DNA from: Paracoccaceae bacterium
Lineage (GTDB): Bacteria > Pseudomonadota > Alphaproteobacteria > Rhodobacterales > Rhodobacteraceae
Direction: 5' to 3'
DNA: 64,000 bases
Assembly: GCA_024642725.1 (NCBI GenBank)
Contig: JAHEAO010000011.1
Location: 1-64,000, forward strand
Shown here: piece after piece, positions 1-64,000 of the stretch
How the letters are laid out: each line of letters starts with the position of its first letter
How positions within the stretch are numbered: position 1 is the stretch's first letter
Position numbers and translations under genes: made by a program
Notes under the pieces: model-generated
What the model saw: the letters and a program-made list of their open reading frames with translations, nothing else
Database searches by the model: none
What the model was told of the DNA's origin: nothing

Positions 1-157
1 CGCTGATCTTGTCAGCCAGGCCGGTGGTGCCGCCGGATACCGAAGCCAGAACGGCGATGCCGAGGCCAACGATTGCTGCGGTCAGCACGACCCAGTCGAC
101 GGTTACAGCGCCGTCTTCGTCACGCTTGAAGTTCATTGCGAATTTGATCAGTTTCAT
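1..157 (-). CDS. Flp-type pilin (partial, 3' end outside window)
   Basis: A small pilin-like protein; about 52 residues are visible before the window edge. It begins MKLIKFAMNFKRDEDGAVTVDW and continues as a hydrophobic stretch (VVLTAAIVGLGIAVLASV) followed by a Gly/Thr-rich turn. A short basic leader, an acidic 'DEDGAVTVDW' motif and one hydrophobic helix are the layout of Flp/Fap pilins processed by a prepilin peptidase. The start is supported by a GGAGGG Shine-Dalgarno sequence at 165-170. No tad/cpa assembly genes are visible, so this may be a single-gene unit whose machinery lies elsewhere. The exact family is inferred from layout, not from a full alignment. Confidence 0.7.
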   Translation of the reverse strand, partial: MKLIKFAMNFKRDEDGAVTVDWVVLTAAIVGLGIAVLASVSGGTTGLADKIS

Positions 158-541
158 AGTTGTACCCTCCGAAAGGTCCTTAGTCGTTTCCACTTCACCT
201 TGGCGGATCAGATAAGGTCGTTGCTTCTCGTGACCCGCTCTCCGTCTTGGCATGGGCTTATATGGCCGTCGGATTGGGGCAACAGTTGGGCGTCCTTCGT
301 ACAATTTTGGAGCGAGTTAAAAAATCGATAAGAACTAACCTAACGCATTGAAAATAAACGAAACAAAAATGCAAAATATTGCAGATACCCAAAAATCGTC
401 CCATCCATTGATCAGGCAAGAAGACGCAAAAACAGCTCACTTTCAGTATTTTCGCAGAAATCGAAACAACAACGGCTGGTTTTATGGATCAGGAATTGCG
501 TAAGATTGATCCAATACAATATTGAGGCAGAGCAGAACCGC
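158..541. other. Divergent intergenic region between pilin and lytic transglycosylase
   Basis: About 380 bases without a convincing gene. The middle (roughly 300-400) is AT-rich compared with the rest of the window, which fits promoters for the divergent pilin and transglycosylase genes, but I could not assign a clean -35/-10 pair. An inverted repeat, TGGATCA (485-491) and TGATCCA (507-513) with a 15-base spacer, sits just upstream of the transglycosylase start and could be an operator. Confidence 0.5.
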
Positions 542-1381
542 ATGAAGCGGCGCTTAATAGGATCAATCGCAACGGTCAGCATTTGCTTGGCGACCGCAGC
601 GGGCGGCGAAGACGCCGTACCGTTCGTTGATTTTACGTTCAAGCGGGTCAAGGTTCCGACCTCGACGACTGCCAAGCGAATTACGGTTCAGATTGACCCG
701 ACCGCAGAGCCCTACCGCTTTGCCATGCCGTCGCGCCCCAACCAGCCGGTCCCGGGGCCAGCCGCTCCTTATACAGGTGATTTCGATTGGTACTGGGCAA
801 CTGTTTCGCCGGCTATCGCGGATGCAGGCCCGGGTCGACTGGATGAAGCCGTGCTCAATCTCTCCAACGGACCCGAAGGGAAGGGCGTTCCAACCCCGCG
901 GCTGCAGGACATGCAGCGGATTGCGGACAAGCATGGCACCGAGATACTGAAGGCCACAATCGGCACCCGTGTCTCGCCCGCGCTTGTTCTGGCTGTCATT
1001 GGCATCGAATCCGGCGGTCGAACAGCCGCAGTCAGCAGTGCGGGCGCAACCGGCTTGATGCAGCTCATGCCCGCAACCGCCGAACGCTTCGGAGTGAGCG
1101 ACACGACGGTTGCCGCCGACAATATACGCGGCGGTGTCGCTTATCTGGACTGGCTGATGAAAGAGTTTCAGGGAGACCCGATCATGGTCCTCGCCAGCTA
1201 CAACGCTGGTGAGAATGCCGTTCGAAAGAATAATGGTGTGCCACCCTTCGCAGAGACCAGAGCCTATGTGCCCAAAGTGCTGGCCGCCTGGACAGTTGCC
1301 CGCGGCTTGTGCCTGACACCACCGCAGCTCGTCTCAGACGGCTGTGTCTTCTCTGTTCGTCAAGCGAGTAACGATGGCTGA
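542..1381 (+). CDS. Secreted lytic transglycosylase (Slt/MltE-like)
   Basis: A 279-residue periplasmic murein lytic transglycosylase that would cleave the MurNAc-GlcNAc bond to form 1,6-anhydro ends. A signal-like N-terminus (MKRRLIGSIATVSICLATAA) is followed by about 120 residues of unassigned sequence and then the catalytic SLT domain. The domain shows 'IGIESGGR' with the catalytic Glu near 156, 'SSAGATGLMQLMPATAERFGV', and 'ASYNAGENAV', all hallmarks of family 1 transglycosylases. An in-frame start 36 bases upstream (506) exists, but 542 places the signal peptide at the terminus. The gene overlaps the next one by 8 bases (ATGGCTGA), so the two are probably cotranscribed. Confidence 0.85.
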   Translation: MKRRLIGSIATVSICLATAAGGEDAVPFVDFTFKRVKVPTSTTAKRITVQIDPTAEPYRFAMPSRPNQPVPGPAAPYTGDFDWYWATVSPAIADAGPGRLDEAVLNLSNGPEGKGVPTPRLQDMQRIADKHGTEILKATIGTRVSPALVLAVIGIESGGRTAAVSSAGATGLMQLMPATAERFGVSDTTVAADNIRGGVAYLDWLMKEFQGDPIMVLASYNAGENAVRKNNGVPPFAETRAYVPKVLAAWTVARGLCLTPPQLVSDGCVFSVRQASNDG

Positions 1382-2810
1382 TGTTAAACCGCTGGTCCTC
1401 GACGTGGACGGCACATTCCTGAAGACGGATATTCTTTTCGAATGTTTTTGGGCCGGACTGGGCAAGGATCCCTTGCGAGTTCTGAAAGCCTGCGTCCTGA
1501 ACCTGTCCCGGCCCGCGGAACTCAAGCGAGAGCTTGCCGAAATCGCGGGTCTGCGAACCGACATCCTTCCGACCGACCCAGAGATCAAGCTGCTGGCCGA
1601 ATCCTGCCTTTCAGCGGGCCGAGAAGTGGTTCTGGCGTCGGCATCCGACGCACAATTGGTCCAGCGGCTTGCCGCGGACCATGGTTTGTCACCCAGAGTC
1701 TTCGCATCCGATGGCCATGTTAACCTTAAAGGGCAGGCCAAGGCAGAGGCGCTCGTTGCGGCATTCGGGGAAAACGGGTTCGATTATGCTGGCAACGAGA
1801 AAATAGATCGCGAGATCTGGAAGCGATCCGAAAATGCCCTGATCGTCGGCAATCATCCGATGATCGAGCAGTCGCTGGCCCGGATGGGCAAGTCGACCAC
1901 GACCTATCCGGGCGGCTGGGCGTTCAGGGACCTGGTTCGCGCATTTCGTCCGCACCAGTGGGTCAAGAACGTCCTGCTTCTTTTGCCAATGCTCGCAGCG
2001 CATGATTTTTCGCTGCCAACGCTCTTGCTGGTCCTGCTGGGCGTGGCCGCCTTCTCGGCAGCGGCTTCTACCATATACATCGTCAACGACCTGCTCGATC
2101 TCGAAGCGGATCGACTGCACCCGACGAAACAGGTGCGCCCGTTCGCCAGTGGCGCCGTTCCGATCAGGGTTGGCATGATTGCAAGTGCGCTCCTCGGCGC
2201 GGTCGCATTGATACTCGGCGGGTTGTTGGGCCCGGTCTTTCTCACCGTGGTGATTGTCTATATGTTGCTGTCGCTTGCTTATTCGCTGTGGCTCAAGCGG
2301 ATGCGCTGGATCGATATTGCGACGCTGGCCATGCTCTATACCCTTCGGGTCGTCGGTGGCGCTGCTGCGGGTCAGGTCTCCGTGACCGGTTTCATGCTGG
2401 TCTTCATTTTCCCGATCTTCATCACCTTGGGCTGTGTCAAACGTCTCACGGAACTCACATTGACATCCAATGATGATCGACTGCCCGGACGAGGCTACGG
2501 GCGCAATGATCGCAGCGATCTTCTGAACGTGGCGGGGTTGGGGACGTTTGGTGCGCTTGCGATCTTCTTCGCCTACACGTTCACCGATCAGGCCCGAACA
2601 CTCTACCCGACGCAATGGGTGCTTTGGCTGGCGCTCGTGCCGATGGCCGCCTGGCTCGTCCGAATGGTGCGGCTGGGCTATTTCGGCAAACAGGATCATG
2701 ACCCGATTGTCTTTGCCATGCGTGACAAGCGCGGTCTTGGGCTGCTGATGCTGACGCTTTCGATCATGTTCTATGCCGCCGGGCTCTGGCAGAAGTGGTT
2801 CGGCTTCTAG
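1374..2810 (+). CDS. HAD phosphatase-UbiA prenyltransferase fusion (decaprenyl-phosphate phosphoribosyltransferase-like)
   Basis: A 478-residue two-domain protein. Residues 1-185 form a HAD-superfamily domain: motif I is LDVDGTF with Asp10/Asp12, and a motif IV-like 'YAGNEKID' lies near 138-144. Residues 190-478 form a polytopic UbiA prenyltransferase with 'RPHQWVKN' near 192 and the Mg-diphosphate motif NDLLDLEAD at 238-246. RPHQWVKN is typical of the branch containing mycobacterial Rv3806c, which joins phosphoribosyl diphosphate to decaprenyl phosphate. The fused HAD domain could then remove the 5-phosphate. The ATG at 1374 overlaps the upstream stop; a GTG at 1344 is possible but less likely. 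DprE1/DprE2-like genes lie convergently just downstream, supporting a polyprenyl-phosphoryl-arabinose role (inference). Confidence 0.8.
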   Translation: MADVKPLVLDVDGTFLKTDILFECFWAGLGKDPLRVLKACVLNLSRPAELKRELAEIAGLRTDILPTDPEIKLLAESCLSAGREVVLASASDAQLVQRLAADHGLSPRVFASDGHVNLKGQAKAEALVAAFGENGFDYAGNEKIDREIWKRSENALIVGNHPMIEQSLARMGKSTTTYPGGWAFRDLVRAFRPHQWVKNVLLLLPMLAAHDFSLPTLLLVLLGVAAFSAAASTIYIVNDLLDLEADRLHPTKQVRPFASGAVPIRVGMIASALLGAVALILGGLLGPVFLTVVIVYMLLSLAYSLWLKRMRWIDIATLAMLYTLRVVGGAAAGQVSVTGFMLVFIFPIFITLGCVKRLTELTLTSNDDRLPGRGYGRNDRSDLLNVAGLGTFGALAIFFAYTFTDQARTLYPTQWVLWLALVPMAAWLVRMVRLGYFGKQDHDPIVFAMRDKRGLGLLMLTLSIMFYAAGLWQKWFGF

Positions 2811-2829
2811 CCCGCGGACAGAATGGCGA

Positions 2830-3567
2830 TCAGATCGACATCTTCTTGAAGATCGGCTCTGGGATCATGCGGATGATCAGCATGATGTAGCGCCAGAAGA
2901 AGGGCGTGTAGACAACGTTTCGCCTTTTCTTGACAGCAGCAAGGATGTCCTCTGAAACCTTTTCAGGCGGGGCAACCAGAAACATGCCCTCGATCCCCCA
3001 AGTCATGGCCGTATCGACAAAACCGGGCTTCACCGTCACCACATGCGCGCCGGATCGCGTCAGCCGATTGCGCAGACCGGACAGGTAGGTGTGGAATCCG
3101 GCCTTGGCTGCGCCGTATGCATAGTTGCCAACCCGGCCCCGATCGCCCGCGACCGACCCGACCCCGACAATGGTGCCGCCGCCTCGCGCTTCCAAGACCG
3201 GAGCCAGCATTTGCAGGAACTGTGCGGGCCCTGTGAAATTGTCCGCCACGATGCCCTGTATCAAGCTCGGGTCTGCGTCGATCTCGGACTGATCCGGCAT
3301 CGATCCGACAAAGACCGCTGCGTTGATCTGCCCTTCCTCGCGTTCCAGCCGAGCGATCAACCCTGCGAAGCCTTCCGGCGCGCGGGCGTCGAAGATCAGG
3401 GCCTCTGCCAGCCGCGCGCCGCGCAAGGCACAGTCTTGCGCCGTTGTAGCAAGGTCGTCGCTATCGCGCCCCGCCAGAAACACGGCGTCGCCCCGCTGTG
3501 AGACGCCTCGCGCAAATGCCCGCGCCATTGAGGATGTGGCCCCCAGTATGATCCAGTTCTCACTCAT
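2830..3567 (-). CDS. dprE2: DprE2-like short-chain dehydrogenase
   Basis: A 245-residue SDR predicted to reduce the 2-keto intermediate made by the DprE1-like partner, completing epimerisation of polyprenyl-phosphoryl-ribose to the arabinose form. The N-terminus 'IILGATSSMARAFA' is the nucleotide-binding loop. The active-site YxxxK is at Tyr151/Lys155 (NYAYGAAKAGF), with the catalytic Ser in 'GVGSVAGDRG' upstream. The C-terminal hydrophobic stretch 'FFWRYIMLIIRMIPEPIFKKM' suggests membrane association, and length matches mycobacterial DprE2. The ATG overlaps the dprE1-like stop by 4 bases (ATGA), indicating translational coupling. Assignment rests on the SDR motifs plus the neighbours. Confidence 0.8.
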   Translation of the reverse strand: MSENWIILGATSSMARAFARGVSQRGDAVFLAGRDSDDLATTAQDCALRGARLAEALIFDARAPEGFAGLIARLEREEGQINAAVFVGSMPDQSEIDADPSLIQGIVADNFTGPAQFLQMLAPVLEARGGGTIVGVGSVAGDRGRVGNYAYGAAKAGFHTYLSGLRNRLTRSGAHVVTVKPGFVDTAMTWGIEGMFLVAPPEKVSEDILAAVKKRRNVVYTPFFWRYIMLIIRMIPEPIFKKMSI

Positions 3568-4877
3568 GAAGGTGCCCTTAGTTTCAGCCGCCGCACGAGG
3601 TCCGTCGTCATCGCCCCGTCCGGATCGGCTTTCCTCACGGCTTTCAGCCACAATGCGTGCTCTGGGTACATCGCCTCGATCCTTTCAGGAGCCATGAGCG
3701 CATCTTTCGCCAGATAGACGCGGCCACCGGCATCTTCCGTCATCCGTTCCAGATTGCCGATCAATACCCGCGCGGCGCTTCGGTTCGGAAAATCCACGGC
3801 GAGCGTGAGGCCGTCCATCGGGAAGGACATATATCCCGCGCGTCCGCCGCCCATGCGTTTCAAGACGGCCAAAGGCGAAGCAAGCCCGGAGTTGGCCACG
3901 AGTTCAAGCATCTGCCGCAACGTCTGGACTTCGGCGACCGGGACGACACATTGGAACTGGTGGAAACCTCGCTTGCCATAAAGCCGGTTCCAGTTGTGGA
4001 TGGCGTCCAGGGGGAAAAAGGGCGCCGAGATTGGTTTCACCGTGGTGCGTCCTCCGACGGGAACGCGTCTGTAGTAGGCTTCATTGAACATGCGCACGAC
4101 AGGCGCGGACAAGGCCCAGTGCGGGGCATTGAAGGGCACCTCTCTCGCCCTGCCTATTGTCGGGGAAACGCCGGATGTGATTTCGCCTTCCTCGAGTATC
4201 CCTCGGCCAAGGTTGCTTCCCTTGGCGGTCGCGTCGATCCAGCCGACGTTATAGTCGGCCCGAGAGTTCTCGAGCGCGGCAAGAAATTCATCCCAGCCGT
4301 CAACGCGGCGTTCGGTCAGGACCATCATGTCGCCCTTGCAGGGCATCAGGCTAATCTTGGCGCTGGCGATGACACCGGTCTGGCCCAGACCCCCGACGGT
4401 CGCCTTGAACAGGTCCGCAGTCCGGTCCGGCGTGACCTTGCGTGTCTTGTCGCCCTGAAAAAGCGTGATCTCCGTCACGTGCTGTCCGAAAGAGCCGACG
4501 ACATGGTGGTTCTTGCCGTGAACATCATTTGCGATGCAGCCGCCAACAGTCGCAAAGCCGGTGCCGGGCATGACCGGGGGAATCCATCCGCGCGCCGCGA
4601 AGATGCGCCCGAGGTCGCCGATCATTGCGCCGGCTTCGACCTCGACAACCCCGGATTCGGCGTCAAATCCGATGATCCGGTCCAGTCTGGTCATGTCGAT
4701 GACCTTGCCGTCGTCATTGAGGGCAGCGTCGCCATAACTCCGCAATTGGCCGATCGCGGGGGCAGGGGATTCTGACAGAACCGCCCTCAGCGACGAAAGT
4801 CTCTCCGGTCTTGCAATCTCGGCGCTCGCATGAACGGCGCGTCCCCAGCCGGTGTATTCAGTTCTTTTCCAGCGCAT
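3564..4877 (-). CDS. dprE1: DprE1-like FAD-dependent polyprenyl-phosphoribose oxidase
   Basis: A 437-residue FAD-binding oxidoreductase of the vanillyl-alcohol oxidase fold, very like mycobacterial DprE1, which oxidises the 2'-OH of decaprenylphosphoryl-ribose. Residues 44-54 (QLRSYGDAALN) and 115-132 (IANDVHGKNHHVVGSFGQ) match the FAD-binding segments, with His120 corresponding to His132 of the M. tuberculosis enzyme. The C-terminus has 'GGRVYLAKDALMAPERIEAMYP', where Lys391 corresponds to catalytic Lys418. The position equivalent to benzothiazinone-target Cys387 is Ala360 (LTLAVDFP). The offset of 27 is the same for both C-terminal residues, supporting the alignment, which I made from memory. 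It overlaps its neighbours on both sides. Confidence 0.85.
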   Translation of the reverse strand: MRWKRTEYTGWGRAVHASAEIARPERLSSLRAVLSESPAPAIGQLRSYGDAALNDDGKVIDMTRLDRIIGFDAESGVVEVEAGAMIGDLGRIFAARGWIPPVMPGTGFATVGGCIANDVHGKNHHVVGSFGQHVTEITLFQGDKTRKVTPDRTADLFKATVGGLGQTGVIASAKISLMPCKGDMMVLTERRVDGWDEFLAALENSRADYNVGWIDATAKGSNLGRGILEEGEITSGVSPTIGRAREVPFNAPHWALSAPVVRMFNEAYYRRVPVGGRTTVKPISAPFFPLDAIHNWNRLYGKRGFHQFQCVVPVAEVQTLRQMLELVANSGLASPLAVLKRMGGGRAGYMSFPMDGLTLAVDFPNRSAARVLIGNLERMTEDAGGRVYLAKDALMAPERIEAMYPEHALWLKAVRKADPDGAMTTDLVRRLKLRAPS

Positions 4878-5874
4878 TTTGCCCCTTCTTCGACTGGCGT
4901 TCTGCGATCGGGAATATCAGCAGGCCGATTATGATTGCGAACCAGAGTGTCGTGACGCGGATGACCGCAGTTGCCGGCAGGCCGATCTCCAACGGGACAC
5001 CTTCCAGAACGAGAAGGGCCACCATGGCAGCCTCTGCGCCGCCGACCCCGCCTGGCGCTCCGGTCAGCCCACCGGCCAAGGTTGCGAAGATGAAGATCGC
5101 AGTCGCCTTTGCAAGCCCGATATCGGCGCCCAACCAGACCAAAAGCAGATGAAAGGCATAGCCTTCGGCGAACCAGCCGATCGCACCGACAATCGCTGCG
5201 AGACTCATCAACGCCGGGTTCGAAAATTGCGCAAGCGAACGCGCCGCCCTGCGAACACGAACAAAAAGCCGTGGCCAGCGCCCGATCAGACCATAGCCTA
5301 CTTCAGCGATCCAGCTCAGCAAGCGCGGCCGCGTCACGACCAGGGCCGCGACGATGGCAAAAACGGTGACCGGAAGGGCGCCTCCAATCCCGGTCGCAGA
5401 AAGGGCAAGCGCAACGGCAAGGATAACGCCCATCGCCGCGAGATCCGACGCACGGTCCGCCAGAACAAGCGGCGCGGTCCGTTCAAAGGCCCAACCGGTT
5501 TCGCGCCGTAGCCAGCGCATCCGCACCAGTTCACCGACGCGTCCCGGCGTCACCGACATCGCGAACCCCCCCAGAAAGTGCCGCAGGTTCTGCACCAGAC
5601 TGGTCCCCAGCCCGAGCTTCCGTGCAAAAATGTGCCAGCGCAGTCCGCGGAAACCGTAGTTGGCCAAACTCAGGCCAAGCAATGCCGCCAGTTGGCCCCA
5701 GCCGAGCTTGGCGATTTGCGCCGTGGTTTCGTGCCAGCCCGTCGCGACGGCCAATCCGATCAGGCCCAACAGCACAAGCGAGAACAGACCGACCAGCAAG
5801 GCGATGTCGCGCCAACGGCGGTTCGTGCCACGGGGTGTGGTTTGTGGCATTGGGTAGTGGCTGCTCATTGTCAT
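4858..5874 (-). CDS. Flippase-like integral membrane protein (LPG synthase TM / UPF0104 family)
   Basis: A 338-residue polytopic membrane protein of the lysylphosphatidylglycerol synthetase transmembrane (COG0392) family. Multiple hydrophobic segments and the family pattern 'NYGFRGLRWHIFARKLG', 'MSVTPGRVGELVRMRWLRR' and 'GGLTGAPGGVGGAEAAMVALL' are visible. Family members are often found with glycolipid or lipid-carrier pathways and are proposed flippases. It is first in an operon with the DprE1/DprE2-like genes and overlaps the next gene by 20 bases, so transfer of the lipid-linked pentose across the membrane is a reasonable inference. A second in-frame ATG lies two codons downstream. The transported substrate is not shown by sequence. 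Confidence 0.7.
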   Translation of the reverse strand: MTMSSHYPMPQTTPRGTNRRWRDIALLVGLFSLVLLGLIGLAVATGWHETTAQIAKLGWGQLAALLGLSLANYGFRGLRWHIFARKLGLGTSLVQNLRHFLGGFAMSVTPGRVGELVRMRWLRRETGWAFERTAPLVLADRASDLAAMGVILAVALALSATGIGGALPVTVFAIVAALVVTRPRLLSWIAEVGYGLIGRWPRLFVRVRRAARSLAQFSNPALMSLAAIVGAIGWFAEGYAFHLLLVWLGADIGLAKATAIFIFATLAGGLTGAPGGVGGAEAAMVALLVLEGVPLEIGLPATAVIRVTTLWFAIIIGLLIFPIAERQSKKGQNALEKN

Positions 5875-5953
5875 TGCCTGCGCATCTAGCGACAGATTTG
5901 GGCAGGATTATGAAGTTGTTTCGACTTTGAGAACAGTCCCTATTCAAACAAAA

Positions 5954-5977
5954 GGGGCGGCCCCCAAGGCGCCGCCC
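5954..5977 (-). terminator. Rho-independent terminator of scoAB
   Basis: A 7-bp GC stem (GGGCGGC at 5955-5961 pairing with GCCGCCC at 5971-5977). On the minus strand it is followed by TTTTGTTTG, just downstream of the scoB stop. Confidence 0.75.
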
Positions 5978-6001
5978 GTCTTGAACGATGCGGAGGTCAG
6001 A

Positions 6002-6628
6002 TCAGACCAGGGTCGCTTCCGTCGCCGCGATGATTTCTTCCCGGGTCACGCCATCTGCAAGCTCGACGATGTGCAGGCCCTTGTGCGTCACGTCCAAGAC
6101 GCCAAGGTTCGTGATGATCCGGTCAACAACACCCTTTCCGGTCAGCGGCAAAGTGCATTCCTTGAGCACCTTGGATTCGCCGTGCTTGCTCGTGTGATCC
6201 ATCACCACGACAACCCTCCCGACTCCTGCGACCAGATCCATGGCGCCGCCCATGCCTTTGACCAGTTTGCCGGGGATCATCCAGTTTGCCAGATCGCCAT
6301 GCTCGGACACTTCCATCGCGCCCAGAATGGCCATTGCGATCTTGCCGCCGCGGATCATTCCAAAGGATTGGGCACTGTCGAAATAGCTGGTGCGGTCCAG
6401 TTCCGTAATGGTCTGCTTGCCAGCATTGATCAGGTCAGGATCTTCCGTTCCGGCGACGGGGAAAGGCCCCATGCCCAGCATACCGTTCTCGGATTGAAGG
6501 GTCACGTCAACGCCTTCGGGAATGTAGTTGCTGACCAGCGTCGGAATCCCAATGCCAAGGTTGACATACATGCCGTCTTCAAGCTCTTTGGCCGCCCGGG
6601 CAGCCATCTGATTGCGGTCCCAAGCCAT
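6002..6628 (-). CDS. scoB: 3-oxoacid CoA-transferase subunit B
   Basis: A 208-residue beta subunit of a class I CoA-transferase (succinyl-CoA:3-ketoacid type), which activates acetoacetate or another short 3-oxoacid with CoA. '[20 protein letters not shown]' and '[14 protein letters not shown]' contain the conserved Glu (SENG) that forms the glutamyl-CoA thioester. Its start overlaps the subunit A stop (TAATG), so the subunits are translationally coupled. Substrate choice (acetoacetate versus 3-oxoadipate) cannot be settled here; absence of aromatic-degradation neighbours favours ketone-body use. Confidence 0.88.
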
Positions 6629-7323
6629 TATGCTTCCCTCACGGTGCGCTGTTCGATACGTTTTTCATGTTCCCCCTGAACGATCCGGTGCACGTAGATG
6701 CCCGGCAGGTGGATGCCGTCAGGATCAAGGCTTCCACGGGGAACGATCTCCTCGACTTCGGCGACGCAAACACGTCCGCACATCGCGGCGGGCGGGTTGA
6801 AATTGCGCGCGGTCTTGCGGAAGATCAGGTTGCCGGTGTCGTCAGCTTTCCATGCCTTCACGATAGAAAGATCCGCGACGATCCCCCGCTCGAGAATGTA
6901 AGTCTGACCATCGAAATCCTTGTGCTCTTTGCCCTCGGCGATCACGGTTCCGACCCCGGTCTTCGTGTAGAACCCAGGAATTCCTGCGCCGCCGGCGCGC
7001 ATCCGCTCTGCCAAGGTGCCCTGAGGGTTGAATTCCAGTTCCAGCTCGCCCGACAGGTATTGGCGCATGAATTCTGCATTCTCTCCGACGTATGAACTGA
7101 TCATCTTGCTGACCTGCTTGGTCTGCAGAAGAATACCGATCCCGAAGTCATCGACACCCGCATTGTTCGACGCGAAAGTCAGGTTCTTGGTTCCGGCCTC
7201 TTTGATCGCCTGCAGCAGCAACTCCGGAATGCCACACAGGCCGAAGCCGCCAGCTGCAATCAGCATGCCATCGTGCAAGAGCCCGTCCAGGGCTTCAGCG
7301 GCAGTGCCGTATACCTTCTTCAT
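6628..7323 (-). CDS. scoA: 3-oxoacid CoA-transferase subunit A
   Basis: A 231-residue alpha subunit of the same heteromeric CoA-transferase. The N-terminal '[21 protein letters not shown]' is the conserved CoA-binding glycine-rich segment of SCOT-A/AtoD proteins, and '[14 protein letters not shown]' is also typical. I place the start at 7323 because GGGG lies 7 bases upstream; another in-frame start is four codons earlier. It is the promoter-proximal gene of a two-gene operon ending at the hairpin near 5960. Confidence 0.88.
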
Positions 7324-7412
7324 GTCTATCCCCAATCAATGGCTGTTGCCCCGTGTTTTGACGAAGGCCATGGCCCGAGTCAATCTCTGCACCGCAGCGA
7401 AACCCTAGCTGT

Positions 7413-9971
7413 TCAACCAGCTTTCTTGGCAGTCTTCTTCGCCGCAGGCTTTTTGGCGCCGGCTTTTTTCGGCGCGGCCTTTCGACCACCCTTCTTGCCG
7501 GCCTTTTCGGCAATCAGCGCGATCGCCATCTCGGGTGTAACGTCAGCCGGCTCCGTGCCTTTGGGCAGCGTTGCATTGACCTTGGCCCATTTCACGTAAG
7601 GGCCATAGCGCCCGTCCATGACCGCGATCGGCCCACCGTCGGGATGATCTCCCAATTCCTTCAGCGCCTTTGCTGCGGCGCGTGCGCCGGGGCCGCGGCT
7701 GGCCTTCTTGGCCAGCTCCTCGACGGCCCGGTTCATGCCGATGGTGAAGACTTCGTCAACCTCGGGCAGGTTGGCGTAGATACGGCCATGTTTGACATAT
7801 GGCCCATAGCGACCGATGCCGGCTTCGACAGGTTCACCGTCTTCGGGGTGTTTGCCGATTTCCCGGGGCAGGCTGAGCAGCATGAGTGCTTTTTCAAAGT
7901 CCAGTTCGGCCGCATCCCAGCCCTTTGGCAGGCTGGCGCGGGGCGGTTTGGGAACATCTTCAGTGGCTTCGCCGCGCTGAACATAGGGGCCGAACCGGCC
8001 ATTTCGAAGGCTGATTTCGTCGCCTTGATCGGTGCCAAGGACCTTGCCGTCAACCATTCCGGCATCTTCACCGTTGGGCGCCGTCAGAGGCCGCGTGAAC
8101 CGGCATTCGGGATAATTGGAACATCCGATGAAGGCCCCGCCCGACCGTGCCGTCTTGAGGCTCAACCGGCCTTCACCGCAATTTGGACAAGCGCGGGGAT
8201 TGCTGCCATCCTCTTTCGCCGGGAACAGGTGAGGTTCCAGCACTTCATCGATCTTGTCCAGAACCTCACCGATCCTGAGATCGGCCGTCTCCGCGATCGC
8301 AGCGGAAAAATCTCGCCAGAACCGGTCCAATACGTCCTTGTAGTCGCGGTCTCCGGCGGAAACCTCATCCAGCTGGTTTTCCAGATCCGCAGTGAAGTCA
8401 TAGCCAACGTACTTGCGGAAATAGTTCGACAGAAAGATCGTGACCAGACGGCCCTTGTCTGACGGTATCAGCCGGTTCTTGTCCTTTGTGACATATTCCC
8501 GGTCCTGAATCGTCGTGACGATACTCGCATAGGTCGATGGCCGTCCAATTCCGAGCTCTTCCATGCGCTTCACAAGGCTCGCTTCGGTGTAGCGCGGGGG
8601 CGGTTGGGTGAAATGTTGTTCGGGCTCTATCGATTTCTTGGCCGCCGGCTCACCTTGCATGATCTGCGGCAGGCGCTTGTCGTCATCGTCCGTGACTGCG
8701 TCGTCGCGACCTTCCTCGTAGACTTTCATGAACCCGTCAAACAGCACGACCTGACCCGTGGCGCGCAATTCAACCTGTTCGTCACGGCTGCAGACATCGA
8801 CTGTCGTTCGCTCCATCTGTGCCGCCGCCATCTGGCTCGCAATTGTGCGCTTCCAGATCAGGTCATAAAGCTTGCGCTGGTCGGCATCCGAAACCTTCAG
8901 CTTGTCGGTTGACAGGCTCATCTCGGTCGGCCGGATGCATTCATGCGCCTCCTGCGCATTCTTGGCCTTGTTCTTGTACATGCGCGGGCTGTCGGGAAGG
9001 TAGTTCGCACCGTACCGATCCTTGATCGCATCCCTCGCGGCCATGACGGCTTCCGGCGCCATGTCGATGCCGTCGGTTCGCATGTAGGTGATGTGACCGG
9101 CTTCATACAGCCGTTGCGCAAGGCTCATGGTCTGCCGTGCGCCAAAGCCGAATTTCCGGCTGGCTTCCTGCTGTAGTGTCGAGGTCATGAACGGCGCGGA
9201 AGGGTTGCGGTTCGCCGGCTTGGATTCTACCGACCTGACCGTCAGATCGCGGCTCTTGATTGCCTGAACTGCCAGTTCCGCTTGGGTGGAATTCGGGATG
9301 TCGAACTTGTCCAGCTTCCTGCCGCCCAGCACTGTCAGCCGGGCCTCGAACTCCTGGCCGCGCGGTGTCGACAGGACGGCCTTCACGGTCCAGTATTCCT
9401 GCGCCCGGAATGCCTCGATTTCCATCTCGCGCTCGACGATCAGCCGCAGGCACACGGATTGGACACGTCCGGCCGATTTTGCACCCGGCAGTTTGCGCCA
9501 AAGCACCGGGGACAGGTTGAAGCCGACAAGATAGTCCAGCGCGCGCCGCGCCAGATAGGCTTCGACCAGCGGGCGGTCCACCTGACGGGGCGCTTTCATC
9601 GCTTCGGTCACCGCGGATTTGGTAATCGCATTGAAGACAACCCGGCTCACCTTGGTGTCTTTCTTGATCGCTTTGCGGGCCGTCAAGGCCTCCTCGAGGT
9701 GCCAGCTGATCGCTTCTCCTTCGCGATCCGGGTCTGTCGCAAGGATCAGTTCGTTGTCGTCCTTCAGCGCGTCGATGATCGCTTTGACATGCTTCTTGCT
9801 GTCGCTTGCGACCTCCCATTTCATCTCGAAATTGTGCTCTGTGTCGACCGATCCATCTTTCGGGGGCAGGTCGCGAACGTGGCCATAAGATGCAAGAACG
9901 ATGAAGTCATTTCCCAGATATTTGTTTATTGTCTTGGCTTTAGCTGGAGATTCAACGACGACAACCGGCAT
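7413..9971 (-). CDS. topA: DNA topoisomerase I
   Basis: An 852-residue type IA topoisomerase that relaxes negative supercoils. The Toprim domain starts at the N-terminus (VVVESPAKAKTI) with the acidic triad in 'TDPDREGE' (79-86). The active-site tyrosine is Tyr296 in 'HITYMRTDG'. One clear four-cysteine zinc module is visible ('CPNCGEGRLSL...CSNYPECRFT'), followed by repeated 'GRYGPYVKHGRIYA' segments typical of alphaproteobacterial TopA C-termini. The last 40 residues are a Lys/Ala-rich tail that probably binds DNA. It stands between scoA and trkH on the same strand. Confidence 0.97.
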   Translation of the reverse strand: MPVVVVESPAKAKTINKYLGNDFIVLASYGHVRDLPPKDGSVDTEHNFEMKWEVASDSKKHVKAIIDALKDDNELILATDPDREGEAISWHLEEALTARKAIKKDTKVSRVVFNAITKSAVTEAMKAPRQVDRPLVEAYLARRALDYLVGFNLSPVLWRKLPGAKSAGRVQSVCLRLIVEREMEIEAFRAQEYWTVKAVLSTPRGQEFEARLTVLGGRKLDKFDIPNSTQAELAVQAIKSRDLTVRSVESKPANRNPSAPFMTSTLQQEASRKFGFGARQTMSLAQRLYEAGHITYMRTDGIDMAPEAVMAARDAIKDRYGANYLPDSPRMYKNKAKNAQEAHECIRPTEMSLSTDKLKVSDADQRKLYDLIWKRTIASQMAAAQMERTTVDVCSRDEQVELRATGQVVLFDGFMKVYEEGRDDAVTDDDDKRLPQIMQGEPAAKKSIEPEQHFTQPPPRYTEASLVKRMEELGIGRPSTYASIVTTIQDREYVTKDKNRLIPSDKGRLVTIFLSNYFRKYVGYDFTADLENQLDEVSAGDRDYKDVLDRFWRDFSAAIAETADLRIGEVLDKIDEVLEPHLFPAKEDGSNPRACPNCGEGRLSLKTARSGGAFIGCSNYPECRFTRPLTAPNGEDAGMVDGKVLGTDQGDEISLRNGRFGPYVQRGEATEDVPKPPRASLPKGWDAAELDFEKALMLLSLPREIGKHPEDGEPVEAGIGRYGPYVKHGRIYANLPEVDEVFTIGMNRAVEELAKKASRGPGARAAAKALKELGDHPDGGPIAVMDGRYGPYVKWAKVNATLPKGTEPADVTPEMAIALIAEKAGKKGGRKAAPKKAGAKKPAAKKTAKKAG

Positions 9972-10083
9972 GGACTTCCTTTCGACTCAGGGTCGGATCA
10001 ATGGCGGGGGACCATGTGGGGGCGATGCGCGGAATGTCAATGCGCCACTCTGAACGTGCCTCAAAGCAATTGTTGCCGACTGG

Positions 10084-11523
10084 TTATCGCCACATCAAAG
10101 GCATGAACAGCACAAGCACGACCATGATTTCAAGCCGCCCCGCGATCATTGCAGCCGCAAGCGTGACTTTGGAACTGTCCGGCAAGGTCGTGAAGGTCTC
10201 GGACGGTCCGATCTCGGTGCCAAGACCCGGGCCGACGTTGGCAAGCGCAGTGACTGATCCGGAAAGCGAGGTGATCAGGTCATTGCCCTGCGCCCCCAGG
10301 ACAAGCGTACAGATGGCCAAGACCCCGGCGAAAGAGACGCTCATCACAAGGGCCGAGCGAAAAATGGCAGGGTCGACCCGTTGCTTGCCATAGCGCACCG
10401 GGAACACGCCGTTCGGATGTACGATTTCGCGCAGCGCAGAACGGACCATTTCGACCAGCACGATCAGGCGGTAGATCTTGAGCCCTCCGGCCGTCGACCC
10501 GGCGCAGCCCCCGAAGAACGTCAGCAGGAAGAACAACGGGACGGCCAGACTCCCCCAGAGCGTATAGTCGCCGGCTGCGTAACCGGTCGTTGTAATCACC
10601 GAAATCACGTCAAAGACATCCTCGGCGATGCTGCGCAGCGAATAGACTCCGGTGCCAATTCGACTGGCGAACAAAAGCCCCGCAGCCCCCGCAACGATCA
10701 CCAGATACCATATGATCTGTGGATCAATGCGCGGCTTCTGGCGCAGAAAAACCAATGTTACGAAAAGGCTGAATGGCATCCCGCCAAGCAACATGAAGAA
10801 AGAACCGACCCAAAGTGTGCTGCTGTTCGGGAAAAATCCCATCGACTTGTCGTGCGTTGAATATCCGCCCGTTGATAGTGTCGTCATAGCGTGGTTGATC
10901 GCATCGAAAACGCTCATGCCGCTCAGCAGATAGGCGATTGCGCAAAGCAGCGTCAAACAGACATAGATTACGGTGATCGACTTCACGATTGTCGCGAACT
11001 GAGGCAGGACCTTTTCGGATCGGTCGGAACTTTCCATGCGGAACAGTTGAAGTCCGCCAATTTTCAGAAAGGGAAGTATGACGAGCCCCAGCGATAGCAT
11101 TCCGGTGCCGCCAAACCACTGAATCAGGCTGCGCCACAACAACGTGCCGGGATCATAGGAATCCAGTCCGGTCAGGACAGTTGACCCCGTGGTCGTGAAG
11201 CCTGAAACGGTTTCAAATGCCGCGTCGACATAGGTCAGCTTTGCCGGCCCGATCATCAGGGGAGCAACAGAAAGCAGCGGGATCAGCCACCACAGCATGT
11301 TTACGAGAATGATCCCAAATCGCGGTGAAACCTTTGCTCGCGCACCCGCAGTGGCGATGCCGATCATCGCCCAGCCTCCGGCTGTCATGATTGCGGCACC
11401 GGCGAAGTCGGTCCAGGACGGTTCGTTCGCGGCAAGGTTCGCAAATGCCGGAACCAGCATCGTAACTGCAATGCCGAAGCCAACAATGCTGGTGACGTGA
11501 ATCGCGGCGCGAAGCTCTTCCAT
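10084..11523 (-). CDS. trkH: Trk-type potassium uptake membrane subunit
   Basis: A 479-residue polytopic K+ transporter of the TrkH/KtrB family. Selectivity-filter-like segments are visible: 'FETVSGFTTTGSTVL', 'HAMTTLSTGGYSTHD', 'ISVITTTGYAAGDYT', and a final 'TALANVGPGLGTEIGP'. The longer reading frame reaches 11700, but those residues would overlap dprA's end and are not membrane-like; ATG 11523 gives the normal family length. The ribosome site at that ATG is weak, so a nearby GTG at 11550 is possible. The cytosolic regulator TrkA is not in the window. Confidence 0.92.
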   Translation of the reverse strand: MEELRAAIHVTSIVGFGIAVTMLVPAFANLAANEPSWTDFAGAAIMTAGGWAMIGIATAGARAKVSPRFGIILVNMLWWLIPLLSVAPLMIGPAKLTYVDAAFETVSGFTTTGSTVLTGLDSYDPGTLLWRSLIQWFGGTGMLSLGLVILPFLKIGGLQLFRMESSDRSEKVLPQFATIVKSITVIYVCLTLLCAIAYLLSGMSVFDAINHAMTTLSTGGYSTHDKSMGFFPNSSTLWVGSFFMLLGGMPFSLFVTLVFLRQKPRIDPQIIWYLVIVAGAAGLLFASRIGTGVYSLRSIAEDVFDVISVITTTGYAAGDYTLWGSLAVPLFFLLTFFGGCAGSTAGGLKIYRLIVLVEMVRSALREIVHPNGVFPVRYGKQRVDPAIFRSALVMSVSFAGVLAICTLVLGAQGNDLITSLSGSVTALANVGPGLGTEIGPSETFTTLPDSSKVTLAAAMIAGRLEIMVVLVLFMPLMWR

Positions 11524-11641
11524 GCCGGGATTCGTAGGGTCCAAATCCACGGATCTGCAAGAGGAATCCGACTCAGGGCATTGCGACAGCCAAGCCGGTT
11601 TCCCGATCCGCGTCCGACAACTGGCATTGACTTGCAGTGGC

Positions 11642-12781
11642 TCAGGCTGCGCCCGACAAGGAAACCAGACCGCCGGCGTGCCGGACGATCCGACCGTCAA
11701 GCTCGAGCGTCACCAGTTCTGGCGTAACGGTCTTGGCCGCCAGCCTGAGATCCCGGATCAACTGATCCTCTGCAACCGGGTTGGGGCTGAGCCGCGACAG
11801 GATCTGGTCGTGCAGCGTCGTCGCTTGTTCCGACCCCGTTTGCAGATCGGGCGTTTGCTTTGGCGCGATTGCGTCAGGCTCCGTCAGGGTTTCGCCCAGT
11901 ACGGCGAGGACATCCTCGACGCCACGCACCAGCGTAGCGCCATCGCGGATCAGCATGTTGCAGCCAGAAGCCCGCGCATCGAACGGATGCCCCGGGACAG
12001 CCAGGACATCGCGACCCTGATCCAGCGCGTTTCTGGCGGTGATAAGGCTCCCGGACCGCGCCGCGGCTTCGACCACGATGACTGCCTTGCAAAGGCCCGA
12101 TACGATACGGTTACGCTGCGGGAAATGTCTTGGCAGCGGCTGCAACCCCAAAGGCTGTTCCGAAATCGCGAGACCCTTTTCGCCGATTTCCTGCGCAAGA
12201 GCCGCATTTTCTGCCGGGTAAACGACGTCGATGCCCCCGGCCATCACCGCTATGGTCCCATGCTCCAGCGCCGCAATATGCGCTGCCGCATCAATTCCGC
12301 GGGCCAGACCCGAAACGATGACAAATCCGGCCTCACCAAGACCAAGCGCCAGCTTGCGCGCCATCCGTGTTCCCAGGCTGGACGCATTTCGTGCACCCAC
12401 CAGTGCAACCATCGGGCGGGCGAGCAAGGCCCGATCGCCAAGCACCCACAGCAGCGGCGGAGCATCCGCAAGATCGGCCAGAGAATCCGGGTAGTCCAGC
12501 TCTCCATAAGCCACGAGCTTCGCCCCGACCCTTTCACCGGCCTTCATTTCCGCCAGAACGATGTTTTCAGGGCAGATAGCGTAATCTTTCACGCCCGCCG
12601 CAGCGGCCACATCCGGCAGCGCCGCCAGTGCGTCCTTGGCGCTGCCATGCTCGGCCATAAGCCGAAAGAATGTCGCCGGACCAACGCGGCGGGATCGCAA
12701 GAGACGAAGCCAGTTCCGGCGATCATCCTCTTCGTGGGGTGGGGTGAGGGGGTGGGGTGAAGGGAATAAATCCTTTGCCAT
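11642..12781 (-). CDS. dprA: DNA-processing protein DprA
   Basis: A 379-residue DprA/Smf protein, which loads RecA on incoming single-stranded DNA during transformation. The Rossmann-like domain shows 'MVALVGARNASSLGTRMARKLA', 'VSGLARGIDAAAH', 'GGIDVVYPAENAAL' and 'ISEQPLG...HFPQRNRIVSGL'. The C-terminal region (about 315-379) is the winged-helix DprA domain seen in many proteobacteria. It stands alone between tldD and trkH. No other competence genes are visible. Confidence 0.95.
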   Translation of the reverse strand: MAKDLFPSPHPLTPPHEEDDRRNWLRLLRSRRVGPATFFRLMAEHGSAKDALAALPDVAAAAGVKDYAICPENIVLAEMKAGERVGAKLVAYGELDYPDSLADLADAPPLLWVLGDRALLARPMVALVGARNASSLGTRMARKLALGLGEAGFVIVSGLARGIDAAAHIAALEHGTIAVMAGGIDVVYPAENAALAQEIGEKGLAISEQPLGLQPLPRHFPQRNRIVSGLCKAVIVVEAAARSGSLITARNALDQGRDVLAVPGHPFDARASGCNMLIRDGATLVRGVEDVLAVLGETLTEPDAIAPKQTPDLQTGSEQATTLHDQILSRLSPNPVAEDQLIRDLRLAAKTVTPELVTLELDGRIVRHAGGLVSLSGAA

Positions 12782-13051
12782 CCTCGTCTCCGTCTCTTGC
12801 TGCAGCCAACATGCTCCAGAGATGGTTAACGGACCGTGTATGCTATTAGGATTTCAGAATCTTTTTGAAGATGCGCAATTTCACTGGCCCCCCGACCGGT
12901 TTCGCAAGTCTTTCTGCAAGTTCCGCCACTGTTCGGCGTTTCATTGGCGCTGCTGGGACGTGATCGGAACGGGTGTCGTGTCAGGCCGTGTGCCAGACTG
13001 CAGCCAGGGCCGCGCTTTCACTGGGCACGACGGGTCTTGCCAACCATTGGG

Positions 13052-14473
13052 TCAAGCGGCCGACCCACCAACCGTCAAGCCGCCGATCAAAAGCGTCGGC
13101 TGGCCCACGCCGACCGGCACCCATTGCCCGGCCTTGCCGCAATTGCCGATACCGGGGTCAAGCTTCATGTCATTGCCGATGGCGCGGATCTGCTTCAAGG
13201 CGGTGGCCCCGTCACCGATCAGCGTGGCGCCCTTGACGGGTGCGCCGATCTTGCCGTTCTCGACGCGGTAAGCCTCGGTACAGGAAAAGACGAACTTGCC
13301 GTTCGTAATGTCCACCTGACCCCCGCCGAAACCGACAGCATAGATGCCATCCCGGACCTCGGCGATGACCTCTGACGGATCGGCGTTCCCGCCCAGCATG
13401 TAGGTATTCGTCATTCGTGGCATTGGCGCATGGGCATAGCTTTCGCGGCGGCCGTTGCCCGTGGGTTTGACCCCCATCAGGCGCGCGTTCTGACGGTCCT
13501 GCATGTAGCCCACGAGCACTCCGTCCTCGATCAGAACGTTCTTGCCGGACGGCGTGCCTTCGTCATCAACAGTCAGTGACCCGCGCCTGTCGGGGATGGT
13601 GCCATCGTCCAGCACCGTCACTCCCTTGGCCGCAATCTGCTGTCCCATCAGACCCGCAAAGGCGCTGGTCTTCTTTCGGTTGAAATCGCCTTCCAGCCCG
13701 TGACCGATGGCCTCGTGCAGCAAAATCCCCGGCCATCCGGCACCCAGAGCAACCTCCATGACACCGGCAGGGGCGGGGACGGCTTCAAGGTTCACAAGGG
13801 CAATTCGAAGTGCCTCCTGCGTTGCCGATTGCCATTTTTCCGGTGCGATCAGGCCGTCCAGCGCGATTCTTCCGCCCTCGCCGTGCCCGCCGCTTTCGCG
13901 CCTTCCGTTTTGTTCCACAATGACCGAGACATTGACGCGCACCATCGGACGCGCATCCCGCACCAGCAGACCCTCCGGCCTCAGGATCTCGACCTCTTGC
14001 ATCGAAGCTGCGATCGTAGCCGAGACCTGAACGACACGACTGTCCAGCGCGCGGGCATAGGCGTCGATTTCTCGCAGCGTCTCTATTTTTGCCGGAAAGG
14101 TGGCATCAAGCAGCGGGTCATGATCAGAATAAAGCCGCCGATTCGTGGATTGCGGAGGGGCGGCCAAGGTGCCGCCGCCGCCGCCGACAGCCAGTCTTGC
14201 CGTTTCCACCGCGCGCTTCAGGGCCTTTTCGGAAATTTCCGTCGAATGGGCGTAGCCTGTGGTTTCGCCGCAAACCGCGCGCAGCCCGAAACCTTCCGAG
14301 GCGTCGTAACTGGCGTTCTTTACACGCCCGTCGTCCAGAACCAGAACCTCTGACCGCCGCCGTTCCAGAAACAACTCGCCATCATCCGCGCCGGCCACGG
14401 CCTCTTTCAGAAGCGCCAGCGCCCGGTCATGATCCAGCGCGGTCTCGAAGGGGCGAAATTGCTTTTCTAACAC
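13052..14473 (-). CDS. tldD: Metalloprotease TldD
   Basis: A 473-residue TldD/PmbA family protease. With TldE/PmbA it degrades or matures small peptides. The zinc motif '[24 protein letters not shown]' (HExxxH) and the downstream '[24 protein letters not shown]' segment are intact. The start is GTG at 14473 with GAGG seven bases upstream. It is divergent from the cytochrome oxidase operon and shares a 177-base promoter region with ctaC. The partner pmbA/tldE is not in the window. Confidence 0.95.
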
Positions 14474-14650
14474 GTGATACCTCGGTTCTGGGCAGTAAAT
14501 CGACGAAAGCGGCCGATTGCCGCAATGGATTTGCTTGTTTACACGCTCCTAATATGGTTTCACACGGCCCAGACACAACGGGGATTCCGTGGCGAATTAG
14601 CGGAGAGCCGGGGCAGGGCGCCTGCACCGACAGTCGAACAGGAAGACAAA

Positions 14651-15514
14651 ATGCGCGTACTCACTATTCTTTCGGCCCTCTGGGCAAGCATCGGGGCAAC
14701 TCTTCTGGCCGGTATGGCCGCAGCCCAAGACGGGCTGGAAGGCCTTGAAGTCATCGGCAAACCGACCAACGGGGCCATGGGCTTTCAACCTGCCGTCACG
14801 GAACTCTCTCGCGACATCCACTGGCTTGATGGCATGATCAACGTCATCATTACGGCCATCGTGCTGTTCGTCGTGTTGCTGCTTGCGATTGTGGTCCTGC
14901 GTTACAACCAGCGCTCCAATCCCACACCAGCGCGCTTTACGCACAACACGCCCGTCGAAGTTACCTGGACGATTGTTCCGATCATTATCCTTGTTTTCAT
15001 CGGCGCGTTCTCGCTGCCGATCTTGTTCAAGCAGCAGGAAATTCCTCAGGGCGACATCACCATCAAGGCGACAGGGAACCAGTGGTACTGGACCTACGAA
15101 TACCCCGATAGCGAATTCAGCTTCGACAGCTTCCTCCTCGCGCGGGAAGACCTGGAAGCCCATGGCTACAGCCAGGACGAATATCTGCTGGCGACGGATA
15201 CGGCCCTCGTGGTTCCGGTGAACAAGGTCATCGTGCTGCAGGTCACAGCGTCCGACGTGATCCATTCCTGGGCGATGCCGGCCTTTGGCGTAAAGCAGGA
15301 CGGCGTTCCCGGACGTCTGGCACAACTGTGGTTCAAGGCAGAGCAAGAGGGCATCTATTTCGGCCAGTGCTCCGAACTTTGCGGCAAGGACCACGCCTAT
15401 ATGCCGATTACCGTGAAAGTCGTGAGCGAAGAGGCCTATGCGAACTGGCTGCAAGGCGCGATTGCCGAATATGCCGGAACGCCCACAGCGTTGACGGTCG
15501 CCTCGAACGACTAG
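14651..15514 (+). CDS. ctaC: Cytochrome c oxidase subunit II
   Basis: A 287-residue subunit II of an aa3-type oxidase, carrying the dinuclear CuA centre that accepts electrons from cytochrome c. A signal peptide ([26 protein letters not shown]) precedes two membrane helices (about 60-85 and 100-125) and a periplasmic cupredoxin domain. The CuA ligands are His205, Cys240, Glu242, Cys244, His248 and Met251 ('[12 protein letters not shown]'). The start is ATG 14651, with AGGAAG a few bases upstream; the in-frame extension to 14474 is not signal-like. First gene of the ctaC-ctaB-ctaG-ctaE-surf1 run. Subunit I is not here. Confidence 0.96.
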
Positions 15515-15568
15515 TATCTGGCACCGCCGCGCTCACAGGGCGCGGCCGCATTGCCGCAGGTTGGATGA

Positions 15569-16501
15569 ATGACTGACACGAGCGTCCTTGATCAAGACAA
15601 AGAGGCGGGCTTCGGCGACTACGTTGCGCTGATGAAGCCCCGTGTAATGTCTTTGGTCGTCTTCACGGCGCTCGTCGGCTTGCTGGTGGCACCGGTCGAT
15701 GTGCATCCGCTGGTCGGATTCGCCTCGATACTTTTCATCGCGATCGGCGCGGGGGCTTCCGGTGCGCTGAACATGTGGTTCGACGCCGATATCGACCGCA
15801 TCATGAACCGCACCAAGGGGCGCCCGGTTCCGTCCGGCAAGGTTGCCGCCGAAGAAGCGCTGGCGCTTGGCGTGGCGCTGTCGGGCATGGCCGTGGTCAT
15901 GCTCGGGCTGACTGCGAATTTGCTGGCGGCAGGGCTTTTGGCGTTCACCATCTTCTTCTACGCGGTCGTCTACACGATGTGGCTGAAGCGCTGGACGCCG
16001 CAGAACATTGTCATCGGCGGTGCGGCCGGTGCCTTCCCTCCGATGATCGGCTGGGCCGCGGCGACAGGCAGCATCACGGTGGAAAGCGCGCTGATGTTCG
16101 CTGTCATCTTCATGTGGACACCGCCGCATTTCTGGGCGCTCGCACTGTTCATGAAGGAAGACTATTCAAACGCTGGCGTCCCGATGCTGACCGTGACCCA
16201 CGGTCGCCGCGTCACGCGCAACCACATTCTTGCCTATACGCTGCTTCTTGCGCCTGTCGCGCTTGGGCTTGGCATGACGTCGATCGGCGGTCCTGTCTAT
16301 ATGGTTGCCTCATTGATGATGAACCTGTGGTTCCTTAAGGGCGCAATGGACATCCAAGGCCGGAACGAGGTTCAGGCGGTTGCGGATGGCTACAAGACCG
16401 AGAAGGCCTTTTTCCGGTTCTCGCTGATCTATCTGTTCCTGCATTTCGGCATGCTGCTGGTCGAGGCCACCTTGCGCGGCTTTGATATGGGAGGCTGGTG
16501 A
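15569..16501 (+). CDS. ctaB: Protoheme IX farnesyltransferase (heme O synthase)
   Basis: A 310-residue polytopic UbiA-superfamily enzyme that adds a farnesyl group to heme b, giving heme O on the way to heme A. Motifs include '[19 protein letters not shown]', the Asp-rich '[23 protein letters not shown]' and '[25 protein letters not shown]'. Its stop overlaps the next small gene (TGATG), so it is part of the oxidase operon. Confidence 0.97.
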
Positions 16502-16662
16502 TGGGGCTGGCCAAGGAACACGAGATTCATACGCGCCGGTTGTCCCGCAACCTCGGCGTCGGCCTGTTGCTGGCGTTCTTCGTTGCGCTGGTTTTTGGCC
16601 TGACCGTGGTCAAGGTCAAGGTGCTGGACCCGAAGATCGCCGCTCAGGAGGTTCAGCAATGA
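16501..16662 (+). CDS. Small single-helix membrane protein (CoxF-like, oxidase-associated)
   Basis: A 53-residue protein: charged N-terminus ([17 protein letters not shown]), one hydrophobic helix (about 18-40, [21 protein letters not shown]) and a short polar tail. It overlaps ctaB by one base and the ctaG start by four (ATGA). This tight coupling in a conserved operon argues it is real despite its size. Similar small ORFs sit between ctaB and ctaG in other alphaproteobacteria and are sometimes called CoxF; function is unclear, and a subunit or assembly factor is the natural guess. Confidence 0.75.
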
Positions 16663-17231
16663 AGCTTGAAGGCAAGAACCGCACGCTTGCACAGACCGTC
16701 GGCGTCGTGCTGGTCATGGGCGCTTTGGCTTGGGCCTCGGTGCCGTTCTACAACTGGTTCTGCGCCGTGACAGGCTTTGGCGGGGTCACTGGAGTGTCTG
16801 AAGCAGGGTCCGACGAGATTCTGGACCAGATGATCACCATCAGGTTCGATGGGAATGTCGAACGCGGGATGCCATGGCATTTCAAGCCGATGGTCCGCGA
16901 GATGGAGCTTCGGATCGGCGAAACCGGCCTGGCATTCTACGAAGCGAGCAACCCGACCGACCGGGTGATTGCAGGCACAGCCAGCTTCAACGTCACGCCA
17001 TATGAGGCAGGCGGCTTTTTTACCAAGATCGATTGTTTCTGCTTCGAACTGCAGGTTCTGCAGCCCGGCGAAACGGTTCAGATGCCTGTGACCTTCTACG
17101 TCGACCCAGAAATCACCAGGGATCGTGATGCAAAGTTTGTAAATTACATCACGCTGTCTTACACATTCCACGAAACCGATTTGCCCGAGGAATTCGCCAA
17201 TCTGGCGACGCCTTCGGACGGATCCAACTAA
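16659..17231 (+). CDS. ctaG: Cytochrome c oxidase assembly protein CtaG (Cox11)
   Basis: A 190-residue copper chaperone that delivers copper to the CuB site of subunit I. One N-terminal membrane anchor (about 10-30) is followed by a periplasmic immunoglobulin-like domain. The copper ligands are in '[10 protein letters not shown]' (Cys126, Cys128), with a further conserved Cys35 in '[12 protein letters not shown]'. ATG 16659 was chosen because it overlaps the preceding stop and starts the family-typical N-terminus. Confidence 0.95.
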
Positions 17232-17252
17232 GACCCGAACGAGAGATCGCAA

Positions 17253-18053
17253 ATGGCGCACGAAAAGAACCACGACTATCATATTCTGCACCCGTCCATC
17301 TGGCCGTTCATGGGGGCGGTTTCCGCCTTTGTGATGCTCTTTGGGGCTGTACTTTGGTTTCATGACGTAACGCCCTTCGTGGCACTGATCGGATTCGTCG
17401 GTGTTCTGTACACGATGTACGGCTGGTGGTCTGAAGTCGTGGGTGAAGCCGAGGAAGGCGACCACACACCGGTTGTCATGATCGGCCTTCGCTACGGCAT
17501 GCTCATGTTCATCATGTCCGAGGTCATGTTCTTCTCGGCATGGTTCTGGAGCTTCTTCAAGCACGCTATGTATCCGATGGGGCCGGAAAGCCCGATGGTT
17601 GACGGTGTGTGGCCGCCGGCGGGGATCGAAACCTTTGATCCCTGGCATCTGCCGCTGATCAATACGCTGATCCTGCTGTGTTCCGGTGCCGCCGCAACTT
17701 GGGCGCACCACGCGATTGCGCATGAAAACAACCGCAAGGACCTGATCAACGGACTGGCGCTGGCCGTCGTCCTGGGGATCCTCTTCACGTTGTTTCAAGC
17801 CTACGAATACAGCCACGCCGCCTTCGGCTTTGCCGGGAATATCTACGGCGCCAACTTCTTCATGGCGACCGGCTTCCATGGTTTCCACGTGATCATCGGC
17901 ACGATCTTTCTGATGGTCTGCCTGATCAGGGCAATAAAGGGCCATTTCACGCCCGAGCATCACTTGGGCTTCGAGGCCGCCGCTTGGTATTGGCACTTCG
18001 TGGACGTTGTCTGGCTGTTCCTCTTCGCGGCAGTCTACGTCTGGGGTGGCTGA
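17253..18053 (+). CDS. ctaE: Cytochrome c oxidase subunit III
   Basis: A 266-residue, seven-helix subunit III of the aa3 oxidase. Characteristic segments are '[22 protein letters not shown]', '[18 protein letters not shown]' with the conserved membrane Glu, '[11 protein letters not shown]', and the C-terminal '[26 protein letters not shown]'. It follows ctaG by 21 bases in the same operon. A short hairpin with a T-run lies just after its stop. Confidence 0.97.
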
Positions 18054-18061
18054 TAGCGCCT

Positions 18062-18082
18062 TCGCCTTCGGCGAGCATTTTT
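18062..18082 (+). terminator. Weak intrinsic terminator or attenuator after ctaE
   Basis: TCGCC-TTC-GGCGA stem (18062-18074) followed by GCA and five T's. It may reduce read-through from ctaE into surf1. Confidence 0.5.
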
Positions 18083-18141
18083 GAAAGACAATGAAGACGG
18101 GCGCGGGGGCAACCCTCGCGCCTTTCGCTTGGAGTGGGTCC

Positions 18142-18810
18142 GTGACGAAGAAAATGATCAGTCTTCTGCTATTCAGCCTCGTGATGACGGCTGTTCCGGT
18201 CGGGCTGGGAATCTGGCAGGTAAAGCGACTGGCGTGGAAAGAGGATATTCTGCGTGGCATCGAGGCCCGGATTCTGGCCGACCCGGTCGAGGTGCCGCTG
18301 TCCCCCGACCCGGTCGGCGATCGCTATCTGCCCGTAACGGCCACTGGCCGGTTAGGGGAAGAAGAGGTGCACGTTCTCGTCAGTCGCAAGCAACTGGGGG
18401 CCGGTTACCGGATCATTACCGCGCTGGATACGGGAAGCCGGAGGTTTCTTCTGGATCGCGGCTTCGTGCAGGACGACGAAAAAGATGCGCCCCGCGCCTT
18501 GCACGATGTGACGGTCATCGGCAACTTGCATTGGCCAGACGACCGCACCTCCGCCACTCCGGAAAATGATCGCAACAACAACATCTGGTTCGCCCGGGAC
18601 ATCCCCGAACTGGCGGCGGACCTGGGCACCGAACCCATACTCGTTGTCGCGCGTTCCGATACCGGCGACGGGATAGAACCGATGCCGGTGGGCACCGAAG
18701 GCATTCCGAATGATCATCTGCAATACGCGATCACATGGTTTTCGCTCGCTGCCGTATGGTTGGGGATGACAGTGTTTCTGCTCTGGCGTATCAAGCGGCA
18801 AGCCAGTTAG
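18142..18810 (+). CDS. SURF1 family oxidase assembly protein
   Basis: A 222-residue SURF1 (Shy1) protein, involved in heme A insertion into subunit I. It has an N-terminal helix (ISLLLFSLVMTAVPVGLGIWQVKRLAWKE region), a periplasmic domain with 'GRYLP'-like 'GDRYLPVTATG' and 'GYRIITALDT...FLLDRGFV', and a C-terminal helix. The 'GIWQVKRLAWKEDIL' motif is the SURF1 signature. I chose GTG 18142 because GGAG is seven bases upstream; the ATG at 18091 lacks a ribosome site. Confidence 0.92.
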   Translation: MTKKMISLLLFSLVMTAVPVGLGIWQVKRLAWKEDILRGIEARILADPVEVPLSPDPVGDRYLPVTATGRLGEEEVHVLVSRKQLGAGYRIITALDTGSRRFLLDRGFVQDDEKDAPRALHDVTVIGNLHWPDDRTSATPENDRNNNIWFARDIPELAADLGTEPILVVARSDTGDGIEPMPVGTEGIPNDHLQYAITWFSLAAVWLGMTVFLLWRIKRQAS

Positions 18811-18823
18811 GGCAGGGGACGTC

Positions 18824-20212
18824 ATGCGTTACATATCCACCCGCGGTCAGGCGCCGGTCCTGACCTTCGAAGAAGCCATGCTCACGGGGCTTGCCCGGGA
18901 CGGCGGCCTCTACGTCCCCGAGACCATTCCGACGATGACGGAATCTCAGATCGCAGGTCTGGCCGGCCTGTCCTACGAAGAGATCGCCTTCCGCGTCATG
19001 CGCCCATTCGTTGGCGACAGCTTTTCTGACGATGATTTCGCAGGCGCAATCAGCCGGGCCTACAAGAGCTTCGGCCATGACGCCCGCGCGCCGCTGGTCC
19101 AGCTGGCGCCGAACCACTTCCTGCTGGAACTCTTCCACGGGCCGACCCTTGCGTTCAAAGACTTCGCGATGCAGCTGATCGGCCAGCTCTTCGAATTGTC
19201 CCTGACACGCCGCAGTGAACGCGTGACCATCGTTGGCGCGACATCCGGCGACACCGGATCGGCCGCGATCGAAGCCTTCCGCGGCCTCGATGCAGTCGAT
19301 GTTTTCATCCTTTTTCCCAGCGGGCGCGTCAGCGAGGTGCAGCGACGCCAGATGACCACCCCGGAAGAAGCGAATGTCCACGCGCTGGCGATGGCGGGCG
19401 ATTTCGACGACTGCCAAGCCAAGCTCAAGGACATGTTCAACGATTTCGCCTTCCGCGACGAAGTGCGTCTGGCCGGGGTCAATTCCATCAACTGGGCCCG
19501 GGTGCTGGCACAGGTTGTTTACTATTTCTCCGCCGCGGTCAGTCTCGGCGCGCCCCATCGGCCCGTCAGTTTCACCGTGCCCACCGGGAATTTCGGCGAC
19601 ATCTTCGCGGGCTACATTGCCAAGCGCATGGGACTTCCGATCGAAAAACTGGTCATCGCCACGAACCAGAACGATATTCTGCACCGTGCATTGACGACCG
19701 GGTCCTATGCCACAAGCGGTGTCATCCCGTCCATCAGCCCGTCGATGGATATTCAGGTGTCGTCGAATTTCGAACGCGCGCTTTTCGACGCTTACGGCCG
19801 CGATGGCGGCGCCGTGGCGCAGGTGATGGAAGACCTCAAGTCGGGCGGCGGCTTCAGCATCAGCCAGGGAGCGCTGCAGGCACTGCGTGAAACCTTTGCC
19901 TCGGGCCGTGCCTCGGAACAGGAAACAAACGCCACGATCCGTTCCATGTTCGGGCGAACCGGAGAGATCCTGTGCCCGCATTCAGCGGTCGGCGTAAAGG
20001 TGGCGGAAGATCATCTGGGAACGATCCCGATGATCACTCTTGCCACCGCGCATCCGGCAAAATTCCCCGACGCGGTCGAAGCAGCGACCGGGTACAGGCC
20101 GCCTCTTCCCAATCGGATGTCCGATCTTTATGTACGGCCAGAGCGCGTGACAGAGGTTGCCAACGACCTTGTCACGCTCGAAAATCTTATCAAGGAGCGC
20201 CGCTCGCGTTGA
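18824..20212 (+). CDS. thrC: Threonine synthase
   Basis: A 462-residue PLP enzyme converting O-phosphohomoserine to threonine. The PLP lysine is in 'GPTLAFKDFAMQL', and 'VGATSGDTGSAAIEAF' plus 'PTGNFGDIFAGYIAKRMG' bind phosphate and cofactor. Length and N-terminus (MRYISTRGQAPVLTFEEAML) match the long proteobacterial/yeast-type class. A ribosome site (AGGGG) precedes the ATG. The stop overlaps the TTG start of the downstream peptidase by four bases. This thrC-peptidase arrangement following the oxidase genes is common in Rhodobacteraceae. Confidence 0.97.
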   Translation: MRYISTRGQAPVLTFEEAMLTGLARDGGLYVPETIPTMTESQIAGLAGLSYEEIAFRVMRPFVGDSFSDDDFAGAISRAYKSFGHDARAPLVQLAPNHFLLELFHGPTLAFKDFAMQLIGQLFELSLTRRSERVTIVGATSGDTGSAAIEAFRGLDAVDVFILFPSGRVSEVQRRQMTTPEEANVHALAMAGDFDDCQAKLKDMFNDFAFRDEVRLAGVNSINWARVLAQVVYYFSAAVSLGAPHRPVSFTVPTGNFGDIFAGYIAKRMGLPIEKLVIATNQNDILHRALTTGSYATSGVIPSISPSMDIQVSSNFERALFDAYGRDGGAVAQVMEDLKSGGGFSISQGALQALRETFASGRASEQETNATIRSMFGRTGEILCPHSAVGVKVAEDHLGTIPMITLATAHPAKFPDAVEAATGYRPPLPNRMSDLYVRPERVTEVANDLVTLENLIKERRSR

Positions 20213-21468
20213 CCGTCCAGCTTCACACCCTGCCCAATGGCTTTCGTATCGTCACTGAACATATGCCCGGCCTCGCCTCGGCCTCGATCGGTATCTGGAT
20301 AGACGCCGGCGGCCGCCACGAACGGCTTGACCAGAATGGTATCGCGCATTTTCTGGAACACATGGCCTTCAAAGGCACGAAACGCCGCAGCGCCCTGCAG
20401 ATCGCCGAGGAAATAGAAGACGTCGGCGGATACATAAATGCGTATACCAGCCGTGAACTGACCGCTTTCTACGCGCGGGTTCTCAAGGCCGATGTTCCGC
20501 TGGCTCTGGACGTGATATCGGACATTCTGCTGAACCCGATCTTTGATCCCGCAGAGATCGAAGTCGAACGCGGGGTCATCCTGCAAGAGATCGGGCAGGC
20601 GCTCGACACGCCCGACGACGTCATCTTTGACTGGCTGCAGGAACGGGCCTATCCAGAGCAGCCTCTGGGTCGCACGATCCTCGGACCGACTGAACGCGTT
20701 TCGCAATTCGCGCGCCACGACCTGTCCGAATTTGTCGCCGATCACTACGGCCCCGAACGGATGATCCTGTCGGCGGCGGGCGCTGTCGATCACGACACCA
20801 TCGTACGCACTGCCGAGGCATTGTTCGGCCATCTTGCGCCGCAGCCCGCTTTCACTCAGGTGGATGCGACATTCCAAAGCGGCGAACGGATAGAGCTCAA
20901 GACGCTGGAACAGGCGCATTTCGCCTTGGGTTTCGAAGGCCCGGGTTATCGCGACGACGCAATCTACACGGCACAGATCTTTTCCACCGCATTCGGTGGC
21001 GGCATGTCGTCACGGCTTTTCCAGGAAATTCGGGAAAAGCGGGGTCTTTGCTATACGATCTACGCCCAGACGGGGGCCTATGCCGAAACCGGCATGACCA
21101 CGATCTATGCCGGAACCAGCGCCGAAGACCTGAGCGAACTGGCCGGCCTGACGATGGACGAACTGAAGCGCAGCGCCGATGACATGACCCCCGCCGAAGT
21201 CGCGCGCGCCAGAGCGCAGATGAAGGCGGGCCTGCTGATGGGGCTGGAAAGCCCGTCGTCCCGGGCAGAGCGACTGGCCCGGATGGTTTCGATCTGGGGC
21301 CGGGTGCCGGACCTTGAAGAGACGATCAGCAGGATCGACGCGGTCACGACCGGCGATGTTCGCGAATTTGCGGCCGGAATGATCACCGGGGCCGCAGCGC
21401 TCGCGCTTTACGGCCCGGTTGAAAAGGCTCCGCGTCTGGATGATCTGCGCGAAAGGCTCGCCGCCTGA
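20209..21468 (+). CDS. M16 family zinc peptidase (processing-peptidase-like)
   Basis: A 419-residue pitrilysin/insulinase-family metallopeptidase, close in layout to mitochondrial processing peptidase beta. The inverted zinc motif HxxEH is intact (His47-Phe-Leu-Glu50-His51 in 'AHFLEHMAFKG'), and 'EIEVERGVILQEI' supplies the downstream glutamate. The C-terminal half has the companion M16 domain ('FGGGMSSRLFQEIREKRGLCYTIYA'). The start is TTG 20209 (TTGA overlap with thrC), with AGGAG upstream. The cellular substrate is unknown. Confidence 0.92.
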   Translation: MTVQLHTLPNGFRIVTEHMPGLASASIGIWIDAGGRHERLDQNGIAHFLEHMAFKGTKRRSALQIAEEIEDVGGYINAYTSRELTAFYARVLKADVPLALDVISDILLNPIFDPAEIEVERGVILQEIGQALDTPDDVIFDWLQERAYPEQPLGRTILGPTERVSQFARHDLSEFVADHYGPERMILSAAGAVDHDTIVRTAEALFGHLAPQPAFTQVDATFQSGERIELKTLEQAHFALGFEGPGYRDDAIYTAQIFSTAFGGGMSSRLFQEIREKRGLCYTIYAQTGAYAETGMTTIYAGTSAEDLSELAGLTMDELKRSADDMTPAEVARARAQMKAGLLMGLESPSSRAERLARMVSIWGRVPDLEETISRIDAVTTGDVREFAAGMITGAAALALYGPVEKAPRLDDLRERLAA

Positions 21469-22052
21469 TGCTCTCTCGGCGGCGCAAGGTTCGGATCGAA
21501 ACCGAACGGATGGTGCTGCGACCGCCACAACACTCGGACTATCGCCAATGGTCGGCGCTCAGACGCGAAAGTGCCGATTTCCTCAAGCCATGGGAACCGA
21601 CCTGGGCCGACGACCATCTGTCGCGCAAAGGGTTCACCAACCGCGTCTACTGGGCACAACGCTCCATCGCAAATGAAAGCGCGCTGCCGATGTTCCTTGT
21701 GCGTCGCAAGGATGAGGCCATTCTGGGGGCCATAACATTGGACAATATCCGCCGGGGCCCATCGCAAGCCGGGACATGCGGGTACTGGATCGGCCAGCCC
21801 TTCGCCCGAAACGGCTACATGCGCGAAGCACTGCTTGCTGTGGTGCATTACGCTTTTACCGCCCTCGACCTCAGCCGCATTGAAAGCGCCTGCCTGCCCG
21901 AAAATGCGGCTTCCCGGGGGGTTCTGGAAAAATGTGGGTACAAATACGAAGGCGTTGCGCAGAGTTACCTGCAGATCAACGGCCGCTGGCGAAATCATGT
22001 TCTTTACGCAAACCTGCGCGGAGACCGGCGCGGGAAATCGGATGTCGGGTGA
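21468..22052 (+). CDS. RimJ-like GNAT N-acetyltransferase
   Basis: A 194-residue GNAT acetyltransferase similar to RimJ/RimL enzymes that acetylate the N-terminus of ribosomal proteins. Acetyl-CoA-binding features include 'GYWIGQPFARNGYMREALLAVVHYAF', 'LDLSRIESACLPENAASRGVLEKCGYKYEG' and a C-terminal 'YLQINGRWRNHVLYA'. Its ATG overlaps the peptidase stop (TGATG). The actual substrate is not shown by sequence. Confidence 0.88.
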   Translation: MLSRRRKVRIETERMVLRPPQHSDYRQWSALRRESADFLKPWEPTWADDHLSRKGFTNRVYWAQRSIANESALPMFLVRRKDEAILGAITLDNIRRGPSQAGTCGYWIGQPFARNGYMREALLAVVHYAFTALDLSRIESACLPENAASRGVLEKCGYKYEGVAQSYLQINGRWRNHVLYANLRGDRRGKSDVG

Positions 22053-22171
22053 GTCAGGGCACCTGAAACAGACCGCTCTTTGGGGCGCGGAAGTTCATTC
22101 ACTATCCTTTTTGATCAACGTCGGGTGACAAATCCGTCCTCCGCCCTATCCTAGGGTAAGGAGGATTTCCG

Positions 22172-22978
22172 ATGTTTCGACTGATCCTTGTACTGCTCCT
22201 TGTCACCACCACGGCTTCGGCTCAAGACCGGCGCCCCAGCCATTGCATCGCCATCGCGGATGCCGCGCCGGGGCTGGAATTCATTCAGCGGGCCAGTTGG
22301 TCCGATGCCGTGCCTCAGTACAGCGTGCGGATTTCATACATCGACCATTCGATGTTCCTGATCCAGACCCCCGGGGGGGTGAGCGTGGCGACCGATTACA
22401 CCGGCTACACCGGCCCGGCCGCATTTCTGCCCACGGCGGTCACGATGAACCATGCCCACTCAAGCCACTGGACCGCTTTTGTCGATCCCGGCATCCCGCA
22501 TGTGCTCCCCGGCTGGGGTGAATTCGGGGAAGGGATCGAACATTACCTCGACCTGGGTGAGATGCTCATCCGGAATGTGTCGACAGACATCCGGTCCGGA
22601 GGCGGCACCGAGACCCGCGGCAATTCCATTTTCGTCTTCGAGGTCGAAGGCCTGTGCATCGGCCATCTGGGCCATTTGCACCACGAACCAAACGAACAGC
22701 AATACGCGGCATTGGGGCGGCTGGATGTCGTCCTGGCGGCGGTCGATGGCGGGCTGACGGTTCCGGTTCCGGTCATGGTCCGCATCGTCAAGCGGCTTCG
22801 CTCGTCCATTGTCATTCCGATGCACTGGTTCGGGCGCGCCACACTGGATCAGTTCCTTGTCGAAATGTCCGATGAGTTCGATATTGTCAGAACCGGAGAG
22901 ACCAGTCTGGACGTGTCATTGCGAACGCTGCCGCCGCGCCCGACCGTGATGGTGCTGGAACCCCGCCTGCTTCAATAG
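22172..22978 (+). CDS. Secreted metallo-beta-lactamase-fold protein with altered metal motif
   Basis: A 268-residue exported protein: signal peptide 'MFRLILVLLLVTTTASAQ', then an MBL fold of the UlaG-like (Lactamase_B_3) type. The usual HxHxDH is HAHSSH (His94, His96, His99), so the metal-binding Asp is replaced by Ser98. Later ligand candidates remain ('HLGHLHHEP' and 'IPMHWFG'). GGAGG precedes the ATG. It may hold one metal or have a different activity; no function is assigned. Probably a single gene. Confidence 0.75.
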   Translation: MFRLILVLLLVTTTASAQDRRPSHCIAIADAAPGLEFIQRASWSDAVPQYSVRISYIDHSMFLIQTPGGVSVATDYTGYTGPAAFLPTAVTMNHAHSSHWTAFVDPGIPHVLPGWGEFGEGIEHYLDLGEMLIRNVSTDIRSGGGTETRGNSIFVFEVEGLCIGHLGHLHHEPNEQQYAALGRLDVVLAAVDGGLTVPVPVMVRIVKRLRSSIVIPMHWFGRATLDQFLVEMSDEFDIVRTGETSLDVSLRTLPPRPTVMVLEPRLLQ

Positions 22979-23034
22979 CCGGACCCCTTGCGCCGACAGT
23001 CGCGGTCGTGCTTCATCCCCGAAAAAGGAACGGC

Positions 23035-24450
23035 ATGACACTCAATCCCGTGACAGAGCAGTTTGCGACGATGCTTCGGGCGCAACTTCCCGATAGCACC
23101 TTTCGCCCCGTGGCGCCGCACTATCTCGAAGAACCGCGCGGCGTGTTTTCAGGGGTCCCCGGCCTCGTCCTTGCGCCTGCCTCCGCTCGGGAAGTTTCCG
23201 TCATCCTCAAGGGGGCCAACCAAGCCCGCGTCGGCGTTGTCCCCTATGGTGGGGGAACCGGCCTTGTCGGGGGCCAAATCCTGCCCGATGGTCCGGCCCC
23301 GATCATCTTGTCGCTCGAACGAATGACAGCGATCCGCGCAACCTATCCGGTCGAAAACGTCATGATCGCCGAGGCAGGTGCGGTTTTGCATGATGTTCAC
23401 TCGGCCGCGGAATCGGTGGACCGGCTTTTTCCCTTGTGGCTGGCTTCCGAAGGGTCCGCGCGCATCGGCGGCAACCTTGCGACGAACGCCGGCGGCGTCA
23501 ATGTGATCCGCTACGGCACGGCCCGCGACCTGTGCCTTGGACTTGAAGTCGTGCTGCCCAACGGCGAGATCTGGAACGGCCTCAGGCGGTTGCGCAAGGA
23601 CAACACCGGATACGATCTGCGGAACCTTTTCATCGGTTCCGAAGGGACCTTGGGCGTCATCACCGCCGCCGCGCTCCGGCTCTTCCCGCGCCCGGCACAG
23701 CAAAGCGCGGCGCTGATCGTGGTCCGCGATCCCGCGGCGGCGCTTCAACTGCTCGAGATTGTGGGCAAGCGCGTTGCAGAAGGTCTTTCCGCATTCGAAC
23801 TGATTTCCGGCACGGGCCTGCAGTTCCTAGCCGAAACAATGCCGCACATACGCCAGCCCTTCGAGGAACCGCCAAAGTGGATGGTCCTCATCGACCTCGG
23901 ACTGCCCGCAACGCAGGATCCGGCTGAATTGTTGACCGACATCTTCGCCGATGCCCTCGAACACGGGCTGTCAACAGACGGGATCGTCGCGCAAACCGAA
24001 GCGCAGCGGCAAGAGTTCTGGACGTTGCGCGAATCCATTCCCGCGGCCAACAAGCGCATCGGTGCGATTTCCTCGCAGGATATTTCGCTTCCGATCAGCT
24101 CCGTGCCGGACTTCATCGCCAGGGCGACCGATGCCCTGAAGCAGATGGGCGATGTCCGGATCAACAACTTCGGGCATCTTGGCGACGGGAACCTGCATTT
24201 CAACGTCTTCCCGGCAAAGGGTCGCAGCAAGGCGGACTATCCGGACGGGCCGTCAAGGGCCCGGCGCATCATCCATGACCTCGTGTATGAATTTGAAGGG
24301 TCCTTCAGTGCCGAGCACGGGGTGGGTCGCGCCAAGATCGATGATCTGGAGCGGTATGGCGATCCGACCAAACTGGCGGCCATGCGCCTGATCAAGACGG
24401 CGCTCGATCCGAACGGGATCATGAACCCGGGGGCGGTGATCCGCGACTGA
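23035..24450 (+). CDS. FAD-linked 2-hydroxyacid dehydrogenase (GlcD/D2HGDH family)
   Basis: A 471-residue FAD enzyme of the GlcD/D-lactate/D-2-hydroxyglutarate dehydrogenase family. The FAD-binding PCMH domain shows 'VVPYGGGTGLVGGQ' and 'GNLATNAGGVNVIRYGTARDLCLG', and the C-terminal domain has 'NNFGHLGDGNLHFNVF' and 'SFSAEHGVGRAK' with the catalytic His residues. ATG 23035 was chosen for the AAGGA site seven bases before it. No GlcE/GlcF partners are adjacent, which fits a stand-alone D-2-hydroxyglutarate or D-lactate dehydrogenase. Confidence 0.88.
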   Translation: MTLNPVTEQFATMLRAQLPDSTFRPVAPHYLEEPRGVFSGVPGLVLAPASAREVSVILKGANQARVGVVPYGGGTGLVGGQILPDGPAPIILSLERMTAIRATYPVENVMIAEAGAVLHDVHSAAESVDRLFPLWLASEGSARIGGNLATNAGGVNVIRYGTARDLCLGLEVVLPNGEIWNGLRRLRKDNTGYDLRNLFIGSEGTLGVITAAALRLFPRPAQQSAALIVVRDPAAALQLLEIVGKRVAEGLSAFELISGTGLQFLAETMPHIRQPFEEPPKWMVLIDLGLPATQDPAELLTDIFADALEHGLSTDGIVAQTEAQRQEFWTLRESIPAANKRIGAISSQDISLPISSVPDFIARATDALKQMGDVRINNFGHLGDGNLHFNVFPAKGRSKADYPDGPSRARRIIHDLVYEFEGSFSAEHGVGRAKIDDLERYGDPTKLAAMRLIKTALDPNGIMNPGAVIRD

Positions 24451-24497
24451 AAGCGGCGTCCGGGGAGATCGATGAGACCTGCCCCTGCCATTCACCA

Positions 24498-25037
24498 TCA
24501 GGTGCCTTCGAAGTCGCAGAGGGCATGGACCTCGTAACCCATCGCCTCAAGCCGGCGACGGCCGCCCAGTTCCGGCAAGTCGACGACGAAGGCGCAGCCG
24601 ATGATCTCGCCGCCCAGCCGTTCAATCAGCTTGATGCCCGCTTCTGCGGTTCCGCCGGTCGCCAGAAGGTCATCGACCAGCAGGATCTTCTCGCCGGGCT
24701 GGATGGCGTCGTCATGGATCTCGACGATGGCCTCGCCATATTCCAGCTTGTAGTCCTGCGATATCGTTCGCCCCGGCAACTTGCCCTTCTTGCGCACCGG
24801 CACGAAGCCGACCGTCAGCTGATGGGCAATGGCGCCGCCCAGAATGAAACCACGCGCTTCAAGCCCCACGACCTTGTCGATCTGCATCCCCGCATAGGGG
24901 TGCAACAACTGGTCAACACACATCCGAAAGCCGCGCGGGTCGGCGAATAGTGTCGTCACATCGCGAAACATGATGCCTTCATGCGGAAAGTCGACGATCG
25001 TGCGGATATAGTCTTTGACGGTTTGACGTTTCTGCAT
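24498..25037 (-). CDS. apt: Adenine phosphoribosyltransferase
   Basis: A 179-residue purine salvage enzyme converting adenine and PRPP to AMP. The PRPP-binding motif '[27 protein letters not shown]' and '[21 protein letters not shown]' are diagnostic. The N-terminal '[22 protein letters not shown]' is typical of Apt. It is convergent with the upstream FAD dehydrogenase gene. Confidence 0.97.
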
Positions 25038-25413
25038 GCTGGGGTCCTGAAGTCCGGGCGACAGCCTTGTCTAGGCTGCGAAGGGCGACCTGTTCAAGCA
25101 TTCAGTCACACCCGCGTTGCACCCTCGCGCGGCGGCTAGCGTATCGGGCTGTGCCAAATCCGGGCTTCGATTCGCGACAATCGGCATAACACTCGGCTTT
25201 GGCCCCGCCCTCTGCCAACCGTGTCCGGGCAAGAATATGCCGCTTTGGCTGTCCGAAATCCGTGCGCTAAGCGAATTGCCGCCGCTTCCGCCGCCCGTTG
25301 GCGGACATTCACCCATTGCCCGCGGGGGCAGGCTTATTGTGCGATTATAGGTCTGTTAAGGATCTTGCTCCAAGCTGCTGCAAAGCAGATCGCACGCAAA
25401 ATGGGGATGGCGC
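25038..25413. other. Intergenic region upstream of apt
   Basis: About 375 bases between divergent genes. Short frames exist on both strands (for example 25117-25350 plus, 25071-25316 minus), but neither has a clear ribosome site or recognisable domain. No clear RNA gene or repeat was seen; promoters for apt and the following small gene presumably lie here. Confidence 0.4.
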
Positions 25414-25782
25414 ATGCAGGACCACGACTGGCTTTTTGATCTGACGATGAACCTTTGCGACAAGGCCGAACAGTTGGGGCTCAACGCGATGTCGGCAAAG
25501 TTTGAAGAAGCGCTCGACGCTTACCTGGTGGAAACCGGCCATGCCGCCAGACCTGTGCAGGTTCCCGATCTGCCAGTCGCGGCGTTCGGTCCGATATCCC
25601 TTCGACAGGACAGTTTCGTCCTGGGCAGTCGCAGTGCGCCCAGGACCGCCGCCGTCGCGTTCGCCTCACGGCGGGGCACGCCAAGTCTCGCGCTCCAGGC
25701 CCTGCAGGCGGCGCGGGCCAGAACAGGGCTGGATGAGTCCGGTGAAGACGAACCGATGGAGCTGTTGAATCGGGCAAGCTGA
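25414..25782 (+). CDS. Hypothetical protein, 122 residues
   Basis: A small soluble protein. The first 45 residues form amphipathic helices (LTMNLCDKAEQLGLNAMSAKFEEALDAYLVE), followed by a Pro/Ala/Arg-rich linker and an acidic tail (GLDESGEDEPMEL). A GGGGATGG sequence precedes the ATG. I do not recognise the family; the helical N-terminus resembles short alphaproteobacterial proteins of unknown role. Convergent with carB. Confidence 0.6.
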   Translation: MQDHDWLFDLTMNLCDKAEQLGLNAMSAKFEEALDAYLVETGHAARPVQVPDLPVAAFGPISLRQDSFVLGSRSAPRTAAVAFASRRGTPSLALQALQAARARTGLDESGEDEPMELLNRAS

Positions 25783-25868
25783 AGGGCAGGGATCGAAAGC
25801 CGACGATCCCGATCCGCAGAAGGCACTGACCCCGGCTGGCGACACGAAGCCGGCGGCCGGGAACCAGA

Positions 25869-29198
<3,330 letters not shown>

Positions 29199-29403
29199 TT
29201 TACGACATCCCCACGTGCAAATTGTCGTGGGTTATAGCCATGCGACGCCGGGGTGCAAGCGGTTAGCCATGAACTTGCCACAGCATCCGTCCGAACTGAC
29301 CAAATTTGCGCCATATTTCCAAGTTCTTAATCCTATGTGACCTTTGCACGAGTTACGGGGCGGCATGAGCCAGACGCAGCAAAAGCATGTAGGATTGGGG
29401 ATA

Positions 29404-30378
29404 ATGAAGAAATTCGTTATCTTCTCGATCATATATTTCGAATTTGCGATCGCGACGACGTTGATGGTGCGCGAGGATCCCGACACCTCGATCATAGCTC
29501 TCGCTGCGACATTGCAGCGCGTCGTCCCGAAATTTCTCTATGTGCTGCTCGCCTTGGCGGTCGCCGGCGTGGTTATGACCATGCTGTCTCGCATCTGGTG
29601 TTTCCGATCCACGCTCAGCGTGTTGATGCTGGGGCTGATCGGCTGTGTTCTGTTCCAGACGGGCTTCACTCTGGTCAAATCGAATCTCCCCGAAGTGATA
29701 CCGTTCTACGCCGATCCGATGCTTGCCGATTGGGATCGCGCGCTGCACGGGGGCTACGATCCCTGGACGCTGACAGACAAATTCTCAGCATGGCTCCCAG
29801 AGCAACTGACCATGATTCTCTACATGAAGTTCTGGGGCCCGATGGCGGTCTTCCTGCCCGTCGCGCTCTGTATCTTCGACAACGATGCCGAACGGGTAAA
29901 GCGGACGTTGTTCCTCTACGTCATTGCGTGGGTTCTGATCGGCAATGTCTTCGCTCTGATCGGCATGTCTGGCGGCCCGGTCTACTATGACCGGATTGTC
30001 GGCGGCGACCGGTTTGCCGATCTGACGGCGGCTTTGGTGAACAACGGTCTTGCCGAGGGGAGCATCGGAAAGATCCAGAACGCCCTTTGGCTCTTCTATA
30101 CGGGCGATTATGTTTTCATCGGCTCCGGGATATCGTCCTTTCCCAGTGTCCATGTTGCCGTCGCTGCTGTCTTTGCCTTCTATCTCGCAGAGCGGTCGCG
30201 CGGGTTGGCGATTGCCGGGTTTACCTACCTTGCGATCGTCCTCTTCCTGTCGGTCTACACCGGGTACCACTATGCGCTCGACGGATATTTTTCGATCGCG
30301 GTCGTGGGCGGTCTGTGGACGTATTTCCGCCGTCGCGCCACGACAGAGCCTTCGCTTCTCATGGGCCAGCCGGTCTGA
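29404..30378 (+). CDS. PAP2-superfamily membrane phosphatase/phosphotransferase (Aur1-like layout)
   Basis: A 324-residue polytopic membrane protein with about six helices and a PAP2 active site. Motif 2 is 'SSFPSVHVAVAAVFAF', motif 3 is 'SVYTGYHYALDGYFSIA' (His and Asp of the catalytic set), preceded by 'SGGPVYYDRIVGG'. This arrangement resembles Aur1/Ipt1-type lipid head-group phosphotransferases as well as lipid phosphatases. GGGG lies just ahead of ATG 29404; the longer frames from 29344 or 29365 cannot be excluded. It is convergent with a cfa-like methyltransferase and divergent from carB. Substrate unknown. Confidence 0.75.
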   Translation: MKKFVIFSIIYFEFAIATTLMVREDPDTSIIALAATLQRVVPKFLYVLLALAVAGVVMTMLSRIWCFRSTLSVLMLGLIGCVLFQTGFTLVKSNLPEVIPFYADPMLADWDRALHGGYDPWTLTDKFSAWLPEQLTMILYMKFWGPMAVFLPVALCIFDNDAERVKRTLFLYVIAWVLIGNVFALIGMSGGPVYYDRIVGGDRFADLTAALVNNGLAEGSIGKIQNALWLFYTGDYVFIGSGISSFPSVHVAVAAVFAFYLAERSRGLAIAGFTYLAIVLFLSVYTGYHYALDGYFSIAVVGGLWTYFRRRATTEPSLLMGQPV

Positions 30379-30382
30379 ACGG

Positions 30383-31618
30383 TTACTCTGCGGCGTGGCG
30401 CATTTCTGACATGTCACCGGATCTGTAAAGGTAGTCGCGCGTCAGCGGCACCGTCTCCTGCTTTCGGGAAAGCTGAAACTGGAAGACCACTTGCCGGTTC
30501 AAACGGAATGTCAGTTCGGAGGCGATCAGATAATAGCGCCACATCCGGCAGAACCGGTCGTCATAGAGTGCGCGCGCCTTGTCGATATTGGCCATGAACC
30601 GATCATGCCAAAGCTTCAGCGTATCCGCATAGTGCAGACGCCAGACCTCGATATCCGTCGTGAACAACCGGGCCTTCTCGACTGCTGCCATGGTCTCGGA
30701 CATCGCCGGGACATAGCCGCCCGGAAAGATATACTTGGTGATCCATGGGCTCGTGAAGCCTGGCGGATCGGCGCGACCGATGGTGTGAACAAGGGCAACG
30801 CCGTCAGGAGCAAGCCTTTCGCGAACGTGGCGGAAATACTCGAGAAAATGCGGAGCGCCGACATGTTCGAACATGCCGACCGACACGATCCGGTCGAAGC
30901 GTTCGGTAACATGCCGGTAATCCATCAACCTGAATTCGACCTGGTCCGCCAGCCCCGTATCGGCGGCGCGCCTTGTGGCCATGGCGTGCTGTTCACGAGA
31001 CAGCGTCACACCGGTCACCCGCGCCCCGTAGTCCCTTGCCAGCGTCAGCGCCATTCCGCCCCATCCACAGCCGATATCAAGGACGGACATTCCGGGCTGG
31101 ATCAGAAGCTTGCTTGCGATATGGCGCTTCTTGTTCGACTGGGCCTGTTCCAACGTATCCGATGGCCTGCGGAAATAGGCGCATGAATACTGCCGGTCCT
31201 CGTCTAGGAAGAGGTCATAGAGCTCGCTCGACAGATCGTAGTGATGCGCGACATTGACACGGGAACGTCCGACGGGATTGTTCTGTTCGACCCTGCGCAG
31301 CGCCCGGCGCATGGCGACGAGTGGCCGCTGCCACAAGATTGCTTTCCGCTGGCGCGCAATATTGGTGATCGCAAGCGAAAGCAGGCCGTAAAGATCGTCG
31401 CCCTCGATCGTCACGCTGCCATCCATATAGCCCTCGCCCAGCGCCAGATCGGGATTGCGAACCATCCGCCGGGGCAAGGACGGATCGTGAAACGTCACTT
31501 CGATGCGCGGGCCCGTCCCATCACCATATCGGTGCTTGCCGCCGCCCGGCATGGTGACACGCAGATCGCCTGTCTGGATGATATGATCCAGCATCTGGTC
31601 AAGGAGTCCTGTCCACAT
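30383..31618 (-). CDS. Cyclopropane-fatty-acyl-phospholipid synthase family methyltransferase
   Basis: A 411-residue SAM-dependent enzyme of the Cfa family, which methylenates unsaturated acyl chains of phospholipids. The SAM site is 'MSVLDIGCGWGGMALTLARDYGARVTGVTLS', with 'HYDLSSELYDLFLDEDRQYSCAYF' before it and 'VSVGMFEHVG' and 'FIFPGGYVP'-like 'KYIFPGGYVPAM' after. The N-terminal region is the lipid-binding part. ATG 31618 has AGGGGGTGG upstream, so the longer frame to 31696 is not needed. Some relatives use other lipid substrates. Confidence 0.88.
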   Translation of the reverse strand: MWTGLLDQMLDHIIQTGDLRVTMPGGGKHRYGDGTGPRIEVTFHDPSLPRRMVRNPDLALGEGYMDGSVTIEGDDLYGLLSLAITNIARQRKAILWQRPLVAMRRALRRVEQNNPVGRSRVNVAHHYDLSSELYDLFLDEDRQYSCAYFRRPSDTLEQAQSNKKRHIASKLLIQPGMSVLDIGCGWGGMALTLARDYGARVTGVTLSREQHAMATRRAADTGLADQVEFRLMDYRHVTERFDRIVSVGMFEHVGAPHFLEYFRHVRERLAPDGVALVHTIGRADPPGFTSPWITKYIFPGGYVPAMSETMAAVEKARLFTTDIEVWRLHYADTLKLWHDRFMANIDKARALYDDRFCRMWRYYLIASELTFRLNRQVVFQFQLSRKQETVPLTRDYLYRSGDMSEMRHAAE

Positions 31619-31863
31619 TTCCACCCCCTTTGATGCTTGGCGGCACCAACAACGGCGTCTGAAAACAATACCTGATCGCCGAAAAATACCGGCCAATGCA
31701 TGAAAACGTCCGTAGTCTGTCGAATCTCGCCCCGTCTGTAAAGGTCCTCGGCCCGTTGCAGCCGCCCTGCGCGGTCACGCCCGGTCACCAAGTCTGCTTG
31801 ACTTCCGTGTCCGGGCAAGGTGTATCGGCGCGAACCATGTTTGAAGCACTCTGAGAGGCAGCC

Positions 31864-33636
31864 ATGCACGCCTATCGCAGCCAGACCTGCGCCGACCTGA
31901 CCAAAGACGATGTTGGCAAGACCGTTCGCCTGGCGGGCTGGGTCCACCGTGTCCGCGACCACGGCGGTATCCTTTTCATTGACCTGCGCGATCACTACGG
32001 CATCACCCAGGTGTTGTGCGACCCCGACAGCGCGGCCTTCGCCGAAGTTGAAAAGGTGCGCTCCGAATGGTGCATCCGGGTGGACGGCGAAGTGAAGGCG
32101 CGCGATCCCGAACTCATCAACCCAAAGCTTCCGACCGGCGAGATCGAGCTTTTCATCCGTGAGATAGAAGTTCTCGGAGCCGCGGACGAACTGCCGCTGA
32201 TGGTCTTTGGCGATCAGGAATATCCCGAGGAAACGCGCCTTCGCTATCGCTTCCTCGATCTGCGGCGCGACGAATTGCACCAGAACATGATCCTGCGGTC
32301 GAATGTCGTGGCGTCCATGCGAAAGCGGATGTGGGCGCAGGGGTTCAATGAATTCCAGACCCCGATCATCACCGCCTCCTCACCGGAAGGGGCGCGGGAC
32401 TTCCTCGTGCCGTCCCGCCTTCACCCGGGCAAGTTCTACGCGCTGCCGCAGGCCCCACAGCAATTCAAGCAGCTGATCATGGTCTCGGGCTTCGACAAAT
32501 ACTTCCAGATCGCGCCCTGCTTCCGCGATGAGGATCCGCGCGCAGACCGCTCTCCAACGGACTTCTACCAACTCGATTTGGAAATGTCGTTTGTCACGCA
32601 AGAGGATGTGTTCAACACCATTCAGCCCGTGATCGAGGGAGTGTTCGAGGAATTCGGCAACGGCCGCGTCGTTGACAAGCACTGGCCGCAGATCTCCTAC
32701 AAGGATGCCGCGCTCTGGTACGGCACCGACAAGCCCGACTTGCGCAACCCGATCAAGATGCAGGTCGTCTCCGAGCATTTCGCCGGCTCCGGCTTTGCGA
32801 TCTTCGCCAAACTGCTGGAACAGGACGGTACCCAGATTCGCGCCATTCCGGCCAAGGGGGGCGGGTCCCGCAAGTTCTGCGACCGGATGAACGCCTTTGC
32901 CCAGAAAGAGGGCCTGCCGGGGATGGGCTACATCTTCTGGCGCCACGGCGACGCCGGGCTCGAAGCGGCCGGCCCCTTGGCCAAGAACATCGGCCCGGAA
33001 CGGACCGAGGCGATCCGTCTGCAGCTTGGGCTGGGCGTCGGCGATGCGGCCTTCTTCCTTGGTGGCAAGCCATCGTCGTTCGAGGCGGTGGCAGGGCGTG
33101 CACGCACAGTGATCGGCGAAGAGCTTGGTCTGACCGACAAGGACCGTTTCGCATTCGCGTGGATCGTCGATTTCCCGATGTACGAGAAAGACGACGAAGG
33201 AAACATCGATTTCTCTCACAACCCGTTCTCCATGCCGCAGGGCGGTCTGGACGCGCTATCAGGCGATCCGCTGGGCGTCATGGGGTATCAGTATGATCTG
33301 GCCTGCAACGGCTATGAACTGGTCAGTGGCGCAATCCGGAACCACAAACCCGAAATCATGTTCAAGGCCTTTGAACTCGCCGGCTATGGCGAGGATGAGG
33401 TCCGCAAGCGGTTCGGCGGCATGGTCAACGCGTTCCGCTACGGCGCACCGCCGCATGGCGGCTGCGCGGCAGGCATCGACCGGATTGTCATGCTGCTGGC
33501 GGATGAAGCGAACATTCGTGAGGTCATCATGTTCCCGATGAACCAGCGGGCCGAAGACCTGATGATGGGTGCGCCGTCAGAGCCGATGAACGAGCAGCTT
33601 CGCGAATTGCGCCTTCGGGTCATCCCCGAGGAATAG
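31864..33636 (+). CDS. aspS: Aspartyl-tRNA synthetase
   Basis: A 590-residue class II synthetase. An N-terminal OB-fold ([32 protein letters not shown]) is followed by the catalytic core with motif 2 '[21 protein letters not shown]', the bacterial GAD insertion and motif 3 '[19 protein letters not shown]'. It has its own strong terminator. Whether it discriminates tRNA-Asp from tRNA-Asn cannot be told without the rest of the genome. Confidence 0.98.
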
Positions 33637-33657
33637 CTCGCCTGTGCTTAAAAAACA

Positions 33658-33680
33658 AAACCCGCCGGACAGGCGGGTTT
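33658..33680. terminator. Bidirectional intrinsic terminator between aspS and pilin-like gene
   Basis: Nine-bp stem AAACCCGCC (33658-33666) and GGCGGGTTT (33672-33680) with loop GGACA. A-rich sequence on the left gives the minus strand a good T-run, so it probably serves both aspS and the convergent small gene. Confidence 0.85.
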
Positions 33681-33703
33681 CTTGCGAACGGATGTAGCGG
33701 CGA

Positions 33704-33862
33704 CTAGGCCAGCGATGTCACGATTGCGACGACAAGCGAACCGGCTCCGGCCCCAAGGATGCACCAGTCCATGACGGCGCTGCCCATTTCATCGTTCCAA
33801 AATCTTTGCAGCAGCTTGTTCAACTCAGGACCCTCGTTCCGTACCTGGGCGCAGAAACCCAT
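33704..33862 (-). CDS. Orphan pilin-like short membrane peptide
   Basis: A 52-residue protein beginning MGFCAQVRNEGPELNKLL. It has an acidic-glycine motif 'DEMGSAVMDW' followed by one hydrophobic helix (CILGAGAGSLVVAIVTSLA). The motif resembles 'DEDGAVTVDW' of the Flp-type pilin at the left edge, including the Asp-Trp ending, so it may be a distant pilin or prepilin-peptidase substrate. The ATG at 33862 is preferred to 33919, which would add non-typical residues; a GGAA sits close upstream. Single gene with its own terminator; function unknown. Confidence 0.6.
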   Translation of the reverse strand: MGFCAQVRNEGPELNKLLQRFWNDEMGSAVMDWCILGAGAGSLVVAIVTSLA

Positions 33863-33965
33863 TTTCCGATAGGTTTTTCTTTCATTGAAAGAGGGCGGAA
33901 TTGCGTTAAAGCCATGCAAAGAAAATGGAGTCTGCGCAGTGGTTTAAGCGAGATTGGGGGTAACC

Positions 33966-34682
33966 GTGGACAAAGACAAGCTTCTCGGCGGATTGGTTCC
34001 AAATTGGACCCCTCCACCACGCCCCGACGGGCGCAGGCTTGAAGGCAACTACGCGCGGCTGGAACGTCTGAACGCCGCTGCTCATGCCCAGGATCTGTTT
34101 GCCGCAAACAGCGCCAGCGACCGGATCTGGGACTACTTGCCATATGGCCCTTTCGCGGATTTCAAGGGTTATGCAGACTGGGTCCGGTCCTTCGAGCAAT
34201 CTGCAGATCCGCTCTTCTATGCCATCCGAAATCTGGAAACCGGCCGCTGGGAAGGCGTCGCCAGCTACCTTCGGATTACACCCGAGGCGGGTAGCATCGA
34301 AGTGGGGCACATCAACTTCTCGCCCGCCCTGCAGCGCACGCGCGCGGCGACCGAGACCATGTATCTGATGATGCGCTGGGCCTTCGAGGCCGGCTATCGG
34401 CGCTATGAATGGAAGTGCAACGCATTGAACCTCGGGTCGCGCCGCGCCGCCGAACGGCTTGGCCTCAGCTACGAAGGCATTTTTCGTCAAGCCGCAGTGG
34501 TAAAGGGAAGAAACCGCGACACTGCCTGGTTTGCCGCGATCGATTCCGAATGGCCCGCGCTGAGACAAGCTTTCGAAAAATGGCTTTCGGCTGACAATTT
34601 CAGCCCCGTTGGGGAACAAAAGCAAAGCCTGTCCGGGTTCACCGCGCCCGTGCTGGTTTCACGCGACCCGGCGCTGACCTGA
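33966..34682 (+). CDS. GNAT family N-acetyltransferase
   Basis: A 238-residue acetyltransferase of the RimJ/RimL group. 'GVASYLRITPEAGSIEVGHINFSPALQRTRAATETMYLMMRWAF' and 'YEWKCNALNLGSRRAAERLGLSYEGIFRQAAVVKGRNRDTAWFA' are the acetyl-CoA-binding and C-terminal features. GTG 33966 follows GGGGG at the right spacing; a TTG at 33954 is the alternative. Substrate unknown. Confidence 0.85.
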   Translation: MDKDKLLGGLVPNWTPPPRPDGRRLEGNYARLERLNAAAHAQDLFAANSASDRIWDYLPYGPFADFKGYADWVRSFEQSADPLFYAIRNLETGRWEGVASYLRITPEAGSIEVGHINFSPALQRTRAATETMYLMMRWAFEAGYRRYEWKCNALNLGSRRAAERLGLSYEGIFRQAAVVKGRNRDTAWFAAIDSEWPALRQAFEKWLSADNFSPVGEQKQSLSGFTAPVLVSRDPALT

Positions 34683-34710
34683 AGCCGGGCCGCCAAAGTC
34701 CGAAAGACGC

Positions 34711-35433
34711 TCAGACCACCTTGCGTTGCTGCAGCCGTTCCTGAACCAGCCCGAAAATCCTGTCGATGTCTTCGGCACAAGGCTGCCCGCCGGCGCGGTG
34801 CCGGGCAAGGTTCGCGGCGGCATCCTGCATCACGTCGTCATGTGCTATGCGCGCGATACCTGAAAGGAACTGCGCAACGTAGTCGATCGAGGCCTGATCG
34901 CTGGCAGATGCTGTCAGGAAATTGGCAATGTGAACAAGGTCATCTTGCAGGGCCAGCTTGTCAGGGGCGATGACTTCATCCGTAACCCTCCGAAGCCCCT
35001 TGGGTTGCGCATCGGCCGGCAGGTGTTCCAGAATGATTCTCTGGAAGCTGGCAAGGTTTTCAATCGGTTTGGCCAGGAATCCGTCCGCCCCGGCGGCAGC
35101 CGCGAGTTGCGCGCCGTCGTCATTGCCGCTGGTCCCCAGGATGACACCCACGCGCGGCGTCCCCCGGGCCAGTTCGCTGATCAGGTCTTCGCCCGACCCA
35201 TCGGGAAGACCAAGATCGACAATCACGACAGACGGTCGGTAAACGGCAAGGTGCCGGCGCGCCGAGGCCAGATTGTCGGCGCGCCGGATCCGGGCGCCGG
35301 ATCGCAGGCAAAGCAATCGCATCGCTTCGGACGCATATCGGCTGTCTTCAACCATGAGCACGGTCAGCCCCAGAAGCGGACGATCCGCCGTGGGCGATTG
35401 ACCAAGCGGGAAGCTGTCAGGAAATTCGGGCAT
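34711..35433 (-). CDS. Response regulator with C-terminal helical domain
   Basis: A 240-residue protein. Residues 22-135 form a receiver domain with acidic pocket Glu29/Asp30, phospho-acceptor Asp73 (VVIVDLGLPDGSGED), Thr101 and Lys122 (FLAKP). The remaining 105 residues are mostly helical and match no output domain I recognise; 'DDLVHIANFL...YVAQFLSGIARIAHDDVMQDAAANLARH' looks like a histidine-phosphotransfer-like or dimerisation bundle. There is no adjacent kinase. The long in-frame extension to 35937 overlaps the divergent mce gene and is rejected. Confidence 0.8.
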   Translation of the reverse strand: MPEFPDSFPLGQSPTADRPLLGLTVLMVEDSRYASEAMRLLCLRSGARIRRADNLASARRHLAVYRPSVVIVDLGLPDGSGEDLISELARGTPRVGVILGTSGNDDGAQLAAAAGADGFLAKPIENLASFQRIILEHLPADAQPKGLRRVTDEVIAPDKLALQDDLVHIANFLTASASDQASIDYVAQFLSGIARIAHDDVMQDAAANLARHRAGGQPCAEDIDRIFGLVQERLQQRKVV

Positions 35434-35577
35434 GGCAGGGCCTCTCTGGTCGGGTGAGTCGCATTTAGCCGGGCAAGTGGTAAATCGCCGGTTAAGAACG
35501 CGTGCCTGCGGCAGGCTGACCCTTGCAAGGCAACCGGTCCGGGGGGATAAGGTCGCAGCGGACAAGGAGCCAGAACC

Positions 35578-35982
35578 ATGATCGGACGTCTGAATCACGT
35601 AGCAATCGCGGTGCCAGACCTGAAGGCCGCCGCAGCGCAATACCGTGACACGCTGGGCGCAAAGGTCGGCGCACCCCAGGATGAACCCGATCATGGCGTC
35701 ACGGTCGTCTTCATCGAACTGCCCAACACCAAGATCGAACTGCTCTATCCGTTGGGGGAAAACAGCCCGATCAACGGATTCCTGGAAAAGAACCCCTCCG
35801 GCGGCATTCATCACATGTGCTACGAGGTCGAAGACATCCTCGTGGCACGCGACCGGCTGCTGGCGGCGGGCGCGCGGGTTCTGGGAAGCGGAGACCCGAA
35901 GATCGGCGCGCATGGCAAGCCCGTCCTGTTCCTGCACCCCAAGGATTTCAACGGGTGCCTGATTGAGCTGGAGCAGGTCTGA
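35578..35982 (+). CDS. mce: Methylmalonyl-CoA epimerase
   Basis: A 134-residue vicinal-oxygen-chelate enzyme interconverting (2R)- and (2S)-methylmalonyl-CoA in propionyl-CoA metabolism. The metal ligands appear in 'RLNHVAIAVPDL', 'NTKIELLYPL', 'GGIHHMCYEVEDI' and 'FNGCLIELEQ'. GGAG precedes the ATG. Its stop overlaps the DUF1467 start (TGATG), an arrangement common in Rhodobacteraceae. Confidence 0.95.
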   Translation: MIGRLNHVAIAVPDLKAAAAQYRDTLGAKVGAPQDEPDHGVTVVFIELPNTKIELLYPLGENSPINGFLEKNPSGGIHHMCYEVEDILVARDRLLAAGARVLGSGDPKIGAHGKPVLFLHPKDFNGCLIELEQV

Positions 35983-36254
35983 TGGCGATCACCTCGGCCA
36001 TCGTGCTCTTTGCCGTCATCTGGTTTCTGGTGATGTTCATTACCCTGCCGATCCGGCTGCGCACGCAGGGCGATGATAATGAAATCGTCCCCGGTACGCA
36101 GGCCGGCGCGCCATCCAACTTCAATGTCAAGCGAACGATGTGGATCGTCACGGGCGTGACCATCGTGATCTGGGCGCTGATCGCCGGCACTATCATTTTT
36201 GGCGGATTCTCGGTGCATGACATCGATATGTTCGGCCGCATGGACGGCAGCTGA
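35982..36254 (+). CDS. DUF1467 family membrane protein
   Basis: A 90-residue protein with two membrane helices (about 2-24 and 50-72) around a polar loop 'PIRLRTQGDDNEIVPGTQAGAPSNFNVKRTMW'. This is the signature of DUF1467, usually coupled to methylmalonyl-CoA epimerase in alphaproteobacteria. Function unknown. Confidence 0.9.
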   Translation: MAITSAIVLFAVIWFLVMFITLPIRLRTQGDDNEIVPGTQAGAPSNFNVKRTMWIVTGVTIVIWALIAGTIIFGGFSVHDIDMFGRMDGS

Positions 36255-36377
36255 GCCACACATAATTTTCATTTCGCGCAATCCGGCGATAGCCTATTAT
36301 CCGCTCTTATCGGTGCATGAGTCGCCTGGCTATGGTGGCTGAAGGTAACTTCTCTGCACCTTTTTCTGGAGCATTCG

Positions 36378-36782
36378 ATGCATTTGTTGTTGTCGGTCGT
36401 CATCTTGTCGGCGGGGGCAATTATTCTTGCCTGGGCATACGGGGCGCACCGCCGCCCGGTTCCTGCCGCCTGGACAAGATACGATTTTCTGTCGTCCTTG
36501 GTTTGCTTGCTGGTCACGTGCCTGTTGCCACTCGGCATCGGTTTCGGCGTTAGCGCCCTTATCGATCCGGCAACGACTCTGGCCGGTCTGAACGCTTGGA
36601 CCGTTGGCGGGTGCGTGCTTGCCATCGGCCTTTGGTGGTTGCTCGTGCCGCGCCTGATGGCCCCGGCTCGTCAGGCTGCGGTTTCTACCGCGGATATCGT
36701 GCCGTTCCAGCCAGACGGCCCGCGCAACACGCCTCCTGTATCGAAGGGCGGCGGTCATGCGCGCCGGCGCAAGGCGGCCTGA
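36378..36782 (+). CDS. Hypothetical membrane protein, 134 residues
   Basis: Three hydrophobic helices are visible: residues 1-21, about 41-62 and 70-90, followed by a basic C-terminal tail rich in Gly, Arg and Lys (KGGGHARRRKAA). No domain is recognised. 'TTTCTGGAGCATTCG' ahead of the ATG gives a GGAG site. It ends in a convergent arrangement with the EI24-family gene, with a strong hairpin between the stops. Confidence 0.65.
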   Translation: MHLLLSVVILSAGAIILAWAYGAHRRPVPAAWTRYDFLSSLVCLLVTCLLPLGIGFGVSALIDPATTLAGLNAWTVGGCVLAIGLWWLLVPRLMAPARQAAVSTADIVPFQPDGPRNTPPVSKGGGHARRRKAA

Positions 36783-36788
36783 ATCTTG

Positions 36789-36820
36789 CCGTCTCGCGCG
36801 ACCCCTACCGCGCGAGACGG
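36789..36820. repeat. Perfect 12-bp hairpin at a convergent gene junction
   Basis: CCGTCTCGCGCG (36789-36800) pairs with CGCGCGAGACGG (36809-36820) across an 8-base loop. It covers the last codons of the EI24-family gene. There is no T-run on either side, so a classical terminator is uncertain; it may block read-through or protect mRNA ends. Confidence 0.6.
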
Positions 36821-37509
36821 TGAAACAGATGCGTGAAGGTCGCTGCACCGACGATCGGAACCAGCAGGTTGACCAACGGCACGGATAGCGGAATCGCCAT
36901 CAGCGCTCCCGCGAACCAGATTTTGCCTGAATTCCGGCGGAAGAGCGATCTTGCCGCAGTTGGGTCCATTCTGCGGATCGCAACCAGCTGGAAATACTCG
37001 CGCCCCAGAAGGTAGCCGTTGAGCGACCAGAACACCAAAGGTGTGAAGGGGGCCAGGACGATAGTCATCGCCATCACTGCGTAGACAATCAGTGCCAGCA
37101 GGTTGGCCACGACGATCACCGCCATGAAGCGCAGGCTGTCCGAAAGGCCGTCCAGCCAGTTCGTCTGCTGAACCGGCGGCAAAGTCGGGTAATACCGGTC
37201 CTCGACCGCATCCGCCACCTGATCCAGGAACAGCGATGTGAAAGCCGAGGCGACGGGCACCATCAGAAACACCGACAGCACCATCAGCAGAAGAACCGAC
37301 GCACCCGATATCAGATCGTTAACCCAGCTGACCTCTCCGATCCAGGGCAACGTGACGGTTTCGGGCGCCACAAGCGCCACCAGCCACAGGACAAAGACAT
37401 AGATCGCGATCAGCAGCGCGACCGTCAGACCGATCCCCAGCACAAGGACACGGCGAAACCGGGCATCCATCAACTGGCCGATCGCCTTGAATATGTCGTC
37501 GAAGATCAT
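36805..37509 (-). CDS. EI24/CysZ-like membrane protein
   Basis: A 234-residue polytopic membrane protein with four main hydrophobic regions. 'PVASAFTSLFLDQVADAVEDRYYP', 'FTPLVFWSLNGYLLGREYFQLVAIRRM' and 'LFRRNSGKIWFAGALMAIPLSVPLVNLLVPIVGAATFTHLFHRL' match the EI24 domain (CysZ-like in bacteria, sometimes linked to sulfate uptake). Its ATG overlaps the nitroreductase stop by four bases (ATGA). No sulfur genes are close, so a transport role is not asserted. Confidence 0.82.
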   Translation of the reverse strand: MIFDDIFKAIGQLMDARFRRVLVLGIGLTVALLIAIYVFVLWLVALVAPETVTLPWIGEVSWVNDLISGASVLLLMVLSVFLMVPVASAFTSLFLDQVADAVEDRYYPTLPPVQQTNWLDGLSDSLRFMAVIVVANLLALIVYAVMAMTIVLAPFTPLVFWSLNGYLLGREYFQLVAIRRMDPTAARSLFRRNSGKIWFAGALMAIPLSVPLVNLLVPIVGAATFTHLFHRLAR

Positions 37510-38084
37510 GCGGCGACCCAGGTTGTGATTGCGTCGATATCCGGCCTTGGGCGGTCCGGTGGCGGCGCGGTTTCGGTGCCGATATGGATCATGCCAGCGA
37601 TGCTTTCCTGATTTTCGAGCTGCAACCCGGCGGCGCAGAATTCACGGTCATGCACCGGCCACCCCGTCAGCCAGCTCGCCCCCCAGCCAGAGGCAAGCGC
37701 CGCATTCAATAGCGCCAGACAAACCGCCCCGGCAGAATAGGTCTGCTCGATCGCCGGTATCTTTTCCGACACTTTCGGAGAGGCGACGACTGCGACGACC
37801 AGACCGGCGGTTTCGTAGGTCCCGCGTGCTTTTTCGATATCCTCGGGGGACTTGCCAAGCCTGGCGCCGCAATCACCCACCAATCCCGCAAGACGCTGCA
37901 GGGCCGGGCGCTCCAGCACGATGAAGCGCCACGGCTCCAGCTTGCCATGATCGGGGCTGCGGGCTGCGGCCGTCAGCAGCGGGATAAGCGCCTCGCGGGT
38001 TGGAACGGGGCCGGCAAGCGTCTTGGCGGGTCGCGACCGCCGGGTCAGCAGGAAGTCCATCGCATCGGGGTTGGTTAGGGGCAT
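37506..38084 (-). CDS. Nitroreductase family protein (YdjA-like)
   Basis: A 192-residue FMN-dependent nitroreductase-fold protein. 'FLLTRRSRPAKTLAGPVPTREALIPLLTAAARSPDHGKLEPWRFIVL' binds FMN, and 'YSAGAVCLALLNAALASGWGASWLTGWP' is the typical central helix. Its length matches the small YdjA-like group. GGAG lies seven bases before ATG 38084; the upstream extension to 38387 has no such support. It precedes the EI24 gene in a two-gene operon. Substrate unknown. Confidence 0.9.
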   Translation of the reverse strand: MPLTNPDAMDFLLTRRSRPAKTLAGPVPTREALIPLLTAAARSPDHGKLEPWRFIVLERPALQRLAGLVGDCGARLGKSPEDIEKARGTYETAGLVVAVVASPKVSEKIPAIEQTYSAGAVCLALLNAALASGWGASWLTGWPVHDREFCAAGLQLENQESIAGMIHIGTETAPPPDRPRPDIDAITTWVAA

Positions 38085-38199
38085 CTGTGTCTCCGGGTCT
38101 TTGGAAGCTATGTCGGGCATGACCGTGCCGGGTTCAAGGGGGCGACGACGTCGCAGGAACCGGCATCGGAACGCGGATTCGCACGATGTGGCGTTTGTG

Positions 38200-39306
38200 T
38201 CAGCCGAAAAACTGCGCCTCGAGATCGTCGATGACGCTTGAGAAATAGCGCCTGATCGCCGGATTGGGCTGTCGCGCGGCGAAAGTGTCGGTGAACGGGT
38301 CGGGGGCGGCGATTGTGCTTGCCGAAAGCTGCTGCAGGACGGCGTGGCCGCAGAAAGGAACGTAAAGTTCGGAATAGCCGCCTTCATGCACCATGGTCAG
38401 TCGACCGTTGCAAAGCTCGTCCGCCGCATCCATCGCAAGCTCGGTCATTTGCCGGAAAGTCTCGGCTGTTGCCAGCATGCGGCCAAGCGGATCAAGCGCG
38501 GCAGCATCATACCCGCAGGCAATGATGATTGAGTCCGGCTGGAACTCTTCAAGGGCGGGTAGGACCAGCCGCTCCATCGCCTCGATATAGGTCGCATGAC
38601 CGGCCCCCGGCGGCAGGGGAATGTTCATGTTGCAGCCTTGGCCAGCGTCTGTGCCGCGATCCTCGGCATCGCCGGTGTCCAGCGGATAGTTGTGCTCTTG
38701 GTGGATCGAAATGGTCAGCACGTCGTCACGATTGTAAAAGATCGCCTCGGTGCCGTTGCCGTGATGGACATCCCAGTCGATAACGGCAACACGGTCCGTC
38801 AACCGGTCGGCCATCGCGGCTTCGATTGCGATTGCGATATTCGCCAGCAGACAGAATCCATTGGGGAATTCCGGCAGGCAATGGTGCCCGGGCGGCCGGG
38901 ACAGCGCATAGGAATTTTGCGCCTCGCCCCGAAGCACTGCGCAAAACGCTGCCTTTGCGAGGCCCGCAGAAAGCGCCGCAATTTCAAATCCGCCCTTGGC
39001 GAACGGAGTCCGCAAGCCAATCTCGCCGCCGTTTTCGTCCGACAGGCTCTGGAATTTCCGCAGGTAGGATTCGGGGTGGACGCGCAACAGGTCGGTCCAT
39101 GTCGCTGGGGCCGCCCCTCTCATATCAAGCTCCGCCGCCAGCCCGGTCACGTCGATAAGGTTCTTCAGGCGGCGTTTCGTTTCCGGGTTCTCCGGCAGGC
39201 CCCCCGCGCCCATGGGCTGCACGAGACCGCCGATCGGCAGCATGAAGGCATAATTGCCGCCGCCGTGCCAGAAACAGCGCTCGTCCCAGTAAAAGGCGGT
39301 TTCCAT
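38200..39306 (-). CDS. Class II histone-deacetylase-fold amidohydrolase
   Basis: A 368-residue zinc amidohydrolase of the HDAC/acetylpolyamine deacetylase superfamily. 'SRPPGHHCLPEFPNGFCLLANIAIA' has the catalytic His pair, and 'DRVAVIDWDVHHGNGTEAIFYNRDDVLTISIHQE' the zinc-binding Asp and His; 'IIIACGYDAAALDPLGRM' holds the second zinc Asp. The N-terminal 'YWDERCFWHGGGNYAFMLP' is common in the bacterial class II group. Likely substrates are acetylated polyamines or other small amides. Confidence 0.92.
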   Translation of the reverse strand: METAFYWDERCFWHGGGNYAFMLPIGGLVQPMGAGGLPENPETKRRLKNLIDVTGLAAELDMRGAAPATWTDLLRVHPESYLRKFQSLSDENGGEIGLRTPFAKGGFEIAALSAGLAKAAFCAVLRGEAQNSYALSRPPGHHCLPEFPNGFCLLANIAIAIEAAMADRLTDRVAVIDWDVHHGNGTEAIFYNRDDVLTISIHQEHNYPLDTGDAEDRGTDAGQGCNMNIPLPPGAGHATYIEAMERLVLPALEEFQPDSIIIACGYDAAALDPLGRMLATAETFRQMTELAMDAADELCNGRLTMVHEGGYSELYVPFCGHAVLQQLSASTIAAPDPFTDTFAARQPNPAIRRYFSSVIDDLEAQFFG

Positions 39307-39376
39307 CAGATTCCCCTGTGCCTTAGGCTGTCACAACCATCGGGAAAACATGCATAGGGGTCCAGAGAAACCTGCG

Positions 39377-39631
39377 ATGAAGAAAGGCGCGCTTTCACAT
39401 CTCGCCGTGCCGGGGGCCGAGATCGCCGTCCGGGTCACGCCGAAAGCGTCTCGCAACGCCATTATCGAAGAGGATGGCCAGCTTCGCGTCTACGTCACCA
39501 CCGTGCCTGAAGACGGCAAGGCCAACAGGGAGGTGGCGCGCTTGCTGGCGCACGCACTGGGTGTCGCGAAAACCGCGCTGGTGCTGGTGCGCGGGCAAAC
39601 CTCGCGCGATAAGGTCTTTCGATTGGACTGA
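39377..39631 (+). CDS. DUF167 family protein (YggU-like)
   Basis: An 84-residue small alpha/beta protein. 'IAVRVTPKASRNAIIEEDGQLRVYVTTVPEDGKANREVARLLAHALGVAKTALVLVRGQTSRDKVFRL' is a complete DUF167 domain. I prefer ATG 39377 to 39350 because the family starts near this point. Function is unknown; the family is near-universal. Confidence 0.92.
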   Translation: MKKGALSHLAVPGAEIAVRVTPKASRNAIIEEDGQLRVYVTTVPEDGKANREVARLLAHALGVAKTALVLVRGQTSRDKVFRLD

Positions 39632-39682
39632 AGCGGGGACCCGTGCAGGTCTCGCGTCAGGATACGGACATCCCCGCCTGCA

Positions 39683-39916
39683 CTAGGCCCGTCGCAACCT
39701 GTAGATGCCTTCCGGCAAATTCAGCGCCGCGCCCAGATCGCGAACCTGCGCAAGCGACAGCGTGATCTTCTCGACTCGCTCGGTGCGGGCATCATATTGC
39801 TCGATCGTCACGCAATCCTCGAAGGCATTGATGATCACATCCTCCTGCAGATGGGTTGACCCTTCATCCACAAGCGTGACGACCGTGGCGTCGAATTCGT
39901 GTTCGATTGTAAACAT
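39683..39916 (-). CDS. Hypothetical protein, 77 residues
   Basis: A small acidic protein beginning MFTIEHEFDATVVTLVDEG. Its alternating beta-type pattern 'FEDCVTIEQYDARTERVEKITLSLAQVRDLGAALNLPEGIYRLRR' suggests a compact beta-rich fold. I do not recognise the family, though it looks like a genuine conserved small gene. ATG 39916 is preferred to the TTG three codons earlier. Convergent with the DUF167 gene and divergent from the M48 lipoprotein gene. Confidence 0.65.
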   Translation of the reverse strand: MFTIEHEFDATVVTLVDEGSTHLQEDVIINAFEDCVTIEQYDARTERVEKITLSLAQVRDLGAALNLPEGIYRLRRA

Positions 39917-40024
39917 GAAAGGCAACCTATGCGGCCATACGCCTATTGCAAGAGGTTACGGAAACTTGTCTGGCCCTTGCAGCCATCTTCGCTAGATTGG
40001 CGCAAAAAAACCAAGGAGGCACCG

Positions 40025-40735
40025 ATGCGGTTGGGTTTGGTTCTGGGTCTGGCACTCGTTGTTTCCGGCTGCGAGGTCACGACCGTCCAAACGGGCAAAC
40101 CCCCAAGAAACCGCCCTGCGCCGATGCAACCGGCCCCCCCTGCCAGCGTCGCGGCAAAGCCCTTCACCGAGGTCGTCAACCGGATGGAGCCCGTGGCGGA
40201 ACGGATGTGTCGAAGCCGCGCGCCCAACGCCAATTGCGATTACCAGATCGTGGTGGATACGCGCCCCGGCCAGCCTGCCAATGCCTATCAGACCGTCGAC
40301 AAGACCGGCCGCCCGATCATCGCATTCAACCTCGCCCTGATCGCCGAAGTCAGAAACGAGGATGAACTTGCCTTCGTGATGGGTCATGAAGCGGCCCACC
40401 ATATCGAAGGCCATCTTTCCAGGACCCGTGATACGGCAATGGCGGGCGACGCGATCGGAGGCATCTTTGGGGCCGCGATGGGGGCCGATGCAAATACGAT
40501 CGGCGTCCTGCAGAACATTGGCGCCGGGTTCGGGTCCAGAATATTCTCCAAGGATTTCGAACTCGAAGCGGATGAGCTGGGCACGATCATCACCTATCGC
40601 GCGGGCTTCGATCCCCTCGTGGGCGCACAGTTCTTCACCCGCATTCCGGATCCCGGCAACCAGTTCCTTGGAACGCATCCCCCGAACAAGGATCGCATCA
40701 AGACAGTGCGCCGCACCATGGCGGACCTGCGCTGA
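40025..40735 (+). CDS. M48 family metalloprotease lipoprotein
   Basis: A 236-residue exported zinc protease of the M48/BepA-LoiP type. A signal with lipobox (LALVVSGC) anchors it to a membrane. The zinc motif HExxH is His121-Glu-Ala-Ala-His125 (MGHEAAHHIEGH), and 'DFELEADELGTIITYRAGFDP' gives the third ligand Glu. It ends after 'THPPNKDRIKTVR', also typical. AAGGAGG precedes ATG 40025. Likely role: outer-membrane or periplasmic protein quality control. Confidence 0.92.
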   Translation: MRLGLVLGLALVVSGCEVTTVQTGKPPRNRPAPMQPAPPASVAAKPFTEVVNRMEPVAERMCRSRAPNANCDYQIVVDTRPGQPANAYQTVDKTGRPIIAFNLALIAEVRNEDELAFVMGHEAAHHIEGHLSRTRDTAMAGDAIGGIFGAAMGADANTIGVLQNIGAGFGSRIFSKDFELEADELGTIITYRAGFDPLVGAQFFTRIPDPGNQFLGTHPPNKDRIKTVRRTMADLR

Positions 40736-40822
40736 TCGGGCGCGATTGATGCAGGTCAATGCGCGTTCGCCAGTCTCGGCTAGGGCTTTATCCGATCATT
40801 CTCACATGACCCGGAGACCTCG

Positions 40823-41536
40823 ATGAAGCGTTCTTTCCTTGCGGCCGCAACCGCCATCTGCCTTTGCACGACATCAGCCCATGCCGGGCCGGTGGCTGAG
40901 TTTGAACTCGCGTTCGGCGATATGTATTCGTCTTATCGCTCGGCGCTGTTCGCAACCAATTCAGGTGACGCCGAGAAATCCGCCAAGGCCCTGAAAGCTC
41001 TGGATATGAAATGGGCAGATCTGACATCGGTCTACGCCGATTCTCCGCCGCCCCAGTATCAGGACGATCCGCAATGGTCACAGATGATTGCCGACGTAAC
41101 CGGCTATCTCGAACAGGCCGAATCCGAAGCCGCCGCAGGCCAGTTGCCTGTCGCGCATGTGACGCTTGAAGCCATCCGCGAAGAATTCGGATCCTTGCAT
41201 GGTCGCAACGGGGTCCAGACCTTCTCGGACCGGATGAACGCCTATCATGCAGAGATGGAGCATGTTCTGGAACTCGATCTGTCCGGCTTCGACGATGCCG
41301 CGGCGAACCGGGTGCTCGAATACGCAGGCGTGCTTGGCTATCTGGCCGATGACGTGCTTGCCCTGCCGCCGGCTCAGGCGGCCGGAAACGCGGAATACGA
41401 ACCGCTTGCCGCCGCTTTCCGGGCCTCGGTCGATCAATTCGTCGAAGCGGCGCGGGCGCGGGACGCCGCGGCTGTTCAATCCGCAGTCGCGGGATTGAAG
41501 GTGCCCTATTCCAAGTTCTTCCTGAAGTTTGGATAG
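40823..41536 (+). CDS. Secreted helical protein of unknown function
   Basis: A 237-residue exported protein: signal peptide MKRSFLAAATAICLCTTSAHA, then mostly alpha-helical sequence in two similar halves. 'EEFGSLHGRNGVQTFSDRMNAYHAEMEHVL' and the ending 'VKVPYSKFFLKFG'-type segment 'LKVPYSKFFLKFG' are distinctive. It resembles the cytochrome b562/c'-like helical bundle but has no CxxCH, so covalent heme is not expected; His/Met residues could bind metal. Function unknown. Apparently a single gene. Confidence 0.7.
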   Translation: MKRSFLAAATAICLCTTSAHAGPVAEFELAFGDMYSSYRSALFATNSGDAEKSAKALKALDMKWADLTSVYADSPPPQYQDDPQWSQMIADVTGYLEQAESEAAAGQLPVAHVTLEAIREEFGSLHGRNGVQTFSDRMNAYHAEMEHVLELDLSGFDDAAANRVLEYAGVLGYLADDVLALPPAQAAGNAEYEPLAAAFRASVDQFVEAARARDAAAVQSAVAGLKVPYSKFFLKFG

Positions 41537-41645
41537 GTGGCAGACCACGTTCGGTCCTGGCAGAGGCGTGCATTTTCTGGACAACGGAATGCTTTGGCGT
41601 AGTTTGTAAATTGACCACCAGTTTCAAACATTCCTGAAGTCCGCC

Positions 41646-42551
41646 ATGTCCTACTTCAACAACCTCAAGACCTTCGTCCGCACCTACGAACTGGGAAGCA
41701 TGTCGGCGGCTGCGCGCGATCTGCGGGTGTCGCCTGCGGTCGCGTCGTCGCGGCTCGCGCAGCTTGAAACCCATCTGAATGTCCGCCTGTTCATTCGCAC
41801 GACACGGGCGCTGCAACCGACAGAGCAGGGCAGGCTGTTCTATCAAGGCGCCTGCAATGTCCTGACCGCCGTTGACGAGGCAGAGGCCGCCGTCAACAAC
41901 GTCACCCAGAATCCGAAAGGGTCGCTTTACGTCGCTGCGCCCCTTGGCATAGGGCGGCGGCTGATCGCCCCCGATGTCCCGGGATTCAAAAAGGAATTTC
42001 CCCTGATCGACATCCGGCTCAGGCTGTCGGACCGCAAGATCGATGTCATGGCAGAGGGGCTCGACGTGGCCTTCTTCATCGGGGTGCCCGAGGATTCAAA
42101 CCTGAGGCTCCGCAAGATCGCGGATTGCGAACGCGTGCTGTGCGCGTCGCCCGACTATATCGCCCGCAAGGGCCATCCGATGTCCGGCGATCAGATCATG
42201 GCAGACAATCACGACTGCCTTGCCCTGCGCTTCCCCGGAACGACCGAATACCGATGGACCCTGATGACCGAGGGCGGCCCGCAAAGATACAGGATTACCG
42301 GACCCTACGAGTCGGATGATGGCGACGTGCTGACCGGATGGGCGCTCAATGGCGAAGGCATTGTGATGAAGCCGATCTTCGAAGTCGCCGATCACCTTGC
42401 AACAGGCGCGCTTGTCGTCGTGGCGGAAGAAACGCCGCCGATGCCGGTGCAACTGGGCTGCCTGTACGCACACCGCCGCCATCAGGACCCCAAGGTTCGG
42501 CTGTTCATAGATTTCATGGCCAAGCGGATCAGCGGCAAATTGAAGGGCTGA
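41646..42551 (+). CDS. LysR-type transcriptional regulator
   Basis: A 301-residue regulator. The N-terminal winged helix (YFNNLKTFVRTYELGSMSAAARDLRVSPAVASSRLAQLETHLNVRLFIRTTRALQPTEQG) is followed by a substrate-binding domain ('GSLYVAAPLGIGRRLIAPDVPGFKKEFPLIDIRLRLSDRKIDVMAEGLDVAFFIG'). The gene is not divergent from an obvious target; the secreted helical gene lies upstream on the same strand and sbtB lies convergently downstream. Effector unknown. Confidence 0.93.
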   Translation: MSYFNNLKTFVRTYELGSMSAAARDLRVSPAVASSRLAQLETHLNVRLFIRTTRALQPTEQGRLFYQGACNVLTAVDEAEAAVNNVTQNPKGSLYVAAPLGIGRRLIAPDVPGFKKEFPLIDIRLRLSDRKIDVMAEGLDVAFFIGVPEDSNLRLRKIADCERVLCASPDYIARKGHPMSGDQIMADNHDCLALRFPGTTEYRWTLMTEGGPQRYRITGPYESDDGDVLTGWALNGEGIVMKPIFEVADHLATGALVVVAEETPPMPVQLGCLYAHRRHQDPKVRLFIDFMAKRISGKLKG

Positions 42552-42651
42552 GGCAGCCCCGGACGGGCACGCCGCGGGCATAGAGCGCGTGCGATGCGCG
42601 AAAAGCGCCAGAGCACCAAGACTAGACCTTAGGACGAAACGCGGCGAATGG

Positions 42652-42672
42652 TGGGTCGGAGCCCATTTTTTT
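42652..42672 (+). terminator. Possible terminator of the LysR gene
   Basis: A short TGGG/CCCA stem (42652-42665) followed by seven T's. The stem is weak, but position and T-run fit. Confidence 0.5.
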
Positions 42673-42727
42673 GAAACTCTGCAACGCAGCAAATGTCAGC
42701 AGTGTCGGAGGTGGCCAAAAACGCAAA

Positions 42728-42757
42728 AAACCCAAAAACCATTTCTGGCTTGGGTTT
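42728..42757. terminator. Bidirectional terminator downstream of sbtB
   Basis: AAACCCAA (42728-42735) pairs with TTGGGTTT (42750-42757), with an inner CCA/TGG pair in the loop. The minus strand continues with TTTTTT, so it most likely ends the sbtA-sbtB transcript. Confidence 0.75.
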
Positions 42758-42798
42758 GTTGTCAACTTGGCGGCCACACGACGGACTATGGTCAGAAG

Positions 42799-43107
42799 TC
42801 AGAAACGCTCAGCCCTAAGGACGAGCGTGTCGCTTACCGAGACCACGCCAATATGACGCTCGACCACCGCAAAGGCAGACTCCAGAAGCGCGTCCAGTCG
42901 CTCGGGCTTGATCAGACAGACGACCATTACCATTCCGGCACGGCCGACCTGACCTTCGCGTGTCCATGGCCCGGATCGGCCCGACCCTCCGTGCACGGGC
43001 ACGATTGTATAGCCAGTCACGCCCGCCTTATTGAGCGCATCGGTCAGTCTTCTTTCGAGTGGCTTTTCAATTACGATTTCGACGCGTTTCGCTGAGTTCA
43101 TCTGCAT
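42799..43107 (-). CDS. SbtB-like PII-family regulatory protein
   Basis: A 102-residue PII-like trimeric regulator. 'VEIVIEKPLERRLTDALNKAGVTGYTIVPVHGGSGRSGPWTREGQ' matches the start and T-loop region of SbtB-type PII proteins; 'GYT' precedes the T-loop. The C-terminus ends at 'VSVSDTLVLRAERF' and lacks the CGPxGC redox (R-loop) tail of cyanobacterial SbtB. It starts one base after the sbtA stop, with GGAGG upstream. Expected role: control of the permease by adenine nucleotides (inference from cyanobacteria). Confidence 0.82.
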   Translation of the reverse strand: MQMNSAKRVEIVIEKPLERRLTDALNKAGVTGYTIVPVHGGSGRSGPWTREGQVGRAGMVMVVCLIKPERLDALLESAFAVVERHIGVVSVSDTLVLRAERF

Positions 43108-43108
43108 G

Positions 43109-44086
43109 TCAGCCTCCGGTCATCTGCGTGGCCAATGCCACATATAGAGGGATACCCAAAGTGAGATTGAACGGGAATGTGACACCTAACGAAAGTGTCA
43201 GGTAGATCGCCGGGTTTGCCTCCGGCAACGCCACCCTCATGGCCGCAGGCACTGCGATGTAAGAGGCCGAAGCGGCAAGCACCATCAAGAGAACTACGCC
43301 GCCCGTCGAAAGCCCGATCATCATGCCCACTGCAAGTCCGATAATGGATCCGGCCAGCGGCATGACGATACCAAATGCCACCGCCCCCACCCCCAGAACT
43401 CCCTTCGACTGCCTCAATCCGCGTCCGGCGACCAGTCCCATGTCGAGCAGGAAAAGACAAAGCACGCCCTTGAAAGGCGACACGATGAACGGTGCAATTT
43501 CAGCCAAGCCTTTTTCGCCGGTCATCATGCCGATGACAAAACTGCCAACCAGCAAGACGATTGAACCATTGAGCAGGATTTCCCGCATCAGCCCCGGTTC
43601 CATTCGCCCACTCGAACCATTTCGAGATATCAGCCAAAGGGCGGACAGGATCGCCGGAGCCTCCATCGCTGCTGCGACAGCAACCATGTATCCCTCTGCT
43701 GCAATCGCCCGCCCTTCCAGAACCGAAGTCGCGGCCACGAACGTCACGATACTGATCGAGCCATAATGCGCAGCTACAGCGGCGGCATCCAGCCGAGAGA
43801 ATTTCGTGAGTATTTTTAACAAAGCAAAGGCAAGAAGGGGAAGACCGAAGGACAGAAGGACCCCTGCACCGACGGCCATTAGCAGGGCCGTGTCGACTCC
43901 ATGATCCGCGACCGAGGCGCCACCCTTAAAGCCGATCGCAAATAGCAAATAAATCGACATGCCTTTCGCCACCGCTTCGGGGATGGACAAGTCGGATCGC
44001 GTCATTGCAGCGAAAAGACCAAGCACGAATGACAAGATGATCGGCGACAAGAGGTTTGCGCTGGCAAGCGCAAGGATTTCGGACAT
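43109..44086 (-). CDS. SbtA-type sodium-dependent bicarbonate permease
   Basis: A 325-residue polytopic membrane protein of the SbtA (DUF897) family with about ten hydrophobic segments. Family features include 'NLLSPIILSFVLGLFAAMTRSDLSIPEAVAKGMSIYLLFAIGFKGG', the repeat-like 'SPFKGVLCLFLLDMGLVAGRGL', and 'AASASYIAVPAAMRVALPEANPAIYLTLSLGVTFPFNLTLGIPLY'. In cyanobacteria SbtA takes up HCO3- with Na+. Pairing with an SbtB-like PII strengthens the call. No carboxysome or Rubisco genes are in view, so here it may supply bicarbonate for carboxylases or pH balance. Confidence 0.88.
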   Translation of the reverse strand: MSEILALASANLLSPIILSFVLGLFAAMTRSDLSIPEAVAKGMSIYLLFAIGFKGGASVADHGVDTALLMAVGAGVLLSFGLPLLAFALLKILTKFSRLDAAAVAAHYGSISIVTFVAATSVLEGRAIAAEGYMVAVAAAMEAPAILSALWLISRNGSSGRMEPGLMREILLNGSIVLLVGSFVIGMMTGEKGLAEIAPFIVSPFKGVLCLFLLDMGLVAGRGLRQSKGVLGVGAVAFGIVMPLAGSIIGLAVGMMIGLSTGGVVLLMVLAASASYIAVPAAMRVALPEANPAIYLTLSLGVTFPFNLTLGIPLYVALATQMTGG

Positions 44087-44320
44087 GTAGAAGCTTCTCT
44101 TTTTCAGGCGCTATAGCGAATGCCGCAGAGTTTTCATAGTTGTCGGTTCTCCAAATCGCCGCTCTTGTCAGAATCTTTACGGAGCCACAGCCGAACGCAA
44201 ACCAAAAGCGGACCTAGCCGAACGTAAAGCGAACTCACCCTTTGTCCGCACAGCTGCGCCAACTCTCGATACCGATAACCGCTGCCCGACAGCAATATTT
44301 GCGGCTAGTCGAGTTAGTTC

Positions 44321-44629
44321 CTAGCGTGCAGGAAACAGCAGATAGAGTGTCAGCAGCACCACCGCCAGGTCAGCCACCCAAATCATCTTATCCAAAGATT
44401 TCTCACGATCAGGCTGATTGAAAGTGACCGAAAGACCAACAAATCCTATGACAGACAGGGCAAGAGTGATCCACAGGGCATAAGGAATGCCCGCCAGCAC
44501 CATCGCACCCAAAGCAGCATAAACGACCGTGAAAAGCACGAAGGGCTTGTTCGCCGCTGCACCGTGCCGCATTACCAGCAACCCATGCAAGACGGCATTC
44601 AGAAACAGAAAGGCTACCAGCGCGGGCAT
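44321..44629 (-). CDS. Hypothetical four-helix membrane protein
   Basis: A 102-residue protein made of four hydrophobic helices with short loops ('PALVAFLFLNAVLHGLLVM', 'FVLFTVVYAALGAMVLAGI', 'LWITLALSVIGFVGLSVTF', 'MIWVADLAVVLLTLYLLF'). AAAGGAGG lies ten bases before the ATG, a strong ribosome site. It stands between sbtA and bhcD on the same strand but with gaps on both sides. Family not recognised. Confidence 0.7.
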   Translation of the reverse strand: MPALVAFLFLNAVLHGLLVMRHGAAANKPFVLFTVVYAALGAMVLAGIPYALWITLALSVIGFVGLSVTFNQPDREKSLDKMIWVADLAVVLLTLYLLFPAR

Positions 44630-44794
44630 CGATCAATTTCCTCCTTTATTCGGGGACAATATATCTTGTCATACGCCAGTCAAAACGAATCCGGCTTCCC
44701 CCCCGTGTGACAGTCGGCATTCAACGGAAGGTCATGGATTCTATGCTTTGTTGCACCGGTCGCGAAAAAGGTCAGTTCCTGAACCGCCTTGGCG

Positions 44795-45757
44795 TCAAAC
44801 CTCGACTTCGATCGCTATGCCCTTGGCAACCGCCAGATCGACCGCCGCCTTGGCGACCGCCAGATCCTGCAGGCCCACACCGGTGCCGTCGAACAGCGTG
44901 ATCTCATCGTCTGACGTTCGGCCCGGATGGGTGCCGTTGATGACCTCTCCGATTGTCGTGATGTCGGCGGCCTTGATCAGGCCTGACCCGATCGCGTGCT
45001 GCGCTTCCCCCAGCGTGATGGATTGCGCGACCTCGTCGGTAAAGACCGTGGCGCGGGCCAGAAGGGATGGCTCGACCTCTTGCTTGCCGATGGTGTCGGT
45101 GCCCATGCAGGCCAGATGCGTGCCGGGGCGCACGTGGGCATCCATAAGGGACGCGGCGGGCGACGAGGTGATGGTAATGATCACATCGGCCTCTGCTCCC
45201 AGCTCTTCAAGGCTGACGCCCTTGAACGGCAGGCCCAGTTCTTCCGCGACCTTGCCCAGCGTTGGCAGCATGTCGGGGTGGTAGTTCCACGCGACAACAC
45301 GTTCGAACTTGCGGGTCTTGGCCGCGGCGCGCAGCTGGAACCCGGCCTGATGACCGGCCCCGACCATGCCCAGAACTTTCGAATCCTTGCGGGCCAGCCG
45401 GTCAATCGAAACCGCCGAAGCAGCGGCGGTGCGAAGCGCGGTCAACAGATTGCCGCCCACCATCGCCGTCGGTCGCCCGGTATCGGGGTCGAACAGGTAG
45501 ACGGTCGACTGGTGGTTGGTGATTCCTCTGTCGGCATTTCCGGGAAAGTAGCCGCCCGCCTTGACCCCGAGATTGGACCCGGCGCGGTCAAGGCCGGATT
45601 TGAATCCGTATTGCCGGCCTTCGCCCAAAGCCTCGCGGATAACCGGGAAGTTATAGGCATCGCCCTTTGCCATTGATGCAAAGACGGCTTCGACCGCGGC
45701 AAAGGCCTGCTCAGCCGAGATAAGGCCCGCGATGGCGCGTTCCGGCACGATAATCAT
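44795..45757 (-). CDS. bhcD: Iminosuccinate reductase BhcD
   Basis: A 320-residue ornithine cyclodeaminase/mu-crystallin family NAD(P) enzyme. In the beta-hydroxyaspartate cycle it reduces iminosuccinate to L-aspartate, regenerating the amino donor used by BhcA. The nucleotide site is 'SKVLGMVGAGHQAGFQLRAA'. Other family features are 'GGNLLTALRTAAASAVSIDRLA' and 'DVIITITSSPAASLMDAHVRPGTHLACMGTD'. ATG 45757 has AAGGA seven bases upstream; the longer frame starting at 45799 is not needed. The call depends on the bhcABC neighbours as well as the family. Confidence 0.92.
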   Translation of the reverse strand: MIIVPERAIAGLISAEQAFAAVEAVFASMAKGDAYNFPVIREALGEGRQYGFKSGLDRAGSNLGVKAGGYFPGNADRGITNHQSTVYLFDPDTGRPTAMVGGNLLTALRTAAASAVSIDRLARKDSKVLGMVGAGHQAGFQLRAAAKTRKFERVVAWNYHPDMLPTLGKVAEELGLPFKGVSLEELGAEADVIITITSSPAASLMDAHVRPGTHLACMGTDTIGKQEVEPSLLARATVFTDEVAQSITLGEAQHAIGSGLIKAADITTIGEVINGTHPGRTSDDEITLFDGTGVGLQDLAVAKAAVDLAVAKGIAIEVEV

Positions 45758-45808
45758 GAAGAAATCCTTAATATTTTTTCCGGTATCGTTGTATATCAAT
45801 GACTTGCT

Positions 45809-45832
45809 GGGGCGTCCACGTGTGGACGCCCC
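45809..45832. repeat. Strong hairpin between bhcC and bhcD
   Basis: Eleven bases (GGGGCGTCCAC) and their complement are separated by only two bases, so a stem of at least nine bp forms. There is no T-run on the minus strand. It lies inside the operon and may set bhcD transcript levels or stability. Confidence 0.7.
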
Positions 45833-45838
45833 ACCGCA

Positions 45839-47002
45839 TCAATAGGCTTTGCCGCGGGCCGAAACCGGCCAGAGGGCTTCAACCTTGCCATTGCGGACGC
45901 CCACATACCAGTCATGGACATTGCAGGTCGGATCGCAATGTCCGGGCACCAGCTTCAGCTTGTCGCCGACTTTCAGCACCCCCTTGGGATCCTCAACCAC
46001 GCCATGTTCGTCCGAGCATTTGATGTATTTCACATCGTCGCGTCCATAAACGAACGGCAGCCCGCTATCGACAGACTGGGCTTTCAACCCGGCATCGACG
46101 ATCGCCTTGTCCGCCTTTGTATGGCTCATGACCGAAGTCAGGATGAACAGCGCGTTTTCCCATTCGCCGTGGTCGATCCGTTTGCCGTCCTTGTCGAGGA
46201 TGCGACCGTAATCGGCGTCCATGAAAGCATAGGACCCGCACTGAAGCTCGTTATAAACACCGGAGTTGCTTTCGAAGTAATAGCTCCCGGTGCCGCCGCC
46301 CGAAACCAATTCCGGCTTCAGCCCGATCTTGGTCAGCGCGTCGACCGCGTCCTTGACCTGAGCGATGGCGGCGTCAAGCTTGGCCTTGCGGTCCTCATAT
46401 TTGTCCATGTGCTGCATCGCGCCCTGATAGGCTTGGATGCCGCTGAATTTCAGTCCCGGCGCGGCATCGATCGCCTTGGCGATCTCAACCACGGCTTCGG
46501 TCGAGTTGACTCCGCAACGTCCGGCGCCGCAATCGATCTCGATGAAGCATTCCAGCGTCGTGCCGTGCTTTTGCGCAGCGGCGGAAAGTTCCGCCACGTT
46601 CTTGATGTCGTCAACGCAGACGATGATCCGCGAGCCAAGTTTCGGCAGGCGGGCAAGGCGGTCGATCTTGGCCGGATCGCGGACCTGGTTCGAGACCAGC
46701 ACATCCTTGATGCCGCCGCGCACGAAGACCTCGGCCTCGCTGACCTTCTGGCAGCAGACGCCCACGGCACCACCCAGCCTTTCCTGCAGCTTCTGCACGT
46801 CGACCGATTTGTGCATCTTGCCGTGGCTGCGGTGGCGCATGCCATGCGCCTTGGCATAGTCGCCCATCTTCTTGATGTTGCGTTCGAGCGCGTCGAGATC
46901 GAGGATCAGACAGGGCGTCTGGATGTCTTTTTCGTCCATGCCGGGCAGGGCAGGGACGTCATAGCCGACCTCGAGTGTCTTGATGTCTACGGGTGCGTTC
47001 AT
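45839..47002 (-). CDS. bhcC: 3-hydroxy-D-aspartate aldolase BhcC
   Basis: A 387-residue PLP enzyme of the D-threonine aldolase (DSD1-like, alanine-racemase fold) family. In the cycle it condenses glyoxylate and glycine to (2R,3S)-beta-hydroxyaspartate. The PLP lysine is Lys62 in 'MRHRSHGKMHKS' (canonical RPHxKTHK). 'VSGGGTGSYYFESNSGVYNELQCGSYAFMDADYG' and 'VPGHCDPTCNVHDWYVGVRNGKVEALWPVSARGKAY' hold the phosphate site and the metal-binding His/Cys pair. AAGGAG precedes the ATG. It directly follows bhcB by 16 bases. Confidence 0.95.
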   Translation of the reverse strand: MNAPVDIKTLEVGYDVPALPGMDEKDIQTPCLILDLDALERNIKKMGDYAKAHGMRHRSHGKMHKSVDVQKLQERLGGAVGVCCQKVSEAEVFVRGGIKDVLVSNQVRDPAKIDRLARLPKLGSRIIVCVDDIKNVAELSAAAQKHGTTLECFIEIDCGAGRCGVNSTEAVVEIAKAIDAAPGLKFSGIQAYQGAMQHMDKYEDRKAKLDAAIAQVKDAVDALTKIGLKPELVSGGGTGSYYFESNSGVYNELQCGSYAFMDADYGRILDKDGKRIDHGEWENALFILTSVMSHTKADKAIVDAGLKAQSVDSGLPFVYGRDDVKYIKCSDEHGVVEDPKGVLKVGDKLKLVPGHCDPTCNVHDWYVGVRNGKVEALWPVSARGKAY

Positions 47003-47018
47003 TGGGTTCTCCTTCGCC

Positions 47019-47981
47019 CTATTGCCAGGGCAGCTTGTCCAGATCGACGTTGCCGCCGGTGATGATGACGCCGACGCGCTTACCGGCGAAGACGTCCTTG
47101 TTCTTCAGTATAGTGGCCAGCGGAACCGCCGAGGACGGTTCCATCACCACGCGCAGGTGTTTCCAGGTCAACTTCATCGCGTCGATGATCTCGGGGTCGG
47201 ACGCGGTGAACATGTCGGCGACATGGTTCTTCACGAAATGCCAGGTCAGGTCCTTGAGCGGCACCAGAAGGCCATCGGCGATGGTCTTGGGGGCGTCGTC
47301 GGCGATGATATGACCGGCCTTGAAACTGCGGTAGGCGTCGTCGGCCTGCTCGGGTTCTGCCGCGATCACCTTGGTTTCGGGGGCGAGCGTGGACAGCGTC
47401 AGGCAGGTGCCCGAGATCATGCCACCGCCGCCGATGGGCGCGACGACGAAATCAAGGCCGTCCGTGTCCTCGACCAGTTCCTTGGAACAGGTGCCCTGTC
47501 CGGCGATCACGCGGTGGTCGTTATAGGGATGCACAAAATCGCCACCCGTGGCGGCCTGCACCTTGGCGAAGGCTTCTTCGCGCGATGAGGTCGAGGGCTC
47601 GCATTCGGTGATCTTGCCGCCATAGCGGCGAACCGTGTCCTTCTTAGCCTGCGGCGCGGTGCGCGGCATCACCACGTTGCAGGGGATGCCGCGAAGCATC
47701 GCGGCATAGGACAAACACGAGGCGTGGTTGCCCGAGGAATGGGTGGCCACGCCCTTTTTTGCCTGCTCCTCGCTCAGCCCGAAGACGGCGTTGGTGGCGC
47801 CGCGTACCTTGAAGGCGCCGGGCTCCTGCAGGTTCTCGCATTTAAAGAACAGCTGCGCGCCTGTCAGCTCGTTCAGGTAGTCCGAGGTCCGGACGGGCGT
47901 GCGGCGGATATGCGGCCTGATGCGCTCATGCGCGTCCAGCATGTCCTGATAGGTCGGGATATACATCGTCTCGTCCTTCAT
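47019..47981 (-). CDS. bhcB: Beta-hydroxyaspartate dehydratase BhcB
   Basis: A 320-residue fold-type II PLP dehydratase of the serine/threonine dehydratase family that converts beta-hydroxyaspartate to iminosuccinate. The PLP lysine is Lys58 in 'ENLQEPGAFKVRGATNAV'. 'SSGNHASCLSYAA' and the tetraglycine loop 'APIGGGGMISG' bind the cofactor phosphate. Relatives include threo-3-hydroxyaspartate ammonia-lyase; the bhc context decides the role. Its ATG overlaps the bhcA stop by four bases. Confidence 0.94.
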   Translation of the reverse strand: MKDETMYIPTYQDMLDAHERIRPHIRRTPVRTSDYLNELTGAQLFFKCENLQEPGAFKVRGATNAVFGLSEEQAKKGVATHSSGNHASCLSYAAMLRGIPCNVVMPRTAPQAKKDTVRRYGGKITECEPSTSSREEAFAKVQAATGGDFVHPYNDHRVIAGQGTCSKELVEDTDGLDFVVAPIGGGGMISGTCLTLSTLAPETKVIAAEPEQADDAYRSFKAGHIIADDAPKTIADGLLVPLKDLTWHFVKNHVADMFTASDPEIIDAMKLTWKHLRVVMEPSSAVPLATILKNKDVFAGKRVGVIITGGNVDLDKLPWQ

Positions 47982-49168
47982 GCGGCGGCTTTCTTCGGTT
48001 GACTTGTCGTCGTGCGATAATATTGCTGCGCGGCGGCGACGCCCGACCCCAGCTTAACATCAAGACCCAGATCAGCCATGACCATTTCCGCCGTCGCGAT
48101 GCCCGCGAGCGCCATCACGTCAGTCATAGAGCCAAGATGACCGATACGGAAGACTTTGCCGGCAACCTCGCCAAGGCCCGTGCCAAATGCGACTTGGTAG
48201 GACTTGGCGGCATGTTCGACGATGCGAGTCGCGTTGAATCCCTCGGGCGTGCGAATGGCGCTGACTGTATCCGAATACAGGTCTGGCGATGCGGCACACA
48301 GCTTCAAGCCCCAGGCGCCGACTGCCGCACGAACACCTTGGGCAATCCGCGCATGCCGGGCAAAGACATTCTCGAGCCCCTCCGCCAAAAGTTGGTTTGA
48401 AGCATAGTTGAGACCGTTCAATAGTCCAACCGGAGGTGTGTAGGGGAAGCCGCTCGCAGCGTAGCCCTTGGCCATGTCCCGGATGTCGAAGAAGGTGCGG
48501 GGCAGCTTTGCGCTCTCAACCGAAGCCATGGCTTTTTTCGAGAATGCGACAATCGCGAGGCCTGCCGGCAGCATGAACCCCTTTTGACTTCCGGTGACGG
48601 CAATGTCGACGCCCCAGTCATCCATCCGGAAGTCCATCGAGCCAATCGAACTAACACCATCGACGAGAAGCAGAGCTGGATGCTTTGCCGCGTCGAGAGC
48701 ACGCCGGACCGCGGCGATATCCGATTTGACCCCTGTTGCCGTTTCGTTATGCGTGGCCAGAACCGCTCTGATTTCGTGGCCGGTATCGGCCGTCAAGATC
48801 TCTTCATAGCGGTCGGCGGGAATGCCCTTGCCCCATGGAACCTCGACAACCGTCATGTTCAGGCCGTGGCGGTTGCACATGTCGATCCATCGATGGCTGA
48901 ACATCCCATTGCGCGCAGCCAGAACCTTGTCACCGGGGGAAAGTGTATTGGTCAGCGCAGTTTCCCAACCTCCGGTTCCGGTCGACGGGAAAAAGAAAAC
49001 TTCAGCGGTTTTCGATTTCAACACCTTCTGCACATTGCTGCGCGCCGGGTGAAGAATTTCACCAAACAGCGGTGAACGATGATCGAGCGTTGGCATGTCA
49101 CAGGCACGGCGCACTTCCTCTGGAATGTTTGTCGGTCCGGGAATGAAAACTGGGTTCTGGAAACTCAT
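47978..49168 (-). CDS. bhcA: Aspartate-glyoxylate aminotransferase BhcA
   Basis: A 396-residue PLP transaminase of the serine-glyoxylate aminotransferase (class V) family. In the cycle it aminates glyoxylate to glycine with aspartate, yielding oxaloacetate. 'FIPGPTNIPEEVRRACDMPTLDHRSPLFGEI' is the family N-terminus, and the PLP lysine is Lys196 in 'DIAVTGSQKGFMLPAGLAIVAFS'. GAGGAGG lies just before ATG 49168, so the longer frame to 49198 is not used. First gene of bhcABCD, divergent from bhcR. Confidence 0.95.
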   Translation of the reverse strand: MSFQNPVFIPGPTNIPEEVRRACDMPTLDHRSPLFGEILHPARSNVQKVLKSKTAEVFFFPSTGTGGWETALTNTLSPGDKVLAARNGMFSHRWIDMCNRHGLNMTVVEVPWGKGIPADRYEEILTADTGHEIRAVLATHNETATGVKSDIAAVRRALDAAKHPALLLVDGVSSIGSMDFRMDDWGVDIAVTGSQKGFMLPAGLAIVAFSKKAMASVESAKLPRTFFDIRDMAKGYAASGFPYTPPVGLLNGLNYASNQLLAEGLENVFARHARIAQGVRAAVGAWGLKLCAASPDLYSDTVSAIRTPEGFNATRIVEHAAKSYQVAFGTGLGEVAGKVFRIGHLGSMTDVMALAGIATAEMVMADLGLDVKLGSGVAAAQQYYRTTTSQPKKAAA

Positions 49169-49231
49169 GGTGCCCTCCTCACGGGTGTCAGAGTGCATAA
49201 TTTCCTACTGGTTCACGGAATGCAATTTTTT

Positions 49232-49246
49232 TGAAATGTTTTTTCA
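49232..49246. promoter_or_regulatory. Candidate BhcR operator, bhcA-proximal
   Basis: Inverted repeat TGAAA-N5-TTTCA in the bhcA/bhcR intergenic region. The same 15-base arrangement recurs near bhcR. IclR regulators bind such palindromes; BhcR is the obvious protein. Confidence 0.65.
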
Positions 49247-49292
49247 TTTTTTGACAAGCCGGATTATGCGGGGAATTTCAGGGGCTTGCTTT

Positions 49293-49317
49293 TTTCATAT
49301 ATTGAAATGTATTTTCA
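49293..49317. promoter_or_regulatory. Candidate BhcR operator, three alternating half-sites
   Basis: TTTCA (49293-49297), TGAAA (49303-49307) and TTTCA (49313-49317), each ten bases apart. It lies 17 bases before the bhcR start, so it could also mediate autoregulation. Confidence 0.65.
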
Positions 49318-49334
49318 GAAATGGGGGCGCGTAA

Positions 49335-50159
49335 ATGGCTGAGCCTAGAAAGCGTGGGCGACCGAAGGGTTTCCACGACAAGACAGAACAGAACACGATT
49401 CAATCCCTCGATCGGGCGATGGAGGTGCTGGAGCATCTTGCCGAAGTGCCTGGCCCGACGCTGACGGAACTGGCAGAGCGGTTGGACCAGTCACCGGCGA
49501 CGATCTACCGGATACTTGTCACCTTGCAGAACCGGGGGATGGTCGAAATCGAAAGCGAGCACCAAACCTGGTTCATCGGACCCAAAGCCTTTCTCGTCGG
49601 TTCATCCTTTCTGCGTCGCACCGGATTGGTTGAGCGCAGCCGGCCAGTCATGCGTTGGCTCATGGAAGAAACCGGGGAGACTGCGAACCTTGGCATTGAG
49701 CGACGCGATCAGGTTCTTTTCGTAAGCCAGGTAGAAACTCATGCATCGATCCGTGCCTTCTTTCCGCCTGGGACGCAATCGCCGATGCACGCATCCGGCA
49801 TTGGCAAAGCGTTGCTCGCGCAATATCCGGCTGCTCGTATCGACAAGATTCTGGCCGTTGGGCTAGAGCGATTCACGCCAACGACGTTCACAAACCCTGA
49901 TCTTCTGAGGCGTGAACTCAGAGAGATACATGAGCGCGGCTATTCAGTTGATAACGAGGAGCGCTCGGAAGGCATGCGGTGTATCGCCGCCGCCATATTC
50001 GACGCGACGGGCGAAGCCGTGGCGGGCGTTTCCGTCTCCGGCCCGGTTAGCCGGGTAACCATGGCGGATGTAGACCGGCTGGGGCAAGTCGTTGCGGGCG
50101 TCGCGCGCGAAATATCACTTGGGCTGGGCGCACGGGTCGGAACGGGAGCGGACGGGTAA
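49335..50159 (+). CDS. bhcR: IclR-family regulator BhcR
   Basis: A 274-residue IclR regulator, expected to control bhcABCD in response to glyoxylate (known for Paracoccus BhcR). The winged-helix domain is 'TIQSLDRAMEVLEHLAEVPGPTLTELAERLDQSPATIYRILVTLQNRGMVEIE'; the effector domain includes 'FFPPGTQSPMHASGIGKALLAQYP' and 'ERGYSVDNEERSEGMRCIAAAIFDATGEAVAGVSVSGPVSRVT'. The N-terminal 'AEPRKRGRPKGFHDK' is an AT-hook-like tail. GGGGGC is just upstream of the start. Confidence 0.94.
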   Translation: MAEPRKRGRPKGFHDKTEQNTIQSLDRAMEVLEHLAEVPGPTLTELAERLDQSPATIYRILVTLQNRGMVEIESEHQTWFIGPKAFLVGSSFLRRTGLVERSRPVMRWLMEETGETANLGIERRDQVLFVSQVETHASIRAFFPPGTQSPMHASGIGKALLAQYPAARIDKILAVGLERFTPTTFTNPDLLRRELREIHERGYSVDNEERSEGMRCIAAAIFDATGEAVAGVSVSGPVSRVTMADVDRLGQVVAGVAREISLGLGARVGTGADG

Positions 50160-50329
50160 TCCTTGTTGCGTCCCTATTGCCGCCCCGAAAAGCGACAATC
50201 GGTCGTGCCTTGGTATCCAAATACCACGGTATCGGCCAAAAACATCCCGAACGACGCTGACAGCGACAATAGGATGCGTCATAGTCGGGACAACGATAAT
50301 ACGCTGCAACAAGCGGCAAGATACGGGCA

Positions 50330-51052
50330 ATGGAGGCATTGCAGAAATTGACAGAGTCCCGCGAAGCGACGATTCTTGCGACCTATCACAGTATTGAAGT
50401 GCCTGAGGCACCGCATTTCGGTCCCGGCATGATCAAGTCGATGAACGAAGGTCGATATGAGCATCGAGAGATTCAGGCCGGTCTTGCTGTGATCGGCCCC
50501 GGAGCGCGCATTCTTGAGATGGGCGCGGGGTCCGGTGTCGTCGGCGCGGCAATTGCAAAGAACTGCAAGGCTGAACGAGTCGTGTCGATAGAGGCCAACC
50601 CGAATTTGCTGCCCTATATCTCTGAACTGTACTTGCGCAACAACTTGGCAGATGTGATCGCTGTGCGCGACGGCGTCTTCTTGAGCGAACCAAACCCGCC
50701 GGCGGCAGTCGATTTCTTTCTGCGCGGTAACTTTCTGGGTTCGGGGCTGACAGTGATCAAGAACCCTGAGAAAGCGCGCAAGGTAACGGTGCCGACGATT
50801 TCTTATGACGCGCTGCGTGCGGAATTTCCCCACGATGTTATTGTAATGGATATCGAAGGGGCGGAACTGGAATTCCTGCGCCATGCCAACCTGGACGGGG
50901 TGCATACCATCGTTTCTGAAATGCACCGCGACATATATGGCCGCGAAGGCATGAAGGAGTGTCGTGCAAATCTTGCCAGATCCGGGTTCGAGATGGACGG
51001 TAAGAATTCAAAGGCCGGTGTCCACGTCTATTGCCGGAAGGCCGCTAAATGA
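50330..51052 (+). CDS. FkbM-family methyltransferase (first copy)
   Basis: A 240-residue class I SAM methyltransferase of the FkbM group, commonly acting on sugars or polyketides. The SAM site is 'GARILEMGAGSGVVGAAIAKNCKAERVVSIEANPNLLPYI', and 'VIVMDIEGAELEFLRHANLDGVHTIVSEMH' is the FkbM signature. The ribosome site before the ATG is poor. It opens a cluster with glycosyltransferases, so methylation of a glycan is plausible (inference). Confidence 0.85.
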   Translation: MEALQKLTESREATILATYHSIEVPEAPHFGPGMIKSMNEGRYEHREIQAGLAVIGPGARILEMGAGSGVVGAAIAKNCKAERVVSIEANPNLLPYISELYLRNNLADVIAVRDGVFLSEPNPPAAVDFFLRGNFLGSGLTVIKNPEKARKVTVPTISYDALRAEFPHDVIVMDIEGAELEFLRHANLDGVHTIVSEMHRDIYGREGMKECRANLARSGFEMDGKNSKAGVHVYCRKAAK

Positions 51053-51075
51053 TGGTGGGGCGGGTCTGACAGAGC

Positions 51076-53169
51076 ATGGCCAGGGCAGCTAAATGCGAAC
51101 CGAAAGCTCCGCCGAGGATCGCAGCAAATGCCGGCGAAGCCGCAAAGCTGGACGATTTCCTGTTGCCCGGCGAGTTCTGCGACGCCCGGTTCGTCCGGCG
51201 CTCCGACATCCTGTTCGTGACCTTCGACAATCTGGCATCGGTTGGGGAATACGATCCACCGCAGCCTTGGTTGGACGTCCGCACTGCGAAGAACGGTTTT
51301 TCCATTCTTGGGATCATGGCGAAGCGCAAGGACTGGTATCGCAATGCCTCTGGTCCGGAATTGTTGACCGGGCTGCGGGACGCAGGGTTCTTTGAGGGGT
51401 TCCGCAGGGTCGTCTTTACCGGCGCGTCGATGGGAGGATTTGCGGCGATCAGCCTGTCGTCCATCGTGCCCGGGAGCACCGTCATTGCCTTCAGCCCGCA
51501 AAGCACACTTTCGCGCGATATCGCTCCATTTGAAAAACGTTATCGCTATGCGCATAGGAAGTGGGACTGGACGAGTCCGGAATTTCTGGACGCCGCGGAC
51601 GCGGTGCCGCATGCCGAGGAGATCTTCCTCTTTTATGATCCCTTCGTACCCGAGGACCGGGCTCACGCGGACCGGCTGCAGGGGCCATCGGTGAGGCTGA
51701 TCAAATGCGGTCACTTCGGCCACAGGCTGATTCGGCAACTCAAGACTTGCGGGGCGCTTGACGCGGTCTTTCGCGATGTCGGGCGCGGCAGTTTTGATGA
51801 AGCGGCCTTTCGGAAATCTTTGCGGAAACGAAGAGAGGTGCGCCCGTGGAAGAAAGAGCTACTTGGGAACCTGTTAGCGTCGGGACATCAGAAACTGGCA
51901 TTGCGCGCGAGCGAGACATTTCTTGCCGATGAGCCGGGTGCGAAGTTCGCGAGGAAGGTCGTGGACGAAGCCGCGCAAGCGCTCGCAGCCAGTACCAACG
52001 CAGCCACGTCATCTCCGGAACCGGCAGAGCCGACCGATGCATCGGTTGAGAAATCGGATCTGGTTTCCGAAAGCGTTTCCAAGAATGGTCCTTTCAAGTC
52101 TGAAATCCTGGAACTTTCCAACGCGATTGTCGTGCCGGAACGAAATCATGACCGAAGGCTTGCATCCGGCGTGCTCTTGTCCGATCGGAGCTATTGCGAA
52201 TTGTCGCGGGCGTGGATACGGGCGGGAAAGTCCACGCCTGTGCCCTCGTTATCAAGTGACGAGAAGATCGAACGGCTGGAAGGACGGCACATGTTCGCCG
52301 GCCATATGCGCGGTCATTTCGGACATTTCCTGGTCGAGTCCACGGCGCGGCTCTGGGCGCTGGACCGTCTGCATGACCAGATCGACAGCGTATTGTACCT
52401 TCCTTACCGCGGCAGTGTGAAACAGACCCGGCGGGCGCTGTCCGCACACAAGAATTTCTTCGAGTTGCTCGACATCAAGGTGCCGATCCAGACCCATGGA
52501 ACCGCGATCGAGGTGGAGCATCTGATCGTCCCCGAACTCGGGTTCGGCTGGAAGGAGCGTTATGCGGGATCGCAAGGCTACCGGTCTTTCATGCGGGACC
52601 GTTTGGGTGAGAACATTGCACCTGACGGCGGGGAAAACCTCTATATTTCCAGGGCACAACTCGGAGCGCAGCGCGGTGGGGTGCTCGGCGAAACGGTGAT
52701 TGAGGATAACTTGCGTCTCCACGGATACGAGGTCTTCTATCCCGAGCAACATCCGATCGAAGTGCAGATCGCGCGTTACAGGGCTGCAAAGCGGATTGTT
52801 GCATTGGATGGTTCGGCGTTGCATCTCGCAGCATTCGTGATGCCCAAGGGTGGCAAGGTCGGGATCATCTTGCGCCGCTCGAACGCCAATGTCGCCGACT
52901 ACGTGCTCCAGTACCAGTCATTCTGCGGAATCACACCCGATGTGATCGACGTAATCCGGAAGGATTGGGTTTCGGCCGATGTGGCCAGGTCGGACTACCG
53001 CTCTGTTGGAGAACTTGATTTTGGCGATCTCTTTTCGCGGCTGAAATGGTTCGGGTACGTTCCGCCCGAGGCTGACCTGAGGTTACCGGACAAGGACGCC
53101 GTGTCCGAGATGCTAATGGCCTTCTCTGAGCGACGGGGAGAGGAGTTCACCGAACTACCGACGTCATGA
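51076..53169 (+). CDS. Alpha/beta-hydrolase fused to GT61-type glycosyltransferase
   Basis: A 697-residue two-part protein. Residues 40-225 look like an alpha/beta hydrolase: nucleophile elbow 'FTGASMGGFAA' (Ser118), Asp188 and His213 (CGHFGH) as candidate triad. A Ser/Pro/Ala-rich linker (about 290-345) follows. Residues 400-650 match the GT61/DUF563 glycosyltransferase family: 'HMRGHFGHFLVESTARLWALD', 'ENLYISRAQLGAQRGGVLGE' and 'KRIVALDGSALHLAAFVMPKGGKVGII'. The reading frame is continuous with no sign of an error. One enzyme may glycosylate and the other trim or deacylate; this is inference. Translation may couple to the FkbM gene 23 bases upstream. Confidence 0.8.
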   Translation: MARAAKCEPKAPPRIAANAGEAAKLDDFLLPGEFCDARFVRRSDILFVTFDNLASVGEYDPPQPWLDVRTAKNGFSILGIMAKRKDWYRNASGPELLTGLRDAGFFEGFRRVVFTGASMGGFAAISLSSIVPGSTVIAFSPQSTLSRDIAPFEKRYRYAHRKWDWTSPEFLDAADAVPHAEEIFLFYDPFVPEDRAHADRLQGPSVRLIKCGHFGHRLIRQLKTCGALDAVFRDVGRGSFDEAAFRKSLRKRREVRPWKKELLGNLLASGHQKLALRASETFLADEPGAKFARKVVDEAAQALAASTNAATSSPEPAEPTDASVEKSDLVSESVSKNGPFKSEILELSNAIVVPERNHDRRLASGVLLSDRSYCELSRAWIRAGKSTPVPSLSSDEKIERLEGRHMFAGHMRGHFGHFLVESTARLWALDRLHDQIDSVLYLPYRGSVKQTRRALSAHKNFFELLDIKVPIQTHGTAIEVEHLIVPELGFGWKERYAGSQGYRSFMRDRLGENIAPDGGENLYISRAQLGAQRGGVLGETVIEDNLRLHGYEVFYPEQHPIEVQIARYRAAKRIVALDGSALHLAAFVMPKGGKVGIILRRSNANVADYVLQYQSFCGITPDVIDVIRKDWVSADVARSDYRSVGELDFGDLFSRLKWFGYVPPEADLRLPDKDAVSEMLMAFSERRGEEFTELPTS

Positions 53170-53180
53170 GCAGGTTTTTC

Positions 53181-54935
53181 CTATCGATCGAAGACCAGCG
53201 TTCCGGTTTTTTCCATGCCGTCAGCAAGACCGAAGCCGTCCTTATTGAGCGCGGATGCAAGACGTAGCCCTTCTGGATCATCCGCGCCGAGCTGCCGGTC
53301 GGATACGATGATCCGCCGCAGTGAAGCCGAAGGGCATGTTGCCAGCATTGCCGCGTCAATTCGGTGATCACCAAGGAATAGCACAGTCGGCTTGAAATCC
53401 TGAATCAGGGCAGCAAGACCACTGGCCTGATCGGCGCCATCGGTCGCGAAGAACAAGGGGCCGTCGACGATCTTCAATCGTGGAGTGTCGCCCAGGCCGT
53501 TCAACTGCGCGGCTTCCCGTCCGAAATCGGCAAGAGCCCTTCGCTCTTCCTGTGCGAGGACGGTCAGATCTGGGAAGCATTTGCACGAAAGGATGGGCAG
53601 AAAACAGACCCCCGCGCCGACCTCCAGCAGACGATCCGCAGGAGCAAGAAGCTGGGCCCTGTACCGCGCCGCTCTGCGGTCGAATTTTCCCGATGCAACA
53701 TCGGCGAGGGCTGCAGGCGTGAATACCCTCGGGTCGACCGGAAGCAATACCTCGTGATTGGCGACGGTTTCAAAGGCAATATCGGTTGTGCGGTCAATGT
53801 GCCCCGTCAGGTACGGGCTGTTGTCAGCTTGCGAAGGATCAAACCCGGCAACACCAGCATTGCGGCGCTCTGCCTTCGGGCGGCTTTGCGATTTCTTTTC
53901 GACTTCGGACATCATTGCCGCGATCTTGGCAGGATCGCGCGCTTTAGGCGGTTTCGCTTCAATCTTGGTCAGCGGTATGTCGGAAGCGGCCAACAGGCTC
54001 TGTTTCAGTTCGGCATAGGCATCGGTCTTCTTGAAGTCGTCGAGCCGGGCTTCGATCCGGTCGAGCGCTTCGTTGTGCAGTCTATTTAGGACGGGATCGG
54101 TCAGGAGTTGAGTTGCTATCGCCGCGCGTTTGGCAGAGTAGCGAAGGATATTCGTATCCTTGACCTCGTTGCGGTCCTGCAGCGCCCAATAGTCGGCGTT
54201 GTATTTGTCTTTCTTCAGGTTGACGTTGCCGCGGAACTTTCGGACTGCATAGGCATCAATCGACTTGATGGCATAGTGGTTCATCTGCACCCAGTCATAG
54301 CCGATGGTGCGCCGGATGCTGCGCCAGCCGCGGAATTTGAAGTAATCCTCCATCGGCAGGCCAGACCCGTTCAGCCAGTGGATCGTGTCAGGAAAGTCGG
54401 TCTGCAAGTGCTTGTTCTTGATCGACGGGCGATGGATGCCAAGCTTCCAGTAGTCGGCATCGAATTTGAACAGAGTCTTTACCCCCCATCCCTTGTTCCA
54501 GAGCGGCGGGGCGGCATGGCAGTATTGTTCGGTCACCGGATCGCGGGACCAGTCGACAAGGCCGCCGGAGCCGAAGATGCGCCAAGTGACAACGATGCCG
54601 TTCGCGTCGCCGGCAGCAGAGAGCATACTGTCAAGCGATCCGTCGCCGTAGTTGATGCAGAGGAATTCGTCGGCATCGAAAACGAGCACCCAATCGCTGT
54701 CCTGCACGACCTTTTCGGCCTGCGCATGTTTGATGGCCGACGGCTGGGGTTTGATGCCTTCGGGGATGACATTGCGGCGGTGATGGCCAAGCCCTAGTTC
54801 TTCCAGGCGGATCAGCATGTCGTCGGTGCCGTCGGTGCAGTCGTTGGTATAGACCAAGATGTCGGTGAACCCAACCGCAAGGTGATGCGCGAACCATTCG
54901 ATCAGGTATGGCGCTTCATCTTTCATCATCGACAC
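53181..54935 (-). CDS. GT2-type glycosyltransferase with C-terminal Rossmann-like domain
   Basis: A 584-residue protein. Residues 1-300 are a GT2/GT92-like transferase: 'KDEAPYLIEWFAHHLAVGFTDILVYTNDCTDGTDDML' and DxD motif Asp87-Ala-Asp89 (VFDADEFL). A Lys/Pro-rich linker follows, then a region (about 425-580) with 'RLLEVGAGVCFLPILSCKCFPDLTVLAQEE', resembling a SAM-methyltransferase fold. The start is odd: the conserved KDE motif lies five residues in, the first start is GTG 54935, and an ATG 17 bases upstream (54952) is out of frame. A short N-terminal loss or sequence error is possible. Confidence 0.75.
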   Translation of the reverse strand: MSMMKDEAPYLIEWFAHHLAVGFTDILVYTNDCTDGTDDMLIRLEELGLGHHRRNVIPEGIKPQPSAIKHAQAEKVVQDSDWVLVFDADEFLCINYGDGSLDSMLSAAGDANGIVVTWRIFGSGGLVDWSRDPVTEQYCHAAPPLWNKGWGVKTLFKFDADYWKLGIHRPSIKNKHLQTDFPDTIHWLNGSGLPMEDYFKFRGWRSIRRTIGYDWVQMNHYAIKSIDAYAVRKFRGNVNLKKDKYNADYWALQDRNEVKDTNILRYSAKRAAIATQLLTDPVLNRLHNEALDRIEARLDDFKKTDAYAELKQSLLAASDIPLTKIEAKPPKARDPAKIAAMMSEVEKKSQSRPKAERRNAGVAGFDPSQADNSPYLTGHIDRTTDIAFETVANHEVLLPVDPRVFTPAALADVASGKFDRRAARYRAQLLAPADRLLEVGAGVCFLPILSCKCFPDLTVLAQEERRALADFGREAAQLNGLGDTPRLKIVDGPLFFATDGADQASGLAALIQDFKPTVLFLGDHRIDAAMLATCPSASLRRIIVSDRQLGADDPEGLRLASALNKDGFGLADGMEKTGTLVFDR

Positions 54936-55012
54936 GGCGGTGGTGCGGCCATGTGGGGATATGTGTCTTTGCAGGTCTATGGCTGCAGTCCCTTGAGCGC
55001 CGTCAGAAGCGC

Positions 55013-55822
55013 TTATTCGAGTGCGGATTCAGCATCGATGCCCTGCTTTTCGCACATCCTCGCGGCATAGCTGCCGGGCATCGGGGCGTTCTTGCGCCAC
55101 CATGGTTTGGTGCCATTGGTATAGAGGTGAACCGATAGCGTTTCATCGGTGAAATGGCCTTCAACATGCCCGTGGGGGTCATAGAAAATGTCGTTCAGTT
55201 GGAAGGGCACGGGATATAGGACTTCTCGGGGCCTGGCCTGATCAAATATTCCTGTGACTTTCGCAAAATGTGTAAAGGCTTGCGGTCCAAAGGCCGTGCG
55301 CTCTGCCGCATAGATGCGGGCTGCATGCGACAGGTTCTCGGGTTGCCGATCATACTTCTTGCGCTGGTTCTTGTTCCACCATGCCGGATAGTCCGGAAGG
55401 TTCTCGTAATAGTCCAGAAGCTGGTCCATGACCTCGCACTGGCTCGGCAGTGCGACAACACCGCAATTCAGGGCGCCGTTCAGCCCGTGGACGCCAAATA
55501 TGTAGTCGTCGTCCGGAAAGGCACGGTGGCAGTAGGCGTCGCAATCGATCCAGACGGCACCGGTAGCGCGGATCATCTTGTAGCGGAAGACGTTGGACAA
55601 GAACGAGGGGCTGGTGTCGCCGACAAGTTTCATGTCCATGTCCATGATCTCGGCGGCGGGCCGGATTTCGACGCCATCTGGGGCATTGGTCAGCTCGTCT
55701 GTGCAGTAAAGTGTAGTCGGGTGCCCGGCAGCGACATGCGATCTGAGGCAAAGCTGGTTGAGATAATGCAATCTCTCACCAATCCATAGCGATGCCACCG
55801 GGCGTCTCTTGAGTTCTGCCAT
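55013..55822 (-). CDS. DXD-type glycosyltransferase (Gly_transf_sug family)
   Basis: A 269-residue glycosyltransferase with a sugar-binding DXD motif: 'LSNVFRYKMIRATGAVWIDCDAYCHRAF' (Asp94-Cys-Asp96). The early 'ASLWIGERLHYLNQLCLRSHVAAGHPTTLYC' and the later 'LNGALNCGVVALPSQCEVMDQLL' fit the family that includes OCH1-like and capsular transferases. I prefer ATG 55822, since the family starts at 'VASLWIG'; the longer frame reaches 55951. It precedes the GT2 gene by 77 bases on the same strand. Confidence 0.82.
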   Translation of the reverse strand: MAELKRRPVASLWIGERLHYLNQLCLRSHVAAGHPTTLYCTDELTNAPDGVEIRPAAEIMDMDMKLVGDTSPSFLSNVFRYKMIRATGAVWIDCDAYCHRAFPDDDYIFGVHGLNGALNCGVVALPSQCEVMDQLLDYYENLPDYPAWWNKNQRKKYDRQPENLSHAARIYAAERTAFGPQAFTHFAKVTGIFDQARPREVLYPVPFQLNDIFYDPHGHVEGHFTDETLSVHLYTNGTKPWWRKNAPMPGSYAARMCEKQGIDAESALE

Positions 55823-56019
55823 CTTGCGCCTGTTCCTATAGCCTCGGCTGCCAAGAACCGATCCCGGCGCCAAGTGTTGTTGACAGTGGGATACCCCAAA
55901 TCGCAGGGCGGCGGAACCAATTTTTGAGAGTCCGCGCATCGACAGGGCCACCCCGAACCTCTAGAATTTCTGGGAGCCAAGCAAACAGAATAAACGCAGG
56001 TTGGCGTGAGGACGGGGCT

Positions 56020-56721
56020 TTGGGCATAAGTATCAATATCGCGACGCACATGGCGCGCTGCGCACCGTTGGTGGAAGGCAAGACCGATGGCATCATGCTG
56101 GGCCGCCAGAAGATGCATTTTCGCCCCAACTGGGGCAAACGCCTAGTGCGCAACATGGCCGCCATGGGCATGGACGTGCAAGAAGAAGCGTTGTTCCAAG
56201 AAGATGGTTTCTGCGAGTCGTTCCTTGCCGCGATCGGATGGCCCGCGCTCAAAAGCCTCGATTTCTCGGATATCGAGGGGGCTGAGTTCATTCACGATCT
56301 TTCAGATCCGATCGGACCCGATTTGAGGCAGAGATTTGATCTGATCTACGATGGCGGCACGACTGAGCATGTTTTCGATATCGCGGCTGCATTCCGCAAT
56401 GTGCACGGTATGCTCAAAGATGGTGGCGTGTTCATGTCCTGTGTTGGCAGCGATGGGTGGTTCGGGCATGGATTCTACCAAGTGGGCCCCGATGTGCCGT
56501 GGCGCTACTGGGGTGCCACGCTGGGTTACGAGGTTCTGGGGGTCTGGACTCTCCCGCGCGTCAAGGACGTGGCGCCAAAGGAAATCGCCGACCCAACCTA
56601 TACTCGTCGTGGAGCCGACCAGCGTTTCGATCAGCCGCAATTTCTGTTCTACGCGGTGCGCAAACAGGGCGAGAAGGACAGTTATCCACCAACGATTCAG
56701 TCGCATTATGTCGACTATTAG
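56020..56721 (+). CDS. Class I SAM-methyltransferase-like protein
   Basis: About 233 residues. 'SLDFSDIEGAEFIHDLSDPIGPDLRQRFDLIYDGGTTEHVFDIAAAFRNVHGMLKDGGVFMS' is the late half of a Rossmann methyltransferase, though the usual GxGxG is not clear. 'GWFGHGFYQVGPD' and 'YEVLGVWTLPRVKDV' resemble methyltransferases in polysaccharide clusters. The start is uncertain: TTG 56020 follows a GAGGACGGGG sequence; ATG 56050 and an upstream in-frame start at 55924 are alternatives. Divergent from the DXD transferase. Confidence 0.65.
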   Translation: MGISINIATHMARCAPLVEGKTDGIMLGRQKMHFRPNWGKRLVRNMAAMGMDVQEEALFQEDGFCESFLAAIGWPALKSLDFSDIEGAEFIHDLSDPIGPDLRQRFDLIYDGGTTEHVFDIAAAFRNVHGMLKDGGVFMSCVGSDGWFGHGFYQVGPDVPWRYWGATLGYEVLGVWTLPRVKDVAPKEIADPTYTRRGADQRFDQPQFLFYAVRKQGEKDSYPPTIQSHYVDY

Positions 56722-56745
56722 GGTTTTGCAGTGGCGGGGGGCGGA

Positions 56746-57420
56746 ATGAAACCAACGGCGGAAGAACAGCTGCAAAAGCTGAAAAGGCGCCAGGATCGAA
56801 ACATGCGGGCGGCCCATGCCAAGGGACTCTTGCAAGGAATTGTCTCTATGCTCAAGCCTGGTGACATTGTTCTCGATTGCGGAGCAAACCTTGGAACAGT
56901 CACCCGGCCTCTTGCCGAGACGGGCGCGGTTGTTCATGCATTTGAGCCCGATCCATATGCATTTGGTAAGCTTCAGGAAGCCTTCGCCGATCACTCAAAC
57001 GTGGTGATGCATAACGCTGCCGTCGGTGTCGAGGCCGGTCACATCCGGCTGATGCGGGCCGCAAATTTTGATGAAAACCCAAAGGGGGCATCGGTCAAGA
57101 GCACGGTTGTTCCGGGTGGGCGCAAGATCAATGAGGACCTGTCCAATAGCATTGAAGTCGCACTGATCGACCTTCCGGCGATGATCACCGATTTGGTTGG
57201 GCGCCACGGTGAGATAGCATTTCTCAAGATGGACATCGAGGGGGCAGAGCTTGAGTTGCTTGAGCGGATGCTGGCGGAAGACTTGTTCAATGGCGTCCGC
57301 CTGACGGTTGCCGAAACCCATGAGAACAAGTTTCGCGATCTGCGGCCCCGTTTCGAGGCGCTACGGTCCGCGGTTTCCGACCGTTTTCCGATCACCAAGG
57401 TGAATCTGGACTGGATTTGA
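56746..57420 (+). CDS. FkbM-family methyltransferase (second copy)
   Basis: A 224-residue FkbM methyltransferase. 'DIVLDCGANLGTVTRPLAETGAVVHAFEPDPYAFGKLQEAF' binds SAM, and 'IAFLKMDIEGAELELLERMLAEDLFNGVRLTVAETHENKF' is the family signature. It differs in sequence from the copy at 50.3 kb, so the two are not a recent duplication. ATG 56746 has GGGGGGCGG just upstream. It follows the methyltransferase-like gene by 24 bases. Confidence 0.88.
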   Translation: MKPTAEEQLQKLKRRQDRNMRAAHAKGLLQGIVSMLKPGDIVLDCGANLGTVTRPLAETGAVVHAFEPDPYAFGKLQEAFADHSNVVMHNAAVGVEAGHIRLMRAANFDENPKGASVKSTVVPGGRKINEDLSNSIEVALIDLPAMITDLVGRHGEIAFLKMDIEGAELELLERMLAEDLFNGVRLTVAETHENKFRDLRPRFEALRSAVSDRFPITKVNLDWI

Positions 57421-57424
57421 GGCG

Positions 57425-58321
57425 CTATGCCTTGCCGACCTTGGTGACGCGGCGGACGCCCGCGTGCTTTTCCAAGAGCCGCTTGCCCAGCCCGCTCAGC
57501 CCGACCTCTTTCAGGATAGGCCACTGGCGATAGTGCACGGTATAGATTTCAAGCCCCTCGGGCAGAGGCTCGCCGCGCGACCGGCCGCCGAGGATGAAAT
57601 GTTGTTCCTGCGGCAGCATGTTCCAGTCGAGCCCGGCCTTGCGGATTGCCAGCGGCAGACTGATCTGGTCGAGATAGGGCCGCTTCTTCGGGATGTCGGG
57701 ATTGGCGTCGATTGTCTGGGCGATGTCCATCCAGACTTCCGGGAAGGATTTGCCCTCGGCGTTACGGTGGTGCTGCGGAAAGGTGAAAAAGCCGGAACTG
57801 AAATAGGGCAGTCGTTTCTTGCCCTTCTTCTGGCGCATGAGCATGATGCGTTCATCCGGCATCGCCATGCCGCAGGTGCGGTAGATCTCGTCCCAGATCG
57901 TCTGTTTGGCCCAGTTCATCGAGGCGGCGGGTGTCAGCGAGACATGCCCGGCTTTGACGATATTGGCGGGATCGTTGGGGCGGATGCACAGGATGTCGGA
58001 ATCCATGAATCCAGAGAACTCGGTGTCGCGGGGTTCGAGCGTGGCCAGAAGCTTGTTGCCATGCGGATATTCCGGGTCGAACCGTCCCTCGGCCCGGAAC
58101 GGCCGCACCTCGACCGACATGCGTTTGAGCACCGCGATCGCGGCCGGGTCGATTTCAGAGATCTTGTGTTCGGGGCAATAGCCCAGAAGCTCGACCCCGG
58201 GACCGAACTGTTCACGGAGCGAGGCGGCAAGGTAGCAGGCGATATACTGGTAGTTGGGCGGCTCGACGATGAAATACAGCGTCAGGCCGGGCGTGGCGGC
58301 GGCGGGGTGTGTGGGGGCCAT
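57425..58321 (-). CDS. Probable glycosyltransferase with DxD motif
   Basis: A 298-residue protein starting MAPTHPAAATPGLTLYFIVEPPNYQYIACYLAASL. 'EFSGFMDSDILCIRP' (Asp107-Ser-Asp109) looks like a metal- and nucleotide-sugar-binding DxD motif, and 'RLPYFSSGFFTFPQHH' and 'RPYLDQISLPLAIRKAGLDWNMLPQEQHF' are like GT8/nucleotide-diphospho-sugar transferases. I do not know the exact family. The longer frame to 58564 runs toward the imuA promoter and is rejected. It ends four bases from the FkbM stop, convergent. Confidence 0.7.
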   Translation of the reverse strand: MAPTHPAAATPGLTLYFIVEPPNYQYIACYLAASLREQFGPGVELLGYCPEHKISEIDPAAIAVLKRMSVEVRPFRAEGRFDPEYPHGNKLLATLEPRDTEFSGFMDSDILCIRPNDPANIVKAGHVSLTPAASMNWAKQTIWDEIYRTCGMAMPDERIMLMRQKKGKKRLPYFSSGFFTFPQHHRNAEGKSFPEVWMDIAQTIDANPDIPKKRPYLDQISLPLAIRKAGLDWNMLPQEQHFILGGRSRGEPLPEGLEIYTVHYRQWPILKEVGLSGLGKRLLEKHAGVRRVTKVGKA

Positions 58322-58449
58322 GCTCTGCCTCGGTCGTTTTCCGTGCGGGCGTGCGGCCCGGGTCCGGGTTGAGATTAACCGTGCACCGGCCTTGGCTTCA
58401 AGCCATCGCCTGAACATCCGGCATTTGACGCCGAGGGGAGTCTGGATTA

Positions 58450-58464
58450 GAACAAAAGAAGAAC
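58450..58464 (+). promoter_or_regulatory. LexA box (SOS operator)
   Basis: Perfect alphaproteobacterial LexA consensus GAAC-N7-GAAC, 18 bases before the imuA start. It should repress the imuA-imuB-dnaE2 cassette until DNA damage. Confidence 0.9.
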
Positions 58465-58481
58465 ATCTGCCGGGATTCTCT

Positions 58482-59177
58482 GTGACGTGCATCTCTTCTT
58501 CCATTGTGGCGCGGTCGGTGTCCGGGGCCGTGTCGGGGGCCTTGCCCGCGACCGGACTGGCCAAGACCCTGTCCGAGGTCTTTCCCGCGACGGCGGTCGA
58601 TGCCGGCGCCGCGGGCTTCGTGCTGGCCCGGATCCCGCGCAGCAGCCTGCCGGTGCTATGGGTGCAGGACCGGCTGTCGGGGAAAGAGGCGGGGCGGCCC
58701 TACCTGCCGGGCTTAGGTGCGCGCTGGCCCATCCTGCGAGTCGATGTGACCCGGCCTGCCGATGTGCTTCTGGCGATGGAAGATGGCTTGCGGTGCAAAG
58801 GGCTCGCCGCGGTGATCGGAGAGATCTGGGGCGACCCGCCTGCGCTAAGTTTCACCGCAACCAAGCGACTGGCCCTGCGCGCCGAGGCGGGCGGCATCGC
58901 CTGCTGGCTGATCCGGCGAGCCGCCAGCCCCGACCTCAGCGCCGCGCGGGATCGCTGGCGGATCGCCTCGCTGCCCTCGGCCCCGCATCCGCACGACCCC
59001 GCCAGCCCCGGCGCGCCGCGCTGGCAGGCGGAACTGTTCCGCTCGCGCCAGTCCCGGCCCGGGACATGGGTGGCAAGCTATGACCGGGCGGCGGATCGTG
59101 TCGATTTCTCTGCCCCAGCTCCCGATCGAACGCTGGCAGAGGGGGATGGAGCGTCAGGGCAACGCGCCGCCGGATGA
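58482..59177 (+). CDS. imuA: ImuA, SOS mutagenesis accessory protein
   Basis: A 231-residue RecA/SulA-like ImuA. It shows 'LAKTLSEVFPATAVDAGAAGFVLARIPRSSLPVLWVQDRLSGKEAGRPYLPGLG' and 'ILRVDVTRPADVLLAMEDGLRCKGLAAVIGEIWGDPPALSFTATKRLALRAEAGGIACWLIRR', typical for ImuA. It acts with ImuB and DnaE2 in damage-induced mutagenesis. GTG 58482 is preferred because it lies directly after the LexA box; GTG 58506 is possible. It overlaps imuB by about 98 bases. Confidence 0.88.
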   Translation: MTCISSSIVARSVSGAVSGALPATGLAKTLSEVFPATAVDAGAAGFVLARIPRSSLPVLWVQDRLSGKEAGRPYLPGLGARWPILRVDVTRPADVLLAMEDGLRCKGLAAVIGEIWGDPPALSFTATKRLALRAEAGGIACWLIRRAASPDLSAARDRWRIASLPSAPHPHDPASPGAPRWQAELFRSRQSRPGTWVASYDRAADRVDFSAPAPDRTLAEGDGASGQRAAG

Positions 59178-60612
59178 TCTGCCCGTCGCGCTGGCGGCCG
59201 AGGGCGCGCATGGCCCGGTGATCCATGCCGCCAACCGCGCCGCCCGGCTGAACGGCATCCGGGCCGGGGCGCGGGTGGTGGACATGCGGGCGATCTGCCC
59301 CGAGTTGCACATCGACTATGCCAATCCGCAGGGCGACCGCGCGGCGCTGGACCGGCTGGTGCTGTGGGCGCGGCGCTGGTGCCCCTGGACCGCGCGCGAC
59401 GGAACGGACGGGCTGGTGCTGGACACGACCGGATCCGATCATCTGTGGGGGGGCGAGGCCGCGATGCTGGTCGAGATCGAGACCCGGCTGTCGCTTCTGG
59501 GCTTAAGCGCGGGTCTGGCCGTCGCGCCGACTTGGGGGGCGGCCTGGGCGCTGGCGCGCCATGGCGGCGTGCGGCGGATCTGTCCTGCGGACGGGGTGGG
59601 CCCGGCCCTTGCCCCGCTGCCGGTGGCGGCGCTGCGGCTGGAGGCGGAGACGGTGCTTCTGTTGCAGCGGCTGGGGCTGAAGACCATCGGCGCGCTGGCC
59701 GGGGTGCCGCGTCTGGCGCTGGCCCGCCGTTTCGTCCGGGCCGAACTGGCGGGCAATCCGCTCTTGCGGCTCGATCAGGCAACGGGCCGTCTGGCAGAGC
59801 CGGTGTCGAGCGTCCAGGCGATGCCACGGTTCCGGGTGCAAAGCCGTCTAGCCGAGCCGATCCTGGACCCCACGCCCTATCTGCCCGCGCTCTGCCATGA
59901 CCTTTGCACTCAGTTGCGCGACCGGGGCTATGGCTGCAGGCGGCTGCAGCTTGTCGTCTACCGCACGGATGGAGAGGTCGCCTCCGTGACCGTTGCGACC
60001 TCGGCCCCCAGCCGGGATGCGGACCACCTGCGACGGCTCTTCGACGACAAGTTGGAACGGATCAACCCGGGCTTCGGCTTCGATCTGATCACGCTCGAGG
60101 CGGGCGGGGTCGAGCGGATGGATATCGTCCAGACCCGGCTGGCGGGCGGCGCGGAGGAGGGGCTGGAACTGTCACGGCTGATCGACCGGTTGAGCGCCCG
60201 GTTCGGGCCGCGCGCGGTCACTCGGCCGGTGCTGCGCGAAAGCCATGTCCCGGAACGGGTGCAGGGCTGGACCAGCGCCATGGCGGCGGGGCAGGCGGCG
60301 ACGCTGGCCGACCGCCGCGACCGCCCGGTGCGGCTGCTGGATACACCGGAAGAGCTGCGCGTGCTTTATGCCGTCCCCGAAGGCCCGCCGGCGCAGTTCA
60401 TCTGGCGGCGGCAGACCCACCGCGTCGCCCGCTATGCCGGGCCGGAACGGATCGCCCCGGAATGGTGGCATGACCGGCCAGGTACCCGGCTGCGCGACTA
60501 TTTCAAGGTCGAGGACCAGGCGGGCCGACGCTTCTGGCTGTATCGCGAGGGGCTGCACGAGGACGGGCGCGGCGGCGATCCGCGCTGGTTCCTGCACGGG
60601 ATGTTCGACTGA
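59080..60612 (+). CDS. imuB: ImuB, catalytically inactive Y-family polymerase homologue
   Basis: A 510-residue Y-family protein that links DnaE2 to the beta clamp. The N-terminal strand reads 'RIVSISLPQLPIERW' where active polymerases have an Asp-containing 'DMDAFFASVE', so the first catalytic Asp is lost, as is usual for ImuB. 'LGLSAGLAVAPTWGAAWALARHG' and 'LLLQRLGLKTIGALAGVPRLALARRFV' are the palm and thumb features. The C-terminal 'GPERIAPEWWHDRPGTRLRDYFKVEDQAGRRFWLYREG' is highly typical. TGATG overlap with dnaE2. Confidence 0.95.
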   Translation: MTGRRIVSISLPQLPIERWQRGMERQGNAPPDDLPVALAAEGAHGPVIHAANRAARLNGIRAGARVVDMRAICPELHIDYANPQGDRAALDRLVLWARRWCPWTARDGTDGLVLDTTGSDHLWGGEAAMLVEIETRLSLLGLSAGLAVAPTWGAAWALARHGGVRRICPADGVGPALAPLPVAALRLEAETVLLLQRLGLKTIGALAGVPRLALARRFVRAELAGNPLLRLDQATGRLAEPVSSVQAMPRFRVQSRLAEPILDPTPYLPALCHDLCTQLRDRGYGCRRLQLVVYRTDGEVASVTVATSAPSRDADHLRRLFDDKLERINPGFGFDLITLEAGGVERMDIVQTRLAGGAEEGLELSRLIDRLSARFGPRAVTRPVLRESHVPERVQGWTSAMAAGQAATLADRRDRPVRLLDTPEELRVLYAVPEGPPAQFIWRRQTHRVARYAGPERIAPEWWHDRPGTRLRDYFKVEDQAGRRFWLYREGLHEDGRGGDPRWFLHGMFD

Positions 60613-63600
60613 TGCCCGAAAATGACCACCGCCAGCCACGCCGCAGCCTGAAGGACGGTGATTTCACCCCGAACCCGCGCGCGGTCTTCGTCGAGCTTGG
60701 CGTGGCCAGCTGCTTTTCCTTCCTGCGCGGGGCATCGGACGCGGTCGATTTGGTGCGGCAGGCTTGGACGCAGGGCCATGACGCGCTGGGGATCGCCGAT
60801 CTGAATACGATGGCCGGGGTCGTCCGCCTGCATGCCGCCGCGCTGAAGGCGCAGCTGCGCCCGGTCATTGGCTGTCGGCTGCGGCTGATCTCGGGCGAGG
60901 AATTCCTGGCCTATCCGCGCGACCGCGACGCCTATGGCCGGCTGTGCATGCTGTTGTCCAAGGGCAAGATGCACGATGTCGACGGCAACTGGCAGGCCAA
61001 GGGGGTCTGCGACATTACGCTGGCCGATCTGGCCGCCCATGCGGAGGGGGTGCAGCTGATCGCCCTGCCAGGCGAGGATCTGGCGGCTTTCGCGGCCAGG
61101 CTGGGCGTGCTGGTGCGGCGGCTGCCGACGCTGCGCCATGTTGCGGCAAGTTACCTTTATCGCGGCGACGACCGGGCGCGGATCAACTGGCTGGACCGGC
61201 TGGCGCAGGGTCACGGCCTTTCGATCCTGGCCACCAACGACGTGCACTACCACGCGCCCGACCGGCGCCCGTTGCAGGACGTAATGACTTGTATCCGGGA
61301 AAAGACGACGCTGGCGCGCGCGGGTTATCTGCTGGGTGCCAATGCTGAACGGCATCTGAAATCGCCCGCCCGGATGCAGCGCCTGTTCGCCGAGTGGCCG
61401 CATGCCATCCGCGCCACGCGCGAGGTCGCCGATGCCTGCCGCTTCGATCTGCGCGAACTGGCCTATGAATATCCGCAGGAAACCGTGCCCGAGGGCCGCA
61501 GCCCGCAGGACTATCTGGCCGAGTTGACGTGGCAAGGCGTGGACCAACGCTATCCGGACGGCGTGCCCGCCAAGACCCGGGCGACCCTGAAAAAAGAATT
61601 GGCGATGATCGAGAAACTCAACATCGCCCAGTATTTCCTGACCATTCATGACGTGATCCGCTTCGCCCGCGAACGCTCCAGCCCGCCAATCCTGTGCCAA
61701 GGGCGCGGATCGGCGGCCAATTCGGCGGTCTGCTATGTCCTTGGCATCACCGCCGTCGATCCGGCCAAGCACGACCTGCTGTTCGAACGCTTCATCTCTG
61801 AGGAACGCAAGGAGCCGCCCGATATCGATGTCGATTTCGAGCATGAGCGGCGCGAGGAGGTGATCCAGCATATCTACCAGAAATACGGCCGTGACCGCGC
61901 CGGACTGTGCGCGACCGTCATCCATTACCGCCCGCGCAGCGCGATCCGCGAGGTGGGCAAGGTCATGGGGCTGAGCGAGGATGTGACGGCGGCACTGGCT
62001 AGGACCATCTGGGGCAGCTACGGGCGCGAGGTTGGCGCGACTGAGGCCGCCGACGCGGGGCTGGACCTGAACGATCCGCTGATGGCACGCACAATCCGGC
62101 TGGCCGACCAGATGATCGGCATGCCGCGCCATCTCGGCCAACATGTCGGCGGGTTCATCCTGACGCAGACGCCGCTGACGCAGACCGTGCCCATCGGCAA
62201 CGGTGCGATGCCCGACCGCAGCTTCATCGAATGGGACAAGGACGACATAGACGAATTGCGCATCCTCAAGGTCGATGTGCTGGCGCTGGGCATGCTGACC
62301 TGCATCCGCAAGGCCTTTGACCTGATCGACGCGCATCACGGCCAGCGGTTCGATCTGGCGACGGTACCGAAAGAGGACCCGGCGGTTTACGACATGCTGT
62401 GCAAGGGCGACAGCGTCGGCGTTTTCCAGGTCGAAAGCCGGGCGCAGATGAACATGCTGCCTCGGCTGAAACCGCGCTGCTTCTACGATCTGGTGATCGA
62501 GGTCGCCATCGTTCGACCCGGCCCCATTCAGGGCGACATGGTGCATCCCTACCTGCGCCGGCGCAGCGGGGCCGAGGCGGTGGAGTTTCCCTCTCCCGGG
62601 CCGGAACATGACCCCGACGAGTTGAAGAAGATCCTTGGTCGCACGCTGGGTGTACCGATCTTTCAGGAACAGGCGATGAAGATCGCCATCGACGCCGCCT
62701 GTTTCAGCCCGGCCGAGGCGAACGAGTTGCGCAAGGCGATGGCCACGTTCCGGTCACGCGGCACGATCGGCGAGCTTGAGGACAAGATGGTGGGCCGGAT
62801 GATCGCGCGCGGTTATGATGAGGACTTCGCCCGCCGCTGTTTCAACCAGATCAAGGGTTTCGGCGAATACGGCTTTCCCGAAAGCCATGCCGCCAGTTTC
62901 GCGCTCTTGGTCTATATCTCGAGCTGGATCAAACTGCATTACCCCGATGTCTTCTGCGCCGCGCTGCTCAATTCGCAACCGATGGGCTTTTACGCCCCGG
63001 CGCAGATCGTGCGCGATGCGCGCGAGCATGGCGTCGTGGTGCGCCCGCCGGATGTGAATTACAGCGACTGGGACAACGCGCTGGAACCCGTTGGAACCGG
63101 TGGTTTTGCCGTGCGGCTGGGCCTGCGCCAGATCGACGGGATGCGAAGCCAGATGGCCGGGCGGATCATGGCGGCGCGCGAGGCGCCCTATGCCGATCTG
63201 GAAGACCTCAAGACCCGCACCTGTGTCGATGCTGGCACCATCCAACGGCTGGCGGCGGCGGATGCGTTCCGGTCCATGGCGCTCGACCGGCGGCAGGCGC
63301 TGTGGCAGTCGCGCGCGCTGAAGGACGCGCCCGACCTGCCGCTGTTTACCGTGTCGGACACCCGAGACGAGGGGGCAGAGGCGCTGGTGCCGCTACCCGA
63401 GATGCCGAAATGCGAACATGTCGTGGCCGATTACCAGACCCTGCGGCTGTCGCTGAAGGCACATCCGATGGTCTTCCTGCGCGCCAGCCTGACGCGACAG
63501 CGCCATATCTCGGCCCGCGATCTGCTGGACAGCCATAACGGACAAAAGGTGGCGATGGCCGGGATCGTGCTGATCCGCCAGCGCCCCGGCACCGCCAAGG

Positions 63601-63920
63601 GGGTCTGTTTCATCACGCTCGAGGATGAGACCGGCGTCGCCAACCTCGTGGTCTGGCCCAAGGTCATGGCGGCCTATCGCAAGGTGATCATGGGGTCACG
63701 GCTGATCGCGGTGCGCGGCTACGTGCAGCGCGACGCGGACGTGATCCATATCGTCGTGCAGCATCTGGAAAACCGCAGCGACGCGCTGGACCGGCTGGCC
63801 AATGACCCGATAAACATTCACACCGCGCGGGCCGACCATGTCAGCGGGCTGGTTTCAGCAAGGCGGCATGGTCATCCGCGTGACGCCCGCATCATCCCGA
63901 AATCGCGTGACTTTCACTAA
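60612..63920 (+). CDS. dnaE2: Error-prone DNA polymerase III alpha subunit DnaE2
   Basis: A 1102-residue C-family polymerase that bypasses DNA lesions with ImuA/ImuB. The N-terminal PHP domain starts 'FVELGVASCFSFLRGASDAVDLVRQAWTQGHDALGIADLNTMAGVVRLH'. The catalytic PDIDxDF motif is 'PPDIDVDFEHERREEVIQH' with Asp404 and Asp406. 'CQGRGSAANSAVCYVLGIT', 'KGFGEYGFPESHAASFALLVY' and the C-terminal OB-fold ('VAMAGIVLIRQRPGTAKGVCFITLEDETGVANLVV') are intact. Full length; GC content is visibly higher than in the region before 58 kb. Confidence 0.97.
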   Translation: MPENDHRQPRRSLKDGDFTPNPRAVFVELGVASCFSFLRGASDAVDLVRQAWTQGHDALGIADLNTMAGVVRLHAAALKAQLRPVIGCRLRLISGEEFLAYPRDRDAYGRLCMLLSKGKMHDVDGNWQAKGVCDITLADLAAHAEGVQLIALPGEDLAAFAARLGVLVRRLPTLRHVAASYLYRGDDRARINWLDRLAQGHGLSILATNDVHYHAPDRRPLQDVMTCIREKTTLARAGYLLGANAERHLKSPARMQRLFAEWPHAIRATREVADACRFDLRELAYEYPQETVPEGRSPQDYLAELTWQGVDQRYPDGVPAKTRATLKKELAMIEKLNIAQYFLTIHDVIRFARERSSPPILCQGRGSAANSAVCYVLGITAVDPAKHDLLFERFISEERKEPPDIDVDFEHERREEVIQHIYQKYGRDRAGLCATVIHYRPRSAIREVGKVMGLSEDVTAALARTIWGSYGREVGATEAADAGLDLNDPLMARTIRLADQMIGMPRHLGQHVGGFILTQTPLTQTVPIGNGAMPDRSFIEWDKDDIDELRILKVDVLALGMLTCIRKAFDLIDAHHGQRFDLATVPKEDPAVYDMLCKGDSVGVFQVESRAQMNMLPRLKPRCFYDLVIEVAIVRPGPIQGDMVHPYLRRRSGAEAVEFPSPGPEHDPDELKKILGRTLGVPIFQEQAMKIAIDAACFSPAEANELRKAMATFRSRGTIGELEDKMVGRMIARGYDEDFARRCFNQIKGFGEYGFPESHAASFALLVYISSWIKLHYPDVFCAALLNSQPMGFYAPAQIVRDAREHGVVVRPPDVNYSDWDNALEPVGTGGFAVRLGLRQIDGMRSQMAGRIMAAREAPYADLEDLKTRTCVDAGTIQRLAAADAFRSMALDRRQALWQSRALKDAPDLPLFTVSDTRDEGAEALVPLPEMPKCEHVVADYQTLRLSLKAHPMVFLRASLTRQRHISARDLLDSHNGQKVAMAGIVLIRQRPGTAKGVCFITLEDETGVANLVVWPKVMAAYRKVIMGSRLIAVRGYVQRDADVIHIVVQHLENRSDALDRLANDPINIHTARADHVSGLVSARRHGHPRDARIIPKSRDFH

Positions 63921-64000
63921 CCCGATGATGCGCTAGCGGGCTGTCAGTTCTTACAGCCAGCCAGATCGCCAAGGTTACAATACGCCTTCAGGCGCGCAAT

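Follow-up and report, generated by a model that had tools for sequence, protein, structure and literature searches.

A predicted stand-alone donor module for polyprenyl-phosphoryl-D-arabinofuranose, with an MprF-type candidate flippase, in Rhodobacteraceae

The polyprenyl-phosphoryl-arabinose pathway is best known from tuberculosis bacteria. The mycobacterial pathway, which generates decaprenyl-phosphoryl-arabinose and comprises Rv3806c, Rv3807c, DprE1, DprE2, and Rv3789, shares homologous phosphoribosyltransferase, oxidase and reductase components with the locus considered here, yet relies on an Rv3807c-type phosphatase where the present locus encodes a fused HAD domain, and on a different flippase. 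The mycobacterial arabinan system further differs in employing an Emb transferase, a family (PF04602) absent from the genome addressed here, and in having Cys387 in DprE1, where Ala is found here.

Pentofuranose donor systems have also been published for Gram-negative bacteria, namely, those serving the Citrobacter O-antigen (PMC11127046), the Pseudomonas pilin arabinan (PMC12369383), and the Azorhizobium Nod factor (PMC2443382). As such, the view in an earlier note on this DNA that use of the pathway by a Gram-negative organism is remarkable was too strong. The three-component systems of Citrobacter youngae O1/O2 (Kelly et al., 2024; PMC11127046), also Gram-negative, share with the present locus a HAD(PRP)-UbiA(PPPRS) fusion that serves as donor synthase and has matching catalytic residues, and DprE1/E2 homologs are reported for the arabinofuranose versions of such systems, where they accompany the fusion-type enzyme when the glycan contains arabinofuranose (PMC11127046). 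In C. youngae, however, a MATE-family flippase and a GT-C transferase (GT136) are encoded inside the O-antigen cluster, whereas here the candidate flippase is of the MprF-domain type and no transferase is linked. Because no GT-C is encoded in the cluster, the locus resembles a three-component system up to the donor and is not classed as a complete one. The D-arabinofuranose genes that act with TfpW on the pilin of P. paraeruginosa (PMC12369383, PMC11841053) offer the same kind of donor pathway in a Gram-negative organism, as do, by similarity according to their authors, the noeCHOP genes of Azorhizobium (PMC2443382); these two systems differ from the present one in that their acceptors, pilin and Nod factor, respectively, are known. 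Published work on Gram-negative bacteria thus already covers the donor pathway, its HAD fusion and arabinosylation by way of DprE1/E2. The possible addition made by the locus is a donor module conserved on Rhodobacteraceae chromosomes, in which the flippase is of the MprF type and to which no transferase is linked; the supplement of PMC11127046 may already list this locus type. A literature search returned no relevant roseobacter paper, and the statement that such a system is not well described in roseobacters stands that far.

The window, i.e., the complete 64-kb stretch of DNA that was analyzed, contains the following four genes, whose positions had been given exactly in the earlier note and whose homology scores exclude chance matches:

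1374-2810, plus strand: HAD-UbiA fusion, with a HAD domain at about residues 1-181 and a predicted UbiA-type polyprenyl-phosphate phosphoribosyltransferase domain at about residues 183-472
2830-3570, minus strand: DprE2-like short-chain reductase (SDR), with YxxxK at Y152/K156
3564-4877, minus strand: DprE1-like FAD oxidase (FAD_binding_4), with H120 and K391
4858-5874, minus strand: flippase-like membrane protein with an MprF flippase domain (PF03706, LPG_synthase_TM/flippase-like)

These genes form not one operon but two convergent runs, with the fusion on the plus strand facing flippase-dprE1-dprE2 on the minus strand across a gap of 19 bp on the dprE2 side. On the plus strand, the fusion shares 8 bp with the lytic transglycosylase gene before it, while on the minus strand the flippase gene and dprE1 overlap by 20 bp and dprE1 and dprE2 by 7 bp. 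In most of the DprE1-containing Rhodobacteraceae loci fetched, the order is topA, two CoA-transferase genes, flippase, dprE1, and dprE2, after which the fusion and lytic transglycosylase genes run toward them.

Taken together, homology, predicted folds, catalytic residues, gene linkage and co-occurrence make it very probable that this locus is a stand-alone donor module for D-arabinofuranose in its polyprenyl-phosphoryl form, for which we infer the reactions, the carrier lipid and the flipping step. The UbiA half of the fusion would transfer ribose-5-phosphate from PRPP to polyprenyl phosphate, probably undecaprenyl phosphate, and the HAD half would then strip the 5'-phosphate. The DprE1-like protein would oxidize C2 and the DprE2-like protein would reduce it with inverted configuration, yielding polyprenyl-phosphoryl-D-arabinofuranose, which the MprF-domain protein may flip to the periplasmic face. 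There, a transferase encoded elsewhere would attach the arabinofuranose to its acceptor, whether glycan, lipid or protein. For the pathway assigned to these genes at the outset, the route from PRPP through polyprenyl-phosphate-linked ribose to the arabinose form is well backed by sequence, fold, residues, co-occurrence and gene displacement, with the flippase standing as a candidate. Counted against the donor-module reading were the DprE1-like and DprE2-like proteins scoring under curated cut-offs, the transferase searches that named no enzyme, and those few genomes in which DprE1 and the fusion do not occur together.

Both the UbiA and HAD domains were found in the 1374-2810 product (Pfam/NCBIfam), which matches NF006088 (PRK08238) at 490 bits, as compared to a curated cut-off of 351, over residues 4-469 of 478 (NCBIfam). 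In a PDB sequence search, the only solved structure matched was the M. tuberculosis DPPR synthase (8j8j; 5e-29). In the predicted fold (pLDDT 92), residues 183-472 superimpose on 8j8j with a Z of 28.8 and an rmsd of 2.6 over 283 residues, with other UbiA enzymes behind at Z 21.6, while residues 2-181 fit HAD phosphatases (Z 14-16). The expected motifs are present, namely, the HAD nucleophile D10, N238, D239, D242, and D246 (N-D-x2-D-x3-D), and R357 and E360 (R-x2-E), all of which are invariant or nearly so in alignments of 44-54 relatives; D12 is likewise conserved. In Citrobacter ORF15, mutation of the counterpart residues lowers or abolishes activity (PMC11127046). Judged by sequence and model, the protein belongs to the HAD-UbiA polyprenyl-phosphate phosphoribosyltransferase type represented by Citrobacter ORF15 and is predicted to use PRPP and polyprenyl phosphate.

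The oxidase matched DprE1 structures at about 1e-69 in a PDB sequence search. Although by far its best model, NF053785 (DprE1) scored 374 bits, under the curated cut-off of 500, and the protein is therefore named DprE1-like, not a curated equivalog. H120 and K391 match the active-site His and Lys of M. tuberculosis DprE1 (H132 and K418). Ala360 occupies the position of M. tuberculosis Cys387, the target of covalent nitro-benzothiazinones, and Ala is found there in 76 of 79 relatives. As such, insensitivity to these compounds is predicted, and DprE1 relatives of this kind could serve as natural controls for DprE1 inhibitors. The reductase found its best PDB match in DprE2 (21gq_C; 4e-24), with the next SDR some nine orders of magnitude behind (9e-15). 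Its top model was the general SDR PRK07102 (266 bits; cut-off 267), followed by the DprE2 model NF053786 (155 bits), and since the latter score lies under the curated cut-off of 250, the protein is named DprE2-like. Y152 and K156 are invariant in 72 relatives, and a DprE2-like gene adjoins DprE1 in nearly all of the loci fetched.

The distribution of these genes was considered in 120 genomes of the window's own family. DprE1 was detected in 42 (33 at ≥52% identity, i.e., at least that value, eight at about 40%, and one as a fragment) and the fusion in 48. Both occur in 40, such that 40 of the 42 DprE1 genomes contain the fusion (Fisher p about 2e-21); no fusion was found in the other two, G089 and G125, one of which is 93% complete. 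The two genes are opposite-strand neighbors in 24 of the 42 genomes, lie on the same strand in nine, and are not adjacent in nine, seven of which carry the fusion elsewhere. Eight of the nine same-strand cases (G109, G135, G129, G120, G053, G094, G115, and G027) contain the DprE1 of about 40% identity, probably an independently acquired island type. In the DprE1 tree (like the fusion tree, a quick tree without bootstrap), a branch (support 99) separates the Rhodobacteraceae group from a Rhodospirillales-rich set next to it. In Celeribacter (two copies), in Pacificibacter (G011), and in G015 and G017, the fusion lies at another place and belongs to a separate clade of the fusion tree, while the DprE1 of these genomes stays inside the Rhodobacteraceae clade; loci of Celeribacter, Pacificibacter and another genome (L096-L099, L108-L111) show the fusion gone from the dprE side and a separate-clade copy elsewhere. 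The relocated fusions of G013 and G014 are of the native type and merely moved. As the fusion has been lost beside dprE in several genomes with a xenolog present elsewhere, fusion and DprE1 appear functionally tied, and the separate-clade copies can be read as displacement by a xenolog under selection for a complete pathway. An 11-TM protein encoded near relocated fusion genes proved to be a citrate-type transporter.

The membrane protein encoded at 4858-5874 matches PF03706 at 140 bits (Pfam cut-off 33.4), and its predicted fold (pLDDT 87) matches the flippase domain of MprF at Z 20-23, ahead of the next fold at 5.7. A PF03706 protein is also encoded beside dprE1 or the fusion in Beta- and Gammaproteobacteria loci. 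As members of this family are predicted to flip lipid-linked sugars (PMC5898192), the protein is a candidate flippase for the sugar lipid. That it instead moves another lipid, with the donor being flipped by a different transporter, is rather unlikely: PF03706 does have other known cargo, namely, lysyl-phosphatidylglycerol in MprF, and a MOP/MATE-type protein replaces it in other clusters (L042, L054), as in Citrobacter, yet the gene here overlaps dprE1, the two genes are found together across Rhodobacteraceae and again in Beta- and Gammaproteobacteria, and both the predicted lipid flippase fold and the predicted function of the family favor the sugar lipid. A MatE gene was seen near the fusion in locus L109.

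An ORF and transmembrane survey detected no GT-C in the 64-kb window, in agreement with the earlier observation that the arabinosyltransferase is not encoded there, and no GT-C recurs beside the locus in the Rhodobacteraceae loci fetched. The search of the genome for GT-C arabinosyltransferases proposed earlier yielded two PMT_2 GT-C genes and no Emb, GT87 or AftB-like match, with neither gene being confidently an arabinosyltransferase. The Emb family (PF04602) was absent from all 14 genomes searched, including the organism's own, with the C. glutamicum control being positive, while GT87 (PF09594) was present in nine of the 14 and absent from the own genome, and so was set aside as a common transferase. 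The first PMT_2 gene (L106) belongs to a GT2/LAB_N/GT-C cassette common to several relatives, the GT-C of which probably has its own donor; it was rejected given these donor-type partners and the absence of PMT_2 from the DprE1-bearing genomes G004 and G011. The second (L133; G000:C106:33656-35389) is an orphan encoding 578 aa, with cytochrome oxidase genes and one FixG-like gene nearby. There is some small chance that this orphan is the arabinosyltransferase of this strain, with the conserved donor being served by a transferase that varies from strain to strain, given that, unlike the cassette gene, it has no neighboring donor synthase. Against this, no close relative was found in 13 other DprE1-bearing or 119 family genomes (best identity 28%), and PMT_2 shows no association with DprE1 (present in 20 of 42 DprE1 genomes; p 0.18). 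As the other 22 lack a PMT_2 match, PMT_2 is not the general answer for the transferase.

Given the absence of Emb, GT87 and AftB-like matches, the cassette-bound or orphan state of the PMT_2 genes, and the lack of PMT_2 in half of the DprE1 genomes, an arabinofuranose-containing surface polymer or glycolipid, as earlier envisaged, is no more than a possible end product. Returning to the donor-module reading, we would tentatively suggest, while leaning somewhat against it, that about one-quarter to one-third of the sampled Rhodobacteraceae genera hold, mostly at one ancestral locus, a donor module for arabinofuranose that includes its own flippase of the MprF type and supplies either a transferase family yet to be recognized or an acceptor not so far described from this group. 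The donor module itself puts a mycobacterial drug-target pathway into a bacterial family that is widespread and mostly aquatic, and raises the question of which glycan, lipid or protein bears D-arabinofuranose in Rhodobacteraceae, and via which enzyme. That the same module makes another sugar, be it a different pentofuranose from the C2 ketone or lipid-linked ribose as the main product, is quite improbable. In its favor, the same entry pathway in Citrobacter leads to either ribofuranose or xylofuranose according to which epimerase acts (PMC11127046), and DprE1 is missing from eight of the 48 fusion-bearing family genomes. Against it, the DprE1-like and DprE2-like proteins are both retained with their active-site residues and are closest to the mycobacterial pair, and DprE1 is accompanied by the fusion in all but two of the 42 genomes.

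Several further glycan-related sequences were encountered. Beside DprE1 clusters of Beta- and Gammaproteobacteria, large membrane proteins without Pfam matches fall into two families (L061:18485-20134, L072:12509-14023, and L078:5933-7390; L058:11990-13666, L070:15377-17305, and L079:11928-13595), both GT-C-like and possibly arabinosyltransferases. The first was found in five of the 14 genomes, not including the own genome, and the second in none, with the models, divergent and built from three rows each, being such that an empty answer shows little. In the family genome G090 (C39:80104-82400), a second UbiA-type gene adjoins a PMT_2 GT-C gene, representing a linked donor synthase and transferase. 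Finally, at a distance of about 45 kb from the four genes of the arabinose module, the window contains a small glycan-type cluster (50330-57420) whose products are two methyltransferases of the FkbM type, a 697-aa GT61 protein, and a GT2 protein.

Follow-up and report, generated by a model that had tools for sequence, protein, structure and literature searches.

What is the function of a protein that carries a hydrolase-fold domain and a GT61 glycosyltransferase on one polypeptide chain? The question is raised by a gene of a Paracoccaceae bacterium (assembly GCA_024642725.1), found in a window of 64,000 nucleotides, i.e., the whole stretch of DNA that was analyzed. A preliminary description of this DNA had proposed one continuous frame in which an alpha/beta-hydrolase half, a low-complexity linker, and a GT61 domain follow each other. 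All of these elements were recovered. The frame is uninterrupted, without an internal stop, and encodes 697 amino acids. The N-terminal half has the predicted hydrolase fold, and the GT61 domain is recognized at residues 415-594 with 54.1 bits against a cut-off of 27. The linker is rich in Ser, Pro, and Glu, and its pLDDT in the full-length model falls below 50 at residues 313-327 and 331-335. The features of the gene and of its neighborhood are collected in Table 1.

Table 1. The fused gene, its candidate functional residues, and the neighboring genes. Positions are those of the window; neighbor counts at the 27 fused loci refer to the sequence stretches examined.
Feature	Position	Strand	Evidence
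FkbM-family methyltransferase, just upstream	50330..51052	+	PF05050 6.5e-9, TIGR01444 1.4e-12; near 9/27 fused loci
Fused gene, 697 aa: hydrolase-fold N domain, linker, GT61	51076..53169	+	ORF, one-frame relatives
N domain, residues 1-300: predicted alpha/beta-hydrolase core (about 26-240) and C-terminal helices (242-299)	51076..51975	+	AlphaFold2
Ser118, putative nucleophile in GASMGG, flanked by strand 111-117 and helix 119-130	51427..51429	+	78/83 relatives, codon, model
Gln142, exactly Ser+24	51499..51501	+	Residue count in alignment A4; same offset as CsaC Q138 from S114 (PMC7501274)
Asp188, likely triad acid, just past strand 182-187	51637..51639	+	83/83 relatives, model
Asp194-x-x-His197, retained even without Ser and His216	51655..51666	+	83/83 relatives
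His216, likely triad base	51721..51723	+	78/83 relatives; absent only with Ser118
Linker, residues 312-340 (Ser 7, Pro 4, Glu 4 of 29)	52009..52095	+	Composition, low pLDDT
Predicted GT61 glycosyltransferase domain, residues 341-697	52096..53166	+	Pfam match 415-594 (52318-52857); POMGNT2 fold
GT2-like glycosyltransferase (PF13704) with C-terminal extension	53181..54935	-	Pfam; near 25/27 fused loci
Glycosyltransferase-like gene	55013..55951	-	No Pfam family; near 25/27 fused loci
Methyltransferase-like gene	55924..56721	+	PF08242 1.4e-5, below cut-off; near 7/27 fused loci
Second FkbM-family methyltransferase	56731..57420	+	PF05050 2.9e-14; near 11/27 fused loci
Gene without assigned family	57425..58564	-	No Pfam family; homolog near 23/27 fused loci

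Relatives were searched in 394 genomes of the family, including the genome of the window, at a limit of E 1e-42 and with no more than two candidates per genome being scored. Matches to one or both halves are found in 160 of the 394 genomes. Besides the window, full-length matches in one frame are present in four of the 393 other genomes (58, 55, 53, and 46% identity). A first scan of genome contigs with the full protein gave no match. The scan with the N domain yielded 256 relatives, the best 80 of which were kept and represent 79 loci. The titles of these loci mostly name Rhodobacteraceae, Rhodobacterales, or genera thereof, and a few name only Alphaproteobacteria or Proteobacteria. The fusion is encoded in one frame at 27 of the 79 loci, the GT61 gene directly follows the N-domain gene at six, and 46 remain; as the loci are sorted by how similar they are to the window, 27/79 is no natural frequency. 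Among the 46, a GT61 gene occurs in a different arrangement in two (L113 and L133), and a contig end is reached in at least two (L091 and L148). The four fused family genomes are counted within the 27 loci because four of the 27 contigs match theirs in length, giving a total of the window plus 27. The incomplete L112 is included in this count; alignment A4 is without L112, L135, and L148, and alignment A5 is without L112. Isolates with the fusion include Roseobacter cerasinus, Fuscibacter oryzae, Gemmobacter straminiformis, and Frigidibacter oleivorans, and the fusion is also found in metagenome bins.

The preliminary description had taken relatives with two separate genes as a pointer to an assembly error. 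Such relatives do exist (6/79 loci). In addition, the third-position G+C content falls to 0.60 in the linker (55 codons) versus 0.70 in both domains. Both observations would fit an assembly or frameshift error that joins two genes. However, the fusion is found on 27 other contigs, from isolates as well as metagenome bins, and its linker differs in length among them. This rules out an error as a general account and leaves it highly improbable. Since fused relatives exist alongside the split ones, the fusion represents an architecture that occurs naturally.

The genes of the split pairs mostly overlap in different frames. The overlap is seven bases in L127/L004 and four bases in L065 and L066. 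It is 17 bases in L156 and L157 and about 40 bases in L094 and L099, if translation begins at the ATG seen immediately ahead of the stop. The two genes of L152 are separated by a gap of 12 bases. A quick tree groups the 27 fused rows with two split rows, one stand-alone row (L101), and one row at a contig end, with an SH-aLRT support of 89, which is below the 95 taken as firm. L155 is labeled in this tree as an OCH1-like fusion, though its two domains lie in separate ORFs. The tree needs four label changes, at least two of which are forced by its starred branches. One origin of the fusion followed by later breaks would be the simplest story, and the tree does not prove it. Since consecutive unfused pairs are also found outside the fused group (L127, L152, L156, and L157), adjacency probably came before fusion. 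Most likely, two neighboring genes of a small Rhodobacteraceae cluster, whose glycosyltransferases and methyltransferases would build or decorate a surface glycan, gave rise to the fusion.

Within this cluster, the glycosyltransferase-like gene that ends at 55951 is one that we take to be OCH1-like. Its true start is probably about 43 codons further in, since most matches begin at query positions 43-47. Seven cluster proteins of the window were scanned against Pfam and NCBIfam, and no kps gene was identified among them. Next door, at 44795-50159, lies a beta-hydroxyaspartate cycle cluster consisting of BhcD, BhcC, BhcB, BhcA, and the regulator BhcR, each of which scores over its own NCBIfam equivalog cut-off. 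A second GT61 gene is located elsewhere in the same genome.

The AlphaFold2 model of the N domain, built on an 83-sequence alignment, has a pLDDT of 93.8 and a pTM of 0.91. The predicted fold is that of the alpha/beta hydrolases. All of the 1000 aligned chains reach a Z of at least 8, and, judged by their titles, nearly all of the 50 structural neighbors listed belong to the hydrolases, esterases, or lipases. Hydropathy gives no clear membrane segment, the highest 19-residue value (1.6) falling over the hydrolase core. At the level of sequence profiles, no Pfam family exceeds its cut-off in the N domain. Abhydrolase_6 (PF12697) reaches 15.3 bits in the window domain against a cut-off of 26.3, and Asp2 (PF16929) is not listed for it and appears in one of 35 relatives at E 0.43. 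When weak matches with E up to 1 are counted in the 35 members, Esterase (20) and Abhydrolase_6 (17) are the most frequent. NCBIfam gives no match to the N domain or to the whole protein at the limits used.

The catalytic triad is most likely Ser118-Asp188-His216. The preliminary description had named Ser118, Asp188, and His213. Ser118, which forms the nucleophile elbow, and Asp188 stand, and His213 was set aside as the base, as it is His in 39 of the 83 aligned relatives versus 78 of 83 at position 216. In the model, His216 follows strand 206-210, and the Ser-acid-His order falls on the expected elements. Ser118 and His216 are lost or kept together: both are present in 78 and neither in five of the 83 relatives (A4), and both are present in 28 and neither in seven rows of a more diverse set of 35 (A1). 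Asp188, Asp194, His197, Trp87, and Arg89 are invariant in the 83 relatives. The spacing from Asp188 to His216 is 28 in 74 of the 78 triad-bearing rows. Ser118, Gln142, Asp188, Asp194, His197, and His216 are found in every one of the 27 fused rows (the window and 26 fused relatives). The same residues except Gln142 were scored in a hand-picked set of distant relatives from Acinetobacter and other bacteria (A6) and are present in 17/17. Two relatives are not part of this set: L169, a KpsE-like fusion without the Ser, and L168, whose elbow and Gln are retained and whose alignment around Asp188 is unsafe.

The Gln at Ser+24 is present in 78/78 triad-bearing and 1/5 triad-less rows of A4, and in 28/28 triad-bearing and 6/7 triad-less rows of A1. 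It is also kept in a triad-less paralog of the same genome. This conservation in triad-less rows suggests that the role of the residue may be structural. In CsaC, Q138 likewise lies 24 residues after the nucleophile and is hydrogen-bonded to the Ser, and the Q138A substitution costs about 97% of the activity (PMC7501274). According to the same report, the Gln-extended triad is unusual, and the Gln is also found in uncharacterized proteins. Its authors raised the question of whether the addition of a Gln to the Ser-His-Asp triad is a general route from esterase to transferase (PMC7501274). A control was taken from the window's own genome, in which 13 of 18 Abhydrolase_6 proteins contain 14 GxSxG sites and the other five are without GxSxG. 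None of the 14 sites has a Gln at Ser+24. The control is small, with a few per cent expected by chance; it indicates that this Gln is not universal in the superfamily, and nothing further.

Foldseek places antigen 85C, a mycolyltransferase, first and CsaC, a capsule O-acetyltransferase, second (E 6.9e-7) for the N domain. The top row of VIA-align is an uncharacterized protein of S. aureus. It is followed by 6oyc_B, a chain of the Gap123 complex that is presumably the Asp2 homolog Gap2 (Z 14.6, rmsd 3.6, 206 aligned), and CsaC reaches a Z of 14.2 (rmsd 4.1, 204-207 aligned). Ordinary esterases are tied with CsaC and 6oyc_B, their Z lying within 1, and the fold alone thus does not settle the function of the N domain. 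Searches of PDB sequences, by profile and by single sequence, found neither CsaC nor the Gap123 complex at E up to 10, and no convincing link of the N domain to any solved structure. The best matches in two of these searches are designed helical repeats that align to the C-terminal helices, and they were set aside.

The C domain is predicted from its sequence profile and its model to be a GT61 glycosyltransferase that transfers a sugar. PF04577 (E 2.6e-14) is the sole Pfam family of the whole protein. In the structural ranking, POMGNT2 occupies ranks 1-6 (Z 17.2-17.9, rmsd 4.1-4.7, 281-306 residues). Its best match has a Z of 17.9 over 293 residues, and the next row, at Z 15.6, belongs to the other half of the protein. 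Structure prediction is confident overall for both halves. The pTM of the full-length model is 0.57; together with the low confidence of the linker, this means that no fixed arrangement of the domains is predicted. The stretch aligned to residues 290-345, which is 56 residues long in the window, ranges from 31 to 82 amino acids in the 27 fused rows.

The N-domain family is also seen in other contexts. The distant relative L169:1471-3534, in which the Ser is replaced by Gly, is fused to a BexC/CtrB/KpsE-like protein. The best match of this partner is BexC/CtrB/KpsE (3.4e-78), with 263 bits against a cut-off of 437.5, which it does not reach. Another distant relative adjoins a KpsS-like gene (PF05159, 4.7e-74, over the cut-off). 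By sequence, these two relatives would tie the family to ABC-type capsule export. Fusions of the N domain to FkbM (L065) and to a glycosyltransferase-like module (L075, L076, L077, L153, and L154) are also found. On a plasmid of Phaeobacter inhibens, a stand-alone N gene lies inside a glycosyltransferase/FkbM cluster. Two further plasmid genes were retrieved with the Acinetobacter relative as the query. One of them, in Alloyangia, occurs with GDP-mannose, rhamnose, and sulfotransferase genes, and the other, in Sinorhizobium, with glycosyltransferases that adjoin a pair of HlyD and calcium-binding genes. On pSymB of Sinorhizobium meliloti (L199:857-12975), the relative ends a run of glycosyltransferases that starts beside an HlyD-type secretion adaptor and a calcium-binding protein, an arrangement that might serve the glycosylation of a secreted protein. 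Thioclava plasmids carry a relative beside sulfatase-type genes. The Thioclava gene L160:11905-12837 is annotated as phosphoadenosine phosphosulfate reductase; its sequence places it in the hydrolase-fold family, and the label looks wrong.

Some observations concern the partners and the paralogs. FkbM-GT61 fusions, which join the same pair as the neighbors in the window, are seen in L073:5634-7886 (by profile) and in L012:712-2520 (by eye). The GT61 proteins L133:5103-6986 and L072:3470-5920 have roughly 330 and 450 extra N-terminal residues, respectively, which give no Pfam match at E 0.05. The paralog in the window's own genome (L174:8508-9500, G000:C111) has lost Ser118 and His216 and keeps Asp188, Asp194, and His197; it adjoins a gene that resembles, by eye, the GT2 gene of the window. 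Together with L026-L031 and L077, this triad-less paralog appears to form a pseudoenzyme branch. In a marine Vibrio, a GT61 gene is listed in a Kps-type capsule cluster with an O-acetylated polysaccharide, and the passages cited mention no fused form (PMC11641403).

The reading that we prefer, with a probability of about 0.55, is that the protein combines a cytoplasmic O-acyl(acetyl)transferase with a GT61 enzyme, both of which act on the same surface glycan. The N domain would be an O-acyltransferase of the alpha/beta-hydrolase fold, most likely an acetyltransferase, located in the cytoplasm. With His216 and Asp188 activating it and Gln142 positioning it, Ser118 would accept the acyl group of a thioester, for example acetyl-CoA. 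The acyl group would then be handed to a sugar hydroxyl in place of water. The GT61 domain would add a sugar to the same growing glycan, and the flexible linker would keep the two active sites on one substrate, thereby coupling the two reactions.

Three points favor addition of the acyl group over its removal: the Gln at Ser+24, the folds closest to that of the N domain, and the gene context of the family, which is one of surface glycans and capsules. The same points disfavor the deacylation or proofreading of the acceptor proposed in the preliminary description, which was right about the fusion and both domain types. The next most probable reading, though an improbable one, is nevertheless an esterase that strips the acceptor of an acyl group, either ahead of the GT61 reaction or following it. 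The fold and the triad are typical of esterases, the tied structural neighbors listed are mostly esterases or other hydrolases, and Esterase and Abhydrolase_6 lead the weak profile matches. However, the transferase feature of CsaC, the Gln at Ser+24, is present in all triad-bearing rows of A4 and at no site of the small control. The gene neighborhoods also look biosynthetic, and no acyltransferase that could supply the ester was identified in the scan of the seven cluster proteins, of which two are without a Pfam match.

A role of the N domain chiefly in glycan binding or in the docking of GT61, with the triad being secondary, is unlikely. Relatives without Ser and His suggest that the fold alone is useful. 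The paralog branch without Ser118 and His216 (7/35 and 5/83 rows, and the own genome) keeps Asp188, Asp194, and His197, and the KpsE-like fusion is also without Ser. In the fusion itself, however, Ser118, Asp188, and His216 are kept in 27/27 rows, so the triad is under selection there. The acyltransferase could also use a thioester or ester other than acetyl-CoA, such as an acyl carrier, a lipid-linked sugar, or a long-chain acyl group as in antigen 85. That antigen 85C is the first Foldseek match speaks for such a donor. Antigen 85 works outside the cytoplasm, whereas the hydropathy profile here has no clear membrane segment, and we regard this donor as quite unlikely.

Each part of the protein is of a known kind. 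As far as searched, within open-licence PMC literature, the combination and the unnamed N-domain family are new, and no earlier description of the N domain-GT61 fusion was found there. The family provides many candidates for the question on the Gln-extended triad raised by the authors of CsaC (PMC7501274), and natural triad-less paralogs are available for comparison, four of the five in A4 having also lost the Gln. The fusion to GT61 points to a reaction partner of the N domain. Its recurrence in related bacteria suggests one tool for both decorating and extending a surface sugar. If true, the acyltransferase reading would give a function to proteins that are now labeled hypothetical or 'phosphoadenosine phosphosulfate reductase'. 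A broader view can be offered only tentatively. The N domain may represent a large, unnamed alphaproteobacterial family of acyltransferases with a Gln-extended triad that serves as a plug-in for surface glycan assembly. Its fusion partners would be GT61, further glycosyltransferase-like modules, FkbM, and, for a Ser-less form, a capsule export protein. The acyl group of the GT61 fusion might act as a switch for whether or where GT61 extends the chain.

Several known systems resemble one half of the protein or the other. POMGNT2, a GT61 enzyme, shares PF04577 and the fold with the C domain, and the added acyltransferase-like domain is present only here. On the side of the N domain, ORF5 of E. 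coli K15 has an SMGG-type elbow and, as printed, an Asp253-His281 spacing of 28, which is the same as here; its activity is inferred in the source paper (PMC7387560). ORF5 and CssE/OatC are alpha/beta-hydrolase capsule O-acetyltransferases encoded by stand-alone genes, and they are likened to the N domain by description, not by sequence. Asp2/Gap2 of the accessory Sec system (PDB 6oyc), which acts on the GlcNAc of serine-rich adhesins, is a hydrolase-fold O-acetyltransferase that works beside glycosyltransferases. It belongs to a Gram-positive secretion system, whereas the N domain here is fused to its glycosyltransferase. In streptococci, O-acetylation of GlcNAc by Asp2 blocks later glucosylation (PMC7948813). 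By analogy, a regulatory coupling of acylation and glycosylation in the fused protein would have a precedent.

CsaC of Neisseria meningitidis serogroup A (PDB 6yuo, 6yuq, and 6yus) shares with the N domain the alpha/beta-hydrolase fold, predicted here, as well as a Ser-His-Asp triad, the Gln at Ser+24, and a polysaccharide gene context. In the second arm of CsaC, the His (H201) lies three residues after the acid Asp. Here, His197 lies nine residues after Asp188 and three after Asp194, so that the assignment of the acid and of the arm is tentative. Because of this offset, and because PDB sequences give no link, we propose that the N domain may work like CsaC and do not claim that it is CsaC. 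CsaC is a stand-alone tetramer (PMC7501274), whereas the N domain described here is fused to a glycosyltransferase.
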